A stretch of 64,000 nucleotides of DNA from Xylanimonas ulmi (GTDB taxonomy: Bacteria > Actinomycetota > Actinomycetes > Actinomycetales > Cellulomonadaceae): positions 2,232,001 through 2,296,000 of the forward strand of contig NZ_SGWX01000001.1 of assembly GCF_004216535.1 (NCBI RefSeq), in the 5' to 3' direction. Made by a program: the position numbers and the translations under genes. Shown here one piece after another: positions 1 through 64,000 of this stretch (position 1 is its first letter; every line of letters starts with the position of its first letter). The notes beneath the pieces are model-generated. The model did no database searches. It worked only from the letters and a program-made list of their open reading frames with translations, and was not told the origin of the DNA.

Positions 1-1
1 G

Positions 2-589
2 CGCCATCCCGGCGGCCTCACGCCGGACCCGGACCTGTGGCGCCCGCTGCTCGACGCGACTGCCCCAGCGCCCGGCCCCGAGTGGGTCCACGTCGTGATC
101 GTCGACTGGGCGCGGGCGGCGCTGCGTGACGCGCGCGAGCGCGGCCTGCTCACCTCGACCGACCTGCAGGACTGGGACGGGCGCCGCGAGCACCACCGCG
201 ACTTCGCGTACGGCGCCGACATCGTGTTCTGCTCGGGCACGAACCTCTCCGACCCCGCGGCGCTCGCCGAGGACGTGTTCGCGCGCGGGGTCGCGCGCGC
301 CGTCGTCGTCACGCGCGGCGCGGCGGGCGCCGTGGTGTTCGCCCGCGGCCGCGAGCCCCTGCATGTTCCGGCCGTGACGCCGCAGGGCCGGGCGATCGTC
401 GACACCAATGGCGCGGGCGACGCGTTCTGCGCGGCGTTCATGACCGCGTCGGTGCGCGGCGCGGACGACGCGCAGGCGGCGCGCCGGGCGGCGGTCGCGG
501 CGGCGTGGTCGGCGAGCTTCCGCGGCACCAACGAGCATCTGATCACCGGCGCCGACCTCGACCGCCTCACACCGCAGGGCCCCGCCTGA
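2..589 (+). CDS. PfkB-family carbohydrate kinase, C-terminal part (5' end outside window)
   Basis: This frame is open from the first bases of the window, so the start lies upstream. The visible 195 residues are the C-terminal part of a PfkB/ribokinase-like sugar kinase. The diagnostic element is DTNGAGDAFCAAFM, the PfkB signature 2 with the catalytic-base Asp and the glycine-rich anion hole (residues about 134-147 of the visible part). Upstream of it, SGTNLSDP and VVVTRGAAGAVVF match the usual strand/helix layout of the family, in which the kinase transfers ATP gamma-phosphate to a sugar or nucleoside hydroxyl. The substrate cannot be read from this part. The gene ends 42 bases before xseB on the same strand and may be cotranscribed with it. 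Confidence 0.85.
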   Translation, partial: RHPGGLTPDPDLWRPLLDATAPAPGPEWVHVVIVDWARAALRDARERGLLTSTDLQDWDGRREHHRDFAYGADIVFCSGTNLSDPAALAEDVFARGVARAVVVTRGAAGAVVFARGREPLHVPAVTPQGRAIVDTNGAGDAFCAAFMTASVRGADDAQAARRAAVAAAWSASFRGTNEHLITGADLDRLTPQGPA

Positions 590-631
590 CGTCGCTGCCC
601 TGACACGGGTGTCGGAGGGATGAGGTTCACT

Positions 632-904
632 GTGCTGGTGACCTCCAGTCCCGCACCCGACCTGTCCGCTCTGCCCGACCCCGCCGCGATGGGCTACGAG
701 CAGGCCCGCGACGAGCTCGTCGCCGTCGTGCAGCGCCTCGAGGCCGGCGGCGAGCCGCTCGAGGTCTCGCTCGCGCTCTGGGAGCGCGGCGAGGCGCTGG
801 CCACGCGGTGCCAGCAGTGGCTCGACGGCGCGCGTGAACGCCTCGCGAAGGCGACCGGGGCGGGCGCGGCCGGCGCGCCAGAGCCCGACGAGGACGAGGC
901 GTGA
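632..904 (+). CDS. xseB: Exodeoxyribonuclease VII small subunit
   Basis: Small acidic protein of about 90 residues. It carries the XseB core: [20 protein letters not shown], then [14 protein letters not shown] and [12 protein letters not shown], forming the helical hairpin that binds the large subunit XseA. The complex degrades single-stranded DNA in both directions. The GTG at 632 is preferred because GAGG lies six bases before it; ATG 620 directly abuts the GGAGGG and GTG 638 is also possible. The gene overlaps the carbonic anhydrase start by four bases (GTGA), so the two are translationally coupled. Oddly, the gene upstream is a sugar kinase and not xseA, which is commonly the neighbour. 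Confidence 0.88.
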
Positions 905-1635
905 GCGTCACCGAGCCTCCTGCGCCGACGGGCGCGATCCCGACCATCCCGGCCCCGGCCGATCCCTCCCCCAAGGTCCCAGCCACGCGCACGCCCGCGG
1001 ACTCGTGGGCGGCGCTGCGGGCCGGCAACGACCGGTTCGTCCAGGGCGAGCCGCTGCATCCGTCCCAGAGCGTCGACCGGCGCCGTGAGCTGACGGTGTC
1101 GCAGCACCCACACACCGTCATCTTCGGCTGCTCGGACTCGCGCGTGGCGGCCGAGCTCATCTTCGACCAGGGCCTCGGCGACGTGTTCGTGGTGCGCACC
1201 GCGGGCCACGTGCTCGACACCACCGTGATCGGCTCGATCGAGTACGGCACCGAACTACTGGGCGCCTCGCTCGTGGTGGTCCTCGGGCACGACTCGTGCG
1301 GCGCCATCGCCGCGACCGCTCACACGCTGTCCACGGGTGAGCAGCCGCCCGGGTTCGTGCGCGCTGTGGTCGACCGCGTCATCCCGTCGGTCGCGGGCAT
1401 CACCGCGCGCGCCCGGAACGACGGCGGCGCCGCGCTCTATGACCCCGACACGCTGCGCACCGAGCATGTGCGCCACACGGTCGAGATGCTCAGGGGCTAC
1501 TCGGCGGCGCTGCGCGAGCGCGTCGAGAGGGGCCAGTTGGCAATCGTGGGCGTCGAGTACGACCTGGCCGAGGGCAGCGCGCGGCTGGTCGAGGTCGCAG
1601 GCGACGTCGGTGAGGAGCCGCAGGCGGCGTCCTGA
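901..1635 (+). CDS. Beta-class carbonic anhydrase
   Basis: 244-residue cytosolic beta-carbonic anhydrase that interconverts CO2 and bicarbonate. The zinc ligands are visible: Cys77 with the Asp79/Arg81 dyad in CSDSR, and His130 and Cys133 in GHDSCGA. About 40 N-terminal residues rich in Pro, Ala and Thr precede the domain (which starts near [12 protein letters not shown]) and are probably disordered. The GTG start overlaps the xseB stop. Bicarbonate supply to carboxylases is the usual role. A cluster of dispersed repeats follows the stop codon. Confidence 0.93.
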
Positions 1636-1660
1636 GCCATCCCCACCGCCGATCCCCGCC

Positions 1661-1774
1661 GTGGTTTCGACAGGCTCAACCACCGCACACCGTCGGTCGA
1701 GCCTGTCGAGACCTGCCGTGGTTTCGACAGGCTCAACCGCCGGCGGCCCGTGGTTTCGACAGGCTCAACCACCG
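1661..1774. repeat. Cluster of four copies of the dispersed TTCGACAGGCTCAACCACC repeat
   Basis: Between the carbonic anhydrase gene and fumC I count four copies of a 19-25 base element with core TTCGACAGGCTCAACCACC. Copies at 1661-1685, 1718-1740 and 1750-1774 are on the plus strand and 1695-1713 is inverted, so the transcript can fold by pairing opposite copies. The inverted copy is a variant with GAGACC/GGTCGAG ends. The same element occurs at 3263-3380, 10850-10868, 34671-34714 and 53331-53386. No transposase or target duplication is visible. Confidence 0.85.
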
Positions 1775-1833
1775 CAGGGCGGGCTCCACGGGCGGTTTCG
1801 GGCGACTCGGGCGCGTGCGGCACTATGAGCCCT

Positions 1834-3246
1834 ATGACTTCTGACACCGCCGTCGACGCCTTCCGCATCGAGCACGACACCATGGGCGAGGTCCGCGTCC
1901 CCGCCCACGCCCTGTACCGGGCGCAGACGCAGCGCGCCGTGGAGAACTTCCCGATCTCGGGCACGCCGCTGGAGCGCGCGCACATCGAGGCGCTCGCCCG
2001 CGTCAAGAAGGCCGCCGCGCGCGCGAACGCCGAACTGGGCGTGCTCGACCAGGACGTCGCCGACGCCATCGTCGCCGCGGCCGACGCCGTCGCCGGCGGC
2101 GCGTACGACGGCGACTTCCCGATCGACGTCTACCAGACCGGCTCGGGCACGTCGTCGAACATGAACACCAACGAGGTGCTGGCGACGCTCGCCACGCGCA
2201 GCCTTGGGCGCGACGTGCACCCCAACGACCACGTCAACGCCTCGCAGTCCTCGAACGACGTGTTCCCGACCTCGGTGCACGTGGCGGCGACGTCGGGCGT
2301 CGTCAACGACCTGGTGCCCGCGCTGACGCACCTGGCCCAGACGCTCGGCGCCAAGTCCGAGGAGTTCGCCACCGTCGTCAAGAGCGGCCGCACGCATCTC
2401 ATGGACGCCACGCCCGTGACCCTGGGCCAGGAGTTCGGCGGCTACGCGGCCGCGGTGCGCTACGGCGTCGAACGCCTTCAGGCGGCGCTGCCGCGCGCGG
2501 CCGAGGTGCCGCTGGGCGGCACCGCCGTCGGCACGGGCATCAACACCCCCGCCGGATTCCCGCAGCGCGTCATCGAGCTGCTGCGCGAGGACACAGGCCT
2601 GCCGCTGACCGAGGCGCGCGACCACTTCGAGGCGCAGTCGGCGCGCGACGGGCTCGTGGAGCTCTCGGGCGCTCTGCGCACCATCGCGGTGTCCCTGACC
2701 AAGGTCTGCAACGACCTGCGCTGGATGGGCTCGGGCCCCAACACGGGCCTGGGCGAGATCTTCCTGCCCGACCTGCAGCCGGGCAGCTCGATCATGCCGG
2801 GCAAGGTCAACCCCGTGGTGCCCGAGGCGGTGCTCATGGTGTGCGCGCGGGTGATCGGCAACGACGCGACGGTCGCGTGGGCCGGGGCGTCGGGCACGTT
2901 CGAGCTCAACGTGCAGATCCCCGTGATCGCACAGGGTGTGCTCGAGTCGATCCGGCTGCTGGCCAACGCCTCGCGCGTGCTCGCGGACAAGACCGTCGCG
3001 GGCATCACGGCGAACGTCGCCAAGGCGCGCGCCTACGCCGAGTCGTCGCCGTCGATCGTCACGCCGCTCAACCGCGTGATCGGGTACGAGGCCGCCGCGA
3101 AGGTCGCCAAGCACGCCGTCAAGGAGGGCATGACGGTGCGCGAGGCCGTGGTGGCGCTCGGGTTCGTCGAGCGCGGTGAGGTCACGCAGGCGCAGCTCGA
3201 CGCCGCGCTCGACGTGCTGTCGATGACGCGCCCGCCGCAGGCCTGA
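1834..3246 (+). CDS. fumC: Class II fumarate hydratase
   Basis: About 470 residues, the normal length of an iron-independent class II fumarase, which hydrates fumarate to L-malate in the TCA cycle. The superfamily signature [11 protein letters not shown] (about residues 317-327) carries the catalytic-base serine loop. Other conserved blocks are [25 protein letters not shown] and [22 protein letters not shown] 1834 opens the family-typical N-terminus; ATG 1825 is nine bases upstream and in frame. The frame also stays open upstream through the repeat cluster, but that is non-coding repeat sequence. Flanked on both sides by the dispersed repeat. Confidence 0.95.
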
Positions 3247-3262
3247 CCGCCGCCGCCGCGCT

Positions 3263-3380
3263 GGTGGTTGAGCCCACCCCCGGTGGTTGAGCCTGTCGAA
3301 ACCACCACCACGTCCCGGTCGCGTGGTTTCGACAGGCTCAACCACCGGGGCGGGGCGGGTTTCGACAGGCTCAACCACCG
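3263..3380. repeat. Dispersed repeat copies in opposing orientation between fumC and tetR
   Basis: One inverted copy (3281-3306) and two plus-strand copies (3323-3347, 3357-3380) of the TTCGACAGGCTCAACCACC element, plus a truncated inverted piece at 3263-3274. Opposing copies can pair into a long stem between the convergent fumC and tetR genes, so it may serve as a two-way terminator (inference). Confidence 0.8.
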
Positions 3381-3393
3381 GGGCGGGGCGGGC

Positions 3394-4038
3394 TCAGTCG
3401 GCGGGGCGTCGCAGCGGCGTCTCGCGCGGGGTGAGCACCTGCGCGACGATCGCCTCGATGGCGAACTCGCTCGCCTCGGCGAGGTCGACCGCCGTCGGGT
3501 CCAGCAGCCATTGAATCTGGAGCCCGTCCATGACGGCGAGGATCGACGCCGCGGCCTTGTCGACCGTCGTCGGCTCGTCGACGCCGGCCTCCTGGCACAT
3601 GACGCGGAACGCGTGCGCAACCTCGCCGCGCAGGGTCGTGTAGCGCTGCTGGAAGAACGGGCGCGCGGGGTGGTCGTCGGTGACCGACTCCGCGGACAGC
3701 ACCGCGTACGCCTGGACGATGCCGGCGCGCTGGGCGTTGAGGAACGCCGTGCGCACCAGGTGGCGGAACAGGTCGGCGCCGTCGGGGATGTGGTGCTCGG
3801 GCAGGGCCTCGACGTCGGTGGCGTCACGGTACTGCAGCACCTCGAGAAGCAGGGCGTTCTTGGACCCGAAGTGGTGCAGGATGCCCGCGTGGGTCATGCC
3901 GACCTGATCGGCGATCTCCGTCAGCGGCCCCTTGTTGTAGCCCTTGGCGCCGAATGTCGCCATCGCCGCCTTGAGGATCTCCTCACGGCGCGCCACCGTC
4001 TGCGGGCGTGTCCGACGCTCTGACCTGCTCACACTCAT
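3394..4038 (-). CDS. TetR-family repressor divergent from the oligosaccharide transporter operon
   Basis: 214 residues. The N-terminal TetR helix-turn-helix is clear: REEILKAAMATFGAKGYNKGPLTEIADQVGMTHAGILHHFGSKNALLLEVL. A C-terminal ligand domain of about 140 residues follows, ending near TPRETPLRRPAD. The ATG at 4038 is chosen because AAGGTGG precedes it at good spacing; an in-frame extension upstream would run through the operator region. It is transcribed away from an Opp-type transporter with a GH3 glucosidase. The shared 190-base gap contains a perfect 7-bp inverted repeat that would suit a TetR dimer. I infer that it controls the transporter operon and itself, in response to an imported sugar. 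TetR control is less usual here than LacI-type CebR control. Confidence 0.88.
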   Translation of the reverse strand: MSVSRSERRTRPQTVARREEILKAAMATFGAKGYNKGPLTEIADQVGMTHAGILHHFGSKNALLLEVLQYRDATDVEALPEHHIPDGADLFRHLVRTAFLNAQRAGIVQAYAVLSAESVTDDHPARPFFQQRYTTLRGEVAHAFRVMCQEAGVDEPTTVDKAAASILAVMDGLQIQWLLDPTAVDLAEASEFAIEAIVAQVLTPRETPLRRPAD

Positions 4039-4126
4039 CGATCCACCTTGTCTGTCGGGCGCCGCCACCCGCCATCCGGCCACGGTGACCGAACTGTGAC
4101 GTCCATTCTCGCGCATCGGGCTGTTG

Positions 4127-4150
4127 AGGTTACTGACTGGACGGTAACCT
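4127..4150. promoter_or_regulatory. Probable TetR operator and promoter of the transporter operon
   Basis: AGGTTAC (4127-4133) and GTAACCT (4144-4150) are perfect inverted arms separated by 10 bases, and the inner bases TGAC/GGAC keep partial symmetry. A site of this size between divergent tetR and transporter genes fits a TetR dimer. A possible plus-strand promoter overlaps it: TTGAGG at 4124-4129 and TAACCT at 4145-4150, with a short 15-base spacer. Repressor binding would then cover both promoter elements. The operator is fairly convincing; the promoter is weaker. Confidence 0.6.
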
Positions 4151-4228
4151 TTCACACACAGCGCGCTCGACGGTGAGAGGCTCCCGGGCCCTCCGGGCGC
4201 CGCGCCCACATCTCGATGAGGAGTTGAC

Positions 4229-5911
4229 ATGAGGTCGAAGATCCCTGCCGCGGTGGCGTCCGCCACCGTTGCGGCCCTTCTCCTGGCCGCCTGCGGAGGC
4301 GGAGACGACGGAGCCGCCGACGGCGGCGGAGGCGGTGGTGGCGCCACGGCCGGCGCCCCGCTCACCATCGCCAAGCCGGACGGAGCGATCACCACCGAGT
4401 CCAACAACCCGTGGGTCGCCGACGCCTCGGCGATGCGGCTCGGCTACATCAACGCGATCCTCGAACCCCTCGGGATCGTCAACCTGATCAACCCGTCGGA
4501 CCCCATCCAGCCCTGGCTCGCGTCAGAGCTGACGTGGAACGACGACTACACCCAGCTCACGGCGACGGCCCGCGACGGCGTCACCTGGTCCGACGGCGAG
4601 GACTTCACCGCCGACGACATCGCCTACACCTACCAGCTCATCCTCGACAAGCCCGAGCTGAACACCGCCGCGCTCCCGCTCGAGAGCGTCACCGAGGACG
4701 GCGACCAGGTCACGCTCACGTTCACCGACTCGGTGTTCGTCAAGCAGGACAAGGTGCTGCACCGCGCCATCGTCCCCAAGCACTACGTCGAGACGCTGTC
4801 CGACCCGTCGACCGACCCGATGCTCGACCTGGTCGGCACCGGCCCGTACGCGCTGTCGCAGTTCACCACCCAGTCGGTCGAGCTCCAGGCCCGCGACGAC
4901 TACTGGGGCGGCGACCTGGCCGTGCCGACGCTCTACTACGTCTCGTACAACGACAACACGGCCCTGGCCACGGCGCTGGCCAACGGCGACGCCGACTGGG
5001 CGCAGGCGTGGCTGCCCAACCGCCAAGAGGCGTTCCTCGACCACGACCCCGACCACAACATCTTCTGGGCGCCGTCCGGCCTCGCGTTCGACGGCCTGTA
5101 CGTCAACACCACCGAGAAGCCGTTCAACGACCCCGCGTTCCGTAGGGCCGTCAACATGGTCATCGACCGCCACAAGTACCAGCAGATCGCCCGTGAGGGC
5201 GGCGTCCCCGAGATCACGTCGGTGACCGGCCTGCCCACCCCGGCCGGCGACCCGTTCATCTCCGAAGAGTTCAAGGGCGTCGAGTTCTCCGTCGACGTCG
5301 CGGGCGCCACGAAGGTCCTTGAGGACGCCGGCTACACCGGCGTCGGCACGGCCCTGGTCGACCCCGACGGTGAGCCCGTCACGTTCGACCTGTCCGTCCC
5401 CCAGGGCTGGTCCGACTACGTCACCGGCATCTCGCTCATCGCCGACGACGTCAAGGCGCTCGGCGTCACCGCGACGCTCACCACGCCCGACGCCGACACC
5501 TGGTGGGCCAACAAGTCCAACGGCGAGTTCGACGCGATCCTGCACTGGACCGACACGGGCATGACGCCGTACGACATCTACTCCAACACGATGGACGCCC
5601 GCTGGCTCAAGCCCATCGGCGAGGCCGCCGACTACAACTTCGGCCGCTTCGACTCGCCTGAGGCCACCGCGGCCCTCGACGAGTTCGCCAACGCCACCTC
5701 CGACGACGAGCGCGCGAGCGCCCTCGCCACGGCGCAGAGCATCTTCGTCAACGAGGTCCCGGTCATGCCGATCGCCTCACGTCCGTTCATCACGCAGTTC
5801 AACACCCGCAACTACGTGGGCTGGCCGTCCGACGACGACCCGTACATCAACGCGGACCCGACGCAGCCGACGTCGGTGCTCATCCTCACGAAGCTCAAGC
5901 CCGCGAGCTGA
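4229..5911 (+). CDS. Family 5 ABC transporter substrate-binding lipoprotein, probably cello-oligosaccharide or beta-glucoside specific
   Basis: 560 residues with a lipoprotein signal: basic start, hydrophobic stretch and lipobox LLAAC with Cys22, then a Gly/Asp-rich spacer. The mature part is an Opp/Dpp-like (SBP_bac_5) protein: WVADASAMRLGYINAILEPLG, the typical DGVTWSDGEDFTADDIAYTYQLI, VGTGPYALSQF and FNDPAFRRAVNMVIDRHKY. It would sit on the outer face of the membrane and deliver ligand to the two permeases encoded downstream. The family binds peptides, nickel and also cello-oligosaccharides in Thermotoga and archaea. Because the operon ends with a GH3 glucosidase, I infer a beta-glucan-derived oligosaccharide. 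A peptide remains possible. Confidence 0.85.
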   Translation: MRSKIPAAVASATVAALLLAACGGGDDGAADGGGGGGGATAGAPLTIAKPDGAITTESNNPWVADASAMRLGYINAILEPLGIVNLINPSDPIQPWLASELTWNDDYTQLTATARDGVTWSDGEDFTADDIAYTYQLILDKPELNTAALPLESVTEDGDQVTLTFTDSVFVKQDKVLHRAIVPKHYVETLSDPSTDPMLDLVGTGPYALSQFTTQSVELQARDDYWGGDLAVPTLYYVSYNDNTALATALANGDADWAQAWLPNRQEAFLDHDPDHNIFWAPSGLAFDGLYVNTTEKPFNDPAFRRAVNMVIDRHKYQQIAREGGVPEITSVTGLPTPAGDPFISEEFKGVEFSVDVAGATKVLEDAGYTGVGTALVDPDGEPVTFDLSVPQGWSDYVTGISLIADDVKALGVTATLTTPDADTWWANKSNGEFDAILHWTDTGMTPYDIYSNTMDARWLKPIGEAADYNFGRFDSPEATAALDEFANATSDDERASALATAQSIFVNEVPVMPIASRPFITQFNTRNYVGWPSDDDPYINADPTQPTSVLILTKLKPAS

Positions 5912-5934
5912 GCCCGACCCGACCCGTCCACCGA

Positions 5935-5988
5935 GGTGGTGGGGCCGCTCGCGGCCCTTCCCGAGGCGCCGCGCGCGGCCCCACCACC
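5935..5988 (+). terminator. Intra-operon hairpin between the binding protein and ATPase genes
   Basis: GGTGGTGGGGCCG (5935-5947) pairs perfectly with CGGCCCCACCACC (5976-5988), a 13-bp stem around a 28-base loop that can form its own small stem. No U tract follows. Hairpins here commonly protect the binding-protein mRNA or reduce transcription into downstream genes, so that binding protein exceeds membrane components. That role is inferred. Confidence 0.6.
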
Positions 5989-6011
5989 CGTCCCGAAACG
6001 GAAAACCCCTT

Positions 6012-6860
6012 GTGACCAGTGAGAACGTGCTCACGGTCCGCGACTTCAGCGTGGTGTACGACGTCGACCCGCCCGTGGAGGCGGTGATCGACGTGTCCCT
6101 CGACCTGGTGCGCGGAGAGATCCTCGGCCTGGCCGGCGAGTCCGGCTGCGGCAAGACCACCCTGGCGTACGGCGTCCAGCGCCTGCTCAAACCGCCCGCC
6201 GTCATCACCTCCGGCTCGGCCGTCTTCCACGACGAGGGCGGCGCCGACATCGACCTGCTGGCCCTCGACGAGCGCTCGCTCCAGCGCTTCCGGTGGGACA
6301 AGGTCTCCATGGTGTTCCAGGGCGCGATGAACGCCCTGAACCCGGTGCTGTCGATCGGCTCCCAGCTCGCCGACGTCTTCGAGGCGCACCGCCCGCAGAT
6401 GCCGCGCGAGGAGCGCGCCGAGGAGTGCGCGCAACTGCTCGACATCGTGGGCGTGGGCCGCGCCCGCCTGCGCTCCTACCCGCACGAGCTGTCGGGCGGC
6501 ATGCGCCAGCGCGTCATGATCGCGATGGCCCTGGCCCTGCGCCCGCAGCTCATGGTCATGGACGAGCCGACGACGGCGCTCGACGTGCTGGTGCAGCGCG
6601 AGATCCTGCTGCAGATCTCCGACCTGCGCGAGGAGTTCGGGTTCTCGGTCGTGTTCATCACCCACGACCTGCCGCTGCTGCTCGAGATCTCCGACCGCAT
6701 CGCCGTGATGCGCGAGGGCCGGATCGTCGAGCTCGACACGGCGTCGAACATCTACCACCACGCGCAGCACGAGTACACGCGCCGCCTGCTCAGCTCGTTC
6801 CCGAGCCTGACGGGCGACCGCGGCGCGTTCCTGCGCGCGGGCGAGGCGGCGGCGTCATGA
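6012..6860 (+). CDS. ABC transporter ATP-binding protein, OppD type
   Basis: 282-residue ATPase. Walker A GESGCGKTT at 42-50, Q loop in MVFQGAMNALNPV, signature LSGGMRQRV at about 160-168, Walker B LMVMDEP (Asp184, Glu185) and the switch His in ITHDLPLL. The motif MNALNPVLSIGSQ after the Q loop is typical of OppD/DppD ATPases. It starts at GTG 6012 and overlaps the second ATPase by four bases. It would form the ATPase heterodimer with the next protein and drive the two permeases. Unlike many OppD proteins, its end is short and lacks the long Cys-rich iron-sulphur segment. Confidence 0.92.
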   Translation: MTSENVLTVRDFSVVYDVDPPVEAVIDVSLDLVRGEILGLAGESGCGKTTLAYGVQRLLKPPAVITSGSAVFHDEGGADIDLLALDERSLQRFRWDKVSMVFQGAMNALNPVLSIGSQLADVFEAHRPQMPREERAEECAQLLDIVGVGRARLRSYPHELSGGMRQRVMIAMALALRPQLMVMDEPTTALDVLVQREILLQISDLREEFGFSVVFITHDLPLLLEISDRIAVMREGRIVELDTASNIYHHAQHEYTRRLLSSFPSLTGDRGAFLRAGEAAAS

Positions 6861-7651
6861 GCACCCTGGAGCTCAAGGGCGTCACCAAGCGCTACCACGT
6901 GCGCGGCGCCGGCACGATGCTCGCGCTCGACTCGGTCGACGTCACGATCACCTCGGGGCGGACCGTCGCCCTCGTGGGGCAGTCCGGCTCGGGCAAGTCG
7001 ACCATCGCCAAGATCATCACCCAGCTCGAGCGGGCGACGTCGGGGCAGGTCCTGCTCGACGGCGCCCCGATCCCGCGGCGCGGCCGCGCGCTGCGCTCCT
7101 ACCGGCAGCAGGTGCGCATGGTCTTCCAGGACCCGTTCGCGTCGCTGAACCCGTACCACACCATCCGCCACCACCTCGAGCGGCCGCTGCTGCTCGACCG
7201 CGTGGTGCCCAAGCGCGAGGTCGAGGACGAGGTGGCGCGCCTGCTCGACGTCGTCCGCCTCGACCCGGGCGCCACCATCGACCGGCGCCCGCACGAGCTG
7301 TCGGGCGGGCAGCGCCAGCGCGTGGCGATCGCGCGCGCGATCGCGTCACGCCCGTCGCTGCTGGTCGCCGACGAGCCGGTGTCGATGCTCGACGTGTCGA
7401 TCCGCCTGGGCGTGCTCAACCTGCTGGCGGACCTGCAGCGCTCCCAGAACCTCGGGGTCCTGTACATCACGCACGACCTGGCCACGGCCCGGCACTTCTC
7501 CGACGAGATCCTGGTGCTCAACCACGGCGTCGTCGTCGAGCGCGGACCGTCCGACGACGTCATCCTGCGCCCGCGGCACGAGTACACCCAGGCGCTGCTG
7601 GCCGCCTCACCCGACCCCGACAAGCACTTCAGCATGGGGGCGTCCCGATGA
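6857..7651 (+). CDS. ABC transporter ATP-binding protein, OppF type
   Basis: 264 residues from the ATG at 6857, which overlaps the previous stop (ATGA). Walker [10 protein letters not shown] at 41-49, Q loop [16 protein letters not shown], signature [14 protein letters not shown], Walker [13 protein letters not shown] and switch ITHDLA. This is the second, non-identical ATPase of the Opp-type importer. Its own stop overlaps the permease start by four bases, so the five transporter genes are tightly coupled. The frame remains open upstream of 6857, but that part is a shadow of the first ATPase gene. Confidence 0.92.
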
Positions 7652-8640
7652 ACACCCTGCGCTTCTTCGCGCGCCGCACCGCCTTCTACCTGTTCACCGC
7701 GTGGGCGGCCATCACCATCAACTTCTTCCTGCCGCGGTTCATGAAGGGCGACCCGATCTCGGCGTACCTGGCCCGCAACCAGGGCCGCGTCTCGCCCGAG
7801 GCGGCCGAGTCGCTGCGCATCCTCTTCGGCCTCAACACCGACAAGTCGCTGCTGCGGCAGTACGCCGACTACTGGGGCCTGATGTTCTCCGGCGACCTGG
7901 GCCGCTCGCTGTCACGCGGCCTGACCCCGGTGACCGACGTCATCTCGGTCGCCCTGCCGTGGACGATCGGCCTGGTCGGCATCGCGACGATCCTCAGCTT
8001 CGTCATCGGCACGAGCCTGGGCGCGCTGGTCGGGTGGCGTCGCGGCTCACGCGCCGACATCTTGGTGCCGATCTCGACGTTCTTCTCGACGGTCCCCTAC
8101 TTCTGGATGGGCCTGATCGCGATCGCCGTGTTCGCGACCGGGCTGGGCTGGTTCCCGGCCTCGCACGCCTACGGCCGCGGCACGCAGCCGGGATGGAGCC
8201 TGCAGTTCGTGGGCGAGGTGATCCAGCACGGCACGCTGCCGGCGCTGACGATCGTCATCGCCTCGCTCGGCGGCTGGATCCTGGGCATGCGCAACATGAT
8301 GGTCACGATCCTCGACGAGGACTACGTCACGGTCGCGCAGGCCAAGGGCCTGCCGGCCCGGCGCGTGCTGACGCGCTACGCCGCGCGCAACGCGGTCCTG
8401 CCGCAGATCCAGTCGTTCGCGCTCGCGCTCGGCTTCATCGTGGGCGGCACGCTCGTCATGGAGCTCGTGTTCTCCTACCCCGGCGTCGGCAAGCTGCTGC
8501 TGGACGCCACGAACGCCAAGGACTACCCCCTCATGCAGGGCCTGTTCCTGGTCATCACCCTCACGGTGCTCGTCGCCAACATCCTGGCCGACGTCGCCTA
8601 CGCCGTCCTCGACCCGCGCACGCGCCAGACGGAGGCCTGA
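7648..8640 (+). CDS. ABC transporter permease, OppB/DppB type
   Basis: 330-residue membrane protein with about six transmembrane segments. The N-terminal RTAFYLFTAWAAITINFFLPRFMKGDP is typical of OppB. The BPD_transp_1 domain with the EAA-like loop reads VTVAQAKGLPARRVLTRYAARNAVLPQ, which docks with the ATPase. FSYPGVGKLLLDA near the end is also a family mark. It overlaps the upstream ATPase gene by four bases and is three bases from the second permease. With that partner it forms the membrane channel. Confidence 0.92.
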   Translation: MNTLRFFARRTAFYLFTAWAAITINFFLPRFMKGDPISAYLARNQGRVSPEAAESLRILFGLNTDKSLLRQYADYWGLMFSGDLGRSLSRGLTPVTDVISVALPWTIGLVGIATILSFVIGTSLGALVGWRRGSRADILVPISTFFSTVPYFWMGLIAIAVFATGLGWFPASHAYGRGTQPGWSLQFVGEVIQHGTLPALTIVIASLGGWILGMRNMMVTILDEDYVTVAQAKGLPARRVLTRYAARNAVLPQIQSFALALGFIVGGTLVMELVFSYPGVGKLLLDATNAKDYPLMQGLFLVITLTVLVANILADVAYAVLDPRTRQTEA

Positions 8641-8643
8641 GCC

Positions 8644-9702
8644 ATGACCGCGACCCTCACCTCCGACCAGCCCGTCACCGAGACGGCCCCCCGCCGCCAC
8701 GGCGCGGCCAGCGCGTTCGCGATGTTCCGCAACGGCAAGTCGATCACCGGACTGGTCATCCTCGCCGTGTTCGTGCTCATGGCGGTGTTCGCGCCGCTCA
8801 TCACCCGGTTCGACCCGCTCGCGAAGGACTTCCAGGCGCTGCGGCAGCCGCCGTCGGGCACGCACTGGCTCGGCACCACCCACATGGGCGAGGACGTGTT
8901 CGCCCAGATCGTCTACGGCACGCGCGGCGTGCTGGTCGTCGGCTTCGCGGCCGGCGTCATCGCGACCATCATCGCCATCGCCATCGGCGTGACGGCCGGG
9001 TACGTCACCGGGTGGAAGTCGGAGTCGCTGTCCGCGCTGACCAACGTGTTCCTGGTCATCCCCGGCCTGCCGCTGATGATCATCATCACCTCGCAGCAGA
9101 ACAACCCGTCGCTCGTGCTCGTGGCCGCCGTCCTGGCGATCACCGGTTGGGCGTGGGGCGGGCGCGTGCTGCGCGCCCAGACGATGTCGCTGCGCAACCG
9201 CGACTTCGTCCAGGCCGCGCGCGCCAACGGCGAGCCGCTGTGGCGCATCATCACCGTGGAGATGCTGCCGAACCTCATGGCGATCATCGCCTCGTCGTTC
9301 GTGGGGACCGTCACCGCCGCCGTGCTGGGCCTGACGACGCTGGCGTTCATCGGCGTCATCCCGATCACCAACCTCAACTGGGGCACCATCCTGTTCTGGG
9401 CGCAGCAGAACGGCGCCTTCCCGAGCTTCTGGTGGTGGTACGTCCCCGCCGGACTGGCGATCGCGCTGCTCGGCGTGGCCCTGTCGCTCATCAACTTCGG
9501 CATCGACGAGTACGTCAACCCCCGGTTGCGCTCAGCGGGCGAGCGCGCCCGCGCGCTGCGCAAGCGCGGCCTGAGCACGACGTCGTCGGTCACCCAGGTG
9601 CGCGCGGCCCGCGCGGGGACGCCGCCGTCGTCACCGCCGCCGACGACGACGCCGCCCGCCCCGCCCACCGCCGCTTCCGCCACCGAGGAGACGCTCGCAT
9701 GA
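8644..9702 (+). CDS. ABC transporter permease, OppC/DppC type, with a long Ala/Pro/Thr-rich tail
   Basis: 352 residues. An N-terminal cytoplasmic segment is followed by one transmembrane helix (about 36-57), the OppC-type motif DPLAKDFQALRQPPSGTHWLGTTHMGEDVF, and a five-helix permease domain with the loop DFVQAARANGEPLWRIITVEMLPNL. FGIDEYVNPRLRSAGERARALRKR ends the conserved part. About 45 further residues rich in Ala, Pro and Thr form an unusual, presumably disordered cytoplasmic tail. The ATG of the GH3 gene overlaps the stop by four bases, tying uptake to hydrolysis in one transcript. Confidence 0.9.
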   Translation: MTATLTSDQPVTETAPRRHGAASAFAMFRNGKSITGLVILAVFVLMAVFAPLITRFDPLAKDFQALRQPPSGTHWLGTTHMGEDVFAQIVYGTRGVLVVGFAAGVIATIIAIAIGVTAGYVTGWKSESLSALTNVFLVIPGLPLMIIITSQQNNPSLVLVAAVLAITGWAWGGRVLRAQTMSLRNRDFVQAARANGEPLWRIITVEMLPNLMAIIASSFVGTVTAAVLGLTTLAFIGVIPITNLNWGTILFWAQQNGAFPSFWWWYVPAGLAIALLGVALSLINFGIDEYVNPRLRSAGERARALRKRGLSTTSSVTQVRAARAGTPPSSPPPTTTPPAPPTAASATEETLA

Positions 9703-11960
9703 GCACCCTGCCGTACCTGGACGCGACCGCGCCCGTCGCTGAGCGTGTGGCCGACCTGCTGGCGCGCATGACGCGCGAGGAGAAGGTCGGCCAGATGCTC
9801 CAGCTCGACGCGCGCGAGGGCGTCGAGGACCACATCCTGCGCAAGCACGTGGGCTCGATCCTGCACACCTCGCCCGCGCTGGTGCGCGAGGCGCACGATG
9901 TGACCGACCGGACCCGGCTGCGCATCCCGCTGCTGGTGGGTGAGGACTGCATCCACGGCCACTCGTTCTTCGAGGGGGCCACGATCTTCCCGACCCAGCT
10001 CGGCATGGCGGCCACCTGGTCGCCCGAGCTCGTCGAGCGCATGGCCCGGGCCACGGCCGTCGAGGTCGCCGCGACCGGCATCCACTGGACGTTCTCGCCC
10101 GTGCTGTGCATCGCGCGCGACCTGCGCTGGGGGCGCGTCAACGAGACCTTCGGCGAGGACCCGCACCTCATCGGCGAGCTCGCCTCGGCCGCCGTGCGCG
10201 GCTATCAGGGCCAGGGCCTGAGCGACACCACCGCCATCCTGGCCACGGCCAAGCACTTCGCGGGCTACTCCGAGACGCAGGGCGGGCGCGACGCGTCCGA
10301 GGCCGACATCTCGCGCCGCAAGCTGCGCTCGTGGTTCCTGCCCCCGTTCGAGCGCGTGGCGCGCGAGGGCTGCCGCACGTTCATGCTCGGCTACCAGACC
10401 ACCGACGGCGTGCCCATCACCGTCAACGACTGGCTGCTGACCGACGTGCTGCGCGGCGAGTGGGGCTACACCGGCACCCTCATCACCGACTGGGACAACG
10501 TCGGGCGCATGGTGTGGGAGCAGAAGGTCCAGCCCGACCACACGCACGCCGCGGCGGCCGCCGTGCGGGCCGGCAACGACATGGTGATGAACACGCCCCA
10601 GTTCTTCGAGGGCGCCCTGGCCGCGATCGACCAAGGGCTGCTCAAGGAGTCCGAGCTCGACACGGCGGTCGAGCGCATCCTCACGCTCAAGTTCGAGCTG
10701 GGGCTGTTCGAGGACCGCCGCCGCCCCGACCCGGTGCGCATCGCGCAGGTGGTCGGCTCCCACCAGGACCTCAACCTCGAGATCGCGCGCCGCGCCCTGG
10801 TGCTGCTGCGCAACGACGGCGCCCTGCCCCTCCTGCCGCCAACGGCGGCTTCGACAGGCTCAACCACCCCACCGCGCCGCATCGCCGTCGTCGGCCCCCT
10901 GGCCGACGACGCCCAGACGCAGCTCGGCGACTGGGCCGGCAGCAGCGGCCAGGTCGACTGGCTGCCCGACGGCCACCCGCGCGCCATGATCACCACCGTG
11001 CTCGACGGCCTGCGGGCCGCGGTCCCGCAGGGCTGGGCGGTCACCCACGCGCGCGGCGCCGACATCCTCACGCTCGAGCCCGACCCCGCGGGGGCGTTCT
11101 TCCCCGACGGGCAGCCGCGCCCGCCCGTCGTCGTGCCCGCGGCTCCGGACGAGGCGCTCATCGCCGAGGCCGTCGCCGCGGCGTCGCAGGCCGACTACGT
11201 GGTGGCCGTCGTCGGCGACCGCATCGAGCTGGTCGGCGAGGGCCGCTCGACGGCGACGCTCGACCTGGTCGGCGGGCAGGTCGCCCTGCTCGACGCGCTC
11301 GCCGCGACGGGCACGCCGCTGATCGTCGTGCTCCTCGCGTCCAAGCCGCTCGTGCTGCCGCCGGCGGCGCTCAGCGCCGCCGCGCTGGTGTGGGCGGCCA
11401 ACCCTGGCATGACCGGTGGGCGGGCGATCGCCGAGCTGCTGCTCGGCGACATCGAGCCGACCGGCCGCCTGCCGATCTCGTTCGCGCGGCACGTCGGCCA
11501 GCAGCCCACCTACTACAACCAGGTGCGCGGCCAGCACGGGGACCGGTACGCCGACCTCACCCAGGCGCCCGCGTTCGTGTTCGGGCAGGGGTTGTCGTAC
11601 ACCACCGTCGAGTACACGGACCTAGTGGTCGAGACGCCCGAGGTGACGGCGTCGGACGTGGTGCGCGCGCGGATCACGCTGACCAACACCGGCGCCCGGC
11701 CCGCGCTGGAGACCGTCCAGGTGTACGTGAGCGACCTGGTCACCTCGGCCTCGTGGGCCGAGCGTGAGCTCAAGGCGTTCACGCAGGTGACCGTGGCCCC
11801 GGGCGCGTCGGTCACGGCGTCGATCGAGGTGCCCGCCTCGTCGTGCTCGATCCTCGACGGCGCAGGCGTCCGCGTCGTCGAGCCCGGCGCCTTCGAGCTC
11901 CAGGTCGGCCCCTCCTCACGCGCGGCCGACCTGCTCACCGCCCCCTTCACGGTCCGCTGA
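9699..11960 (+). CDS. GH3 beta-glucosidase
   Basis: 753 residues without a signal peptide, so cytoplasmic: it would hydrolyse imported oligosaccharides. The GH3 N-domain shows LLVGEDCIHGHSF, FSPVLCIARDLRWGRVNETFGEDP, AKHFAGYSE (Lys185-His186) and LITDWDN, where Asp264 is the expected nucleophile. The C-domain begins at RRIAVVGPLADDA and includes the GEGRSTATLDL loop, and a fibronectin-III-like domain closes the protein (ITLTNTGARPALETVQVYVSD). The start is the ATG overlapping the permease stop. Codons 384-391 (ASTGSTTP), in the linker between the two main domains, are a copy of the dispersed intergenic repeat. Beta-glucosidase is favoured over beta-xylosidase, but specificity cannot be settled by eye. 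Confidence 0.9.
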   Translation: MSTLPYLDATAPVAERVADLLARMTREEKVGQMLQLDAREGVEDHILRKHVGSILHTSPALVREAHDVTDRTRLRIPLLVGEDCIHGHSFFEGATIFPTQLGMAATWSPELVERMARATAVEVAATGIHWTFSPVLCIARDLRWGRVNETFGEDPHLIGELASAAVRGYQGQGLSDTTAILATAKHFAGYSETQGGRDASEADISRRKLRSWFLPPFERVAREGCRTFMLGYQTTDGVPITVNDWLLTDVLRGEWGYTGTLITDWDNVGRMVWEQKVQPDHTHAAAAAVRAGNDMVMNTPQFFEGALAAIDQGLLKESELDTAVERILTLKFELGLFEDRRRPDPVRIAQVVGSHQDLNLEIARRALVLLRNDGALPLLPPTAASTGSTTPPRRIAVVGPLADDAQTQLGDWAGSSGQVDWLPDGHPRAMITTVLDGLRAAVPQGWAVTHARGADILTLEPDPAGAFFPDGQPRPPVVVPAAPDEALIAEAVAAASQADYVVAVVGDRIELVGEGRSTATLDLVGGQVALLDALAATGTPLIVVLLASKPLVLPPAALSAAALVWAANPGMTGGRAIAELLLGDIEPTGRLPISFARHVGQQPTYYNQVRGQHGDRYADLTQAPAFVFGQGLSYTTVEYTDLVVETPEVTASDVVRARITLTNTGARPALETVQVYVSDLVTSASWAERELKAFTQVTVAPGASVTASIEVPASSCSILDGAGVRVVEPGAFELQVGPSSRAADLLTAPFTVR
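10850..10868 (+). repeat. In-frame copy of the dispersed repeat inside the GH3 gene
   Basis: TTCGACAGGCTCAACCACC at 10850-10868 is identical to the core of the intergenic element and is read in frame as part of ASTGSTTP. It sits in the linker between LLRNDGALPLLPP and RRIAVVGPL, where an extra loop can be tolerated. This is the only copy in the window inside a gene. Confidence 0.85.
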
Positions 11961-12006
11961 CGTCGACGCCCCACCACCCCGCGTGACGGGTGGTGGGGCG
12001 TCGACG
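11961..12006. terminator. Bidirectional terminator hairpin between GH3 and PhoH genes
   Basis: CGTCGACGCCCCACCACCC (11961-11979) and GGGTGGTGGGGCGTCGACG (11988-12006) are perfect 19-base complements around an eight-base loop. The stem begins directly after the GH3 stop codon and lies 26 bases before the end of the convergent phoH gene. It can therefore end transcription from both sides. There is no U tract, as is usual in G+C-rich actinobacteria. Confidence 0.8.
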
Positions 12007-12032
12007 TGGCGGGCGGCGTCAGGGCGCCGGGA

Positions 12033-13403
12033 TCACAGCTCCAGGTGTTCGAGCATGTCGGTCACCAGGGCCGCGATCGGGCTGCGCTCCGAGCGCGTCA
12101 GGGTCACGTGCGCGAACAGCGGGTGGCCCTTGAGCTTCTCGATGACCGCCGCGACGCCGTCGTGCCGTCCCACGCGCAGGTTGTCGCGCTGGGCGACGTC
12201 GTGCGTGAGCACGACCCGCGAGTTCTGCCCGATGCGCGAGAGCACCGTGAGCAGCACGTTGCGCTCCAGGCTCTGCGCCTCGTCGACGATCACGAAGGCG
12301 TCGTGCAGCGAGCGCCCGCGGATGTGCGTGAGCGGCAGCACCTCGAGCATCTCGCGGGCGATCACCTCGTCGACCACCTCGGGTGAGACCAGCGCCCCGA
12401 GCGTGTCGTAGACCGCCTGCGCCCACGGGTTCATCTTCTCGGACTCGCTGCCGGGCAGGTACCCCAGCTCCTGCCCGCCGACGGCGTACAGCGGCCGGAA
12501 AACGAGGATCTTGCGGTGCTGTCGCCGCTCCAGCACAGCCTCAAGGCCCGCGCACAGCGCGAGGGCCGACTTGCCGGTGCCCGCGCGCCCGCCGAGCGAG
12601 ACGATACCGATCGACTCGTCGAGCAGCAGGTCGATCGCCACGCGCTGCTCGGCCGACCGGCCGTGCACGCCGAACACCTCCTGGTCGCCGCGCACCAGCC
12701 GCACCGTCTTGTCGGCGCTCACCCGTCCGAGCGCGGACCCGCGCGGCGAGTGGATCACCAGCCCGGTGTGCACCAGCAGCGGCGAGGCGGCCTCGACGAC
12801 GGCGGGGTCGAGCTCGGCGATGTCGAGCTCTTGGCGCTCCCACAGGGCCGACATCTGCTCGTCCGAGAGGTCGACGGCGGTCATGCCGGTCCAGCCCGAG
12901 TCGACGGCGAGCTCGGCGCGGTACTCCTCCGCGTCGAGGCCGACTGCCGAGGCCTTGATGCGCATCGGCAGGTCCTTGGACACCACGGTGACCCGGCGGC
13001 CCTCGGCCGCGAGGTTGGCGGCGACGGCCAGGATCCGCGTGTCGTTGTCGCCCAGCCGGAACCCGGCGGGCAACACCTCGGAGTCGATGTGGTTGAGCTC
13101 GACGCGCAGCGTGCCGCCGGCGCCCCCGATGGGCAGCGGGGCGTCGAGGCGCCCGTGCTCCAGGCGCAGGTCGTCCAGGATGCGCAACGCCGAGCGGGCG
13201 AAGTAGCCCAGCTCGGCGTGGTGCCTCTTGGCCTCCAGTTCGGTGACGACGACGACCGGTAGGACGACGTCGTGCTCCGCGAACCGGTACAGCGCCCGCG
13301 GGTCGGACAGGAGGACCGAGGTGTCGATGACGAAGGTGCGCCGCTCGATCCGGTCAGGATCGTCGGTGGTGGCCTGGGATGTGGCGTTGGTGCTGGTCTC
13401 CAC
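12033..13403 (-). CDS. phoH: PIN domain - PhoH-type ATPase fusion (PhoH2-like)
   Basis: 456 residues. An N-terminal PIN ribonuclease domain (about 22-150) opens with [15 protein letters not shown] (acidic Asp27) and includes ELEAKRH and [13 protein letters not shown], which supplies further acidic metal ligands. A PhoH ATPase domain (about 240-450) follows, with Walker A GRAGTGKS at 272-279 and Walker B VIVDEAQS at 371-378. The ending [16 protein letters not shown] and [17 protein letters not shown] is typical. Proteins of this architecture act on RNA as coupled helicase/nuclease. GTG 13403 is chosen for the GGAGGG nine bases upstream; the frame stays open to 13433. A long structured leader precedes the gene. 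Confidence 0.9.
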
Positions 13404-13593
13404 GGAGTTGCTCCCTCCGGCGCGGCAGCGCACTCGGTAGGTGTGGCAGGCGGCCGGCCTCCGGCGCGGTGTCGTGCCGCGCGGCCGGTACCGGCCCCCC
13501 TGCGCGGAGCGACGACTCCATGGGCTGGCCTCCCGGAGGGCGGCTGGGCGCCGCCCATGGACCCAAACTACGGACCTGTGATTCTCACGACCA
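13404..13593 (-). promoter_or_regulatory. phoH promoter and about 155-base structured leader
   Basis: Read on the minus strand, TGGTCG (13588-13593) and TAGTTT (13565-13570) are 17 bases apart and form a plausible promoter, with transcription starting near 13558. The leader to the GTG at 13403 holds a perfect 8-bp inverted repeat CCATGGGC (13518-13525)/GCCCATGG (13553-13560), further GC-rich arms inside it, and the 14-base palindrome GGCCGGTACCGGCC (13483-13496). I do not recognise a known riboswitch class. An unnamed structured leader is possible. The rest of the gap to 13709 holds only upstream sequence of the next, divergent gene, with nothing further I can name. Confidence 0.45.
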
Positions 13594-13709
13594 GGGCTGC
13601 GATGGTGTGTCGCTCATTTGTCACGCATTGTTCATCCGAATCGCGCCGCTGGTGTTCGTCCCGGGCCGTGACCCACGCGCGCCCGGCCCGCGCGGGGCAG
13701 CATGGACCC

Positions 13710-14126
13710 ATGACCATCTCGCGCGACGCCGCCGAGCGGTTGAGGGCGGCGGGGCTCCTGTGGCGCCCCCGTGCGGGCGACCGGTTCGCGGTGCTCTCCG
13801 ACGCGCTGGCCGAGGACGTCTTCACCGTCAGCGACATGGTGGTCGAGCGTCACGACTACGCGAGCGGGACGATCCTCGGCTTCAACGGCACGACCGAGTG
13901 GGCGCTCGACTCGGTGCCCGTGGAGGACACGCTGTGGCTGCCGCGCGAGGACCAGTTGCGCGAGCTGCTGGGCCCCGCGTTCCGCAGCCTGGCCCGCTCG
14001 ACGATGGGGTGGTACCAGGTGCTCGTGGAGATTCCCGGCCACCCGGAGCAGGTCTTCGACTCCGAGAACCCCGCCGACGCCTACGCCGAGGCGCTGCTGA
14101 CGCTGGTGCGCGCGGCGATCGACTGA
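13710..14126 (+). CDS. Small conserved actinobacterial protein of unknown function
   Basis: 138 residues with no signal peptide or membrane segment. It begins ISRDAAERLRAAGLLWRPRAGDRFAVL and continues with EDVFTVSDMVVERHDYASGTILGFNGTTEWALDSV, an alternating strand pattern, and ends in acidic helices (ENPADAYAEALLTLVRAAID). Similar small actinobacterial proteins are sometimes labelled 'pilus assembly protein CpaE', which I believe is a misnomer because there is no ATPase motif here. It stands alone, divergent from phoH and 91 bases before nhaA. The ATG at 13710 is preferred; no strong ribosome site is visible. Confidence 0.7.
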   Translation: MTISRDAAERLRAAGLLWRPRAGDRFAVLSDALAEDVFTVSDMVVERHDYASGTILGFNGTTEWALDSVPVEDTLWLPREDQLRELLGPAFRSLARSTMGWYQVLVEIPGHPEQVFDSENPADAYAEALLTLVRAAID

Positions 14127-14217
14127 GTAGGCTGGCCTGCGGCGAGCCGGGAAGTCTGGTCGGCGGAGCCGGTGGAGGCGCCGGCGGTCCCACCCGTCCC
14201 TCCCGCTCGGAGCCGCG

Positions 14218-15582
14218 ATGCCCTCCCTGACCACCGTCTCCCCCTCGCTCGCCCGCGTCAGCCGTTGGGTCTCGCGTGAGGTTCCCGGCGGCATGCTCCT
14301 GCTGGGCGCCGCCCTGGTGGGCCTGGTCCTGGCGAACTCCCCGTGGCGCGGCGCCTACGAGGCGGTCTCGGACGCCGTCGTCGGGCCGGGCGCGCTGCAC
14401 CTCGACCTCACGGTCGCGTCGTGGGCCGCGGACGGGCTGCTCGCGGTCTTCTTCCTCGGGGTGGGCCTGGAGCTCAAGCACGAGCTCGTGGCGGGCTCGC
14501 TGCGCAATCCGCGCGAGGCCGGCGTGCCCATGCTCGCCGCGGTGGGCGGGATGCTCGTGCCCGCCGCGGTCTTCGCCGTGGGCGTCACGCTGCTGCACGA
14601 CGCGCCCGCCCGGCACGGTTGGGCCATCCCCACCGCGACCGACATCGCGTTCGCGCTGGCCGTTCTGGCCGTCTTCGGCAAGGGCCTGCCGGCGGCCCTG
14701 CGCACGTTCCTGCTCACGTTGGCCGTGGTGGACGACCTGCTCGCCATCACCGTGATCGCGATCTTCTACAGCGACGACCTGAGCTTCGCGCCCCTGCTGG
14801 CGGGCCTCGGCGTCGTGGGCGTCGTCGCCGTCTACGTGCGCTCGCGCAAGCCGCGCTGGTGGGTCTTCGTCCCGCTCGCCGCGACGGCCTGGGCGCTCAT
14901 GCACGCCTCGGGCGTCCACGCCACGGTGGCGGGCGTGCTGCTGGGGCTCACCGCGCCCGCGCGCGCCCTGCACGGCGAGCGCGAGCCGCGCACGCACCAG
15001 TACTCGCGCGCGGTCACTCCCCTGTCGCAGGGCATCGCGCTGCCCGTGTTCGCGTTCTTCGCCGCGGGGGTCAACCTCGTCGACGGCGACGGGCCGGGCG
15101 CCATCGCCGGGCAGCCGGTGGTGCTCGCGATCGTCGTGGGCCTGGTCGCGGGCAAGCTGGTGGGCGTGCTGGGCACGACGGCGCTGGTCACCCGCCTGAC
15201 GCCGCTGCGGCTCGCGCAGGGTGTGGGGCTGCGCGACCTGCTGCCCGTGGGGCTGCTGGCGGGCATCGGGTTCACCGTCGCGCTGCTGGTCTCCGAGCTG
15301 TCGTACGGCCCGACGGCGGAGCAGACCGAGGGCGCGAAGCTCGCGATCCTCCTCGGCTCGGCGCTCGCCGCGGTCCTGGGCGCCACCTGCCTGCGCTGGG
15401 ACGCGCGGGCGGCCCGCAGCGAGGACATGAACCGTGACGGGGTGCCGGACGGCGTCGTCGAGCACATCGGAGACACGGCGGGCGACGCGCCCGCGCACAC
15501 CCCCGGCGGCCCGGCCGCGGACTCGCCGCAGGCGCGCGCGGCTCAGGAGCCGACGGGGGCGTGCCGCTCCAGGAACTCATAG
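14218..15582 (+). CDS. nhaA: Na+/H+ antiporter NhaA
   Basis: 454 residues, about 12 membrane helices. The NhaA core is clear: FLGVGLELKHELVAGSL, PMLAAVGGMLVPAAVF, GWAIPTATDIAFALAVLAVF and TLAVVDDLLAITVIAIFY, where the Asp172-Asp173 pair is the cation/proton site. It exchanges protons for Na+ and keeps cytoplasmic pH and sodium in range. The C-terminal 50 residues after CLRWDARAARSEDMN are hydrophilic and rich in Pro, Ala and Gly, beyond the usual end. The last 40 bases overlap the convergent ramB-like gene. Confidence 0.94.
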   Translation: MPSLTTVSPSLARVSRWVSREVPGGMLLLGAALVGLVLANSPWRGAYEAVSDAVVGPGALHLDLTVASWAADGLLAVFFLGVGLELKHELVAGSLRNPREAGVPMLAAVGGMLVPAAVFAVGVTLLHDAPARHGWAIPTATDIAFALAVLAVFGKGLPAALRTFLLTLAVVDDLLAITVIAIFYSDDLSFAPLLAGLGVVGVVAVYVRSRKPRWWVFVPLAATAWALMHASGVHATVAGVLLGLTAPARALHGEREPRTHQYSRAVTPLSQGIALPVFAFFAAGVNLVDGDGPGAIAGQPVVLAIVVGLVAGKLVGVLGTTALVTRLTPLRLAQGVGLRDLLPVGLLAGIGFTVALLVSELSYGPTAEQTEGAKLAILLGSALAAVLGATCLRWDARAARSEDMNRDGVPDGVVEHIGDTAGDAPAHTPGGPAADSPQARAAQEPTGACRSRNS

Positions 15583-17045
15583 ACCTCGGTCTGGTCCACG
15601 CCCGGCATCGCGCCCTGCGGCATGGCGGCGAGCATCGACGCGTGCGGCCGTGCGCTGGGGAACGCCTGCCCGGCCCAGCGCGCGGCGAGCGGGGCGGGCG
15701 GGCGCCGGCAGCACGACTCGTCGGGGCAGCGTGACGTCGCGCGCGCCGTCGTCTCGCGCCCCAAGAACCACTTGACCTGCGAGTACGGCACGCCGACCGA
15801 GACCGAGAAGAGGCCGTCGGGCGAGTCCTCGACGCGCGAGGTGCACCAGTAGGTGCCGGTCGAGGTGTCGGTGTACTGGTAGTACGGCGCGAGCCGGTCG
15901 GGCACCGCGAACACGACGCGCGCCGTCCAGTGCTTGCACACGTACTGGCCCTCGACGGTCCCCAGCGCGTCGGTCGGGAACCGGACGCCGTCGTTCTCGT
16001 AGGCCTTGTGGATGACCCCGGACTCATGGATCTTCATGAAGTGCACGGGGATGCCGAGCTGGCGCGTGGCCAGGTTGGTGAACCGGTGCGCGGCGGTCTC
16101 GTACGAGACGGCGAACGCGTCGCGCAGGTCCTCGATCGAGATGGCCCGCTGCTCCTTGGCGCCGCGCAGGAACCGCACGGCGTCACGCTCGGGCAGCAGC
16201 AGGGCCGCGCACAGGTAGTTGGCCTCGACCCGCTGACGCAGCAGGTCGCGGTAGTCACGCGGCACGTCGTGCTCCAGCACGTGCGAGGCGAGCGCCTGGA
16301 GCAGGGCCGAGCGCGCGTCCGAGCGGCCGCGCAGGCCGTCGCTGGGCAGGTACACGCGATGGTGGCGCCGGTCGATCACCGCGCGGGTCGAGTGGGGCAG
16401 GTCGGGTACGTAGTGGATCTCGAACCCGAGGTGCGCGGCGAGCTCGCCCGCCTGCCGCTGCGGCAGCGGTCCGCCCCGGTGGCCGATGTCCTCGAGCAGC
16501 CGTTGCGCGACGATCTCAAGCTGGGGGAAGTAGTTGTCCTGGTCGCGCATGTCGGCGCGCAGCTCGGTGTTGGCGCGGCGGGCCTCCTCGGGCGTGAGCG
16601 CGCGTTCGGTGTGCAGCCGCTCGAGCTCGCGCTGGAGCGTGACGATCGCCTCGAGCGCGTCGGAGGGGAGACTGCGTCCCACACGCACCGGGCGGATCCC
16701 CAGGGCGTCGAAGAGGGGGCCGCGCTGGACGCGTTCGAGCTCGATCTCGAGCGCGTCGCGGCGCGTGGGCGGCTGGGGTGACAGGAGGGTGTCGACGCTC
16801 GTGCCGAGCGCGCGCGCGACGGCTTGGAGGCGGGCGATGGTGGGCTCGCGTCGACCGTTCTCCAGCAGCGAGACCTGCGACGGAGCCTTGCCGATGGCCG
16901 CTGCGAGCTGCTCGAGCGTCAGGCCCCGCTGGGTGCGCAGGTGGCGGATGCGCCGGCCGATGGTGAGCGCGTCCGGCTCGGCGGGCGGCGCCGTCGCGCC
17001 CCGCGCCGCGGGTGCGGCGGCTTGTCTCGACGTCGAGTTCACCAT
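15543..17045 (-). CDS. ramB: RamB-type XRE/short-chain fatty acyl regulator
   Basis: About 500 residues. An N-terminal lambda-Cro helix-turn-helix ([40 protein letters not shown]) is followed by an IrrE/ImmA-like middle region ([31 protein letters not shown]) and a DUF2083 C-terminal domain with several cysteines ([13 protein letters not shown]). This is the RamB architecture; in Corynebacterium RamB represses aceA, aceB and other acetate genes. Here it is divergent from aceA and aceB, which strongly supports the name. ATG 17045 is used; an in-frame GTG at 17060 is an alternative. The 181-base gap to aceA contains two inverted repeats that may be operators. Confidence 0.9.
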
Positions 17046-17067
17046 GCCCCAGGGTGACACACGCCAC

Positions 17068-17103
17068 AGTTTCCCTCAAGGAGAAGAACCCGGAAACTTC
17101 TCC
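17068..17103. promoter_or_regulatory. Inverted repeats in the ramB-aceA gap, RamB operator candidate
   Basis: AGTTTCC (17068-17074) is repeated inverted as GGAAACT (17092-17098). Overlapping it, GGAGAAG (17080-17086) and CTTCTCC (17097-17103) are perfect inverted 7-mers. The A/T-richer GTTTCC and GGAAAC boxes stand out from the surroundings and lie within 60 bases of the ramB start. They partly resemble the A-rich/GTTTGC type of RamB site known from Corynebacterium, but the match is loose. Confidence 0.4.
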
Positions 17104-17160
17104 CCCGCAATGCTGGCGGTCGGCCACTCCGAGGGAGGAACGTCGTTCTCACAGGCCGAC

Positions 17161-17185
17161 TGCGACGGAGTCTCACTCCGTCGCA
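17161..17185. promoter_or_regulatory. 25-bp near-perfect palindrome upstream of aceA
   Basis: TGCGACGGAGT (17161-17171) and ACTCCGTCGCA (17175-17185) are perfect 11-base inverted arms around CTC. The centre is 54 bases before the aceA ATG. The three-base spacing suits a DNA operator better than an RNA hairpin, although both are possible. Confidence 0.55.
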
Positions 17186-17226
17186 CCAGGCCCAGGACGA
17201 CGACGCCACGACCCGAGGAGCACCCC

Positions 17227-18543
17227 ATGACCGCGCTCACCGATCGCCCCGCCACCGGCGCCCGCCCGGGCGACACGGTTCAGACCGCCGACGAGCTCGC
17301 CCACCAGTGGGCCACCGACCCGCGCTGGGCCGGCGTCGAGCGCACCTACAGCGCCGAGGACGTCGTCGCGCTGCGCGGATCGGTCCAGGAGGAGCACACC
17401 CTCGCCCGCCGCGGCGCCGAGCGCCTGTGGGACATGCTGCACACGAGCGACTTCGTCAACGCGCTCGGCGCGCTCACCGGCAACCAGGCGGTGCAGCAGG
17501 TCAAAGCCGGGCTGCGCGCGATCTACCTGTCGGGCTGGCAGGTCGCCGGCGACGCCAACAACTCCGGCCACACCTACCCCGACCAGTCGCTCTACCCGGC
17601 CAACTCGGTGCCGACCGTCGTGCGCCGCATCAACAACGCGCTGCTGCGCGCCGACCAGGTCGAGCGCATGGACGGCGCACGCAGCGTCGAGGACTGGCTC
17701 GCGCCCATCGTCGCCGACGCCGAGGCCGGGTTCGGGGGCCCGCTCAACGCCTACGAGCTCATGAAGGCCATGATCGCCGCGGGCGCCGCGGGCGTGCACT
17801 GGGAGGACCAGCTCGCCAGCGAGAAGAAGTGCGGCCACCTGGGCGGCAAGGTGCTGGTGCCCACGCAGCAGCACGTGCGCACGCTCAACGCCGCGCGCCT
17901 GGCCGCCGACGTCGCCGCCGTGCCCACCATCGTCGTCGCCCGCACCGACGCCGAGGCGGCCACGCTGCTGACCTCCGACGTCGACGAGCGCGACCGCCCC
18001 TTCCTGACCGGCGGGCGCACTGCCGAGGGCTTCTACGAGGTGCGCAACGGGCTGGAGCCGTCGATCGCCCGGGCGCGCGCCTACGCGCCGTACGCCGACC
18101 TGCTGTGGATGGAGACCGGCACGCCCGACCTCGACCTCGCGCGCCGCTTCGCCGAGGGCGTCCGCTCGCAGTTCCCCGACCAGCTCCTCGCCTACAACTG
18201 CTCGCCGTCGTTCAACTGGCGCAAGCACCTGTCCGACGACGAGATCGCCCGCTTCCAGCGCGAGCTGGGCGCGATGGGCTACGCCTTCCAGTTCATCACG
18301 CTCGCCGGCTTCCACGCCCTGAACCACTCGATGTTCGACCTCGCCCACGGCTACGCCCGCGAGCAGATGACGGCGTACGTGCGGCTGCAGGAGGCCGAGT
18401 TCGCCGCCGAAGCCCGCGGCTACACCGCCACCAAGCACCAGCGCGAGGTCGGCACCGGCTACTTCGACCGCATCGCGACTGCGCTCAACCCCTCCGCCGC
18501 CACCCTGGCGCTCGCCGGCTCCACCGAGACGGCCCAGTTCTAG
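17227..18543 (+). CDS. aceA: Isocitrate lyase
   Basis: 438 residues. Splits isocitrate into glyoxylate and succinate, the first step of the glyoxylate shunt needed for growth on acetate or fatty acids. The catalytic KKCGH motif is residues 200-204 ([13 protein letters not shown]). Other family blocks are [45 protein letters not shown] and [13 protein letters not shown]. The ATG at 17227 follows GAGGAG at good distance. The frame is open far upstream, but that is antisense to ramB. aceB follows after 35 bases with its own strong ribosome site. Confidence 0.97.
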
Positions 18544-18578
18544 CCCCGACCGCGCCCCTTTCCGCCAGGAGGCTCACC

Positions 18579-20240
18579 ATGACCACGATGACCGAGATCC
18601 CCATCCCCGACGCCATGTCCGGCACGCACCTGACCCCCACCCGCCGCGCGACCGAGCGCGACGCCGAGATCCTCACGCCCCAGGCGCTGGAGTTCCTCGG
18701 GATGCTGCACGAGCGGTTCGCGGACGACCAGGCCGCCCTGCTCGCCACCCGCGCACGCCGCGCGGCCGCCGTCGCGGGCGGGCAGGACCCCGACTTCGAC
18801 CCCACGACGCGCCCCGTGCGCGACGACCCCTCCTGGCGCGTCGCGGGCTGTGCGGGCGCACCCGGGCTTGATGACCGCCGGGTCGAGATCACCGGACCGA
18901 CCGACCCGAAGATGACGATCAACGCGCTCAACTCGGGCGCCAAGGTCTGGCTCGCCGACGCCGAGGACGCCTCCGCGCCCACGTGGGAGAACGTCATCGG
19001 CGGCCAGCTCGCGCTGCGCGACGCGATCCGCGGCACGCTCTCGCTGACCACGCCCGAGGGCCGCGAGTACCGCCTGCGCTCGCCGCGGCTGACCGACCTG
19101 CCCACGATCGTGTTCCGCCCGCGCGGCTGGCACCTGCCGGAGGCGCACCTGCGCGTGCAGCACTCCGACGGGACGGTCACGGCGGCGTCGGGCTCGCTCG
19201 TCGACTTCGGCCTGTACGCGTTCCACAACGCCGCCGAGCTCATCGCGCGCGGCCGCGGCCCGTACTTCTACCTGCCCAAGCTCGAGGGGCACCGCGAGGC
19301 GCGCCTGTGGAACCGGGTGTTCGAGGCCGCCGAGGACGCGCTGGGCATCCCGCGCGGCGCCATCCGGGCCACGGTGCTCATCGAGACCCTGCCCGCCGCG
19401 TTCGAGATGGAGGAGATCCTCTACGAGCTGCGCGAGCACGCGGCCGGCCTCAACGCGGGGCGCTGGGACTACCTGTTCTCGATCATCAAGAACCTGCGCA
19501 CGCGCGGCGCCTCGTACGTGCTGCCCGACCGCAACCAGGTGACCATGACGGCCCCGTTCATGCGCGCCTACACCGAACTGCTGGTCGCCACCTGCCACCG
19601 GCGCGGAGCCCACGCGATCGGCGGCATGAGCGCCTTCATCCCCGACCGGCGTCGTCCCGACGTCACCGAGCGGGCGCTGGAGAAGGTGCGCGACGACAAG
19701 CGGCGCGAGGCCGGAGACGGCTTTGACGGCACCTGGGTGGCGCACCCCGACCTCATCGAGACGGCGCGCGCCGAGTTCGACGCCGTGCTGGGCGAGCGTC
19801 CGAACCAGGTGATGCGGCTGCGCGACGACGTGCGCGTGGGCCAGGCCGAACTGCTCGACGTCGCGTCGGCCGGGCGGGCCGGGGCGTCGGTGACCGAGTG
19901 CGGGCTGCGCTCGAACGTGTCGGTCGGCGTGCGCTACATCGCCTCGTGGCTGCGCGGGACCGGCGCGGCGGCGCTCGACAACCTCATGGAGGACGCCGCG
20001 ACCGCCGAGATCTCGCGCTCGCAGCTGTGGCAGTGGATCGCGGCCGGGGTCCGCACCGAGCACGGCCCTGTGACGCGTGAGCGGGCGCGCGTCGTGCTCG
20101 ACGAGGTGTTGGCCGGCCTCGACCGCTTCGACGGCGACCGGTACGACGACGCCGCCGAGGTGTTCCGCGAGGTGGCGCTCGGCGAGGGCTTCCCGGAGTT
20201 CCTCACGACCATCGCCTACGAGCGCTACCTGGCGAACTAG
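18579..20240 (+). CDS. aceB: Malate synthase A
   Basis: 553 residues, the normal size of the A isoform. Condenses glyoxylate with acetyl-CoA to malate. Family blocks: [78 protein letters not shown] (acidic active-site residues), [11 protein letters not shown] and [10 protein letters not shown]. The start is the ATG at 18579 after AGGAGG with six bases spacing. It forms an operon with aceA, both probably under the divergent ramB product. A very long hairpin follows the stop. Confidence 0.97.
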
Positions 20241-20264
20241 GCGCCACCCGGTCGCCGACCCAGC

Positions 20265-20338
20265 CGGTCTGGTCGTCGGTTCGCGGTCTGGTCGTCGCTC
20301 TCGTCCGACGACCAGACCGCGAACCGACGACCAGACCG
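20265..20338. terminator. 33-bp perfect hairpin made of repeated 13-mers, between aceB and the AidB-like gene
   Basis: Bases 20265-20297 are perfectly complementary to 20306-20338, leaving an eight-base loop (20298-20305). Each arm contains the 13-mer GGTCTGGTCGTCG twice, separated by GTTCGC, so the arms are both inverted and internally repeated. It lies between convergent genes and can act as a terminator both ways. The arm length and internal repeats exceed what termination needs, so it may be a mobile or repetitive element. Confidence 0.8.
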
Positions 20339-20357
20339 AACCGCCCTGCGCGGCGCG

Positions 20358-22037
20358 TCACCCCATGTGGCGCTCCAGCACGGCGCGGGCGTCCGTGCCG
20401 TGCGGCAGGACGCCGTACTCGTGCCCGCGGTCGGCGCCGAGGCGCGCGGCCACGAAGGCCTCCGCGGTCGCCGACGGCGCGTGGCGCAGCATGAGCGAGG
20501 ACTGCAGGCCCAGCGCGAGCCGCTCGACGAGCCGTCGGGCGAGCGCCTGGGCTTGCGCCGCGTCGGCGCCGCGGACCTGCGCGAGCAGCGCGTGCGTCTG
20601 GGCCACGTGCGCGTCGAGCAGCGGGTGCGCGCCCGCCGTCGTGGCGAGCTCGGCCGCGAAGGCGTCGACCGTCTCGGGCTCGCGCGCCAGCGCGCGCAGC
20701 ACGTCGAGCGCGATGACGTTGCCCGAGCCCTCCCAGATCGCCATGACCGGCTGCTCCCGGTAGCGGCGCCCGAGCGGGAACGCCTCGGTGTACCCGTTGC
20801 CGCCCAGGCACTCCATCGCCTCGTACGCGTGACCCGGCCCGCGCTTGCACACCCAGTACTTGACCACGGCGGTCGCGAGCCGGCGAAAGGCCCGCTCCTG
20901 TTCGGTCTCGGCGTCGTACGCGGCGGCCAGGCGCATCGAGCTGAGGGTCGCCGCCTCGGACTCCAGCGCCAGGTCGGCCAGGACGGCGGTCATCGCCGGC
21001 TGGTCGACCAGGAGCGCGCCGAACGCCGCACGGTGGCGCGCGTGCCACAGGGCCTCCGCGACCGACTGCCGCATCCCTGCGGCCGAGCCGTGCACGCAGT
21101 CGAGGCGTGTGCGCTGGACCATCTCGATGATGGTCCGCACTCCCCGCCCGGCCTCTCCGACCAGGAATCCGACGGCGCCGTCGAGCTCGATCTCGCTCGA
21201 CGCGTTCGAGCGGTTGCCCACCTTGTCCTTGAGCCGCTGGATGCGCAGCGCGTTGCGCTCCCCGTCGTCGAGCACGCGCGGCGCCAGGAAGCACGACGGC
21301 GTCCCGGCGCCGTCGCCGGTCTGGGCGAGCACGAGGAACGCGTCCGACATCGGCGCCGAGCAGAACCACTTGTGGCCCGTCAGCAGCCAGGCGCCGCTCC
21401 CGGCGGCGTCGGCTCGCGTGGTGTTGGCGCGCACGTCGCTGCCGCCCTGCTTCTCGGTCATGGCCATGCCCACCAGGACGCCCGGCTTGGTCGCGGGGGC
21501 CGCCAGCGCGCCGTCGTACCCGCGTGCGAGCAGCCGCGGCTCCCATGTGGCCGCCAGGTCCGGCGCGTGCCGCAGCGTCGGGACGGCCGCGTGCGTCATC
21601 GACACCGGGCACGAGTGCCCGGGCTCGACCTGAGCGAACAGGGAGAAGACCGCGCCGCGCACGACGTTCGCCCCCTCGCGCGGGCTCGCCCACGCGCTGG
21701 TGTGCGCCCCGTGCCCGACGGCGGCGGCGATGACGCGGTGGTAGGCGGGGTGGTAGTCGACCTCGTCGACGCGCCGCCCACGCCGGTCGTGCGTGCGCAG
21801 CACCGGCTCGTGCGTGTTGGCCAGGTCGGCGGCCTGCTGGAACTCGGCGCTGCCCACGAGCGAGCCGACGGCGGTCAGCTCGTCCTCGCCCCAGCCGCCG
21901 CCGAACGCGCGCACGGCCTCGCGCAGCACGGGGAAGTCGAGGTACTCGTTGACGTCGGCGCGCTCTGGCGGCTGGTTGGCGACTTCGTGCGTCACGTGGG
22001 GGGCGGGGGCGAGCGGGCGGTGCGGTGCGGTGGTCAC
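20358..22037 (-). CDS. AidB-like acyl-CoA dehydrogenase
   Basis: 559 residues, longer than classical acyl-CoA dehydrogenases and with the AidB-type N-terminal part: HEVANQPPERADVNEYLDFPVL. FAD-domain blocks are VGMAMTEKQGGSDVRANTT, LTGHKWFCSAPMSDAFLVLAQT, QRLKDKVGNRSNASSEIELDGAVGFLVGEAGRGV, MECLGGNGYTEAFPLGRRYREQPVMAIWEGSGNVIALDVLRAL. In Escherichia coli AidB is linked to protection from DNA alkylation, but the reaction is not settled. The GTG start overlaps the upstream tetR stop by four bases (GTGA), so the regulator and enzyme are one operon. The neighbouring divergent acyl-CoA synthetase suggests an acyl-CoA substrate in this case. Confidence 0.88.
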   Translation of the reverse strand: MTTAPHRPLAPAPHVTHEVANQPPERADVNEYLDFPVLREAVRAFGGGWGEDELTAVGSLVGSAEFQQAADLANTHEPVLRTHDRRGRRVDEVDYHPAYHRVIAAAVGHGAHTSAWASPREGANVVRGAVFSLFAQVEPGHSCPVSMTHAAVPTLRHAPDLAATWEPRLLARGYDGALAAPATKPGVLVGMAMTEKQGGSDVRANTTRADAAGSGAWLLTGHKWFCSAPMSDAFLVLAQTGDGAGTPSCFLAPRVLDDGERNALRIQRLKDKVGNRSNASSEIELDGAVGFLVGEAGRGVRTIIEMVQRTRLDCVHGSAAGMRQSVAEALWHARHRAAFGALLVDQPAMTAVLADLALESEAATLSSMRLAAAYDAETEQERAFRRLATAVVKYWVCKRGPGHAYEAMECLGGNGYTEAFPLGRRYREQPVMAIWEGSGNVIALDVLRALAREPETVDAFAAELATTAGAHPLLDAHVAQTHALLAQVRGADAAQAQALARRLVERLALGLQSSLMLRHAPSATAEAFVAARLGADRGHEYGVLPHGTDARAVLERHMG

Positions 22038-22897
22038 GGGATCTCCTTCGACGCCGGGACGGGAGGGGTGGGGCCGAGGCGGCTCGTCGAGGTCGGCGAG
22101 GCGCCGTGCGTTGCGGGCGGGAGCGAGGCGGGAAGCGCGGGCGGGCTCACGACGCCGAGGCAGCAGCGCAGGATGGCCGCGACGACGCGGTCACGCTCGG
22201 CGTCGGCCGCGACGACGCGATCCGGGTGGGCGTCGGCCACGGCGGGCCCGCCCGGCCCGGCGTCAGCCACGGCGGCGCCGCTCGCCCCGGCGTCGGCGCC
22301 CAGCGGCGACAGCGGCCCGGCCAGCGCCTCGCCGATGGCCCCGACGAGCGCCGCCGCGCTCAATGCGACGTCCTGCGCCGGCAGCTCGCCCTGCGCGACG
22401 CCGTCGTGGACGACCTGCGCGAACGTCGCCCCATACGCGCGGCGGTACTCCAGGCGGGCGGCCTCGACCGCGGGGTCGACGGGCTCGAGGAGCAGCGCCC
22501 AGGCGAGCGTGCGGCCGCGCATCGCCCGGCGCGCGAAGGTGTCGACCGCGCGGCCGAGCCGCCGCGCGGTGCGCCAGCCGGGCTCGTCCGCGGGGTCGGG
22601 CCGGCACGCCTCGCGCACCGCGTCCAGTTCGACGTCGGCGGCGATGCGGAACGCCGCGGCCAACAGCGAGCTCTTGTCGGGGAAGTAGGAGTAGACGCTC
22701 CCGGTGCTCACCGCGGCGCGCGCCGCGACCGCCTTGACGCTCACCGCGCGGAACCCTCCGGAGGCCAACAGCGCGTGCGCGGCGTCGAGCAGCGCAGCGC
22801 GCTTGGCCTCCTGGGCCGCGACGCGAGCCGTGGTCTGGCGGTAGGGCACCGGATCCTCCGAGTCGTCGCGAACCTCTTCCGCAAAGAATTGAACCAT
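22034..22897 (-). CDS. TetR-family regulator, first gene of the AidB-like operon
   Basis: 287 residues, long for TetR. The HTH domain is RAALLDAAHALLASGGFRAVSVKAVAARAAVSTGSVYSYFPDKSSLLAAAF. The ligand domain reaches about residue 205 (VALSAAALVGAIGEALAGPL). A low-complexity Ala/Asp/Pro-rich region with near-repeats (ADAGASGAAVADAGPGGPAVADAHPD) follows, then AAILRCCLGVV and a disordered tail. The ATG at 22897 lies within a perfect 14-bp palindrome, suggesting autorepression. The likely targets are this operon and the divergent acyl-CoA synthetase. Confidence 0.88.
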   Translation of the reverse strand: MVQFFAEEVRDDSEDPVPYRQTTARVAAQEAKRAALLDAAHALLASGGFRAVSVKAVAARAAVSTGSVYSYFPDKSSLLAAAFRIAADVELDAVREACRPDPADEPGWRTARRLGRAVDTFARRAMRGRTLAWALLLEPVDPAVEAARLEYRRAYGATFAQVVHDGVAQGELPAQDVALSAAALVGAIGEALAGPLSPLGADAGASGAAVADAGPGGPAVADAHPDRVVAADAERDRVVAAILRCCLGVVSPPALPASLPPATHGASPTSTSRLGPTPPVPASKEIP

Positions 22898-22903
22898 GGT
22901 TCA
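22890..22903. promoter_or_regulatory. Perfect palindrome TGAACCATGGTTCA over the tetR start codon
   Basis: TGAACCATGGTTCA is a perfect 14-base palindrome. Its central CATG includes the minus-strand ATG of the TetR gene, and it lies 67 bases upstream of the divergent acyl-CoA synthetase. AAC-N4-GTT symmetry is common in TetR operators of acyl-CoA genes. A repressor here would block its own expression at or just after the transcription start. Confidence 0.6.
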
Positions 22904-22969
22904 CTCTTTCGCGTCACCCCGCCCGGGTTGGCGCCGCCGCACCGCCGACGACGACGTCGAGGAGTTCCC

Positions 22970-24559
22970 ATGCACCTGGCAGCCATGCTCGAAAGCACCG
23001 CGCGCAAGTTCCCGACCAAGGAGGCGCTCGTGCACGGCGCGCGCCGTCTGACCTTCCGCGAGCTCGACGACGCCGCCCGGCGCGCCGCGGCGGCCTTCCG
23101 CGACGCGGGGGTGCGGCCTGGCGACCGCGTCGCCGTCATGACGTTCAACACCCCCGGGTTCGTCATCGCGGCGTTCGGGCTGTGGCGCGCCGGGGCCGTG
23201 CTCGTGCCCGTCAACCACAAACTCCAGGCGCCCGAGGTCGCCCGCCTGGTCACGCACTGTGGCGCCGTGCTCGGCGTCGCCGACGCGGCGCTCGCCGCGA
23301 CGGTGCGCGCGGGAGCGCCGGGCGTGCGCTGGCTGTGGACCGAGGCCGACGGCGCCGACACCGACAGTGCGGACAGCACGGACGGCGCCGCCGCAGGGGC
23401 GGCCCTCGGTGACGACTTCGACGCGCTCGTCGCCACCACGCCGCCCTGGGAAGGCGTGCCGTTCGACCACGACGCGATCGCCGAGATCCTCTACACCTCG
23501 GGCACGACGGCGGCTCCCAAGGGGTGCCTGCACACGCACCGCGGCGTGGCGACCGTGGCCACCTACGTCACGGCCGCGGTCGGCCTGCGCGCCGACGACC
23601 GGTTCCTGCTCGCCATGCCGATCTGGCACGCCTCGCCCCTCAACAACTGGCTGCTGTCGATGGTGTTCCTCGGCGGCACCACGGTGCTGCTGCGCGAGTA
23701 TCACCCGATCGAGTTCCTGCGCACCGTGGCCGCCGAGCGCACGACGGCGTTCTTCGGGGCGCCGATCGCCTATGTCGCGCCGCTTCAGGTGGCCCGCGCC
23801 CAGGGCGTCGACCTCGCGTCGTTCGACCTGTCGAGCGCCCGGCTGTGGCTCGCGGGCGGCGCGCCTGTCGGCGCCGAGACCGTGCGGCAGATCGCCGCGT
23901 TCTACCCCGGCGAGTTCCACCAGGTCTACGGCATGAGCGAGATGGGCCCGGTCGGCACGACGCTCGGACCGGCCCACCAGGAGCTCAAGGCCGGCTCGAT
24001 CGGGCACGCGGGCATGCCGGGCGTCGACGCGCGCGTCGTCGACCTCGACGGGAGGGACGTCGACCCTGGTGGGACCGGCGAGATCTGGCTGCGCTCGGAC
24101 ACGCGCATGGTCGGCTACCTCGACGACGACGAGGCCACGCGGTCGGCGTTCGTCGGGGATTGGTACCGCTCGGGCGACGTCGTGCGCGTGGACGAGGACG
24201 GCTTCTGGTTCATCGTCGACCGGCTCAAGGACGTCATCATCACCGGCGGCGAGAACGTGTACTCCCAAGAGGTCGAGGAGGCGCTGCGCGCACACCCCGA
24301 GGTCGCGGACGTCGCCGTCGTCGGGCGCCCCCACCCCGACTGGGGAGAGACGATCGTCGCGTTCGTCGTCGCCTCCCCTGGCACGCAGCCCACGCTTGAG
24401 TCAGTGCGCGCGTACCTCGCGGACCGGCTGGCGCACTACAAGGCCCCGCGCCACCTCGTGCTCGTCGAGGCCCTGCCGCGCAACCCGTCCGGCAAGCTCA
24501 CCAAGCACGTGCTGCGACGCCGGGCCGCGCAGGACGACCTCGTGACCGGACCACTGTGA
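22970..24559 (+). CDS. Acyl-CoA synthetase (AMP-forming, FadD-like)
   Basis: 529-residue adenylate-forming enzyme that activates a carboxylic acid with ATP and CoA. The ATP loop ILYTSGTTAAPKG begins near Tyr175 (Y175-T-S-G-T-T). VYGMSEMGPVGTTLGP is the adenine-binding region, WYRSGDVVRVDEDGFWFIVDRLKDVIITGGENVYSQEVEEAL the hinge and A8 region, and PRNPSGKLTKHVLRR carries the A10 lysine. The ATG at 22970 follows GAGGAG. Divergent from the tetR-aidB-like operon, with 72 bases and one palindrome between. Chain-length preference cannot be read. It ends four bases before a convergent response-regulator gene. Confidence 0.92.
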   Translation: MHLAAMLESTARKFPTKEALVHGARRLTFRELDDAARRAAAAFRDAGVRPGDRVAVMTFNTPGFVIAAFGLWRAGAVLVPVNHKLQAPEVARLVTHCGAVLGVADAALAATVRAGAPGVRWLWTEADGADTDSADSTDGAAAGAALGDDFDALVATTPPWEGVPFDHDAIAEILYTSGTTAAPKGCLHTHRGVATVATYVTAAVGLRADDRFLLAMPIWHASPLNNWLLSMVFLGGTTVLLREYHPIEFLRTVAAERTTAFFGAPIAYVAPLQVARAQGVDLASFDLSSARLWLAGGAPVGAETVRQIAAFYPGEFHQVYGMSEMGPVGTTLGPAHQELKAGSIGHAGMPGVDARVVDLDGRDVDPGGTGEIWLRSDTRMVGYLDDDEATRSAFVGDWYRSGDVVRVDEDGFWFIVDRLKDVIITGGENVYSQEVEEALRAHPEVADVAVVGRPHPDWGETIVAFVVASPGTQPTLESVRAYLADRLAHYKAPRHLVLVEALPRNPSGKLTKHVLRRRAAQDDLVTGPL

Positions 24560-24563
24560 CGGC

Positions 24564-25229
24564 TCACGGCGCGCGCAGGCTCGCGGTCGCCCCCGCGCGG
24601 TCCACCAGGACGGCGAGCTGCTCGCGCCCGCTCAGGCCCAACTTGGTCAGCGCGCTGCTCAGGTGCGACTTGACGGTGCCCTCCCCGAGGTAGAGCCGCG
24701 CGCTGATCTGCGGGTTCGACAGCCCGTGCGGCAGCCAGCTCGCGACCTCGCGCTCGCGGTCGGTCAGGAGCGCGAGGCGTGACTGAGCCTCGGCGCGCAC
24801 ACCACGGGCGGGGTCGGCGGTCACATGCCGCACGAGCGCGTCGACGGCCTGCTGACCCGCGACGGCCCGGCCGGAGGCCGCCACCCTGACCTGCTGCGCG
24901 ATGCGGTCCGGGTCGTCGTCCTTGCCGAGGAACCCGACGGCGCCGCGCTCGAGCGCGGCGAGCACCGTCTCATCCGTGCCGAATGACGACAGCACCACGA
25001 CGGCGACGTCGAGGCCCGCCCGTCGCAGCTCGTCGAGCGCCCCGAGCCCGCCGAGGCGCGGCATCTGCAGGTCGAGCAGGACGACGTCGGGGTGGTGCTC
25101 GGCGACCTGCGTGACCACCTCGTCACCGTCCGCGGCCTGCCCGACGACGTCGATGCCCTGGGCGGTCAGGACGGTGTGCAGCAGTCGGCGCACGAGCGGG
25201 TCGTCGTCGACGATGAGGACTCGGGTCAC
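24564..25229 (-). CDS. NarL/LuxR-type response regulator
   Basis: About 221 residues. An N-terminal receiver domain (RVLIVDDDPLVRRLLHTVL) carries the phospho-Asp in VVLLDLQMP and the conserved Lys in FLGKDDDP. A C-terminal LuxR helix-turn-helix reads LTDREREVASWLPHGLSNPQISARLYLGEGTVKSHLSSALTKLG. GTG 25229 (VTRVLIVDDD) gives the usual N-terminus; GTG 25259 would add ten residues. It lies downstream of, and on the same strand as, a HisKA_3 kinase, forming a two-component pair. The signal is unknown. Confidence 0.92.
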   Translation of the reverse strand: MTRVLIVDDDPLVRRLLHTVLTAQGIDVVGQAADGDEVVTQVAEHHPDVVLLDLQMPRLGGLGALDELRRAGLDVAVVVLSSFGTDETVLAALERGAVGFLGKDDDPDRIAQQVRVAASGRAVAGQQAVDALVRHVTADPARGVRAEAQSRLALLTDREREVASWLPHGLSNPQISARLYLGEGTVKSHLSSALTKLGLSGREQLAVLVDRAGATASLRAP

Positions 25230-25277
25230 GACCGTGACGCTACCGGGGGCCTCAGACACGGGCGCCGGTGGGCGCGC

Positions 25278-26522
25278 TCAGGCGGTGGCCTCCCGCCAGG
25301 GCAGGTGGGCGACGACGACGTAGCGCCCGGCCTCGACCCCGGCGTGGAACGTGCCGCCGAGAGCCGCCGCCCGCTCCGCCATGATGACGGTGCCCGACCG
25401 CGTTCCCGGGCCCGGCGCGGCCCCGGGCTCGACCGTGTTGGCGACACGGATCTGCACGCCGTCGGCCCGCCCCGCGCGCACCGACAGCTCGACCGGCGCG
25501 TTCGGCGCGTGCTTGAGCGCGTTGGTCAGCGACTCCTGGACGATGCGGAACGTCGCGCGCGCCAGCGCCTGCGACGCCGCCGCCGCGTCGGACACGAAGA
25601 CGGTCCCGGCCACGGTCAGCCCCCGCTCGCGCAACCCGTCGAGCAGCGGCACGAGGTCCTCAAGCGTGGCCCCTTGCGTCCCGACGCCGGTCCCGGTGCG
25701 CAGCGCCGTCATCAACGCGCGCAGTTCGGCGATGGCCTGCTGCGCCGAGGAGCGCACCTGCCGCGCCGCGACCTTGGCGGCCTCGTTCTGCTGGGTGACC
25801 TCGAAGGCCGACGCCTGCATGGCGATGCTCGCGATGTGGTGGGCGACGGTGTCGTGCACCTCGCGCGCGATCAGCTCGCGCTCGTCCTCGCGCAGCGTCT
25901 TGTCGTGCAGCACCGCGACGGCGGTGGCCTGGGCCTCCTGCGAGTCGCTCGCGGCCGCCCGGAACCGGCGCGCGAGCCCCGCGCTGACCGCGGCCGCGAG
26001 CAGCAGCACGCCCGCGACCCAGAACGACGCCGCCTCGGGCGCATGCGTCAGCACGCCCGTCGTCTGGTCGTAGACGGCGAAGACGCGGTCGCCGGGCGCC
26101 CGCGCGGCGTCGCGCCACAGCGCGACGGCGGTCGCCGCCGTGACGGCGGCCGTGCACAGCACCGCGGTGCGCACGCGCGCCGTCGCGATCACCCAGGTCA
26201 GCGCGAGCAGCGCCGCGAACGAGTCGAGCGGCAGCACGACGGCGGCCGCCGAGGCCGCGAGCGCCACCGCAACCGGGTGGCGGCGGCGCAGCACGAGCAG
26301 TCCCGCCAGCGTCCATCCGACGAGCGCCGCGAGCATCGCGAGGCCCGACACCTCGCCGTCGCGGCCGCCCGCGTAGGCCACTGCGACGCCTGAGCTGAAG
26401 ACGGCGGTGGTGACGGCCACGACCGTTCCGGCGCGCGCGAGCCGTCGGGGGTCCCGGAGGCGCGCGCTGGGCCCGAACGCCTGGCCTGCGCGGGCTGGTG
26501 GAACTGCGGGGGCGCCTGTCAC
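25278..26522 (-). CDS. Membrane histidine kinase (HisKA_3 type), partner of the NarL-type regulator
   Basis: 414 residues. Four or five hydrophobic segments fill the first 190 residues (for example TVVAVTTAVFSSGVAVAYA and FWVAGVLLLAAAVSAGLA) with little outside loop, so it may sense within the membrane. The dimerisation domain has the phospho-His in EVHDTVAHHIASIAMQA. The ATPase domain shows the N box LTNALKHAPN. The G box is atypical: GTVIMAERAAALGGTF replaces the common GXGLXGMRERV form, with Val/Ile where the second glycine usually is. The response regulator follows on the same strand, with 18-48 bases between depending on its start. Confidence 0.9.
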   Translation of the reverse strand: MTGAPAVPPARAGQAFGPSARLRDPRRLARAGTVVAVTTAVFSSGVAVAYAGGRDGEVSGLAMLAALVGWTLAGLLVLRRRHPVAVALAASAAAVVLPLDSFAALLALTWVIATARVRTAVLCTAAVTAATAVALWRDAARAPGDRVFAVYDQTTGVLTHAPEAASFWVAGVLLLAAAVSAGLARRFRAAASDSQEAQATAVAVLHDKTLREDERELIAREVHDTVAHHIASIAMQASAFEVTQQNEAAKVAARQVRSSAQQAIAELRALMTALRTGTGVGTQGATLEDLVPLLDGLRERGLTVAGTVFVSDAAAASQALARATFRIVQESLTNALKHAPNAPVELSVRAGRADGVQIRVANTVEPGAAPGPGTRSGTVIMAERAAALGGTFHAGVEAGRYVVVAHLPWREATA

Positions 26523-26770
26523 GCCACGGATGCTACGCAGCGGCGCCGACAGGCCGCCTCGCCCGACCGGGCGCCGCTGCGCCGACCGGCTCCCCCGATC
26601 GGGTGGGTCGAGTCGACCTGGTCGGGCGATGTGCCTGGTGGCGGTGCCGGGCGACAGTTTCGGGGTCGGCGGCGCACCGCCGGGATGCGGCGTCCGCCGC
26701 GCACCGGTCAGCGCCCGCCACGGAGCGCGAGCTCCTGACCGTCGACATCCCGACCCTCGGAGGAAGAACC

Positions 26771-27631
26771 ATGAGCGCCTCGCTCACCCCCACCCCCTCG
26801 CCCCTGCCGGCCCCGCCCGCGGCTGCGCGGCCGACGGGCAACGCTCTGGCCACGGCCGGCTTCGTCGTCGGCCTCGTCGCCCTGGCGCTGTGCCTGGTCC
26901 CGATCGTCAACAACGTGGCCTTCGTCCTCGGGGCGCTGGGCCTGGTCTTCGGGATCGTCGGACTCCTCAAGGCGCGCAAGGGCGCCGGACGACGGGGCCT
27001 GGCGATCGCCGCGATCGTCTTGTCGGTGCTCGCCGGCGCTGGCGTGATCGCGTCGCAGGCGTTCTACGGCAAGGTGCTCGACGGGGTCTCGGACGCCCTC
27101 GACACCCGCCCGACGCCCGACGCCGCGGCGCCCGGGGCCGGCGACGAGGACGCCGCGCAGGACGCGTCCGACGCCGACAGCGAGGACGTCGCGGGCGACG
27201 ACGGGGCGGCGCCCGAGGCCGGCACGCGCGCCAACCCCTTGCCCGCGGGCACGACCGTGAGCACGGCCGACTGGCAGGTCACCGTCGGCACGCCGCGCGA
27301 GGCGTGGGGCGAGATCTCGCAGGCCAACCCCTTCAACCAGCCGCCCGCCGACGGCACGCAGTACTGGATCGTCCCGTTGAGCGGGACGTTCACCGGCTCC
27401 GACCCCGCGACGCCGTGGATCGACCTGTCGGTCGCGTTCGTCGGAGACGACTCGGTGACCTACGACGACACCTCCTGCGGGGTGCTCCCCGACAGCCTGT
27501 CGGACATCGGTGAGCTCTACCAGGGCGCGCAGTTCTCGGGCAACGCCTGCGTCGTGGTCCCGGCCGACGCGCCCGGCCTGTTCACGCTGCGCACGGGCCT
27601 GTTCGACTCCCCGGTGTTCTTCTCGAAGTGA
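26771..27631 (+). CDS. Membrane protein with DUF4190-like N-terminus and DUF4352-like extracytoplasmic domain
   Basis: 286 residues. After a Pro-rich start, two membrane helices (NALATAGFVVGLVALALCLV and VAFVLGALGLVFGIVGLL, then RRGLAIAAIVLSVLAGAGVIAS) resemble the DUF4190 membrane module. A long Asp/Ala/Glu-rich linker (about 105-150) follows, then an extracytoplasmic beta domain (TRANPLPAGTTVSTADWQVTVGTP, YWIVPLSGTFTG, NACVVVPADAPGLFTLRTG). A Cys pair (DTSCGVLP and GNACVV) may form a disulphide. ATG 26771 follows GGAGGAAG at good distance. Function unknown; such proteins are usually surface-associated. A GC-rich hairpin follows the stop. Confidence 0.75.
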   Translation: MSASLTPTPSPLPAPPAAARPTGNALATAGFVVGLVALALCLVPIVNNVAFVLGALGLVFGIVGLLKARKGAGRRGLAIAAIVLSVLAGAGVIASQAFYGKVLDGVSDALDTRPTPDAAAPGAGDEDAAQDASDADSEDVAGDDGAAPEAGTRANPLPAGTTVSTADWQVTVGTPREAWGEISQANPFNQPPADGTQYWIVPLSGTFTGSDPATPWIDLSVAFVGDDSVTYDDTSCGVLPDSLSDIGELYQGAQFSGNACVVVPADAPGLFTLRTGLFDSPVFFSK

Positions 27632-27650
27632 CGGCTCGAAGGGACGGTGT

Positions 27651-27696
27651 GGGCCCGGGCCCCGGACGGCGCGTCGCCCGTCTGGGGCCTGGGCCC
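27651..27696 (+). terminator. Terminator hairpin after the DUF4190/DUF4352-like gene
   Basis: GGGCCCGGGCCCCGGACGG (27651-27669) pairs with CCGTCTGGGGCCTGGGCCC (27678-27696) over 19 positions, with two G-U wobbles that form only in the plus-strand RNA. The loop has eight bases. The wobbles support a functional plus-strand RNA stem 20 bases after the stop. Confidence 0.7.
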
Positions 27697-27865
27697 GCAG
27701 CGCGCCCGGACGCTTGGCGTCCCCCGAGTCGCCGACGACGACGCCGCGTCGCCGGACGCAGCGCGCGCCGCGCCGCGGCGAAGGTTCCACCGCGCGCCCG
27801 CGCGCGCTAGGTTGCCCTCGAAACCGATCCCGGGTGAGGTGGCCCGGCATCCGAGGGGAGGACGC

Positions 27866-28243
27866 GTGGACGTCGCACTCTGGGTCGTGGCCGGACTGCT
27901 CGCTGCGGTCTGTCTGGCGGTCGGCTGCGTCAAACTCCTGCGCGGCAGCGCCCTGGCCGAGCGGATGGCGTGGGTCGAGGCGTTCCCCGACGTCGTCGTC
28001 CGGCTCATCGGACTGTGCGAGATCGCGGGCGCGCTCGGGCTGGTGCTCCCCCAGGCCACCAGCACGGCGGCATGGCTGACTCCGCTCGCGGCCGCGGGCA
28101 TCACGCTGCTGCAACTGTTGGCGATCGGCGTCCATGTGCGGCGCGGCGAGACGCAGCAACTGGCCATCAACGTCGTGCTGATGGTGCTCGCGCTGGTGGT
28201 CGCCGTCGGCCGGTTCGCGCAGTGGACGACGGCCGCGGCCTGA
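27866..28243 (+). CDS. DoxX-like small membrane protein
   Basis: 125 residues, four predicted membrane helices (ALWVVAGLLAAVCLAVGCVKLL, VVRLIGLCEIAGALGLVLP, WLTPLAAAGITLLQLLAIGVHV, LAINVVLMVLALVVAVGRF). Pattern and length match the DoxX/DoxX-like family, in which the helix-1 region and the GLCEIAGALGLVLP stretch are conserved. Family roles include redox and thiol stress, but none can be assigned here. GTG 27866 follows GAGGGGAGG. It ends six bases from a convergent LuxR-family gene and seems to be a single-gene unit. Confidence 0.75.
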   Translation: MDVALWVVAGLLAAVCLAVGCVKLLRGSALAERMAWVEAFPDVVVRLIGLCEIAGALGLVLPQATSTAAWLTPLAAAGITLLQLLAIGVHVRRGETQQLAINVVLMVLALVVAVGRFAQWTTAAA

Positions 28244-28249
28244 CCGCCG

Positions 28250-30763
28250 TCACTCGAAGCCGAACTGCGCGCCCTGGTGCGCCGGGCGCAGCCACGTCTC
28301 GAACGCGCCCCGCAGCCCCTTGCGCGAGTCGACCCCGACCTTGCGGTAGGTCTTGAACAGGTGGTGCTCGACGGTGCGCGTGCTGAGCACCAGGGCTCCG
28401 GCGATGTCGACGGCCGCCAGCCCGTCGACGGCGTAACGCGCGATCTCGACCTCGCGCGGTGACAGGTCGACCGCGTGGGCGAGCCGCGCGAACACGCCCT
28501 CCAGCCCTCGCGTGCGCGGGATGACGCGCTCCCACACGCGCAACGCCTCGCCGGCCGCCGCCACGTGGTCCCCCGACTCGTAGAGCGCGAGCGCGCGCTG
28601 GACGCCCGCCCGGCACGCGTACAGCCACGCCCCCGCCGCGGCGAACGTCTCCTCGAGCGCGCCGAGACGCTCGACATCACGCTCGGCGACCGCCTGCGCG
28701 AGGCACAGCAGCGCACGCGGCAGCGGGCTCTCGACGACGGACAGGGGCGCCAGGAACGGCGCCAGGCGCTCGCGGTCGGGGTGCGCCTCGACGGCCTCGA
28801 CGAGCGCGAAGACCGCCGGCGCGAGGAAGCCGCGCTCGGTCGCCCACTCGACGTCGCTCCACAGCGCGTCGCCGGCCACACCGGGGTCGGCCTGCGGCGA
28901 GGTCGCCATGAAGGGGAAGGGGCCGAACCGTTGCCGCTCGGCCTGATCGCGCGCCTTGCGGCAGGGCGTGGCGTCCTGGCCCAGCCAGCGCGCCTTGGCC
29001 TCGGACAGGCCGACGACGCCGGACCGGTACTGCGCGTCGAACGCCGGGACCGCGGTGAAGGTCATGATCAGCGAGACGACCTCCTCCAGGCGTTCGATGT
29101 TCCCCTGGACCGCGGCGGCGAGGGCTGCGACGTAGCCGAGCGACTGCAACGCCCCCGGGCTGCGCTCGCTGCGCGCGGTGTCGAAGCGCTTGCTGACCCA
29201 CAGGCGCGCCTGGTCGACCTCACCGCTGTAGAGCAGCGCGAGCCCGCGGCACACGTCGCCGTGATAGCGCAGCACGCTGTTCTCGGGCTGGCACCGGTCG
29301 AACTCGGCGAGCGTGGACACGGCCTCTCCCCGGGCGATCTTGTGTTCGAGGCTCGCGCCCCAGCCGACCTCCTCGCAGAACGAGGCGCCCGAGAGCGTGT
29401 CGACGCCCACCGTCGCGGGCACACGGTCGAGCACCATCTCCATGTGGGCCGCCACGGCGTCGGCGGCGCCGCGGGCGTTCGGGTAGCGCCGAACCAGGTC
29501 GTTGAGGCTCGCCGCCGCCCCCTCGCGGTCGCCGCGCGAGGTCGCCTGATAGAGCGCATACCCCGAGGCGAACTCGACGTTCGCCGACTCCGAGCAGGAC
29601 GACCCGTCGGTGCGCGCGTAGACGTCGGCCGCGTCGGCGATGGGATCCTCCGCCTGGAACAGCGCCACCAGCAGCGGAATGGCGGCGGTGGCGGTGGGGT
29701 CGTCCTCCCAGGCCGCGAGCCGCTCCCGCGCCTCGGCCCGCTGGTCGTCGGCGATGATCCGGCTCAGGATGGCGTCACCCACCGGGAGCGCGGCCACGAC
29801 GTCGTGCGCCAGCCGTCCCGAAGGCGCCCGCCCCTCCACCGCGAGGCGCTGGCGGATGGCGGCGCGCTTCGACGACGTGCACTCGCGCGCGAGGTACTCG
29901 CCCACGACCGGCGGGTACAGCCCGACCGCGCCCTCGTCGGCGCCGTCGATGACCTCGACGAGCCCGAGCTCGTTGAGCCGTTCGAGCTGCGTGCCGGGGA
30001 TCATCACTCGCGCGTCCTGAACCGCGAACGGCCCCGCCGCGGCGAGCAGCGTCAGCGCGTCGACGTCCTCGGCGGACGCGTCGACCAGCAGCGCCTCGAC
30101 GGCCTGCCCGAGCTGCGGCGACCACAGCGACCCGGTCGCGGCCCACACGTCACCCGAGAGCGTGAGCCGCCCGGTGCGCTGCGCCACGAGCGAGATCGCG
30201 CGCGCCAGGCCGGGCAGACCACCGGACATGGTCGCGATCCTCGCCATGGTCGCCGCGGCGACGGGCGCGCCGAGGTCGCGTTCGAGCACGCCGCGCAGCG
30301 CGTCGAACGTCAAGGGGCGCACCAGGTGGCGGATGCTCGGCTGGGCGGCGGCCAGGAGGCGACGCAGCGGGGCGGCGGGCCGCGGGCCGATGCGCCGCGA
30401 GACGATCATCGGCGCCGACGTCGTGGCCCGGACCGCGGCGACGACGCCCGCGCTCACGTCGTCGAGGTCGTCGACGTCGTCGACCACCAGGACGCCCTGA
30501 GGCGAGACCTCGTCGCGCAGGTAGTTGACGGACTCGCAGATCGACGTCTGCCGCCCGAGCTCGGGGAGGGACGCGAGCAGGGTCGCGAGCGGCCGCTCCC
30601 GCAGGGCGCCGATGCCGCGCACGCGGATGGGCCGCTGCTCGCGCAACCTCAGGATCGCGCACACCTCGTCGAGCACGACCGATCGGCCCGAGCCGGGCCG
30701 TCCGACGATCTCGACGCTCACGCCCTTGGCGAGGCACTCGATCGCGGTCGGGGCGAAGTCCAT
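28250..30763 (-). CDS. Large ATP-binding LuxR-family (LAL-like) transcriptional regulator
   Basis: 837 residues. The N-terminal P-loop is VEIVGRPGSGRSVVLDEV and a Walker B-like VLVVDDVDDLDD lies about 70 residues on, giving a STAND/LAL-type ATPase. The middle is helical and may be TPR-like. A C-terminal LuxR helix-turn-helix reads DLSPREVEIARYAVDGLAAVDIAGALVLSTRTVEHHLFKTYRKVGV. The ATG at 30763 is chosen because GGGAGGTG lies just upstream; the frame extends to 30865 without a comparable site. LAL proteins are activators of sugar or secondary-metabolism genes. It lies downstream of the GH67 gene on the same strand, so a link to xylan or glucuronate use is possible but unproven. Confidence 0.85.
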   Translation of the reverse strand: MDFAPTAIECLAKGVSVEIVGRPGSGRSVVLDEVCAILRLREQRPIRVRGIGALRERPLATLLASLPELGRQTSICESVNYLRDEVSPQGVLVVDDVDDLDDVSAGVVAAVRATTSAPMIVSRRIGPRPAAPLRRLLAAAQPSIRHLVRPLTFDALRGVLERDLGAPVAAATMARIATMSGGLPGLARAISLVAQRTGRLTLSGDVWAATGSLWSPQLGQAVEALLVDASAEDVDALTLLAAAGPFAVQDARVMIPGTQLERLNELGLVEVIDGADEGAVGLYPPVVGEYLARECTSSKRAAIRQRLAVEGRAPSGRLAHDVVAALPVGDAILSRIIADDQRAEARERLAAWEDDPTATAAIPLLVALFQAEDPIADAADVYARTDGSSCSESANVEFASGYALYQATSRGDREGAAASLNDLVRRYPNARGAADAVAAHMEMVLDRVPATVGVDTLSGASFCEEVGWGASLEHKIARGEAVSTLAEFDRCQPENSVLRYHGDVCRGLALLYSGEVDQARLWVSKRFDTARSERSPGALQSLGYVAALAAAVQGNIERLEEVVSLIMTFTAVPAFDAQYRSGVVGLSEAKARWLGQDATPCRKARDQAERQRFGPFPFMATSPQADPGVAGDALWSDVEWATERGFLAPAVFALVEAVEAHPDRERLAPFLAPLSVVESPLPRALLCLAQAVAERDVERLGALEETFAAAGAWLYACRAGVQRALALYESGDHVAAAGEALRVWERVIPRTRGLEGVFARLAHAVDLSPREVEIARYAVDGLAAVDIAGALVLSTRTVEHHLFKTYRKVGVDSRKGLRGAFETWLRPAHQGAQFGFE

Positions 30764-30889
30764 CGGCACCTCCCATGACGCCTTTGTCGACGGGCCGCGG
30801 AGCGCGAGTCGTCGTGAGGAGAGCGTCATTCGGCCAGGCATCGCGCGACGGCGGGACGGCGTCATGTGCGTTGACTTGTGGCACGCGTC

Positions 30890-30921
30890 CGGCGGGGAAA
30901 TCCCTAGTGATCCCCCCGCCG
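30890..30921 (-). terminator. Terminator hairpin after the GH67 gene
   Basis: CGGCGGGG (30890-30897) and CCCCGCCG (30914-30921) are perfect 8-base complements around a 16-base loop. The stem starts nine bases beyond the GH67 stop on the minus strand. It separates GH67 from the downstream LuxR-family gene. Confidence 0.6.
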
Positions 30922-30929
30922 CTGACGTG

Positions 30930-33008
30930 TCAGTAGATCGTGCGTCCGTGCGCGTCGGCGACGCCCGAGTGGCGCAGGAAGTAGGTGTTGACCACGTCGC
31001 GCCAGTCGGTGGCCGAGCGGACCTGCTCGGCGAACCGCTCAGTGACGCGCTCGGCCACGTCGGCTGGGAACGCGTCTTGGGCCTCGGTCCACCGCCGCGC
31101 CGCCTCCAGCACCCGCTCGAGGCCCTCGAAGTGCGTGTCGTAGACGTGCTGCACCACGGTCTTGCCGCTGTGCAGCACGTGCGAGTACGGCACGTGGTGG
31201 AAGAACAGCAGCAGCTCGTCGGGGCAGGTGTCGAGCGACTCGTACACGTCGCTCCATGGAGCGGGGTACTGGCCGGTGTACCCCGATCCGGTCGCGCGGG
31301 TGCGGTCGACGCCGACGCCGTCGCGGTCGGCGAAGTGGTAGGTGCCCCACGGGGAGTACTCGTACCCGTCGGGCGAGGGGCCGTAGTGCGAGCCGGGCTG
31401 GACCATGAAGCACACGCCGAGCGGGGCGGTGTACATCTCGTAGGTCTCCCACGACTGGTCGAGGATCGCGTGCAGCGTCTCGCGCACCAGCGCGGTCGCG
31501 CCGGGGAAGGTCAGCGCGATCCACTCGTCAAGGATCGCGATCGGGTCGGCCGTGGGGTCCCACGCCAGGCGGCCCCAGGCGTAGAGGTTGGCCTGGGCGA
31601 ACGGGTGACCCGTCCAGAACACGTCGTCGCCCACGTTCGAGACGGCGGCGAGACCGCCCACCCGCGTCCCGTCGCCGAGCGGGTGGCGCCCGGCGGCGAC
31701 GTCGGCCATGGTGCGCCCCGAGCGCGAGCCGTCGCCGTCCTGTCCCCAGTAGGGGAATGCGAGCAGCTGCGACCACATGCGCCCGAGGTACACCGCGTGC
31801 TTCTGGTGCCCGAGGTACTCGGTGGTCACCTGGAACTCGGGCGCCACCCGCGTGCGCGGCATCGCGGCGATCGCGGGCGAGGTGGCCTCGCGCACCTGGA
31901 AGTCGAGCGGGCCGTGCTTGATCTGCACGATGACGTTGTCCGCGAACGTGCCGTCGTACGGGGCGAAGTGCTCGAACGCGGCCTTGGCGCGGTCGGTGCG
32001 CCGATCACGCCAGTCCTGCTCGTGGTTGTAGACGAAGGCCCGCCAGTGGATCAGCCCGCCGTGCGGCGCGACGGCGGCGGCGAGCATGTTGGCGCCGTCG
32101 GCGTGGGTGCGCCCGTAGGCGAACGGGCCAGGCTGCCCCTCCGAGTCGGCCTTGATGACGAACCCGCCGAAGTCGGGGATGGCGGCCCAGACGCGGTCGG
32201 CGGCGCCCGCCCACCACTCCTGGACGCCGGCGTCGAACGGGTCCGACGTCGCCAGCCCGCCCAGGCGCACCGGCGAGGCCCATGAGACCGACAGGTGCGT
32301 GGTGATGCCGTAGGGCCGGAACGCGGCGGCGATGCGCGCGACGTCGGGCAGCAGGTCGTCGAGCAGGCGCGTCTCGGCCGGCCCCACGTTGACGTTGTTG
32401 ATCGCGACGCGGTTGACGCCCGACGCCGCCAGCAGGCGCGCGTACTGCGCCACCCGCGTCAGGTCCTCGCGCACGACTCCGGCCTCGTAGAAGATCGAGC
32501 CGCCCGCGTACCCGCGCTCGACCTGGCCCATGACGGGGTGCACCGCGATGTTGTCCCAGTGGTCGAGCATGCGCAGCGGGGTGTGCGGGGCGTGCCGCTC
32601 GACGACGTCGGCGCCGGTGAACGCCCTCTCGCCGAGCCGCACCAGGTGGAACAGCCCGTAGAGCAACCCGCGCGCGTCGCTCGCCGTCACGGTGACGACG
32701 CCGCCTGCGCGGGCGTACGTGAACGCCTCCGGGTCGAGGTCGCCGTCGGACTGGAACTGCGGCGCGGCGTCGGCGGGCCGCAGCGCGAGCACGACGTCGG
32801 CCGCCTCCGCGGCCTCGACGGCGGCGCCGCCGTGCGCTGCGAGCGCGGCCGTGACCTCGGCTCTCACCGTGTCCGCGACGGGTGAGGCGTCGTCGAGCAC
32901 GAGAGCCACGCGCCGCGACCCGAGCGGCGCGAACGCCGCCTCGGGAAGCCACGCCGGGTGGACCGCGGGGTCGGCGGGGACGGGGTGCGAGGGGCGGTTG
33001 AGGGTCAC
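30930..33008 (-). CDS. GH67 alpha-glucuronidase
   Basis: 692 residues without a signal peptide, the usual length of GH67. Removes 4-O-methylglucuronic acid from the non-reducing end of aldouronic acids released from glucuronoxylan, inside the cell. Conserved blocks: LRMLDHWDNIAVHPVMGQVERGYAGGSIFY, INNVNVGP, FVIKADSEGQPGPFAYGRTHADGANMLA (Glu290 is the expected general acid), VIVQIKHGPLDFQVREATSP, TTEYLGHQKHAVYLG and FHHVPYSHVLHSGKTVVQHVYD. GTG 33008 is chosen since the conserved part starts soon after and GGAG lies nine bases upstream. Divergent from uxuB-uxuA, with LacI-type sites in the gap. Confidence 0.95.
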   Translation of the reverse strand: MTLNRPSHPVPADPAVHPAWLPEAAFAPLGSRRVALVLDDASPVADTVRAEVTAALAAHGGAAVEAAEAADVVLALRPADAAPQFQSDGDLDPEAFTYARAGGVVTVTASDARGLLYGLFHLVRLGERAFTGADVVERHAPHTPLRMLDHWDNIAVHPVMGQVERGYAGGSIFYEAGVVREDLTRVAQYARLLAASGVNRVAINNVNVGPAETRLLDDLLPDVARIAAAFRPYGITTHLSVSWASPVRLGGLATSDPFDAGVQEWWAGAADRVWAAIPDFGGFVIKADSEGQPGPFAYGRTHADGANMLAAAVAPHGGLIHWRAFVYNHEQDWRDRRTDRAKAAFEHFAPYDGTFADNVIVQIKHGPLDFQVREATSPAIAAMPRTRVAPEFQVTTEYLGHQKHAVYLGRMWSQLLAFPYWGQDGDGSRSGRTMADVAAGRHPLGDGTRVGGLAAVSNVGDDVFWTGHPFAQANLYAWGRLAWDPTADPIAILDEWIALTFPGATALVRETLHAILDQSWETYEMYTAPLGVCFMVQPGSHYGPSPDGYEYSPWGTYHFADRDGVGVDRTRATGSGYTGQYPAPWSDVYESLDTCPDELLLFFHHVPYSHVLHSGKTVVQHVYDTHFEGLERVLEAARRWTEAQDAFPADVAERVTERFAEQVRSATDWRDVVNTYFLRHSGVADAHGRTIY

Positions 33009-33011
33009 GTC

Positions 33012-33021
33012 GGAGCGCTCC
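33012..33021. promoter_or_regulatory. GGAGCGCTCC palindrome just before the GH67 start
   Basis: A perfect 10-base palindrome whose GGAG also serves as the minus-strand ribosome site. Within 14 bases it agrees at 11 positions with the CebR operator consensus TGGGAGCGCTCCCA known from streptomycetes and Thermobifida. It may be an extra cellobiose-responsive operator or a coincidence of the ribosome site. Confidence 0.35.
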
Positions 33022-33042
33022 AGTGCGATCAGGTGAGACGAG

Positions 33043-33061
33043 AGGAAACGATTGCAGCCTA
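33043..33061 (-). promoter_or_regulatory. GH67 -10 element with overlapping LacI-type operator
   Basis: On the minus strand TAGGCT (33056-33061) is a -10 element. Directly after it, the site read on the plus strand as AGGAAACGATTGCA (33043-33056) covers the expected transcription start. It matches a LacI-type palindrome TGCAAACGTTTGCA at 11 of 14 positions. A bound repressor would block initiation. Confidence 0.55.
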
Positions 33062-33090
33062 AGCCCGAGCGCCCCGGCGCCTCCACGGGA

Positions 33091-33113
33091 TAGGCTTGCT
33101 GCGAACGTTTGCA
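33091..33113 (+). promoter_or_regulatory. uxuB -10 element with overlapping LacI-type operator
   Basis: TAGGCT (33091-33096) is followed after three bases by TGCGAACGTTTGCA (33100-33113), symmetrical except for one base pair of positions. The arrangement mirrors the GH67 side: same -10 hexamer, operator over the transcription start, 57 bases between operator centres. The uxuB start codon is 23 bases further on. Confidence 0.65.
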
Positions 33114-33135
33114 TTGGCGCGAAGGAGCCCCTCCC

Positions 33136-34644
33136 ATGACTCACACATCTGTCGTTCCCCGGCTTGGCCCCCAGACGGTGCTGCCGGCCGGCGTCGCCCC
33201 GGCTCCGGTGGTTCCTGCGGGGGTGGGGATCGTGCACCTGGGGTGGGGCGCGTTCCACCGCGCGCATCAGGCGGTGTACACGCAGGAGGCGATGGCGGCC
33301 TCGGGCGACTTGCGGTGGGGGATCCTGGGCGACGTCGAGCGCACCCCGGCGCTGGCGGCGGCGTTGGCGGCCCAGGGCGGTCGGTACACGGTGTTGACCG
33401 TGGGCCGAGACTCCGATGGGGGTGTCGTGGAGCGGGCGCAGGTGGTGGCCTCGGTGGTCGGCGCCGCCTACCCGCGCGAGGAGACTGCGCGGCTGTTGGC
33501 CGCGATGGCCGCGCCGAGCACACACGTGATCACGCTGACGGTCACGGAGAAGGGGTATCTGCGCACGCGGGAGGGGCGCCTGGACCTCGACCAGGCCCGC
33601 CCCGACGTGGAGGCGTTCGCCGCCGAGCTCTCCGGGACCGAGGCCGCGAGTGCGGCGGTCACTGCCATGGGTCTGCTGGTGCGGGGGCTGGGCGCGCGGT
33701 TCCGGGCGGGCGCGACGCCGGTGACGGTGCTCAGCTGCGACAACATGGCGCACAACGGCAAGGTCCTCAAGGCGGTGGTGGACGAGTTCGTCGCCGCGGC
33801 CGGGCCGGTCGCCCAGGGGTTCGCGGCGTGGCTGGCCACCAGCACGACGTGGCCCAGCTCGATGGTCGACCGCATCACGCCGGCAGTGACTGCGGCGACG
33901 CTGGACCGGGTCGAGGAGATCCTCGGGGCGCGTGACGAGGCCGCAATCGCGGCCGAGCCGTTCAAGCAGTGGGTCATCGAGGACGCGTTCGCGGGCCCGC
34001 GCCCGCCGTGGGAGCTGGCCGGCGCCGAGCTGACTGACGACGTCGCCCCGTGGGAGGAGGCAAAGCTGCGCATGCTCAACGGCACGCACTCGCTCATCGC
34101 CTACGCCGGGCGCCTGTTCGGGTACGCGACCATGGCCGAGGCCGTGGTGGCCCCCGAGATCGCCGACCACGCCCGCGCCTACCTGCTCGACGACGCCCTG
34201 CCGAGCGTCACCGTGCCGACCGGAGCGGACCTGCCCGCCTACGCCCGCAGCCTGCTCGACCGGTTCGCCAACCCCGCCACCGGGCACACCACGCGGCAGG
34301 TCTCGACGGACGGCACCCAGAAGATCCCCTTCCGCTGGGGCGGCGCCCTGGACCACCACCTCGCGGCGGGTCGCGTGCCCCAGGGCATCGCGTTCGGCCT
34401 GGCCGCCTGGAGCGAGTTCGTGCGCCGCGCCGTGCGCGACGGCGTCGACCTGGGCGACCCCGCGGGCGCCGAGGCCCTGACCGCGACCGTCGCCGCGACC
34501 GGCGGCGGAGCCGAGGAGGTCGCCCGCGCGCTGCTGACCATCCCCGGCCTGCTGTCCGAGGTCGCCGCGACCCACCCCGCCCTGTCCGACGCCGTCGCCG
34601 CCCACGCCCGCGCCCTGGCCGCCGCGAGCGACGCCCTCCTCTAG
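33136..34644 (+). CDS. uxuB: Mannitol-dehydrogenase-family oxidoreductase, probably fructuronate reductase
   Basis: 502 residues, a long-chain polyol dehydrogenase. IVHLGWGAFHRAHQAVYTQEA is the typical N-terminal nucleotide-fold region of the family, TLTVTEKGYLRT the middle, and VLSCDNMAHNGKVL, KQWVIEDAFAGPRPPWE and EAKLRMLNGTHSLIAYAGRLFGY the active-site region with the conserved Lys and Asn-Gly-x-His. The next gene is uxuA and the divergent gene is an alpha-glucuronidase, so the substrate is most likely fructuronate, reduced with NADH to mannonate. The ATG at 33136 follows GAAGGAG. Mannitol dehydrogenase is the alternative. Confidence 0.88.
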   Translation: MTHTSVVPRLGPQTVLPAGVAPAPVVPAGVGIVHLGWGAFHRAHQAVYTQEAMAASGDLRWGILGDVERTPALAAALAAQGGRYTVLTVGRDSDGGVVERAQVVASVVGAAYPREETARLLAAMAAPSTHVITLTVTEKGYLRTREGRLDLDQARPDVEAFAAELSGTEAASAAVTAMGLLVRGLGARFRAGATPVTVLSCDNMAHNGKVLKAVVDEFVAAAGPVAQGFAAWLATSTTWPSSMVDRITPAVTAATLDRVEEILGARDEAAIAAEPFKQWVIEDAFAGPRPPWELAGAELTDDVAPWEEAKLRMLNGTHSLIAYAGRLFGYATMAEAVVAPEIADHARAYLLDDALPSVTVPTGADLPAYARSLLDRFANPATGHTTRQVSTDGTQKIPFRWGGALDHHLAAGRVPQGIAFGLAAWSEFVRRAVRDGVDLGDPAGAEALTATVAATGGGAEEVARALLTIPGLLSEVAATHPALSDAVAAHARALAAASDALL

Positions 34645-34670
34645 CCCCGACCTAGCCCCCGACGGCCCCT

Positions 34671-34714
34671 GGTCTCGACAGGCTCGACCACCGGCGGTCG
34701 AGCCTGTCGAGACC
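34671..34714. repeat. Two inverted repeat copies forming a 19-bp hairpin between uxuB and uxuA
   Basis: GGTCTCGACAGGCTCGACC (34671-34689) and GGTCGAGCCTGTCGAGACC (34696-34714) are perfect complements with a six-base loop. They are the GTCTCGACAGGCTCGACC variant of the dispersed element. Being within the uxuB-uxuA operon, the hairpin may stabilise the upstream mRNA or lower uxuA expression. Confidence 0.8.
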
Positions 34715-34758
34715 CCCCACCCGCACGCACCCCCCTTTTGAGATGAGAGGCGCCCCCG

Positions 34759-35880
34759 ATGAAGATGGGCTTTCGCTGGTACGGCGACGGCAACGACACC
34801 GTCGCCCTTGACGACATCCGCCAGATCCCCGGCGTCACCACGATCGTGTGGTCCCTGCACCACAAGCAGGCCGGGCAGGTGTGGACCGAGGACGAGATCA
34901 CCGCGCAGATCGCCCGGATCGAGGACCTGACCCCCGACCATCACGCCCGCGGGGTGACCAAGACCCTGCGCGCCGACGTCGTGGAGTCGGTCAACGTGCA
35001 TGAGTCGATCAAGCTCGGCAAGACCGTCCTGGGCCTGGACCGCGACACCGCGATCGAGAACTACCGCACCACCATCGCCCGCCTCGGGCGGGCCGGGGTG
35101 CGCGTGGTCTGCTACAACTTCATGCCCGTCTTCGACTGGCTGCGCACCGACATGTTCCACCCCCTGCCCGACGGCTCCACCGCCCTGTACTACGAGAAGG
35201 CGATCGTGGACCAGATGACCCCCGAGTCACTCATCGCCTCGATGAACCTCGACGACGGCGGCCTGACCCTGCCCGGCTGGGAGCCCGAGCGCCTCGCGTC
35301 CTTCCAGGAGCTCAAGGACGCCTACGTCGGGGTCACCCGCGAGGACATGTACGCCAACTACCAGTACTTCCTGGACGCCGTGATCCCGGTGTGCGAGGAG
35401 TACGACGTCAAGCTCGGCGTGCACCCCGACGACCCCGCCTTCGACATCTTCGGCTGGCCCCGCGTCGTGTCCCGCAAGGCCGACCTCGCCCGCGTCCTGT
35501 CCCTCAACGACAGCCCCCACCACGGCCTGACCCTGTGCCTGGGCTCGTTCGGCTCCAACCCCGACTCCGACCCCGTCGACGCCGTCACCACGTTCATGGA
35601 CCGCATCCACTTCTCCCACGTGCGCAACATCAAGCACTACCCCAACGGCGACTTCACCGAGGTCGCCCACCGCGCGAGCGAGGGCTCGATCGACACCGTC
35701 GGCATCATGCGCGCCTACGCCGCGGCCGGATACACCGGCTACATCCGCCCCGACCACGGCCGCCACCTATGGGACGAGAACCGCGGCAACACCCCCCGCC
35801 CCGGCTACGGCCTCTACGACCGCGCCCTCGGCGTCCAATACCTCCTGGGGTGCTGGGACACCGCCACCCACCAGGCCTGA
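34759..35880 (+). CDS. uxuA: Mannonate dehydratase
   Basis: 373 residues, normal length. Dehydrates D-mannonate to 2-keto-3-deoxygluconate (KDG). Marks: GFRWYGDGNDTVALDDIRQIPGVTTIVWSLHHKQAGQVW at the start, ENYRTTIARLGRAGVRVVCYNFMPVFDWLRTD, VKLGVHPDDP, LCLGSFGSNPDSD, HVRNIKHYPNGDFTEVAH and IRPDHGRHLWDE; the His and Cys residues in these blocks include the metal ligands. The ATG at 34759 lies after a weak GAGAGG. It follows uxuB on the same strand after 114 bases that hold the repeat hairpin. KDG kinase and aldolase genes are not in the window. Confidence 0.95.
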   Translation: MKMGFRWYGDGNDTVALDDIRQIPGVTTIVWSLHHKQAGQVWTEDEITAQIARIEDLTPDHHARGVTKTLRADVVESVNVHESIKLGKTVLGLDRDTAIENYRTTIARLGRAGVRVVCYNFMPVFDWLRTDMFHPLPDGSTALYYEKAIVDQMTPESLIASMNLDDGGLTLPGWEPERLASFQELKDAYVGVTREDMYANYQYFLDAVIPVCEEYDVKLGVHPDDPAFDIFGWPRVVSRKADLARVLSLNDSPHHGLTLCLGSFGSNPDSDPVDAVTTFMDRIHFSHVRNIKHYPNGDFTEVAHRASEGSIDTVGIMRAYAAAGYTGYIRPDHGRHLWDENRGNTPRPGYGLYDRALGVQYLLGCWDTATHQA

Positions 35881-35909
35881 CCCACCCCGAAACCACAACC
35901 CCCCAATAC

Positions 35910-35957
35910 GTGTGGGGGACCCGGCCACGCCCACCAGCACAACCGGGCCCCCCACAC
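35910..35957 (+). terminator. Terminator hairpin after uxuA
   Basis: GTGTGGGGGACCCGG (35910-35924) pairs with CCGGGCCCCCCACAC (35943-35957) at 14 of 15 positions, with one A-C mismatch, around an 18-base loop. It lies 29 bases after the uxuA stop and just before the end of a convergent gene. Confidence 0.65.
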
Positions 35958-35974
35958 CGACGAGCGCGTATTCG

Positions 35975-36493
35975 CTACCCGTCTGCCGGACGGCCTTTCC
36001 CGTACCACGCCGCCAGCCCCGCCAGGCCGGTGGCGTAGCGGCCGAGATCGGTGACCTCAGCGTGGTTCGTGACGATGGTCAGCAGTTCGGCGACAGCCTC
36101 GTCATGGCGGTGGGCCTCGTTGAGCGTGAGCGCCCGGAACACGCGGACGGAGTCCGACTCCGGGAACTCGCGGGCGGCACGATCGAGCACCACCAGCGAG
36201 GCGTCGTACTCGCCGAGCCAACGCAGCGTGCTGCCGTACTGGCACAGACAGCGGCGCAGGCTCTCGCCTGAGAGCCCGAGCCGAAGCGCCTCCTCGTAGC
36301 GACCACGCGCCTCGGCCTCCCGTCCCGCCGTGTCGTAGGCGCCCGCGACCTCGTAGGTCAGCACCGGATGGCCGGGATGTTGAGCCAGGAGCTCTTCGAA
36401 GTAGGCGATCGTCGGCGCCATGTCGCCGCGATCGCGGCGCTCGTACCCCAGCGCGATCGCAGCCTCAAGCTCGGGAGTCACCGTGGCCGTCAT
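35975..36493 (-). CDS. Tetratricopeptide-repeat protein
   Basis: 172 residues, all helical, cytoplasmic. TPR-like pairs can be followed: PTIAYFEELLAQHPGHPVLTYEVAGAYDTAG, EARGRYEEALRLG, LRRCLCQYGSTLRWLGEYDASLVVLDRAAREFPE, VFRALTLNEAHRHDEAVAEL. Proteins of this size with a helical repeat fold serve as protein-binding modules; the partner is unknown. A separate unit between convergent uxuA and the fkbP-like gene. Confidence 0.75.
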   Translation of the reverse strand: MTATVTPELEAAIALGYERRDRGDMAPTIAYFEELLAQHPGHPVLTYEVAGAYDTAGREAEARGRYEEALRLGLSGESLRRCLCQYGSTLRWLGEYDASLVVLDRAAREFPESDSVRVFRALTLNEAHRHDEAVAELLTIVTNHAEVTDLGRYATGLAGLAAWYGKGRPADG

Positions 36494-36531
36494 GGCGCGA
36501 TCGTAGGCCCCGGCGCCGGCACACCCGGCAA

Positions 36532-36575
36532 CGGGCGAGGCCCGGCCCGCCGTCTGGCAGGCCGGGCCTCGCCCG
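36532..36575 (-). terminator. Terminator hairpin after the FKBP gene
   Basis: CGGGCGAGGCCCGGCC (36532-36547) and GGCCGGGCCTCGCCCG (36560-36575) are perfect 16-base complements with a 12-base loop, 11 bases beyond the stop of the minus-strand isomerase gene. Confidence 0.75.
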
Positions 36576-36586
36576 TCGATGCTTGA

Positions 36587-36988
36587 TCAGCGCACGCCGA
36601 CGACGTCCACGACGAAGACGAGGGTGTCGCCGCCGCCGATGCCGGCCTGCGGGACGCCGCGGGCTCCGTAGCCGTGCTCCGGCGGGATCGACAGCAGCAC
36701 GCGGTCGCCCACGTTGCGCCCGACAAGGCCCTTGTCCCAGCCGCCGATGACGGCGCCGACGCCGATCGGGAAGTCGATCGTGGCGCCGCGGTCGTAGGAG
36801 TTGTCGAAGACGTGGCCGCCCCACGTCTGGCCGAGGTAGTTGACGACGATGGTGCGTCCGGCCTCGACGACCGGGCCGGAGCCCTCCAGCAGGACCTGCA
36901 CCTGCAGGCCGGCCGGGGCGCCGTCGGCGGGGAACGTGAGCTCGGGCTTGTCGCCGAACGTGCCGGAGGCGGTGGGGAGCGTGGTCAC
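36587..36988 (-). CDS. FKBP-type peptidyl-prolyl isomerase
   Basis: 133 residues, one FKBP domain and no signal peptide, so cytosolic. Family residues: VVEAGRTIVVNYLGQTWGGHVFDNSYDRG (Tyr and Asp of the pocket), FPIGVGAVIGGWDKGLVGRNVGDRVLLSIPPEHGYG, DTLVFVVDVVGV. It speeds cis-trans isomerisation of prolyl bonds during folding. GTG 36988 follows AAGAGG. A single-gene unit with its own terminator. Confidence 0.93.
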   Translation of the reverse strand: MTTLPTASGTFGDKPELTFPADGAPAGLQVQVLLEGSGPVVEAGRTIVVNYLGQTWGGHVFDNSYDRGATIDFPIGVGAVIGGWDKGLVGRNVGDRVLLSIPPEHGYGARGVPQAGIGGGDTLVFVVDVVGVR

Positions 36989-37057
36989 GACGTACCTCTT
37001 CAGGGGATCGGGGGGATGTGCCCGGCAAGCCTACGCGGGCGGCGCGCCGCCCGCGGC

Positions 37058-38464
37058 TCAGCTCGCGAGGTAGCCCAACAGGTCGTGGCGCGTCAGGACG
37101 CCCACGGGGTTGCCGTCGTCGACCACGAGCAGCGCGTCGGCGTCGTGCAGGGCGTCGCGCACCGCGTCGATCCCCTCGCCCGTGCCGACCAGCGGGAAAC
37201 GCGCCTCCATATGGGCCGAGACGGGGTCGGCCAGCTCGGCCTTGCCGCTGAACACCAGGTCGAGCAGCCTGCGCTCGGTGAGCGAGCCGGCGACCTCCCC
37301 GATCTTGACCGGCGGCTCGGCGACCACGACGGGCATCTGCGAGACGCCGTACTCACGCAGCATCTCGATCGCGTCGTGCACCGTGTCGGTCGGGTGCGCG
37401 TGCACGAGCTGGGGCAGGTCTCCGGCCTTGGAGCGCAGCACGTCGCCCGCGGTGACGCCGTCGGACGCCGAGAGGAACCCGTACGAGCGCATCCACGCGT
37501 CGTCGAAGATCTTCGACATGTATCCGCGTCCGGAGTCCGGGAGCAGCACCACGATGACCGCCTTGGCCGCGGCCTCGGGGTCCTCGTCCTCGAGCCGCCG
37601 CGCCAGGCGCAGCGCGGCCGTGACCGCCATGCCGCACGAGCCGCCGACCAACAGCCCCTCCTCCTTGGCCAGCCGCCGGGTCATGAGGAACGAGTCGGCG
37701 TCGCTCACGGCGATGATCTCGTCGGGCACCTGCGGGTCGTAGGCGGCGGGCCAGAAGTCCTCCCCCACGCCCTCGACCAGGTAGGGGCGCCCGTCTCCGC
37801 CCGAGTACACCGACCCGGCGGGGTCGACGCCGACGACGCGCACCCGGCCGCCGTCGGCCCCGCCCCGGTCGGCCGACGCGTCGTGCAGGTACCGCCCCGT
37901 GCCGGTGATGGTGCCGCCCGTGCCGACGCCCGCGACGAAGTGCGTGACGCGCCCGTCGGTGTCGTCCCAGATCTCCGGACCCGTCGACTCGTAGTGCGAG
38001 GCGGGACCGTTGGGGTTCGCGTACTGGTTGGGCTTCCACGCGTCCGGGATCTCGCGCAGCAGACGGTCGCTGACCGAGTAGTACGAGTTCGGATCCTCGG
38101 GCGCCACCGCCGTCGGCGTCACGACGACGCGGGCCCCGTACGCGGCCAGCACGTCGCGCTTGTCCTTGCTGACCTTGTCGGGGCACACGAACACGCACTG
38201 GTAGCCCTTGCGCTGGGCCACGAGCGCCAGCCCGACGCCGGTGTTGCCGGACGTCGGCTCGACGATCGTGCCGCCCGGCCGCAGCTCGCCCGACGCCTCG
38301 GCGGCCTCGATCATCTTCAGGGCGATGCGGTCCTTCACGGAGCCGCCCGGGTTGAGGTACTCGACCTTGGCGAGGATGGTCGCGGACAGGCCCGCGGTCA
38401 CGGAGTGGAGCCGGACCAGCGGCGTGTGTCCCACCAGGTCGGAGATGTGCTCGGCGTAACGCAT
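37058..38464 (-). CDS. Cystathionine beta-synthase with C-terminal CBS domains
   Basis: 468 residues. A PLP fold-type II catalytic domain carries the PLP lysine in NPGGSVKDRIALKMIE, the phosphate-binding PTSGNTGVGLA and GVGTGGTITGTGRYL. Two CBS regulatory modules follow after about residue 335 (GDLPQLVHAHPTDTVHDAIEMLREYGVSQMPVV and GIDAVRDALHDADALLVVDDGNPVGVLTRHDLLGYLAS). The enzyme condenses serine and homocysteine to cystathionine in reverse transsulfuration; a cysteine synthase role is the alternative. ATG 38464 (MRYAEH) is preferred over GTG 38482 for homology of length. No cystathionine gamma-lyase gene is adjacent. Confidence 0.92.
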   Translation of the reverse strand: MRYAEHISDLVGHTPLVRLHSVTAGLSATILAKVEYLNPGGSVKDRIALKMIEAAEASGELRPGGTIVEPTSGNTGVGLALVAQRKGYQCVFVCPDKVSKDKRDVLAAYGARVVVTPTAVAPEDPNSYYSVSDRLLREIPDAWKPNQYANPNGPASHYESTGPEIWDDTDGRVTHFVAGVGTGGTITGTGRYLHDASADRGGADGGRVRVVGVDPAGSVYSGGDGRPYLVEGVGEDFWPAAYDPQVPDEIIAVSDADSFLMTRRLAKEEGLLVGGSCGMAVTAALRLARRLEDEDPEAAAKAVIVVLLPDSGRGYMSKIFDDAWMRSYGFLSASDGVTAGDVLRSKAGDLPQLVHAHPTDTVHDAIEMLREYGVSQMPVVVAEPPVKIGEVAGSLTERRLLDLVFSGKAELADPVSAHMEARFPLVGTGEGIDAVRDALHDADALLVVDDGNPVGVLTRHDLLGYLAS

Positions 38465-38489
38465 GGGGACATCCTGCCCCACGACGACG

Positions 38490-38522
38490 CCGGCCCGGCA
38501 GCCGGGAGGGCTGCCGGGCCGG
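38490..38522 (-). terminator. Terminator hairpin downstream of the Bax-inhibitor-like gene
   Basis: A perfect 14-base stem, CCGGCCCGGCAGCC (38490-38503) with GGCTGCCGGGCCGG (38509-38522), loop GGGAG. It lies 30 bases after the Bax-inhibitor-like stop and before the start of the cbs gene on the same strand. Confidence 0.75.
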
Positions 38523-38552
38523 AGGGCCGCCGCAGTGCGGGTCAGGCGCCGG

Positions 38553-39446
38553 TCAGTCGCGGCCCTGCAGGATGGCCAGCAGGCGCAGGAACTCCAGGTA
38601 GAGCCACACGAGCGTGACCAGCAGGCCGAACGCCGCCGCCCAGGCGTAGCGCGCAGGGACGCCCTGCTCGACGCCGCGCTTGATCGAGTCGAAGTCGACG
38701 ATGAGCGAGGCCGCGGCCAGTCCGATCGCCACGAGGCCGACGACGACGCCGAGCGCGCCGCCGCGAGCGCCCGCCCCGGCCAGTACGCCGGTCCACACGA
38801 GCACCAGGTTGATGAGCTGGAAGGCCAGGAAGCCGACCAGGGCGATCACCAGCCAGCGGGTGAACTTGGGCGTGACGCGCACCCGTCCCGACTTGTAGAG
38901 GAACAGCGCCGCGGCGAACGTGACCATGGTCGCGAGCACCGCCTGGAAGACCAGGCCCGGGACGGGTTGCCCGTTGATCGGGCTGGCGTTCTGGAACGCG
39001 TAGGAGATGCCGCCGAGGAACACCCCCTGCGCCGCCGCGTACAGCAGGATGAGCGGCGGGCTCGGCTGCTTCTTGAAGGCGTTGATGAGGCCGAAGACGA
39101 GGCCCACGACCATGCCCAGCGGCCAGATCTGCGGCGCCAGCTGCCAGGTCGCGGCCGCGACCACGACCAGCAGGGCCAGCAGGCCACCGGTCTTGACGAT
39201 GACGTCGTCGTAGGTGAGGCGCTTGGTGTCGGCCGTCGTCGCGGCCGGCGCGTTGTAGAGGTTCTCCAGCGAGGCGGCGTCGGCCGCCTTCGCGCCGTAG
39301 CCGCCCGCCTGGTAGGCCGTCTGACCGTACTGGGTGGTCGTCGGCCGCGCGGCGGTGCCGACACCGCCTTGGCCACCCTGGCGGCGCGCGCCGGTGCGGC
39401 GCGGCTCGCCGAACACGTCGCTGTTCGAGAAGTAGGGGTTGCTCAC
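38553..39446 (-). CDS. Bax inhibitor-1/YccA-family membrane protein
   Basis: 297 residues. About 75 hydrophilic N-terminal residues rich in Gly, Ala and Gln (TGARRQGGQGG, YGQTAYQAGGYGAKAA) are followed by seven membrane helices. SPPLILLYAAAQGVFLGGISYAF and the C-terminal SLIVDFDSIKRGVEQGVPARYAWAAAFGLLVTLVWLYLEFLRLLAIL are family hallmarks; the acidic pair in IVDFD relates to the proposed calcium-leak gate. GTG 39446 follows GGAGGAGC, an excellent ribosome site, although the frame is open to 39692. Physiological role in bacteria is not settled. Confidence 0.88.
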   Translation of the reverse strand: MSNPYFSNSDVFGEPRRTGARRQGGQGGVGTAARPTTTQYGQTAYQAGGYGAKAADAASLENLYNAPAATTADTKRLTYDDVIVKTGGLLALLVVVAAATWQLAPQIWPLGMVVGLVFGLINAFKKQPSPPLILLYAAAQGVFLGGISYAFQNASPINGQPVPGLVFQAVLATMVTFAAALFLYKSGRVRVTPKFTRWLVIALVGFLAFQLINLVLVWTGVLAGAGARGGALGVVVGLVAIGLAAASLIVDFDSIKRGVEQGVPARYAWAAAFGLLVTLVWLYLEFLRLLAILQGRD

Positions 39447-39653
39447 AAGCTCCTCCGGGGTCCGGCCCAGTCCGGGCCTGCGTACGTCGCCTTTCCCCTG
39501 TGCCAACGCGGGTGGGGTCCGGCCAGTTCCCATCCTGGCCGCACTCGTCGTCATGCGCCACGAGCCGGCGACATCTGCTGACAATTTGTCCACTCGATCA
39601 GCCAGGGTCGGTGTCCGGGACATCCCTGGTATCGGTTTCCGCCCCGGGGGATC

Positions 39654-39667
39654 TACGCTCGACCGCA
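39654..39667 (+). promoter_or_regulatory. Leaderless promoter of the ABC exporter operon (candidate)
   Basis: TACGCT (39654-39659) lies seven bases before the ATG at 39667, which puts the transcription start at the start codon. No ribosome site is seen, which supports leaderless translation, common in actinobacteria. I see no convincing -35. Confidence 0.45.
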
Positions 39668-40629
39668 TGATCGAGGCACATGGCCTGACCAAACGCTACG
39701 GATCCAAGACCGCAGTCGACCACATCACCTTCACCGTCCGGCCCGGCATCGTGACCGGGTTCCTCGGGCCCAACGGCGCGGGCAAGTCGACGACGATGCG
39801 CATGATCATGGGCCTCGACCGGCCCACGGCCGGCGCGGTGAGCGTCAACGGGCGCCCCTACGCCCAGCTGCGCTCACCGTTGACCGAGGTGGGCGCGCTG
39901 CTCGAGGCGCGCGCGGTGCACCCGGGCCGCTCGGCCGAGCAGCACCTGCGCGTGCTCGCCGCGACCCACGGCCTGCCGGCCTCACGCGTGGGCGAGGTGA
40001 TCGAGCTGACCGGCCTGGAGTCGGTCGCGGGCAAGCGTGTGGGTGGGTTCTCGCTCGGCATGGGCCAGCGGCTGGGCATCGCCTCGGCGCTGCTGGGCGA
40101 CCCGAGCACGCTCATCCTCGACGAGCCGGTCAACGGGCTCGACCCCGAGGGTGTGCTGTGGGTGCGCAACCTGGCCCGCTACCTCGCGGGCCAAGGGCGC
40201 ACGGTGTTCCTGTCCTCGCACCTGATGAGCGAGGTCGCCCTGACCGCCGACCACGTCATCGTCATCGGCAAGGGCCGCATCCTCGCCGACTCCTCGGTCC
40301 AGGAGTTCACCGAGAGCGCCTCGCGCCGCTCGGTGCGCGTGCGCTCACCCCGCGCCGACGTGCTGGCCGACGCGCTGCGGCGCGCGGGCGGCGTCGTCGT
40401 CGGGCCCGACGCACAGGCCGACGTCCTGGAGGTCACCGGGCTGGAGGCGAGCGCGATCGGCGAGCTCGCGCTGACCGCAGGCGTCGTGCTGCACGAGCTG
40501 ACCCCGGTGTCCTCGACCCTTGAGCAGGCCTACATGGAGCTGACCGCCGACTCGGTCGAGTACCGCACCGGCGACCCCACGCACACGGACCACCACCTCG
40601 CCACCACGACCAACGGAGGCCAGCGATGA
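39667..40629 (+). CDS. ABC transporter ATP-binding protein (ABC-2 exporter type)
   Basis: 320 residues. Walker A GPNGAGKST, signature FSLGMGQRLGIASALLG, Walker B TLILDEPVNGLDPEG and the switch His in SSHLMSE. Order and C-terminal extension (about 220-320, VRVRSPRADVLADALRRAGG) are those of ATPases that work with ABC-2-type membrane proteins, as in antibiotic or lantibiotic export and resistance. The ATG at 39667 has no ribosome site but a -10 seven bases upstream. It overlaps the permease gene by four bases. Confidence 0.9.
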   Translation: MIEAHGLTKRYGSKTAVDHITFTVRPGIVTGFLGPNGAGKSTTMRMIMGLDRPTAGAVSVNGRPYAQLRSPLTEVGALLEARAVHPGRSAEQHLRVLAATHGLPASRVGEVIELTGLESVAGKRVGGFSLGMGQRLGIASALLGDPSTLILDEPVNGLDPEGVLWVRNLARYLAGQGRTVFLSSHLMSEVALTADHVIVIGKGRILADSSVQEFTESASRRSVRVRSPRADVLADALRRAGGVVVGPDAQADVLEVTGLEASAIGELALTAGVVLHELTPVSSTLEQAYMELTADSVEYRTGDPTHTDHHLATTTNGGQR

Positions 40630-41501
40630 GCGCCGTGTCCACCGCCAGCCCCACGTTCGCCTCGCCGTTCGCCGACGCGAGGGTCACCTTCCCCCACCTG
40701 CTGCGCTCCGAGTGGCGCAAGCTGTGGAGCCTGCGCTCCACCTGGTGGGTGCTGGGCACGACCGTGGTGATCATGATCGGATTCGCGCTCCTCTTCTCGC
40801 TCGCGTTCACCAGCTTCGTGTCCGGCAACCCGGAGGCGAGCGCCAGCGTGGAGCAGACGGGCGGCATCCCTCCGACGACGTTCGTCGTCGCGGGCTACTC
40901 GTTCGGCGCACTGGTCGCCGCCTCGCTCGGCGCGATCGTCATGACCGGCGAGTACTCGACCGGCATGATCCGCGCGACGTTCTCCGCGGCGCCCACGCGG
41001 CTGCCCGTGCTGTGGGCCAAGCTCACCGTGGTCGCCGTGGTCATCCTGGTGACCGTCGCCGCCTCGACCGCGATCGCACTTCTGGTCACCCACCCCGTGC
41101 TGTCCTCGCACGACCTGGGGGTCGACCTGTCCGACAGCGAGCAGTTGCGCTCGCTGCTGGGCACGCCGCTGTACGTCACGGTCGTCGCGCTGTTCGCGGT
41201 GGCCGTCGGGGCGCTCGTCCGCAACACCCCGGGCGCGATCGTCACCGTGGTCGCGCTGTTCTTCCTGGCGCCGACCATCATCGGCACCATCGCCGGCGCC
41301 ACGGGCGCCGCGTGGGCCGAGAACATCAACAAGTGGCTGCCGAGCTCGGCGGGCGAGCGCGTCATCACGGCCTTCACCGACGGCAGCGGCGACGGCGGCC
41401 TCCCGCTGTTCGACGCATGGCCCGGGCTCGCGGTGCTGTGCGCCTACACCGCGGTGCTGATCGTGGCGGCGGCGGTCGTCGTCAAGCGCCGCGACGCCTG
41501 A
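40626..41501 (+). CDS. ABC-2-type transporter permease
   Basis: 291 residues, six predicted membrane helices, starting with VLGTTVVIMIGFALLFSLAF after a cytoplasmic segment (RSEWRKLWSLRST). It includes the ABC-2 type element TGEYSTGMIRATFSAAPTRLPVLWAKL. It pairs with the upstream ATPase, translationally coupled by ATGA. The substrate is unknown; homologues are often annotated as multidrug or peptide exporters. Confidence 0.88.
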   Translation: MSAVSTASPTFASPFADARVTFPHLLRSEWRKLWSLRSTWWVLGTTVVIMIGFALLFSLAFTSFVSGNPEASASVEQTGGIPPTTFVVAGYSFGALVAASLGAIVMTGEYSTGMIRATFSAAPTRLPVLWAKLTVVAVVILVTVAASTAIALLVTHPVLSSHDLGVDLSDSEQLRSLLGTPLYVTVVALFAVAVGALVRNTPGAIVTVVALFFLAPTIIGTIAGATGAAWAENINKWLPSSAGERVITAFTDGSGDGGLPLFDAWPGLAVLCAYTAVLIVAAAVVVKRRDA

Positions 41502-41567
41502 GCAGCGCGTCATGTCGGCCCGCGAGCCGGTCACGCCGCGCCCTGCGCGGGTGGCCGGCTCGCGGCA

Positions 41568-41580
41568 TACCCTGCCCCGG
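41568..41580 (+). promoter_or_regulatory. Leaderless promoter of the serine hydrolase gene (candidate)
   Basis: TACCCT (41568-41573) is six bases before the GTG at 41580, and there is no ribosome site. As with the exporter and ndh genes, transcription would begin at the start codon. Confidence 0.4.
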
Positions 41581-43037
41581 TGAGCCGAACCAGCCTGCCC
41601 TCGCCCGCCTGTGACGCCCTGACATCTGCACTCGCCGCCCAGCGCCGCGCCGGGCGCCTGCCCGCGGCGTCGGCGGCCGTGGCGCGCGGCGGGCAGGTGG
41701 TCTGGGCCGCAGCCGACGGCGTCGCGGACGCCTCGGGCGGGCCGGTCGGCCCCGAGCACGCCTTCCGCATCGGGTCGATCACCAAGACCATGGTCGCGGT
41801 GAGCGTGCTGCGTCTCGCGCACGCGGGAGCGCTCACGCTGGAGGACGCCGTCGGCGCGCACCTGCCTGACGCCCCCGCGCCCGACGCGACGCTCGCGCAG
41901 GTGCTCTCGCACACCGCGGGGCTGCCCGCCGAGCCCGACGGGCCCTGGTGGGAGCGCGCGGGTGGTCGCACGTGGGACGAGGTGGCCCGGCACCGGCCGA
42001 TCACCCCGCCCGGCGAGCGGTTCCACTACTCGAACCTGGGCTTCGCGGTGCTCGGGCGGCTGCTCGAGCAGGTCCACGGCCGCCCGTGGGACCAGGTGCT
42101 GCGCGCCGAGGTGTGGGAGCCGCTGGGCATGACCTCGACGGCGCGCGTGCCGACCGGCCCGCGCGTGGCCGGGTTCGCGGTGCACCCGCACGCCGACCTG
42201 GTCCACGCCGAGCCCGTGGCGGACTACGGCGTGATGGGCGCCGCGGGCGAGGTCTGGTCGACGCCGTCGGACCTCGCGCGCCTGGGCTCGTGGCTGGTGG
42301 CGGCGGGACCGGACGGCGCCTGGTCCGCGTCCGACGACGCGGTGCTCCCGGTCGCCGCGCGACGGCGCATGTGTGCGCCGCGCGCGCTGCGCGACGAGCC
42401 CGGGGCGGCGTGGACGGCGGCCTACGGCCTCGGCGTCATGGTCTGGGACTGCGAGCACGGGGCCGGGGACGCGATCGGCGCCGCGCGCGACGTCAGCCCG
42501 GACGAGGACGGCCTGGAGCCGGGGCGACGACGACGGACGGCGGGGCATGGCGGGTCGGTGCCCGGATTCCAGGCGGCGCTGCGCGCCGACGTCGAGACGG
42601 GCGACGTCGTCGCGATGTGCTCGTCGTCGACCGCCGGCGCCTATGACCCCGTGGCGTTGCTCGACGTGCTCGACGCTCATGCGCCGCGCCCGGCGCCCAC
42701 CGCGCCCGACGACGCCGCCGCTGACGCGCTCGCGCTGACCGGGACCTGGTACTGGGGCCCGGCGCCCTACACCGTGCGGCTGCGGCGCGGCGGGCTGTTG
42801 GAGTTGACGGCGCGCGGCGGGCGCGGCACCGCGTTCGCGCGCGCGGGCGCCGGCGAGTGGGTTGGCGTCGAGGGCGGCTACTGGCTGGGTGAGACGCTGC
42901 GCCCCGTCGAGCGCGACGGGAGGACGGTCGCGCTCGACGTCGGCACGTTCTGCTTCACCCGCAGCCCGTACGCGGGCGACACCGACCTCCCGGGCGGCCC
43001 TGACCCCGACGGTTGGCGTCCCCTGCCCGCGCCGTGA
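41580..43037 (+). CDS. Class C beta-lactamase-like serine hydrolase
   Basis: 485 residues without a clear signal peptide. The three catalytic motifs of the class C beta-lactamase/DD-peptidase family are present: SITK with nucleophile Ser66 and Lys69, the Tyr motif YSN in FHYSNLGFAVLG, and HGG in AGHGGSVPGF as the third motif. A second, C-terminal domain of about 120 residues (TGTWYWGPAPYTVRLRRGGLLELTARG) is the usual beta-rich lipocalin-like extension. Substrate may be a peptide, ester or lactam; resistance should not be assumed. Confidence 0.87.
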   Translation: MSRTSLPSPACDALTSALAAQRRAGRLPAASAAVARGGQVVWAAADGVADASGGPVGPEHAFRIGSITKTMVAVSVLRLAHAGALTLEDAVGAHLPDAPAPDATLAQVLSHTAGLPAEPDGPWWERAGGRTWDEVARHRPITPPGERFHYSNLGFAVLGRLLEQVHGRPWDQVLRAEVWEPLGMTSTARVPTGPRVAGFAVHPHADLVHAEPVADYGVMGAAGEVWSTPSDLARLGSWLVAAGPDGAWSASDDAVLPVAARRRMCAPRALRDEPGAAWTAAYGLGVMVWDCEHGAGDAIGAARDVSPDEDGLEPGRRRRTAGHGGSVPGFQAALRADVETGDVVAMCSSSTAGAYDPVALLDVLDAHAPRPAPTAPDDAAADALALTGTWYWGPAPYTVRLRRGGLLELTARGGRGTAFARAGAGEWVGVEGGYWLGETLRPVERDGRTVALDVGTFCFTRSPYAGDTDLPGGPDPDGWRPLPAP

Positions 43038-43050
43038 CCCTGTGGCCCGG

Positions 43051-44262
43051 CTACCTCGTGGCCAGCGCCGGCGCGGACTGGTCGGCGGTAGTGGGGTGCG
43101 GGTCGTCGGTGGCCGCGGCGGCGGTGATCCGGCGGGCGAAGACCGCGAGCACCACGACGCCGGCTGTGAGCACGGCGGCCGCGACCCAGAACGGCGCCGC
43201 GAAGCCCACGTGCTCGGCGAGCAGGCCCGAGACCACCGGGGCGGGGGCGGCGAAGCCCCATCGGACGAGGTTGAACGCGCCGGTCGTGACGCGACGCTCG
43301 GGGTCACCCGTGGCCAGCGCCAGGTCGGTCATGTTCGCGTTGGTCACGCCCATGCACAGGCCCGCGACCACCAGCATCGCGATCGAGAACCAGGTCGCGG
43401 GAGACAGCGCCAGCCCGACGAGCGTCGCGACCAGCACCACGAACGCGGCGCCCAGTGTGGGCACGGCGCCGATGCGCTGGGTCAGGCGGCGCCCGATGAC
43501 GAGGATGCCGACCGCGAGGCCCGCGCCCCACCCGGTGAACACCAGACCGAGCGGCACGATGTCGAGGCCCAGGGCGACCGGGCCGAAGCCGAGCACCGTG
43601 AAGAACACGAAGTTGTAGGTCGCCACGACGATCGACACGATCACGAAGGCCGGGCGGCGGAACGCGGCGAAGGCGCGGCGCACGGTCAGCGGCGCGGGGC
43701 GCTGCGGGGGGTCGCTGAGCTTGGTCAGCGCGATGACGAGCGCGCCGATCATGAACACGCCGCACGCGAAGAACGGCACGCGCCACGAGATCTGCCCCAG
43801 CAGCCCGCCGATCAGCGGGCCGAGCGCGAATCCGAGCCCGAGGCACGTCTCGTACAGCTCGACGACCCACTCGCGGTCGCGGGCCAGCGAGATGAGCAGC
43901 ACCATCGCGGTGACGAAGAACATCGAGTTGCCCGCGCCCCACAGGCCGCGCAGCGCCGCGAGCGAGCCGATCGTGCCGGCGAGCGAGGCGAGGATCGCGG
44001 CGACCGCGACCACACTGACGCCCGTGACCAGGACCTTCTTGTAGCCGAAGCGTCCGGTCGAGATGGTCACCGGGATCATGAGGATCGCCATGACGGCGAC
44101 GTACGCGGTGAACAGCAACTCGATCTGCCACGTCGTCGCGCCGATCTCCGCGCCGATGACGGGCAGGATCGGGTCGACGACGCCGATCCCGGCGATGGCG
44201 AAGAACGCGGTCAGGGCGGTGGCGTAGATGGCTGTCTTGTTCGGTTCGTCGCGTGGGGACAC
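43051..44262 (-). CDS. MFS transporter (12 helices)
   Basis: 403 residues with 12 predicted helices. The motif between helices 2 and 3 is TISTGRFGYKKVLVTGVSVVA, the MFS motif A in a modified form (usually GxLaDrxGrkxxl). FALGPLIGGLLGQISWRVPFF resembles motif C of drug/proton antiporters. GTG 44262 (VSPRDEPNK) is chosen since AGGAGG precedes it by seven bases; the longer frame to 44307 has no such site. Drug or metabolite efflux is likely; the substrate is unknown. It ends 13 bases from the convergent hydrolase. Confidence 0.85.
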   Translation of the reverse strand: MSPRDEPNKTAIYATALTAFFAIAGIGVVDPILPVIGAEIGATTWQIELLFTAYVAVMAILMIPVTISTGRFGYKKVLVTGVSVVAVAAILASLAGTIGSLAALRGLWGAGNSMFFVTAMVLLISLARDREWVVELYETCLGLGFALGPLIGGLLGQISWRVPFFACGVFMIGALVIALTKLSDPPQRPAPLTVRRAFAAFRRPAFVIVSIVVATYNFVFFTVLGFGPVALGLDIVPLGLVFTGWGAGLAVGILVIGRRLTQRIGAVPTLGAAFVVLVATLVGLALSPATWFSIAMLVVAGLCMGVTNANMTDLALATGDPERRVTTGAFNLVRWGFAAPAPVVSGLLAEHVGFAAPFWVAAAVLTAGVVVLAVFARRITAAAATDDPHPTTADQSAPALATR

Positions 44263-44366
44263 GCCAAGGCCTCCTGTGGAGCGGTGGGGATGCTCCGCAT
44301 GATACAAGGTTTCATTGCTTCAGGCAACGGTCTATCAGGCAGAGGCCGCCGTCCATCAGACCTCGG

Positions 44367-44440
44367 TGCCCCCGCCGGGACTCGAACCCGGACTGTGCCG
44401 GGTTTAAGCCGGCTGCCTCTGCCAATTGGGCTACGGGGGC
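44367..44440 (-). tRNA. tRNA with UAA anticodon (nominally tRNA-Leu), short variable loop
   Basis: A 74-base cloverleaf on the minus strand. Acceptor stem GCCCCCG/CGGGGGC, 3-bp D stem GCC/GGC with loop CAATTGGCAGA, anticodon stem GCCGG/CCGGC with loop CTTAAAC, variable loop ACAGT, T stem CCGGG/CCCGG with loop TTCGAGT, discriminator A. The anticodon reads UAA (codon UUA, Leu). Leucine tRNAs normally have a long variable arm; this one has five bases, although the D arm looks leucine-like. CCA is not encoded (ACCG follows). The identity is therefore uncertain. It lies alone between an MFS gene and ndh. Confidence 0.85.
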
Positions 44441-44474
44441 GGCGACGTCGTCGGGCACGCGGCCCGACGACGCC

Positions 44475-44506
44475 AGGGGCGCCGCACGCGAACGTGCGAC
44501 GCCCCT
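44475..44506 (-). terminator. Terminator hairpin after ndh
   Basis: AGGGGCGCCGCACG (44475-44488) and CGTGCGACGCCCCT (44493-44506) pair with one mismatch and a CGAA loop. It lies 43 bases after the ndh stop on the minus strand and just upstream of the tRNA. Confidence 0.7.
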
Positions 44507-44548
44507 GAAGCCTACGGAACCCGGCGCGCCGGGCTCACCTCATGCGGC

Positions 44549-46027
44549 TCACTTCGTCGCCGGCGACGACTCGACGACCTTGCCCTCGGCGGCGGTCTCG
44601 GCCGACGACTCGGCCTTCTGCTCGACCTTCGTCCCGGCGGGCGCCGGCGGCACGGCCGCCTTGCGGAACTCGTCGCGCGGGTCGTGCACCGAGCCGAGCG
44701 AGATGATCTCGCGGCCCATCAGGAACTGGCCGATCCAGCCGATGACGATGCGGATCTTGCGGTTGCCCGTCGGCATCGCGAGCACGTGGTAGCTGCGGTG
44801 GGCCGCCCACGCGAGGAAGCCGCGCAGCTTGAGGAAGCCGAACAGCTCCGCGACGCCCTTGTACAGGCCGAGCGAGGCGACCACGCCGACGCTCTTGTGC
44901 GCGTACTCCTCGACCTGCTTGCCCGCGCGCTTGGCGGCGATGTTGTCGGCCAGGCGCTTGGCCTCGCGGATCGCGTGCTGGGCGTTGGGCGGGCAGAACT
45001 TGCCCGGGTTGAGCACGTCGGGCACCGCGGCGCAGTCACCGGCCGACCACGCGTCGGGGACAACCTCGCCGTCCTCGGTGGCGACCTGGAGCGTCGGGAG
45101 CACGATGACGCGGCCGAGCCTGTCGATCGGCAGGTCGGAGGCCTCCTTGAGCACCGGGTTGGCCTTGACGCCTGCGGTCCACACGATCGTGTCGGAGTCG
45201 AACTCCACACCCGTCGACGTCGTGACGTGACCGTCGACGCACGAGTTGAGGAACGTGTTGAGGTGGAACTCGATGCCCCGCTTCTTCATCTCCTCCAGAG
45301 CCCACTCGCCCATCGGCTCGGAGACCTCGGGCAGGATGCGGCCGGAGCCCTCGATCATGACGAAGCGCAGGTCCGAGGGGTCGATCGTCGCGTAGTTGCG
45401 CGTCGCGTACCGGGCCATGTCCTCGATCTCGGCGATCGCCTCGACGCCCGCGAAGCCGCCACCGATGAACGTGAACGTCAGCATGCGCTTGCGCAGGTCC
45501 GCGTCCCACGTCGAGGACGCGACGTCCATGCGGTTGAGCACGTGGTTGCGGACGGCGATGGCCTCTTCGACGTTCTTGAAGCCGATCGCCGTCTCGGCCA
45601 GGCCCGGGATGGGCAGCGTGCGCGAGACCGAGCCGAGGCCGACGACGAGCTCGTCGTAGGTGACCTCATACGACTCGCCCGCCTCGGGCTGGATGGTGAC
45701 GCGCTTGTCGCCGTGGTCGATCGCGGTGACCTTGCCCTGCAGCACGTCGACGCCCTTGAGCGCCCAGCGGTGCGGCGCGACGACGTCGCGGGCCTCGATC
45801 GAGCCCGCACCCGCCTCGGGCAGGAACGGCGCGTAGGTCATGTACGGACGGGGGTCGACGACGACGATCGCAGCGTCGCTCTTCTTGAGCTTCTTGCGCA
45901 GGCGCCGGGCCACGTAGAGCCCGACGGACCCGCCGCCGAGCACCACAATGCGCGGCACCTTACGGGGTCGGGCGGACCCGGTCGCCTTCTGGGCAGGGGT
46001 GACCGAGGTCAGGTCGTTCTGAGGCAT
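44549..46027 (-). CDS. ndh: Type II NADH dehydrogenase (NDH-2)
   Basis: 492 residues. Two Rossmann folds: the FAD site VPRIVVLGGGSVGLYVARRL near residues 24-43, and the NADH site LTFTFIGGGFAGVEAIAEIEDMA. DRLGRVIVLPTLQ and AWSAGDCAAVPD give the second FAD contact, and PPNAQHAIREAKRLADNIAAKRAGK is typical of NDH-2. A C-terminal amphipathic region (KLRGFLAWAAHRSYHVLAMPT) would bind the membrane. The enzyme passes electrons from NADH to menaquinone without pumping protons. The start codon seems to be also the transcription start, with a DosR-like box just upstream. Confidence 0.94.
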   Translation of the reverse strand: MPQNDLTSVTPAQKATGSARPRKVPRIVVLGGGSVGLYVARRLRKKLKKSDAAIVVVDPRPYMTYAPFLPEAGAGSIEARDVVAPHRWALKGVDVLQGKVTAIDHGDKRVTIQPEAGESYEVTYDELVVGLGSVSRTLPIPGLAETAIGFKNVEEAIAVRNHVLNRMDVASSTWDADLRKRMLTFTFIGGGFAGVEAIAEIEDMARYATRNYATIDPSDLRFVMIEGSGRILPEVSEPMGEWALEEMKKRGIEFHLNTFLNSCVDGHVTTSTGVEFDSDTIVWTAGVKANPVLKEASDLPIDRLGRVIVLPTLQVATEDGEVVPDAWSAGDCAAVPDVLNPGKFCPPNAQHAIREAKRLADNIAAKRAGKQVEEYAHKSVGVVASLGLYKGVAELFGFLKLRGFLAWAAHRSYHVLAMPTGNRKIRIVIGWIGQFLMGREIISLGSVHDPRDEFRKAAVPPAPAGTKVEQKAESSAETAAEGKVVESSPATK

Positions 46028-46034
46028 AGATCAG

Positions 46035-46062
46035 AGTCTACGTCGGGACTTTGGTCCCGACG
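46035..46062 (-). promoter_or_regulatory. ndh leaderless promoter overlapped by a DosR-box-like palindrome
   Basis: On the minus strand TAGACT (46035-46040) lies seven bases before the ndh ATG, so the mRNA should be leaderless. Immediately upstream is GTCGGGACTTTGGTCCCGAC (46042-46061), within a perfect 10-base-arm inverted repeat (46040-46049 and 46054-46063). It matches the mycobacterial DosR/DevR consensus TTSGGGACTWWAGTCCCSAA at 17 of 20 positions by my count. Its position over the -10/-35 spacer would suit repression or unusual activation. Confidence 0.6.
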
Positions 46063-46262
46063 TCAAACGTCTTCAGGATCACTCAGAGCCCTCGCCGTCG
46101 AGCGATGCGCGCCACCCCGGATCGATCCACGCCCACAAACAGCCCTCGCGCCATCGCAGCAGCGCCCGCGACGTCGAAAGCCGCCTGGAGGATGTGACAC
46201 TCCGTAGTTTCGAGGGCGGCATCGGGGCCACCCGGTGCGCATCGCCCGACTCCGGAGTTCCC

Positions 46263-48155
46263 ATGCCCGCCCGGCCCGACGCCGCGTCACACACCCCGAA
46301 GCGATCCCGTCGCCCCGTCTCAGCCCTCCTGTCAGCGTCACTCGGGCTGGCCGGCTCCGTGGCGCTGGTCGCCGGGCCATGGGCGCAGTCCGCCGCAGCG
46401 GCGCCCGGAGCGTGCCCAGCCCCGGGAGACATGCCCGGCATCAGCCAACTCCCGCCGACGTTCATCGACTCGAACGTCTCGGTGTTCGCGGGCGGCGACT
46501 TCCTCGCGACGGGCGGCGCCGCCGAGAGCGAGGGACTGCACGTCATCCGCGGAGCCGCCCGCTTCGAGCAGTACCGCGACAGCGCCCGGACCTTCAACCT
46601 GGGCACGGTGGGCGCGGGGTCGCAGATCACACCCCCGGGCGGCCACCTCATGCTCCAGGTGGGCGGAGACGTCGATGTGGATTCCGGTGTGACCCTCAGC
46701 GTCGGGGCCCGCATCGCCGGCGGCGGCGCCGTCAACGTCGGCGGGTCCGTTGTGGGGGGCGGCGATGTCGAGACCAACGGCGGAGCCCTGACCGGGAGCA
46801 TGGGCGCCGGCGCGCTCGCGCCCTGGCACGACTACCACGAGGTCATCAAGGACGCCTCGCAGGCCCTGGCAGCGGCGCCCGACACCGGGCGCGTGGATGG
46901 CGTGAACTGGGACGCGGCGCGAATCAGGCGGTTCACCAGCACCGATCCCAGCAACACCACACTGCAGGCGTTCACGATCGACGCCGCCGAGCTCACCGGC
47001 GCGACCGAGCTCCAGTTCATCGGAATCCCACAGGACGCGCCCGTCGTCGTCAACGTCGTCGGCCACACGGACGTCACCCTGGCTCTGACCAGTGTGACGC
47101 TCAACGGCAGCGCCGCCGACCAGCACGCCACCCTGGGAGACGCCGCGTCACGGATCCTGTGGAACTTCGCCTCGACCGCGCGCCTCACGATGGGTGGCAC
47201 CAGCGAGTGGATCGGCTCGGTCCTCGCTCCCCAGGCCGACGTCGTGTTCCACACGAGCGCCAACGGCCGCGTGCTCGTGGGCGGCGACCTGACCACACGC
47301 GGCGAGGGCCACGAGTTCCACGCCTTCCCCTGGATCGGCCCCGCCCCGTTCGGATGCGTCGACGGGAGTTTCGCCGCGCGCAAGACCCTGACCGGAGTGG
47401 CCTCCGCGGCCGTGCCGCCCCACACCGTCTTCACGCTCAAGTACACCCACCGCCACGACGACGGCGCCACCCACACCGGGACGCTCCGACTCCCGCTCGA
47501 CGGCACGCTCGTCAGCGGACCCATGCTGCGAGCCGGCGCCGTCGTGACCCTGAGGGAGATCGACATCCCACAGATCGCCGGGGTCACGTGGGCCGATCCC
47601 GTTCTGATGATCGACGGTGAGCCGCAGGAGAACGGAGCGAGCTTCGTCATCGGCGAGAACACCATCGTCAGCGTCGTCGTGGTCAACACGGCGCACACCG
47701 ACGACGCGGACAAGGGCGCCGCGGTCCCCGAGGGCGACTACCCCGTGGCGGACCCTGACGACGACGGCCTCGCCGGGTACTTCCCCACCGAGGACGACCC
47801 CGACGACGACGGCCCCGCCGGGTACTTTCCCACCGAGGACGACCCCAACGACGACGCAGGCGAGGTCGGCACGGGCGAGGACGGCACGGGCGAGGACGGC
47901 ACGGGCGAGGTCGGCACGGGCGACGACGACATGGACGAGGACGACATGGACGAGGACGACGGCGCGGACGAGGGCGACGACGGCGCCCCCGCGGAGGACG
48001 GAGACGTGGACGACACCGCGAGCCTCGTGGGCTCGGTCACCGCGCGGCTTCCTGTCACGGGCGCGCCAGCCGTGCTCGCGACGGCGCTGGCGGCGATCCT
48101 CACCGTGACGGGCGCAATCCTCGCCGTCGTCGCCCGCCAGCGTCGGACCGCGTGA
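46263..48155 (+). CDS. LPXTG-anchored surface protein: choice-of-anchor A and DUF5979-like domains with acidic repeats
   Basis: 630 residues from ATG 46263 (CCGGAG upstream); a GTG at 46194 is less likely. A signal peptide (RRPVSALLSASLGLAGSVALVAGPWAQSAAAA) is followed by a beta-rich 'choice-of-anchor A' domain (ISQLPPTFIDSNVSVFAGGDFLATGG ... WIGSVLAPQADVVFHTSANGRVLVGGDL ... EGHEFHAFPW), then an Ig-like DUF5979-type domain (GSFAARKTLTGVASAAVPPHTVFTLKYTH). An extremely acidic stalk has 15-residue repeats ending GYFPTEDD and then Gly-Thr-Gly-Glu-Asp repeats. LPVTG near the C-terminus, a hydrophobic helix and RQRRTA form the sortase signal. It would be bound to peptidoglycan. Function likely adhesive; not established. 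Confidence 0.85.
   Translation: MPARPDAASHTPKRSRRPVSALLSASLGLAGSVALVAGPWAQSAAAAPGACPAPGDMPGISQLPPTFIDSNVSVFAGGDFLATGGAAESEGLHVIRGAARFEQYRDSARTFNLGTVGAGSQITPPGGHLMLQVGGDVDVDSGVTLSVGARIAGGGAVNVGGSVVGGGDVETNGGALTGSMGAGALAPWHDYHEVIKDASQALAAAPDTGRVDGVNWDAARIRRFTSTDPSNTTLQAFTIDAAELTGATELQFIGIPQDAPVVVNVVGHTDVTLALTSVTLNGSAADQHATLGDAASRILWNFASTARLTMGGTSEWIGSVLAPQADVVFHTSANGRVLVGGDLTTRGEGHEFHAFPWIGPAPFGCVDGSFAARKTLTGVASAAVPPHTVFTLKYTHRHDDGATHTGTLRLPLDGTLVSGPMLRAGAVVTLREIDIPQIAGVTWADPVLMIDGEPQENGASFVIGENTIVSVVVVNTAHTDDADKGAAVPEGDYPVADPDDDGLAGYFPTEDDPDDDGPAGYFPTEDDPNDDAGEVGTGEDGTGEDGTGEVGTGDDDMDEDDMDEDDGADEGDDGAPAEDGDVDDTASLVGSVTARLPVTGAPAVLATALAAILTVTGAILAVVARQRRTA
47751..47855 (+). repeat. 45-bp coding tandem repeats in the surface-protein stalk
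   Basis: Two 45-base units (47751-47795, 47796-47840) differ at three positions and a third begins at 47841. They encode DPDDDGLAGYFPTED and DPDDDGPAGYFPTED. A run of shorter GGCACGGGCGAGGAC-type units follows to about 47930. Copy number may vary between strains. Confidence 0.85.
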
Positions 48156-48203
48156 CGCGCGCGTCTCGGGGGCGCTGACGCCGAACCCCCGGCGCGCGAG
48201 CGC

Positions 48204-49517
48204 TCACCTCGTCGCGACCTCGCTCGCGCCCTGCTCCCGCTCCTGAGCGCCAGCGCCTGCGGCAGGCGAGGCCTGGGCCGACGAGTCGGAGGCGGTCGGC
48301 GCGGACGGCGTCGGCGCGGGCGGCGTCTGCTCGGCCTCGGGCTGATCGGCCTCACGGGGCGCGTCCGGCGCGTCGTCGGCTGGGGCCTTCTCGCCCGGCG
48401 TCCTCTCGTCCGCGATCACCGTCGGCGCCTGGAGGAACGGCCACGGCATGGTCTGCGGCCGCGCGCCCACGACAGGCCCGAACTCGCCGGTCTTCTCGTC
48501 GAACGCCATGTCTGTGCTCGCGAACGCCCGCAGCGGGTAGACGTTCCAGCGCTCGCGACCGTCGGTCGCCAGGCCGGGACGGAAGATCCACTGGCCGTCG
48601 ACGTCCGGCACGGCCCACTCAGAGTCCTGGGCGTCGCGCGTCACGGTGCGCACCGGCCGACCCCTGTCGTCGAAGATCTGGACGTCGCGCAGCGGGAGCC
48701 CCTGCGCGTCGTAGGCGAACAGGTTCGAGATCTGCATGCCGTCGACCCACACGCCGTCTCCCTGGCCCGGGCCGAGTCCCGAGCCGAGCCCGACCTGGCT
48801 TGAGGCGAACCCGTCGTTCCAGCCCTGCGAGTACCCGCCGTCACCCGATCCCGCCGTGTGGACGAACCGGTCGCGAGTCTGCGCGGCGAGCGGCAGCGCG
48901 ACGACGATCGCGAGCACGGACGCGACGGTCGCCAGTCGCGGCATCCACCGCCACGGCATCCATCGGCCCCGCGCCCACTGGACGCTGATCGCGACCGCGA
49001 CGAGTTGAGTGACCAGGTCGGACGGCGCGACCGGCACCAGTGAGAACGCGGATCCGTCGATCAGCGCGGCGGCCGCCGAGCCGAGCACCCAGCCGCGTGC
49101 GACCCACCAGACGGGTGTGAGGTCGCCGAGCGCGCCCCGCAGGCTCGCCCACCCCGCGGTCGAGGTGACCGGCGCCCACGCGCGAGCCCACGTGTCGCGG
49201 GCGGAGCGCGATGCGGCCGCGAGGCGCTCACGCGTCCGGCCCCGACGACGCGCGGGCGCGGCCTGCGGCAGACCCGCCGCCGCGCGCAGGTCGGCCGCGT
49301 ACTGCGCCGCCGGTCCGAAGACCACGGCGAGGTCGAGGACGACGTCGTCGCCGTCGTCGGGCGCCGGCGGGAGCCGGTCGGCGAGCGCGTCGGCGAGGTC
49401 GGCGTCCAGCCCGTCGGTCAGGTCCTCGACGACGTCGGGGCCGAGGTCGGCCAGGTGGAGCCGCACGGCCTGGGCATAGCCGCGCACGTGCGCGTCGAGC
49501 AACGTCTCGGTGGTCAT
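48204..49517 (-). CDS. Membrane protein with HAAS-like N-terminus, PadR-linked
   Basis: 437 residues from ATG 49517. The first 100 residues (LLDAHVRGYAQAVRLHLADLGPDVVEDLTDGLDADLADAL) are helical and resemble the HAAS-type signalling modules found beside PadR regulators. Two to four membrane helices follow (WVARGWVLGSAAAALIDGSAFSLV, LVTQLVAVAISVQWARG, LATVASVLAIVVALPLAAQ). The rest would be outside the membrane: GYSQGWNDGFASSQVGLGSGLG, a beta-rich domain with IFRPGLATDGRERWNVYPLRAFAS, and a Pro/Ala/Glu-rich tail. The start overlaps the PadR stop by one base. Function unknown; likely the target or partner of PadR. Confidence 0.72.
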   Translation of the reverse strand: MTTETLLDAHVRGYAQAVRLHLADLGPDVVEDLTDGLDADLADALADRLPPAPDDGDDVVLDLAVVFGPAAQYAADLRAAAGLPQAAPARRRGRTRERLAAASRSARDTWARAWAPVTSTAGWASLRGALGDLTPVWWVARGWVLGSAAAALIDGSAFSLVPVAPSDLVTQLVAVAISVQWARGRWMPWRWMPRLATVASVLAIVVALPLAAQTRDRFVHTAGSGDGGYSQGWNDGFASSQVGLGSGLGPGQGDGVWVDGMQISNLFAYDAQGLPLRDVQIFDDRGRPVRTVTRDAQDSEWAVPDVDGQWIFRPGLATDGRERWNVYPLRAFASTDMAFDEKTGEFGPVVGARPQTMPWPFLQAPTVIADERTPGEKAPADDAPDAPREADQPEAEQTPPAPTPSAPTASDSSAQASPAAGAGAQEREQGASEVATR

Positions 49518-49852
49518 CACGCCGCCTCGTTCCTTCCGGTGCCGAGCAGGCCGCCGAGCGTCACGGCGAACTCCTGCCACTCCTTGCGCTGAGTGCCGAG
49601 CATCTCCCGCCCATACGGGGTGATGCCGTAGTACTTACGGTGCGGGCCCTCGTCCGAGGGGCGCACGTAACTCGTCAGCGCGCCCGCCGAGTACAGCCGC
49701 CGCAGCGTGCCGTAGACCGAGGCGTCACCGACGTCGTGCAGGCCCTGCGCGCGCAGGCGCCGCACGACGTCGTAGCCGTAGCCGTCCTCGTCGGCGACGA
49801 CGGCGAGCACGGCGGCGTCGAGCACGCCCTTGAGCAGTTGGGTGGTGTCCAT
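49517..49852 (-). CDS. PadR-family transcriptional regulator
   Basis: 111 residues, the size of a minimal PadR. The winged helix reads LLKGVLDAAVLAVVADEDGYGYDVVRRLRAQGLHDVGDASVYGTLRRLYSAGALTSYV with the usual PHRKYYGITPYGREML wing. A short C-terminal helix (QRKEWQEFAVTLGGLL) would allow dimerisation. ATG 49852 follows GGGAGGGACC; the frame extends to 49894. It is cotranscribed with the membrane protein downstream, whose start overlaps its stop. Confidence 0.9.
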   Translation of the reverse strand: MDTTQLLKGVLDAAVLAVVADEDGYGYDVVRRLRAQGLHDVGDASVYGTLRRLYSAGALTSYVRPSDEGPHRKYYGITPYGREMLGTQRKEWQEFAVTLGGLLGTGRNEAA

Positions 49853-49959
49853 AGGTCCCTCCCGGGTGTCAGCGGGACCGACGCTACTACGCACACCGCA
49901 CTACTGTCTGACGCGCAAGCGGCGTGTCGCGCACACTCGGGTGCGCGCGGGAGCGTGCC

Positions 49960-50922
49960 TCAGCGCACCGAGAGCGCGATGCCGTCCAGGATGTCGTGCT
50001 CGCTCGTGACCACGTGGGTCAGCTCGCCGCCGCCCGCGGCGACGGCGTCGCGCACGCGTCCGATCACCTCAGCCCAGATCACGGCGCCGGCCCCGATCAC
50101 GTCGGCCCGGCCCGGCTGCAGGAACCCGAGCGCGAGCCGCTCCGCGCGGGTCATCGCCAGCAGTCGGTCACACGCCGCCAGCACCTCGTCGACGGCGAGC
50201 ACGGTCCCGTCGACGGCGTCGCGGTCGTAGGCGCGCAGCCCCAGCGCGTAGGCGGTGATCGAGGTGACAGACCCGGCGAGGCCGACCAGCGTCGTGGTGC
50301 GACCCAGCGGCACGACGGCGGCCGCGGCGTCGAGCGCCGCGCGCACGTCCGCGCGGGCGGCGGCGACCTCGGCCGCGGTCGGCGGGTCGGAGTGCAGGTG
50401 CCGTTCGGTCAGTCGCACCGAGCCGACGTCCATCGACAGCGCGGCCTCGGGCGCGGCGTCGCCCAGCACGAGCTCGGTCGACCCGCCGCCCAGATCGACC
50501 ACCAGGTACGGGCCGGGGTGCGCGACGCTCACAGCGCCCGTGGCGCCGGTGAACGAGAGTTGGGCCTCCTCGTCGCCCGAGACCACCTCGGCCTCGACCC
50601 CGATGGCCTCACGGATCCCGGCGAAGAACGCCTCGCGGTTGCGCGCGTCGCGTGTGGCCGACGTCGCGACGAACCGCACGGCCTGCGCGCCCGCGTCGGA
50701 CAGCACGCGCGCGTACTCGCGCGTCACGGCGAAGGTGCGCTCCAGCGCGTCGGGCGCGAGCTCGCCGGTGCGGTCGACGCCCTGGCCCAGCCGAACGATC
50801 GTGGTGCGGCGCGCGACCTCGCTGAGCGAGCCGTCGGCGCCGACGTCGGCCACCAGGAGGCGGAGGGAGTTGGTGCCGCAGTCGACCGCGGCGACCCGGC
50901 GAGCGGAGGGAGCAGAAGTCAC
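49960..50922 (-). CDS. ppx: Ppx/GppA-family exopolyphosphatase
   Basis: 320 residues, the short actinobacterial form. The ASKHA fold shows VAAVDCGTNSLRLLVADV near the start and VVDLGGGSTELVLGD (about 130-145) as the second phosphate loop, with conserved acidic residues in EAEVVSGDEEAQLSF. DVGSVRLTERHL and GLAGSVTSITAYALGL are further blocks. It hydrolyses terminal phosphate of polyphosphate or pppGpp. GTG 50922 is used; GGGTGGGG lies upstream. Last gene of the eno-ftsB-DUF501-methyltransferase-ppx series. Confidence 0.93.
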   Translation of the reverse strand: MTSAPSARRVAAVDCGTNSLRLLVADVGADGSLSEVARRTTIVRLGQGVDRTGELAPDALERTFAVTREYARVLSDAGAQAVRFVATSATRDARNREAFFAGIREAIGVEAEVVSGDEEAQLSFTGATGAVSVAHPGPYLVVDLGGGSTELVLGDAAPEAALSMDVGSVRLTERHLHSDPPTAAEVAAARADVRAALDAAAAVVPLGRTTTLVGLAGSVTSITAYALGLRAYDRDAVDGTVLAVDEVLAACDRLLAMTRAERLALGFLQPGRADVIGAGAVIWAEVIGRVRDAVAAGGGELTHVVTSEHDILDGIALSVR

Positions 50923-51058
50923 GCGCCCCACCCTCTCACCCCTCACCCACTCCCCCACCCCGCTGGCCGCGCCGCCGCCCGACGGTTCGGCGCGGCGGTG
51001 GATGCGCAGTGGTGGCTCGCGCCACTCGGGGCGGCGCCGAGGCGCCCGCACCGGGGTG

Positions 51059-51736
51059 TCACCGATCGCGCGACCCCGGGATCCGCGCCGTGAGCAGGAA
51101 GAGGCTCATCGGCGTCAGCCCCACGCTCGTGTACCGCTCGCCGCGCCACGCGTCCTCGACCGCGAGGTCGGCGTAGCCGTGCCCCGCGAGCAGGTCGGCG
51201 AGCGCGCCGCGCTCGAACCCGTCGTGGCCGTCGAACGACGGGTGGTCGCGGTGGAACGCGCCGCCGTCGGCGTCGAGGTCGGCGACGAACAGCCGCCCGC
51301 CCGGGGCCACGCGTGCGACGGCGTCGGCGACGGCGTCGAGGTCGCGGATGTGGTGCCAGGACATGCTGGAGACGACGACGTCGGCGTGCAGGTCGGCGGG
51401 AACCTCCCGCGTCAGGTCCACCTCACGCACCTCGACGCGTGGGTGGCCTTGCGCGGCGGCGCGCGCGGCGCCGAGCGCGTCCGGGTCGACGTCGGCCAGC
51501 ACGACGCGCGCGAACGTGTCGGTCAGGCGCAGGCCCACGTGCCCCGGACCACAGCCGTAGTCGAGCGCCGTCCACGCGGATGCGGCGGCGCCGAGGTGGG
51601 CGCGCACGCCGGCGGCGATCGCGTCCGAACGGCGCGCTCCGGCGCGCTCGTTGTGGGCCAGGTGCTCCTCGGGCAGCGGGTGGGCGCCGGGCAGCGGGTG
51701 GGAACCGGGCAGCGGGTGCTCGTGCGACGGCGTCAC
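51059..51736 (-). CDS. Class I SAM-dependent methyltransferase with His-Pro-Leu-Pro repeats
   Basis: 225 residues. Motif I WTALDYGCGPGHVGLRLTD (SAM-binding GxGxG region), motif II VVLADVDPDALGAARAAA, and VVVSSMSWHHIRDLDAVADAVARVAPGGRLFVADLD. Ends with TSVGLTPMSLFLLTARI. This is a methyltransferase-25/11-type enzyme with unknown substrate. GTG 51736 (VTPSHEHP) is chosen with GAGG upstream. Its N-terminus has three tandem HPLPGX units (18-bp DNA repeats) that are unlike anything in the family core. It interrupts the usual DUF501-ppx adjacency. Confidence 0.82.
   Translation of the reverse strand: MTPSHEHPLPGSHPLPGAHPLPEEHLAHNERAGARRSDAIAAGVRAHLGAAASAWTALDYGCGPGHVGLRLTDTFARVVLADVDPDALGAARAAAQGHPRVEVREVDLTREVPADLHADVVVSSMSWHHIRDLDAVADAVARVAPGGRLFVADLDADGGAFHRDHPSFDGHDGFERGALADLLAGHGYADLAVEDAWRGERYTSVGLTPMSLFLLTARIPGSRDR
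51671..51724 (-). repeat. Three 18-bp coding repeats at the start of the methyltransferase gene
   Basis: Units at 51671-51688, 51689-51706 and 51707-51724 share GGGCAGCGGGTG and differ only in the last six bases. They encode HPLPGS, HPLPGA and HPLPEE on the minus strand, close to the start codon at 51736, so repeat-number changes would alter the protein start without a frameshift. Confidence 0.85.
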
Positions 51737-51743
51737 GTCGGCC

Positions 51744-52349
51744 TCAGCACGTGCAGCGGTCGCGCCGCCACGCGTCCGCGACGAGGGCGAGGGCCTCGTC
51801 GCCCAGCGGGTTGACGCCCGGGCGCGCGAGGGCATGGGCCATGAGCACGTGCAGGCACTTGACGCGTGTGGGCATTCCGCCGGCCGAGATGCCGTCGATC
51901 TCCTCGACGTGGCCCAGCTCCTCGCGGTCGGCGAGGTAGGACTCGTGGGCGCGCCGATAGGCCGCGGCGAGCTCGGCGTCCTCGACCAGGCGCTGCGACA
52001 TCTGCCTCATCACCCCGCGCGCCTCCAGCGTCGAGGCCGCAGCCACCGCGCCCGGGTGCGTGAGGTAGTACGTCGTGGGGAACGGCGTGCCGTCGGGCAG
52101 GCGTGGGACGGTGCGCGCCACGAGCGGGCGGCCGCACACGCACCGCGCCGCGATGCCGGCGACGCCGCGCGCCGGGCGACCGAGCTGCTGCGCGAGGGTG
52201 TCCAGGTCGGCGGGACTCGCCTCGGCCGGATCCGCGGGGACGGGGTAGGCGACCACGGCGATCGAGGGGACCTCGCCCGAGCCGCCGGATTCGGCGCCGG
52301 GGGTCGCGCTGGGGGTGGTGGGGCCGGGGGTCGCGGGGCCGTTGCTCAC
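51744..52349 (-). CDS. DUF501-family protein
   Basis: 201 residues, soluble. After a disordered Pro/Thr/Gly-rich start comes the DUF501 domain: DTLAQQLGRPARGVAGIAARCVCGRPLVARTVPRLPDGTPFPTTYYLTHPGAV, EEIDGISAGGMPTRVKCLHVLMAHALA, NPLGDEALAL. Cys-x-Cys at CVC, C in KCLH and the ending CTC could bind metal. Function unknown. It is a steady neighbour of ftsB/divIC and ppx in actinobacteria, as here. GTG 52349 overlaps the ftsB stop by four bases. Confidence 0.9.
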   Translation of the reverse strand: MSNGPATPGPTTPSATPGAESGGSGEVPSIAVVAYPVPADPAEASPADLDTLAQQLGRPARGVAGIAARCVCGRPLVARTVPRLPDGTPFPTTYYLTHPGAVAAASTLEARGVMRQMSQRLVEDAELAAAYRRAHESYLADREELGHVEEIDGISAGGMPTRVKCLHVLMAHALARPGVNPLGDEALALVADAWRRDRCTC

Positions 52350-53149
52350 TGCCCGATTGTCTCAGACGGCGCCTCGCCGTCGAAGTCGCCAGGTGCGCCG
52401 TCATCGGCGGCGCCGTCCTCAGCGCCGTCCGCGGACTCGTCCTCAGCGCCGTCCTGCCCCGCGGCGCGCGCCGGGCCGTCCGCGACCTGGACCGAGTCCC
52501 ACACCTGCGCGTACCAGGGCGCGTCGGAGCCGGCCTGCGTGCCGACCACGCCGGCGTCGACGGGCTTGCCGGTCGACGGATCGACGTCGTCGACCACCGT
52601 GTCGCCGCCGATGGTGCGCCACACGTGGTCGCCCGGCATGACGAACTGCAGCTTGCCGCGGGCCTGACCCTCGATGTACGCCGGATCGTCCCACCGGTCG
52701 AGCTGCTGTTGCAGGTGGTCGGCCTCGGCCTGCCGCTCGCTGAGCTCGCCGCGCAGCTGATGCAGCTCCATCGACTGCTGGACCGCGGCGTGGACGGTCG
52801 GCACCAGCAGCACCGCGGCGATGAGCACCACGACCGACAGGACCAGGAGGCGAACGGTCAGCACCTCGGGGAGCACCAGCCCGTTGTGCGCCCGTCGGCG
52901 CGCGTCGCGGTCGGGCCCGCCCGGCCGGTTGAGGATCGCCCGTGCCCCGGCGCCGCGGGCCGACGCCGGCACCGACCCGTTGGCGGTCACGCGTGGACGC
53001 GGGGTGGCCGGACGCGCCGCGGCGCCGCGTCCCGCCGTCTTCGGCTGCGACGGCGCGCGGCCCGCGGTTCGGCCCGGGGCGCCCCCGCGCGCTCCGGGCC
53101 GCGATGCCGGGCGCGGGGCGGAGGGCGAGACAGGACGACGAGCAGCCAC
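52346..53149 (-). CDS. Septum formation initiator (FtsB/DivIC family)
   Basis: About 267 residues from GTG 53149. A long basic, Pro/Arg/Gly-rich cytoplasmic part (about 90 residues, cytoplasmic side) leads to one membrane helix (TVRLLVLSVVVLIAAVLLVPTVHA), then a coiled coil (SMELHQLRGELSERQAEADHLQQQLDRW) and the family-typical DDPAYIEGQARGKLQFVMPGD. An Asp/Glu-rich tail ends the protein. FtsB/DivIC links FtsL and FtsQ at the septum and regulates septal synthesis. It lies between eno and DUF501 in the usual actinobacterial order. Confidence 0.88.
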   Translation of the reverse strand: MAARRPVSPSAPRPASRPGARGGAPGRTAGRAPSQPKTAGRGAAARPATPRPRVTANGSVPASARGAGARAILNRPGGPDRDARRRAHNGLVLPEVLTVRLLVLSVVVLIAAVLLVPTVHAAVQQSMELHQLRGELSERQAEADHLQQQLDRWDDPAYIEGQARGKLQFVMPGDHVWRTIGGDTVVDDVDPSTGKPVDAGVVGTQAGSDAPWYAQVWDSVQVADGPARAAGQDGAEDESADGAEDGAADDGAPGDFDGEAPSETIGQ

Positions 53150-53330
53150 GCCCTGATTCTGCCGACCCTGTCCCCCGCCTCGGGGGACGCTCCACGGCGC
53201 GCCCCGCGACGAGTCGCACGTCACGGCGCCGGATGGCGCAGGCGGGCGCGCGAACGGCGGCCCGCCCACCCACGGGGCGCAGGGCTCGAAGTCGAGCTCG
53301 CTGCCTCGCGGGCGGGCGGGCCGCCGTCAG

Positions 53331-53386
53331 GTGGTTTCGACAGGCTCAACCACCGGAGGGGGTGGTTGCGACAGGCTCAACCACCG
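53331..53386. repeat. Two dispersed-repeat copies downstream of eno
   Basis: Plus-strand copies at 53331-53355 and 53362-53386, the second with one changed base (TTGCGACAGG). The last copy ends 12 bases before the eno stop. Both face the same way, so they cannot pair with each other. Confidence 0.85.
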
Positions 53387-53397
53387 GGGGGGTTCTC

Positions 53398-54729
<1,332 letters not shown>

Positions 54730-54803
54730 TCAGCGTAGTTGCGTTGTCCGGCCGCGGCGCGTCCGCCCCACGAGCGGGCGACGCTGGACCCACCAGTGGT
54801 CGG

Positions 54804-54812
54804 ACCATAACA
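54804..54812 (-). promoter_or_regulatory. Candidate extended -10 promoter of eno
   Basis: On the minus strand TGTTATGGT is an extended -10 element (TG-N-TATGGT), which would give a leader of about 115 bases before the eno GTG. No clear -35 is seen. The AT-richer patch stands out here. The remainder of the 312-base eno-xylanase gap holds only the xylanase terminator. Confidence 0.35.
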
Positions 54813-54914
54813 CGCGAGGCTTGTCACGACGGGGGCTGACGGCCCATACTGCACGGTTGCCTGTCCCCCGGCGTCCGCGCTGGTGAGAGGCCTGCCAGGA
54901 CCGCTCACGACTGC

Positions 54915-54957
54915 GGCCTGCGGCCTGCGGGACACGGGTTCCCACAGGCCGCAGGCC
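54915..54957 (-). terminator. Terminator hairpin after the first GH10 gene
   Basis: GGCCTGCGGCCTG (54915-54927) and CAGGCCGCAGGCC (54945-54957) are perfect 13-base complements around a 17-base loop. An alternative 10-bp stem can form with a second CTGCGGCCTG at 54911-54920. It lies 37 bases after the xylanase stop on the minus strand. Confidence 0.7.
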
Positions 54958-54993
54958 ACTCGGCGGATCAGGCGGCGCGCACGAGGCGACGCG

Positions 54994-57900
54994 TCACCGC
55001 AGCTGGCACGTCGCGGTGCGCCCGCCACCCGGGAACGAGATCCCGTGGCCGGACGGCGCGCCGTGACCGGTCGGCTTGCCGGGCTTGGACGGCTTGCCAT
55101 GGTCGGACGGCTTGCCATGGTCGGACGGCTTGCCGGGCTTCGACGGCTTGTTCGGCGTCGACGGCTTGCCCGGCTTGTCCTTCACGCTCACCGCGCCCGA
55201 CACCGCCGACACGGGCTCGTAGCCCCGAGCCGTCGCGGTGACCACGACGATCAGCGCGTGTCCGACGTCGGCCTTGGTCGGCGTGTAGGTCGAGCCCGTC
55301 GCCTTGGCCACGTCCTTGCCGTCGCGCTGCCACTGGTAGCGGTAGGTCAGCTTGTCGGGCGAGGCCCACGTCCCCGGGGACGCCGAGAGCGTGGATCCGA
55401 CCTGGGCCTTGCCCGAGATGGCCGGCGCCGTGACGCTCACCCCCGACGCGGTCGCGCCGACGACGGTGACGTCGTCCCAGCCCACGAGCGTGCCGTCGGC
55501 GCGGAACACCGCGACGCGGTGCGCGCCGGGCTCGACGTCGGCGCGCAGCGGCACGGTGGCCTTGCCGTTCTTGCCCACCGTGACCGTGCCGAGCGAGATC
55601 GGGTCGGAGTAGAGCCACACGTCGAGGTCGGCGCTCTTGACGCCGGTGCTCAGCGCGATCGAGCCGCCGGCGCGCACGACGTCGTCGGCCTTGACCTTGC
55701 CGCGGTTGGCCGCGGTGAGCTGGTCGCCGGTGAGCGGGGGCTGCGGCGCCGTCGGCGCCGAGGCCACCAGGTGGCCCACACCCCAGCGGGCGGTGGTCTG
55801 GTAGCCCGTCCCGGTCGGCTCGGCCCACGTGTGCACCGCGTACCGCGCGCCGCCACGCCCGTCGTTGACCTGGAAGTCCAGGCCCTGGAACGTCTCGGCG
55901 CCGCCGAGCGCGACGTCGTCCTGGCCGCCCGACTGACCCCGCAGGGTCACGGCCAGCTCGACGACGTACCCGGTGTCGGTGCGCGTGGTGGCCGAGGTGA
56001 GGCGGGCCGCCTGCGCCCCGGCGTCGCCGGTGCCGAACGAGGTGACGTTGTCCGCCGAGATGCGCATCTGCGCGTCGGTGGGCCCGTACCCGCCCGACTT
56101 GGCGTTGCCCAGGTCAAGGAAGAGCTCGACCGAATCCTGGTTCCAGGGGTCGCCCGAGCTCAGGTCGATGACCGGGTCGGTCACCTCGTACAGCACGTAC
56201 AGGGTGTCGTCGCCCTTCCACAGCGTGCGCACGTCGGCGTAGGCGCCGTCGGCGGCCCCCTCGACGGTCCTGCCGGTGCGCACGACCTGCGCGCGCGACC
56301 AGACGTCGTCGACGACGCCGTCCACGACGGGCGCCTGGTCCGTCGCCTCGGCGACGTCCACCGTCGACAGGTCCTCCAGGAACGTCAGCGTGCCGGTCTC
56401 GCCGGGGCTGTTCCAGGCGCCGACGACGTCGCCGCCGGCCGTGGCGCGCACGTCGAGCTGAGCCGAGTCGCCCGCCACCACGTCGCTGAGCGGCACGTGC
56501 AGCACGGCGCGCCAGCCGTCTCCCGCGTCGTCAAGGACGACGCCCTGCGCGCCGCCCGACACGTCGCCCGCGCGGGTGACGGCGTAGGCGGCGCCGTCGT
56601 AGGACACCTCGACGGCGTCGGAGGAGTCCGAGGCCACCGTGACGAGCAGCGTGAGGTGATCCGGCGTCCAGCGCGGCACGAACGATCCGGCGCTGTTGGT
56701 CAGCTGCTGCGCCGGCAGGTTGCGCCACTCGACGGCGTCGCCGGCCGCCGAGTCGAGCGGCACGTCGCCGCCGAACACGTTGGCCGCGGTGATGAGCGGG
56801 CTCACCTCGCCGCCCGACGCCCCGAAATAGGCCTCCTTGGCCTGCAGTCCCGCGTCGAACAGCAGCGGCGCCTGCGCCGAGCGCCACGACCGGTTGTCGG
56901 TCAGCCCCCAGACCGTGACCGAGTACAGGTCGTCGGCGTGGGCGCGGAAGACGTCGAACGCGTCGGCGTACCAGTGGCCCTGCTGGATGAGGGCCGCCTG
57001 GGTCACCGGGGTCCCCACGGTCACGTCGAGCTCGGTCACCGCCTGGACGACCGGCAGCGAGGAGAACCGGGTCAGCGCCGCGTCGAGCGAGGCGATCGGC
57101 GTGGTCAGCGACGCGTGGAACTGGTGGCCCACGCCGTCGACCGGCACACCCGCCGCCAGCAGGCGCTCGACGAGCGCGTAGTAGCGGTCCTGCTTGCCCT
57201 GCTGCTCGGTGTTGTAGTCGTTGATGAACAGCTTGACGGGGCGGTCGGTCCCGGCCGCGGCGTACTGCTGGTTGAACGCCTCGTCCGCGTAGGCGAACGC
57301 GTCGGCGATGTACTCCTCGCCGAGCACCGCGTACCAGGCGCTGCGGCGCAGGCCGTCGTCGGTGTCCGCGGCGTCCGAGACCACCTCGTTGACGACGTCG
57401 AACGCCACCAGGGGGTTGGTGTCCGAGCCGAACGGGCCGTAGTCGCCCGCGATCGAGGCGGCCACGTCGAAGATGTGCGTGCGCAGGCGCTCGCGCAGGA
57501 ACTGCTGGTCGTCGGGCGACGAGGTCAGCGGCGTGCCGTCGTCCCGCTGGAAGAACCAGTCGGGCGTCTGGCTGTGCCACACCAGCACGTGCCCGTACAG
57601 GCGCAGGTTGTTGGCCTGGGCGAAGTCGAGCAGCGACGTCGCCTCGGGGTTGCGCACGAAGTGGTGGTCGGCGTCGTACCACGCCTCGACCTTCATGTGG
57701 TTCTCGGGCGTGATCTGGTTGAAGTGGTGCAGCAGCAGCTCGGCGGCGTTGCCTGTGGTCTCGCGCGAGTCGATGGCCACGCCCAGGCCCGGGATGTCGA
57801 TGGTGTCCTTGAGCGGGGTCAGCGACGTGTCGACGACCGGAGGCTGCGGCACCCAGACCTTGACCTGGTCGACGAGGAAGGTCGACACGTTCCCGCTGTT

Positions 57901-59382
57901 GTACTTCGTCTCGAAGTACAGCTCGGCCGCCGTGTCGTAGGTCGGCATGGTGAACTGGCCGCCGACCTTGACCCACCCGTCGTTGCGCGCGGTGGTGATG
58001 GCGGCGAGGTTCGAGAACGACTCGGCGCCCGCGCCGTCGGCGCCCGTGCGCACGGTGCGCGCCGACAGCGTCATCTCACCGGCCGGCGCGCCCTCGGCGA
58101 ACCGCACCCACGCCTCGAACTCGAGAGTCGCGCCCGAGACCCCGGCGCCGGTGACGTCGTACTGCAGCCCGTCGCCGTCGGAGTCGCGGCCCGAGACCTG
58201 CGCGGCGCGCGCGGTGTCGTCCGCGCCGCCGGCCACGACGTCGAGCGCGGGCGCGGTGGTGTCGGGTTGACGCGGGGTCCAGCCCTGCGCCGTGGAGTCC
58301 TCGAAGTCGGTGTCGACCAGGACGGTTCCCGGCTCCGGGCCCACCGACGGCGAGCTGGGCGTCGTGACCTCGACGTCGTCGACCAGATAGGTGTAGGAGG
58401 CGAGGCCGGAGATGTCGGCGGTGCCGAGATAGACCTTGGTGGTCGCGGGGTCGGCGTTCGCCGGGACCGTCCACTGCCCCGAGATGGTCGTCCAGCCGTC
58501 GGCCGTGATGGTGGTGTCGCCGATCCAGCCGTAGTTCCCTGAGCCGTCGGCGTCGTGGTAGCTCACCCAGCGCGCGTTCGTCGACGGTGTGCCCTCGGCC
58601 AGGCGCAGGCGCGCCGAGACCGTGTAGGTCGACCCGGGGACGAGCAGGCCCGGGGTGGTCTGCAGGCCCACGTAGTCCGCGGACCGGCCGTTGACGGACA
58701 GCGCGTAGCCGGTGTCCTGCGCAGCGAAGGTCAGTGTGCCGTCGGAGCCGCCCGACTGTGCCAGGCCCGTGCCGAGGGTCTGGTCGTCGAAGTCCGCGGC
58801 GGCGATGGTGGTCGCCGACGACGGCGCGGTGACCTGGACGTCGTCGAGCAGGAAGGAGGCGGTCGCCGAGGCCGACTCGACGTACAGGATCGTGGGGGGC
58901 GTCTCGGGCAGCACGGTGTAGTAGCCGTCGAGCTGGACCCACGCGCTGTCGGTCACGTCGAGCCGCGATCCGACCCACGGGTACTCGTTGGCGGCGCCCG
59001 GCTGGTTCACGCCGAAGTTGAGCTGGGTGGGCGCCTCGCCAGCGGCGAGCTTGACCCAGCCCGTGACGTGGTACTCGCCGCGGGTGAACAGCGTGCTCAC
59101 GTCGACCTGGGCGCCGTTCCACCCGGTGGTCCGGTCGGTGATCTTGAGCGCCTGGGCGCCGGTGTGCGCGTCAGCGTCGAGTGCGGCGCTCGCCCCGCGG
59201 CCGGACCAGGGCGCGGGACTGGCCCCCTCGAAGTCGCTGCTCAGCACGACGGTGTCGGCGGCTGCCGCCGGCGCGCTCGTGGCCACCAGCGCGGTGACCG
59301 CTGCGCTCGCGGCGAGCGCGCCCGCCGTGAGTCCCGCGAGGAGTGCGCGTCCGCGCCCGCCTCGCGCCCGGAAGATTCTCAT
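54994..59382 (-). CDS. Secreted multidomain GH10 endo-1,4-beta-xylanase (complete)
   Basis: 1462 residues. Signal peptide 1-42 (LLAGLTAGALAASAAVTALVATSAPAAAA). Three CBM22/CBM4_9-type domains follow (about 45-185, 195-340, 350-515), then a GH10 domain (about 525-860) with ITPENHMKVEAWYD, GHVLVWHSQTPDWFF, acid/base Glu666 in FDVVNEVVSD and nucleophile Glu784 in AVTELDVTVG. Two CBM9-like regions come next (about 870-1000 and 1010-1200), the second with DGVVDDVWSRAQVV. An Ig-like domain (GSTLSASPGTWASPDKLTYRYQWQRDGK) and a Lys-Pro-Gly/His repeat tail end it. No dockerin or sortase signal. GGGAG precedes ATG 59382. Degrades xylan outside the cell. Confidence 0.95.
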   Translation of the reverse strand: MRIFRARGGRGRALLAGLTAGALAASAAVTALVATSAPAAAADTVVLSSDFEGASPAPWSGRGASAALDADAHTGAQALKITDRTTGWNGAQVDVSTLFTRGEYHVTGWVKLAAGEAPTQLNFGVNQPGAANEYPWVGSRLDVTDSAWVQLDGYYTVLPETPPTILYVESASATASFLLDDVQVTAPSSATTIAAADFDDQTLGTGLAQSGGSDGTLTFAAQDTGYALSVNGRSADYVGLQTTPGLLVPGSTYTVSARLRLAEGTPSTNARWVSYHDADGSGNYGWIGDTTITADGWTTISGQWTVPANADPATTKVYLGTADISGLASYTYLVDDVEVTTPSSPSVGPEPGTVLVDTDFEDSTAQGWTPRQPDTTAPALDVVAGGADDTARAAQVSGRDSDGDGLQYDVTGAGVSGATLEFEAWVRFAEGAPAGEMTLSARTVRTGADGAGAESFSNLAAITTARNDGWVKVGGQFTMPTYDTAAELYFETKYNSGNVSTFLVDQVKVWVPQPPVVDTSLTPLKDTIDIPGLGVAIDSRETTGNAAELLLHHFNQITPENHMKVEAWYDADHHFVRNPEATSLLDFAQANNLRLYGHVLVWHSQTPDWFFQRDDGTPLTSSPDDQQFLRERLRTHIFDVAASIAGDYGPFGSDTNPLVAFDVVNEVVSDAADTDDGLRRSAWYAVLGEEYIADAFAYADEAFNQQYAAAGTDRPVKLFINDYNTEQQGKQDRYYALVERLLAAGVPVDGVGHQFHASLTTPIASLDAALTRFSSLPVVQAVTELDVTVGTPVTQAALIQQGHWYADAFDVFRAHADDLYSVTVWGLTDNRSWRSAQAPLLFDAGLQAKEAYFGASGGEVSPLITAANVFGGDVPLDSAAGDAVEWRNLPAQQLTNSAGSFVPRWTPDHLTLLVTVASDSSDAVEVSYDGAAYAVTRAGDVSGGAQGVVLDDAGDGWRAVLHVPLSDVVAGDSAQLDVRATAGGDVVGAWNSPGETGTLTFLEDLSTVDVAEATDQAPVVDGVVDDVWSRAQVVRTGRTVEGAADGAYADVRTLWKGDDTLYVLYEVTDPVIDLSSGDPWNQDSVELFLDLGNAKSGGYGPTDAQMRISADNVTSFGTGDAGAQAARLTSATTRTDTGYVVELAVTLRGQSGGQDDVALGGAETFQGLDFQVNDGRGGARYAVHTWAEPTGTGYQTTARWGVGHLVASAPTAPQPPLTGDQLTAANRGKVKADDVVRAGGSIALSTGVKSADLDVWLYSDPISLGTVTVGKNGKATVPLRADVEPGAHRVAVFRADGTLVGWDDVTVVGATASGVSVTAPAISGKAQVGSTLSASPGTWASPDKLTYRYQWQRDGKDVAKATGSTYTPTKADVGHALIVVVTATARGYEPVSAVSGAVSVKDKPGKPSTPNKPSKPGKPSDHGKPSDHGKPSKPGKPTGHGAPSGHGISFPGGGRTATCQLR
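55087..55140 (-). repeat. 18-bp coding repeats in the C-terminal tail of the first xylanase
   Basis: GGACGGCTTGCCATGGTC is repeated exactly at 55087-55104 and 55105-55122, with a diverged third unit at 55123-55140. They encode the DHGKPS units of the basic Lys/Pro/Gly/His tail, which might bind the acidic cell surface or polysaccharide (inference). Confidence 0.8.
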
Positions 59383-59452
59383 CTATCGCTCCCTTGCGAC
59401 CGGTCCGCCGTGCGACGGACACTCAGCGGGCACACCTGTGCGCCCCTGGGCG

Positions 59453-59489
59453 AGAGTAGGGTCAGAAAACCTTTTCGACAACGGTTGCC
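59453..59489 (-). promoter_or_regulatory. Promoter of the first xylanase with a LacI-type site over the -35
   Basis: On the minus strand TTGTCG (59476-59481) and TACTCT (59453-59458) are separated by 17 bases, a good actinobacterial promoter with start near 59446. The -35 lies in the near-palindrome read on the plus strand as GACAACGGTTGCC (59477-59489), which shares AACGNTTGC with the sites at GH67 and uxuB. The leader would be about 65 bases. Confidence 0.6.
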
Positions 59490-59860
59490 AGCAGCGTCTC
59501 GGCGTCTGGACGCGGCCCGATCCCCGCGAAACCGCAGCGCACCACGCCCGCGGACCGACTCAGGCCCACCCGGATCTCACCCACACCGCCCCACCGCCCG
59601 GACGCGCGCTTCGACAGCGTCTCGACCTGAGTCGTCGTGGTCGGCGCGGGGGTCGTGGTGCTCGGCTCACGCTCGATGGTCGGCGTGCGCGGGCCCGCAC
59701 CCCGACCGGCGCAGCGGGCGGCGTGGGCGCGGCCCTTCGCTGACGCGCCGCGGCCGCGCCGGCCACGTCCCGCGCGCAGCGCGGTCCGCGGCCGACGCGG
59801 CCACATCGCGAGTGGGGCAAAGGCCCGGGCGGTCCCCCACGAGCCCCTGCCGATCACCCG
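59490..59860. other. Intergenic stretch between the two xylanase genes
   Basis: Upstream of the xylanase promoter region I find no credible gene here: the open frames are arginine- and proline-rich shadows without a ribosome site. GC-rich inverted stretches such as CCGCGGCCGCG near 59748 may help end transcription of the upstream xylanase gene, but no clean terminator stands out. Confidence 0.5.
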
Positions 59861-62800
59861 CTACCCGGCCGACCCGACCCTCTCCCAGGGGCCGTGTGGG
59901 TCGCCCGGAGTCTGATTGCGCGTCCACCAGCGGGCCCGCCAGAGCTGACCTTCGTGCTCGACGACCTCACCTCCGGTGAACACCCACGACGCCGTCCACG
60001 CGCGCACGTCCTGCCCGTCGTGCGTGGTGACCACGGCGCCCAGCTCCATCCAGGAGCACCACGGGCTCGCGCCCGGCTCCTGGCGCTGCGTCCACCACTG
60101 CGCCTCGAACACACGCCCGTCGAAGACGACCCGGTCTCCGGCGACGTACACGCGCTCGGCCTCCCAGGCGTCGTACGCCGGGACCTCGGGCTCCGGCGCC
60201 GTCTCGGGCAGGTCACCCAGCAGGGCGACGCCCCAGCGCGCGGTGCTCTGGAACGAGGCGCCCGTCGGGTCGCCCCAGGAGTGGACCGCCGTGCGGGTCC
60301 CGGCGCCCGAGGCGTCGTTGACCTGCACGTCGAAGCCGTGGAAGAAGCCCAGACCCGACAGCGAGTCGTTCCACTGACCGGCCTGGTGGCCGGTGCCGGT
60401 CGACATGCGGATCCCGACCTCGACGACGTACCCGCCCTCGACGACGCGCGCCGCCGAGGTCAGGCGCTCGGCCTGGATCTGCGTGTCGCCCTGGCCGAAC
60501 GACACGTCACCGGCCGCTGAGACGCGGAACTGCGCGTCGTACAGCGGCAGGTGGTGGCCGCCGGGGACACGGTCGGCCAGGCCCACGAAGACCTCGACCG
60601 AGTCCTGCTCGTGGCTGTTGGCGCTCGTGGTGTCGATGACCGGGTCGGCCACCTCGACCAGCAGGTAGAGCGTGGCGTACTGGCCGTTGTCGTACCAGAG
60701 CGTGCGCACGTCGGCCTGTGCGCCGTCGGCGGCGCCCTCCACCCGCGTCTCGGTGCGGATGGTGGCCGCGGCCGCCCAGGCGTCGTCGATCTCGCCGTCG
60801 ACCTGCGGACGCACGGGTGTGCGCGGAATCTCGACGAAGCTCAACGGCTCGACGAAGGTGACCTGGCCCGGCTCGCCGACCGGCGCCCACGAGCCGTGGT
60901 TGCGGCCCGAGTCGTCCACCCGGCGCACGTCGAACTCGACGCGGTCGCCCTCGGTGACGCCGTCGTGCGGGACCTGGACGATGACGTCGAAGCCGTCGGC
61001 GCGGCCGCGGACGATCGCGTCCGCGTCACCGCTCACCGTGCCGTCCGAGGCGACGACGGCGGTGCTCTGGCCCAGGACGACCTGCAGCGAGTACGGCTGA
61101 CCGAACTCGGCGTTCCACAGGCCGTTGACGTTCGCCAGCACGGTGACGTGCTCGGGCGTCCAGCGCAGGTGGAACTGCCCGGCGCCCTGGCTCAGCGCGT
61201 GCGCGGGAAGCTGGCCCCAGGCCGGGGCGTCGAACGACGCGTCGTCGAGCGCGATGTCGGCGCCGAAGGCGTAGCCCTCCTGCACCACCGTCTCCAGCGG
61301 CGGCACGGACCAGTCACCGCCGTCGGGGCGCTCGGGCAGGCCCGTCGCGTCCGTGAGGATGTGGTGGTTCTGGATCGCCCCGAAGAAGGCCGGCTTGGCG
61401 GTCAGGTCGTCGTTGAACAGCAGCGGCAGTTGCGCGGCGCGCCACGACCGCCCATCCGTCAGACCCCAGATCGTGACCGTGTCGACGTCGCCGTGGGCGA
61501 CCTGGTGCTCACGGATGATGTCGAAGGCCTGGCGGTAGTAGTGGCCCTGCGCGATGAGCCCGGCCTCGCCGACCTGCGACGGCGGGATGGTCACGTCGAC
61601 CTCGGTGACCGCCTGCAGCACGGGCGCGTTGACCCAGCCGTTGTCGTAGGCGAACAGCTCGAGCGCGTACCGCAGGCCCTCGACCTGCCACTCCAGCCCC
61701 GCGTGGAACTGGTGGCCGACGCCGTCGACCGGCGCGCCGGCGTCGAGCAGGCGGTTGGTCAGCTCCAGCAACTGCCAGCGCTTGGTCGCCTCGTTGTCGG
61801 GGCGGACCAGACCGCGCTCGGTGTTGTAGTCGTTGACCCACAGCGTGATGCGGTCGTCGCCCGACGCCGGAGCCTGGGGCGTGCCGCTGACGTGGTGCAC
61901 GCCGTTGAGGTAGTGGTCGGCCGCCTGGAACGCCTCGATCAGGAAGCGGTCGTGCGTGTGCTCGCTGCCCTCGTACGGGGTGAAGATGCGCGTCCAGGGC
62001 GAGTTGGGCCGCAGCCCGCCCGCGACCTGGGCCTGCACGCTGTTGTTCGCGACGACCTCGTTGGCCACCTCGTAGGAGGAGACCGGGTTGGTCGGCGAGC
62101 CGAACGGACCGTAGCGCTCGGCGATCGCACCGGCGACGCGGCCGATGTGCTCGCGCATGCGGCGCAGCATCTCCTCCTGGCCCTGCGGCGTGTTGGGCAG
62201 CTCCTCGCCGTCGTCGCCCGCGAAGAACCAGGCCGGGGTCTGCGAGTGCCACACCAGCACGTGGCCGAAGACGGTCAGGCCGTGCTCCTGCGCGAAGTCG
62301 AGCATCTCGACGGCCTCGGGGTGCATGCGGAAGGCGCCCGCCCCGTCGTACCACGCCTCGGGCTTCATGTGGTTCTCGCCCACGAGGTGGTTGAAGTGGT
62401 GCAGCAGCAGCTCGGCGTGCTCGCCGTGCAGCTCGCGCGAGTCGACGGCGACGCCGGTCGCGATCCCGGGCAGCGTGGCCTGAAGCGGCAGCAGGTCCCG
62501 CTCCCACTCGAGCGGGGCGGGCAGGCCGATGCGGACGTTGTCGACCTCGAAGGCCGTGGTGTCGCCCGTCGCGCCCGCCTGCCACGGCGTCTCGAAGTAG
62601 AGGTTCGCCATGGTCGTGAACGCGGGCATCATGAACTCGCCCGCCACGCGGGTCCAGTCGTTGCCGACCGCCATGTTCTGCACCAGGTTGGTGAACGTGC
62701 TCGCGCCCGTCTGCGACGACAGCGTGATCTCGCCGCCGCCCGCCGCGTGGTCGACGAACCGGATGTCGGCCTCGAACTCGAAGCGTGTCATCGGCGCCAG

Positions 62801-64000
62801 CAGGTCGACGACGTCGAGCATCGGGCCGTCGCCCTGGTTGCCACGCCCGGAGATGCGGATCGCGCCCTGCGAGTCGGCGCCCGGCGAGACGTGCTCGAGC
62901 ACCGGGCCCACGCCCGAGGCGTCGCGGCCGAACCAGCCCTGCGCACCGTCCTCGAAGTCGAATGCCAGCCCGTCGAACTCCCAGTCCTCGTCGACCGCCG
63001 GGGCCGGCTCGACGCGCCACAGCTCCACGGAGTCGAGGAAGTAGGTGAACGGACCCGTGCCCGCGGCCTGGACCATCATGGCCGGCGTGGCGCCCGCACG
63101 CCAGGTCGTCGAGACCGTGGTCCACACGTCCGCCGCGATGTCCCCGCCCGCGGCGTAGCCGAAGCCCGGCATGGCGCGGAACTCGATGCGGTGGGCGTCG
63201 GCGCGCTCGTCCGTGCGCGCCGTCACGTCCAGGCGGTACAGGGCGCCGGGCTGCGTGAGGCCCTCGCCGAACACCGGGGCGCGCCAGTCGTCGTCGCCGC
63301 GCTCGACCGCCAGGACGTCGCCCTGCCCGTCCGGGCTCGGGATACGGCGCATCGCCACACCACCGAACGCCTCGACGTTCGCCAGGTCGGCGTCGTCGGA
63401 GAAGTCCCAGGTGTGGACGAGCTCGGCCTCGAACTCGTCCTCCGGCTCGGTCGCGGCGCCGACGTAGCGCTCCACGCGCACGCCGTCGGCGAGGAAGGCG
63501 TGCTCCGCGTCGAGGCCGGCGCCGGCGACCAGGCGGACGTGGTCGGCGCCGTCGGCCGGGACCTGCCACTGGCCGCTGACCGTCGCCCAGTCGCCCAGCG
63601 CGACATCCTGGTTGCCGATCCAGTCGAAGCCGGGGCTGCCCACGAAACGGATGTCGAGCGATGACGACGGCCCGTCGAGGTAGGAGACGTCGGCCGTGAG
63701 GCGGTACGTGCCGCCCGGCGTGAACAGGTCGCCGGGCAGTTGCAGGCCGTGCCAGTCGGCGGTGCGGGTCGTCTCCAGGACCAGCCCGGCGCCGCGCGGG
63801 TCGTCGACCACCGCGAGGGCGCCGCCGTCGGCGCCGAAGCCGGTCTCGCCGTCCTCGAAGTCGAGCGCGACGACCGACTCCCAACGGGAGTCCGGCGCCG
63901 GCTGTCCGGCGTCCTCGCCGGTCGCCCACGCCTCGGGCACGCGCCCGTCCTGGTCGCTTCGGCCGACGCCGGCCGGCGTGTGGGCCGAGGCGGCGGCCGC
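59861..64000 (-). CDS. Second multidomain GH10 xylanase, 5' end outside window
   Basis: The frame is open to the window edge, so the true start lies beyond; the first visible residues AAAASAHTPAG look like the end of a signal peptide. Numbering here is from the internal GTG 63940. CBM22/CBM4_9-like domains at about 24-160, 172-312 and 325-475; GH10 at about 480-845 with GENHMKPEAWYD, GHVLVWHSQTPAWFF, acid/base Glu628 in SSYEVANEVV and nucleophile Glu780 in AVTEVDVTI. Two CBM9-like regions follow. The end differs from the first xylanase: two CBM5/12-type modules (AWEAERVYVAGDRVVFDGRVFEAQWWT and VFTGGEVVEHEGQLWRARWWTRNQTPG). Secreted xylan degradation, probably with different surface targeting. 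Confidence 0.93.
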   Translation of the reverse strand, partial: AAAASAHTPAGVGRSDQDGRVPEAWATGEDAGQPAPDSRWESVVALDFEDGETGFGADGGALAVVDDPRGAGLVLETTRTADWHGLQLPGDLFTPGGTYRLTADVSYLDGPSSSLDIRFVGSPGFDWIGNQDVALGDWATVSGQWQVPADGADHVRLVAGAGLDAEHAFLADGVRVERYVGAATEPEDEFEAELVHTWDFSDDADLANVEAFGGVAMRRIPSPDGQGDVLAVERGDDDWRAPVFGEGLTQPGALYRLDVTARTDERADAHRIEFRAMPGFGYAAGGDIAADVWTTVSTTWRAGATPAMMVQAAGTGPFTYFLDSVELWRVEPAPAVDEDWEFDGLAFDFEDGAQGWFGRDASGVGPVLEHVSPGADSQGAIRISGRGNQGDGPMLDVVDLLAPMTRFEFEADIRFVDHAAGGGEITLSSQTGASTFTNLVQNMAVGNDWTRVAGEFMMPAFTTMANLYFETPWQAGATGDTTAFEVDNVRIGLPAPLEWERDLLPLQATLPGIATGVAVDSRELHGEHAELLLHHFNHLVGENHMKPEAWYDGAGAFRMHPEAVEMLDFAQEHGLTVFGHVLVWHSQTPAWFFAGDDGEELPNTPQGQEEMLRRMREHIGRVAGAIAERYGPFGSPTNPVSSYEVANEVVANNSVQAQVAGGLRPNSPWTRIFTPYEGSEHTHDRFLIEAFQAADHYLNGVHHVSGTPQAPASGDDRITLWVNDYNTERGLVRPDNEATKRWQLLELTNRLLDAGAPVDGVGHQFHAGLEWQVEGLRYALELFAYDNGWVNAPVLQAVTEVDVTIPPSQVGEAGLIAQGHYYRQAFDIIREHQVAHGDVDTVTIWGLTDGRSWRAAQLPLLFNDDLTAKPAFFGAIQNHHILTDATGLPERPDGGDWSVPPLETVVQEGYAFGADIALDDASFDAPAWGQLPAHALSQGAGQFHLRWTPEHVTVLANVNGLWNAEFGQPYSLQVVLGQSTAVVASDGTVSGDADAIVRGRADGFDVIVQVPHDGVTEGDRVEFDVRRVDDSGRNHGSWAPVGEPGQVTFVEPLSFVEIPRTPVRPQVDGEIDDAWAAAATIRTETRVEGAADGAQADVRTLWYDNGQYATLYLLVEVADPVIDTTSANSHEQDSVEVFVGLADRVPGGHHLPLYDAQFRVSAAGDVSFGQGDTQIQAERLTSAARVVEGGYVVEVGIRMSTGTGHQAGQWNDSLSGLGFFHGFDVQVNDASGAGTRTAVHSWGDPTGASFQSTARWGVALLGDLPETAPEPEVPAYDAWEAERVYVAGDRVVFDGRVFEAQWWTQRQEPGASPWCSWMELGAVVTTHDGQDVRAWTASWVFTGGEVVEHEGQLWRARWWTRNQTPGDPHGPWERVGSAG

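Follow-up and report, generated by a model that had tools for sequence, protein, structure and literature searches.

A class I-shaped tRNA-Leu(UAA) in Xylanimonas ulmi and its long-armed, bldA-type counterparts in Actinomycetota

The window analyzed here is the whole 64,000-nt stretch of Xylanimonas ulmi DNA. On its minus strand a short tRNA gene with a UAA anticodon follows an ndh-2-type NADH dehydrogenase gene in the same orientation, at a distance of about 110 bases (Table 1). ARAGORN called a tRNA-Leu(taa) at window positions 44365-44440 (minus strand), and the Rfam model RF00005 matched 44440-44367 over its full length as a cloverleaf with 58.9 bits (gathering score 29, E 3.6e-10), which places the RNA in that family above the curated threshold. 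The original prediction, made from the letters alone, described a 74-base cloverleaf with a UAA anticodon loop and a 5-nt variable loop, which ARAGORN and RF00005 (58.9 bits) confirmed; its leucine-like D arm of a 3-bp stem and an 11-nt loop and the absence of an encoded CCA are likewise as described in the sequence. The D arm contains A14, A15, G18G19 and A20a and a C13.A22 mismatch. With 5 nt in the variable region, the tRNA falls outside class II, for which a variable arm of at least 10 nt is expected.

Table 1. Features of the tRNA locus in window coordinates. The RNA reads, 5' to 3', GCCCCCG-UA-GCC-CAAUUGGCAGA-GGC-A-GCCGG-CUUAAAC-CCGGC-ACAGU-CCGGG-UUCGAGU-CCCGG-CGGGGGC-A.
Feature	Position	Strand	Evidence
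Class I-shaped tRNA-Leu(UAA), 74 nt without CCA	44367..44440	-	ARAGORN, sequence, RF00005 58.9 bits
Acceptor stem, 5' half, GCCCCCG	44434..44440	-	Sequence; acceptor cells 97.6% paired in 115 relatives
U8 A9	44432..44433	-	Among short leucine tRNAs 91% have A9; among long ones 98% have G9
D arm GCC-CAAUUGGCAGA-GGC, leucine-type 3-bp stem and 11-nt loop	44415..44431	-	RF00005 fit, motif scan
Anticodon arm GCCGG-CUUAAAC-CCGGC	44397..44413	-	RF00005; 5/5 pairs compensated among relatives
Anticodon UAA	44404..44406	-	ARAGORN and sequence
Variable loop of 5 nt, ACAGU, replacing the long arm; U48 pairs with A15	44392..44396	-	Sequence
T arm	44375..44391	-	RF00005; 98.4% paired among relatives
Acceptor stem, 3' half, CGGGGGC	44368..44374	-	Sequence
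Discriminator A73, followed by CCG; CCA not encoded	44367..44367	-	Sequence
ndh-2-like NADH dehydrogenase (Pyr_redox_2), directly upstream of the tRNA	44549..46027	-	Locus comparison

The lowest-energy fold of the bare, unmodified sequence is a different GC-rich structure; what supports the cloverleaf is the family model together with comparison among relatives. Among 115 unique chromosomal homologues the acceptor stem is 97.6% paired, and 6 of its 7 pairs vary between at least two Watson-Crick types; the corresponding values are 99.1% and 5 of 5 for the anticodon stem and 98.4% and 4 of 5 for the T stem. Taken together, 15 of the 17 pairs in these three helices show at least two Watson-Crick types. 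The D stem is invariant, and over all helices pairing ranges from 97.6 to 100%. Helices that are paired and compensated to this degree support a cloverleaf beyond chance. A consensus promoter was not found for the tRNA, which is a weak test in a GC-rich genome, and alignment of upstream regions revealed no common promoter.

The complete 3.97-Mb genome gave 50 tRNA matches. The leucine tRNAs with anticodons CAA, CAG, GAG and UAG are 82-86 nt long and all long-armed, and no long-armed UAA tRNA was detected in the complete genome. The short tRNA thus provides the sole anticodon matching UUA. It had been suggested that it might be a second UUA decoder and that a class II tRNA-Leu(UAA) should be sought elsewhere; the search returned none beside the four long-armed tRNAs with other leucine anticodons, and the element is the only UAA-anticodon tRNA of the genome. 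The codon is as rare as anticipated: one TTA was counted in 55,216 codons of conserved stretches (0.018 per thousand; GC 72.8%), which makes UUA the rarest leucine codon. This rarity, together with the fact that the Streptomyces tRNA with the UAA anticodon is bldA (PMC4932002), could point to a regulatory tRNA of the bldA kind, which decodes UUA but mainly serves to gate a few UUA-containing genes. AT-richer relatives use UUA routinely, however, and regulation does not follow from the short shape; we consider a mainly regulatory role unlikely.

Next, we examined how widely the short form is distributed. A blastn match was found in 57 of 59 related genomes, and the best 29 non-self loci are all short UAA tRNAs. 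In the order, the short-form pattern matched 229 of 297 genomes, which represent 76 of 91 genera, with one copy per matched genome, and the long-form pattern matched 15 genomes of the same set; decay in relatives, named in advance as a refuting observation, is contradicted by conservation in 76 of the 91 sampled genera. In a sample of 318 genomes of the phylum, 66 contain the short form and 147 the long, bldA-type form, and comparison of the two lists by hand found no genome with both. Both patterns are strict, and 105 of the 318 genomes matched neither. Among families of the order missed by both patterns, sampled loci of f17 mostly have the short form with a 6-nt loop, and those of f14 a long form with a divergent D loop. 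The 147 long-form genomes include a family of 6-10 Mb genomes with a Streptomyces bldA-type sequence; family labels are anonymous in this set, and the taxon names attached to them (e.g., Streptomyces for f21) are inferred, partly from sequence. In a named collection the short UAA form is present in Mycobacterium, Nocardia, Gordonia, Rhodococcus, Corynebacterium, Saccharopolyspora and many Micrococcales, and further in Acidimicrobiia and some Cyanobacteria. In much of the actinobacteria the short form is the rule, and it is also frequent among phages, whose records annotate it as plain tRNA-Leu.

Several other unusual tRNA genes were noted. A UAA tRNA of family f17 (L133; G098, g63) has an unusual D arm, its variable region is about 9 nt long, and it is perhaps intermediate between short and long. 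Genome G170 carries two extra AT-rich long tRNA-Leu(UAA) genes on contig C10 (L125, L126, L138, L146), one of them beside a tRNA-Cys, in addition to its native long form (L152). Short-form tRNA-Leu(CAA) genes are found in Gordonia, Corynebacterium and Amycolatopsis genome contigs (L308, L312, L320, L331, L364 and others). Several genomes of one genus (f3 g43; L111, L113-L116) encode a tRNA-Ile(UAU) of 93-94 nt with an apparent long variable arm, adjoining a long tRNA-Leu(UAA), a mirror image of the short-leucine case. Bacterial tRNA-Tyr is normally long-armed; in Mycobacterium phage Porcelain a 73-nt tRNA of class I shape with anticodon GUA is annotated as tRNA-Tyr (L492, 1498-1570).

The ndh-2 locus relates the two forms. 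Directly downstream of ndh-2 we found 42 short-form loci, the element included, and four long-form loci (three in f14 and one in f6); in a genome of another family of the class (G503) the long-form gene is likewise downstream of ndh-2. Short and long forms behind the same gene are positional counterparts. Two Streptomyces-type bldA loci that were examined are not beside ndh-2. In family f34, nine short and three long UAA tRNAs lie behind one and the same set of upstream genes, and both forms share the acceptor stem GGGGGCG/CGCCCCU and the T stem GUGGG/CCCAC. Two genera of this family (g164 and g216) each have one species with the short and one with the long form. In a tree of the neighboring proteins the three long-form loci of f34 do not group together: one (G402) is inside an otherwise short-form clade with 93% support, and another (G491) pairs with a short-form species with 84% support. 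Through the ndh-2 locus and f34, the short tRNA shares orthologous position and descent with the bldA type, and the common locus together with the f34 acceptor and T arms indicates a genuine tRNA-Leu(UAA) whose structural class changed in situ. Repeated switching in place between short and long, in whichever direction, is well supported by these sequence comparisons. Removal of the hairpin from the long variable arm GUCCUGAGAAGGAGU leaves a loop of the observed NNAGU type, and loss or gain of the arm is coupled to changes in the core: G9 versus A9, GCG/CGC versus GCC/GGC in the D stem, and, at 13.22, G/A.A versus C.A.

The same loci bear on whether the gene is mobile or phage-derived and recently replaced a native one. 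Short tRNAs with leucine anticodons occur frequently in viral contigs and in named phages, and in genome G226 such genes stand in a tRNA array next to the long form native to that genome (L144/L148). Against this, the element and 41 other loci are directly downstream of ndh-2 across families, their vertical flanks speak against a recent event, and a repeat of the tRNA 3' end of the kind left at integration sites was not found within the 64-kb window. The f34 tRNAs also keep their acceptor and T arms through the switch, unlike a whole-gene replacement. A recent acquisition is therefore very unlikely. The G226 genes, an exception found elsewhere to the mutual exclusion observed in the phylum sample, are part of a dense, phage-like array on contig C4 (L144, L128) with short leucine tRNAs of anticodons UAA, UAG and CAA, alongside the long chromosomal gene; the CAA tRNA of this array apparently has C33.

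The amino acid was addressed by three independent lines of evidence: identity elements, the anticodons that accompany the D-arm motif, and codon meaning. In E. coli the leucine determinants are A73, A15-U48, G18G19 and A20a; neither leucine identity nor leucylation depends on the long arm (PMC9976931). The element retains every one of these determinants readable in its sequence, A73, A15-U48, G18G19 and A20a, a set defined in E. coli. In 337 unique short leucine tRNAs, 90% of which have a 5-nt variable loop, A73 is present in 99%, A15 in 99% and U48 in 98%, as is likewise the case in 48 long ones; the full leucine signature occurs in 0 of 897 tRNAs of other isotypes. One scan pattern for the short form admitted only leucine or phenylalanine anticodons, so the specificity of the D arm rests on a scan of viral contigs for the motif AGCCCAAYYGGYAGAGGC with the anticodon unconstrained. 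That scan returned TAG 46, TAA 43, CAA 26, CAG 5, GAG 4 and AAG 2 times, i.e., 126 cases with leucine anticodons, plus one chance match that is not a tRNA. Phage "tRNA-Tyr" blast matches were considered as a counter-example to leucine specificity and set aside, their D arm being of the ordinary GCUC...GAGC type. As to codon meaning, TTA is too rare in the X. ulmi genome for a test (one informative aligned cell, which is Leu), and the reading of UUA as leucine rests on a relative with 49% GC (G125) in which the short form is the only UAA tRNA detected. With TTA masked as X, 335 of 608 aligned cells in G125 are Leu (55%), followed by Val at 14%; TTG and CTA gave 62% and 63% Leu, and TTA behaves much like TTG, CTA and CTT. 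We concluded that the amino acid is leucine.

These results also decide against a tRNA of another amino acid, for instance of Asn or Arg type, that acquired a UAA anticodon and left UUA reassigned or ambiguous, as the original prediction had allowed. An Asn D arm is similar in sequence (GCUCAAUUGGCAGAGC, L080), and the Arg(UCU) tRNA of a relative (L078) has an identical acceptor stem. UUA nevertheless aligns to leucine in G125, the D-arm motif is combined with six leucine anticodons and no other, none of the 897 other-isotype tRNAs has the full leucine signature, and in f34 the locus, acceptor stem and T arm match those of the long tRNA-Leu(UAA); a foreign isotype is highly improbable. Of the first reading, the UAA anticodon, class I shape, leucine-like D arm and rare codon stand, and the premise that leucine tRNAs need a long variable arm does not, since the arm is not required for leucine identity in E. 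coli (PMC9976931). A non-functional relic is hardly credible: TTA is nearly absent from conserved genes of the genome and no promoter match was found, but the helices are compensated, 25 of 74 positions are at least 98% invariant among the 115 unique homologues, and the gene is the sole decoder of a sense codon.

The best explanation, to which we assign a probability of about 0.93, is that the element is the only tRNA-Leu(UAA) of X. ulmi, an orthologue of the bldA type rebuilt with a 5-nt loop, which would be charged by LeuRS and read UUA as leucine. The long variable arm would have been replaced by the short loop and the core rebuilt alongside, with A9, C12-G23, C13.A22 and a loop tail of AGU or GUU, and leucine identity would be carried by the retained A73, the A15-U48 Levitt pair and the G18G19/A20a D loop. 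Every genome that was tested encodes a single full bacterial LeuRS, and a dedicated second LeuRS was looked for in these genomes and not found; the same enzyme presumably serves both tRNA shapes. Given the retained determinants, we propose that the single ordinary LeuRS charges the short tRNA as well as the four long-armed leucine tRNAs. Leucylation by this enzyme, expression, and decoding of the rare UUA on the ribosome in X. ulmi are predicted from sequence, and the structure, the conservation, the status as sole decoder, the orthology with the long form and the meaning of UUA in the relative are observed.

Species that combine both shapes with a single LeuRS offer natural experiments on the features this enzyme reads, and the f34 pairs illustrate how a tRNA changes structural class at a fixed locus with its codon kept. 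Arm-length rules for isotype assignment could mislabel short leucine genes, and the compact short form might be a basis for engineering leucine or orthogonal tRNAs. In a broader and quite doubtful reading, the two shapes would be interchangeable leucine tRNA classes that switch in place repeatedly and at the level of genera, with variable arm, position 9 and D stem changing together, and thereby escape agents that sense the long arm. The switching itself is supported by the comparisons above; the reason for the switch is speculation, as is the nature of such agents, which might be tRNA-targeting toxins or phage defences; if true, escape would fit with the short type being common in phages.

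By amino-acid identity and descent the element is a tRNA-Leu, and by structure it is not class II. A 2023 review describes leucine tRNAs as long-armed everywhere save in animal mitochondria, a universal rule that is wrong for a large part of Actinomycetota, mycobacteria included; the long-looped leucine tRNAs named in M. tuberculosis are tRNA-Leu-2, 3 and 5 (PMC11541572). No description of the short type as widespread was found in the literature searched, which lies mostly outside subscription journals; we call it unrecognised in this sense, and tRNA databases must hold these genes. The closest known system is the bldA-type class II tRNA-Leu(UAA), which shares the anticodon, the leucine determinants, the locus in several families and the f34 acceptor and T arms, but has an arm of 9-18 nt where the element has a 5-nt loop, and G9, GCG/CGC or GUG/CAC and G/A13.A22 where the element has A9, GCC/GGC and C13.A22. 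In a tRNA cluster of the Mycobacterium mucogenicum clade, an extra tRNA-Leu(UAG) with a short variable loop is found beside the normal long isoacceptor (PMC6582537). That case was reported as a single additional gene of the cluster, whereas the type described here is chromosomal, is the only UUA decoder of its genomes across families, has a core signature that could be defined, and is linked to the long form by the loci compared above. Animal mitochondrial tRNA-Leu also lacks the long arm and is charged by LeuRS (PMC9976931), as the element is expected to be, but it has a weak anticodon branch, whereas the bacterial cloverleaf of the element is complete and stable, and the remaining leucine tRNAs of its genome carry long arms. 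Allo-tRNAs and other non-canonical natural bacterial tRNAs are similarly unusual and some have leucine anticodons, but their acceptor and T stems are 8/4 or 9/3 (PMC7609411), in contrast to the canonical 7/5 of the element.
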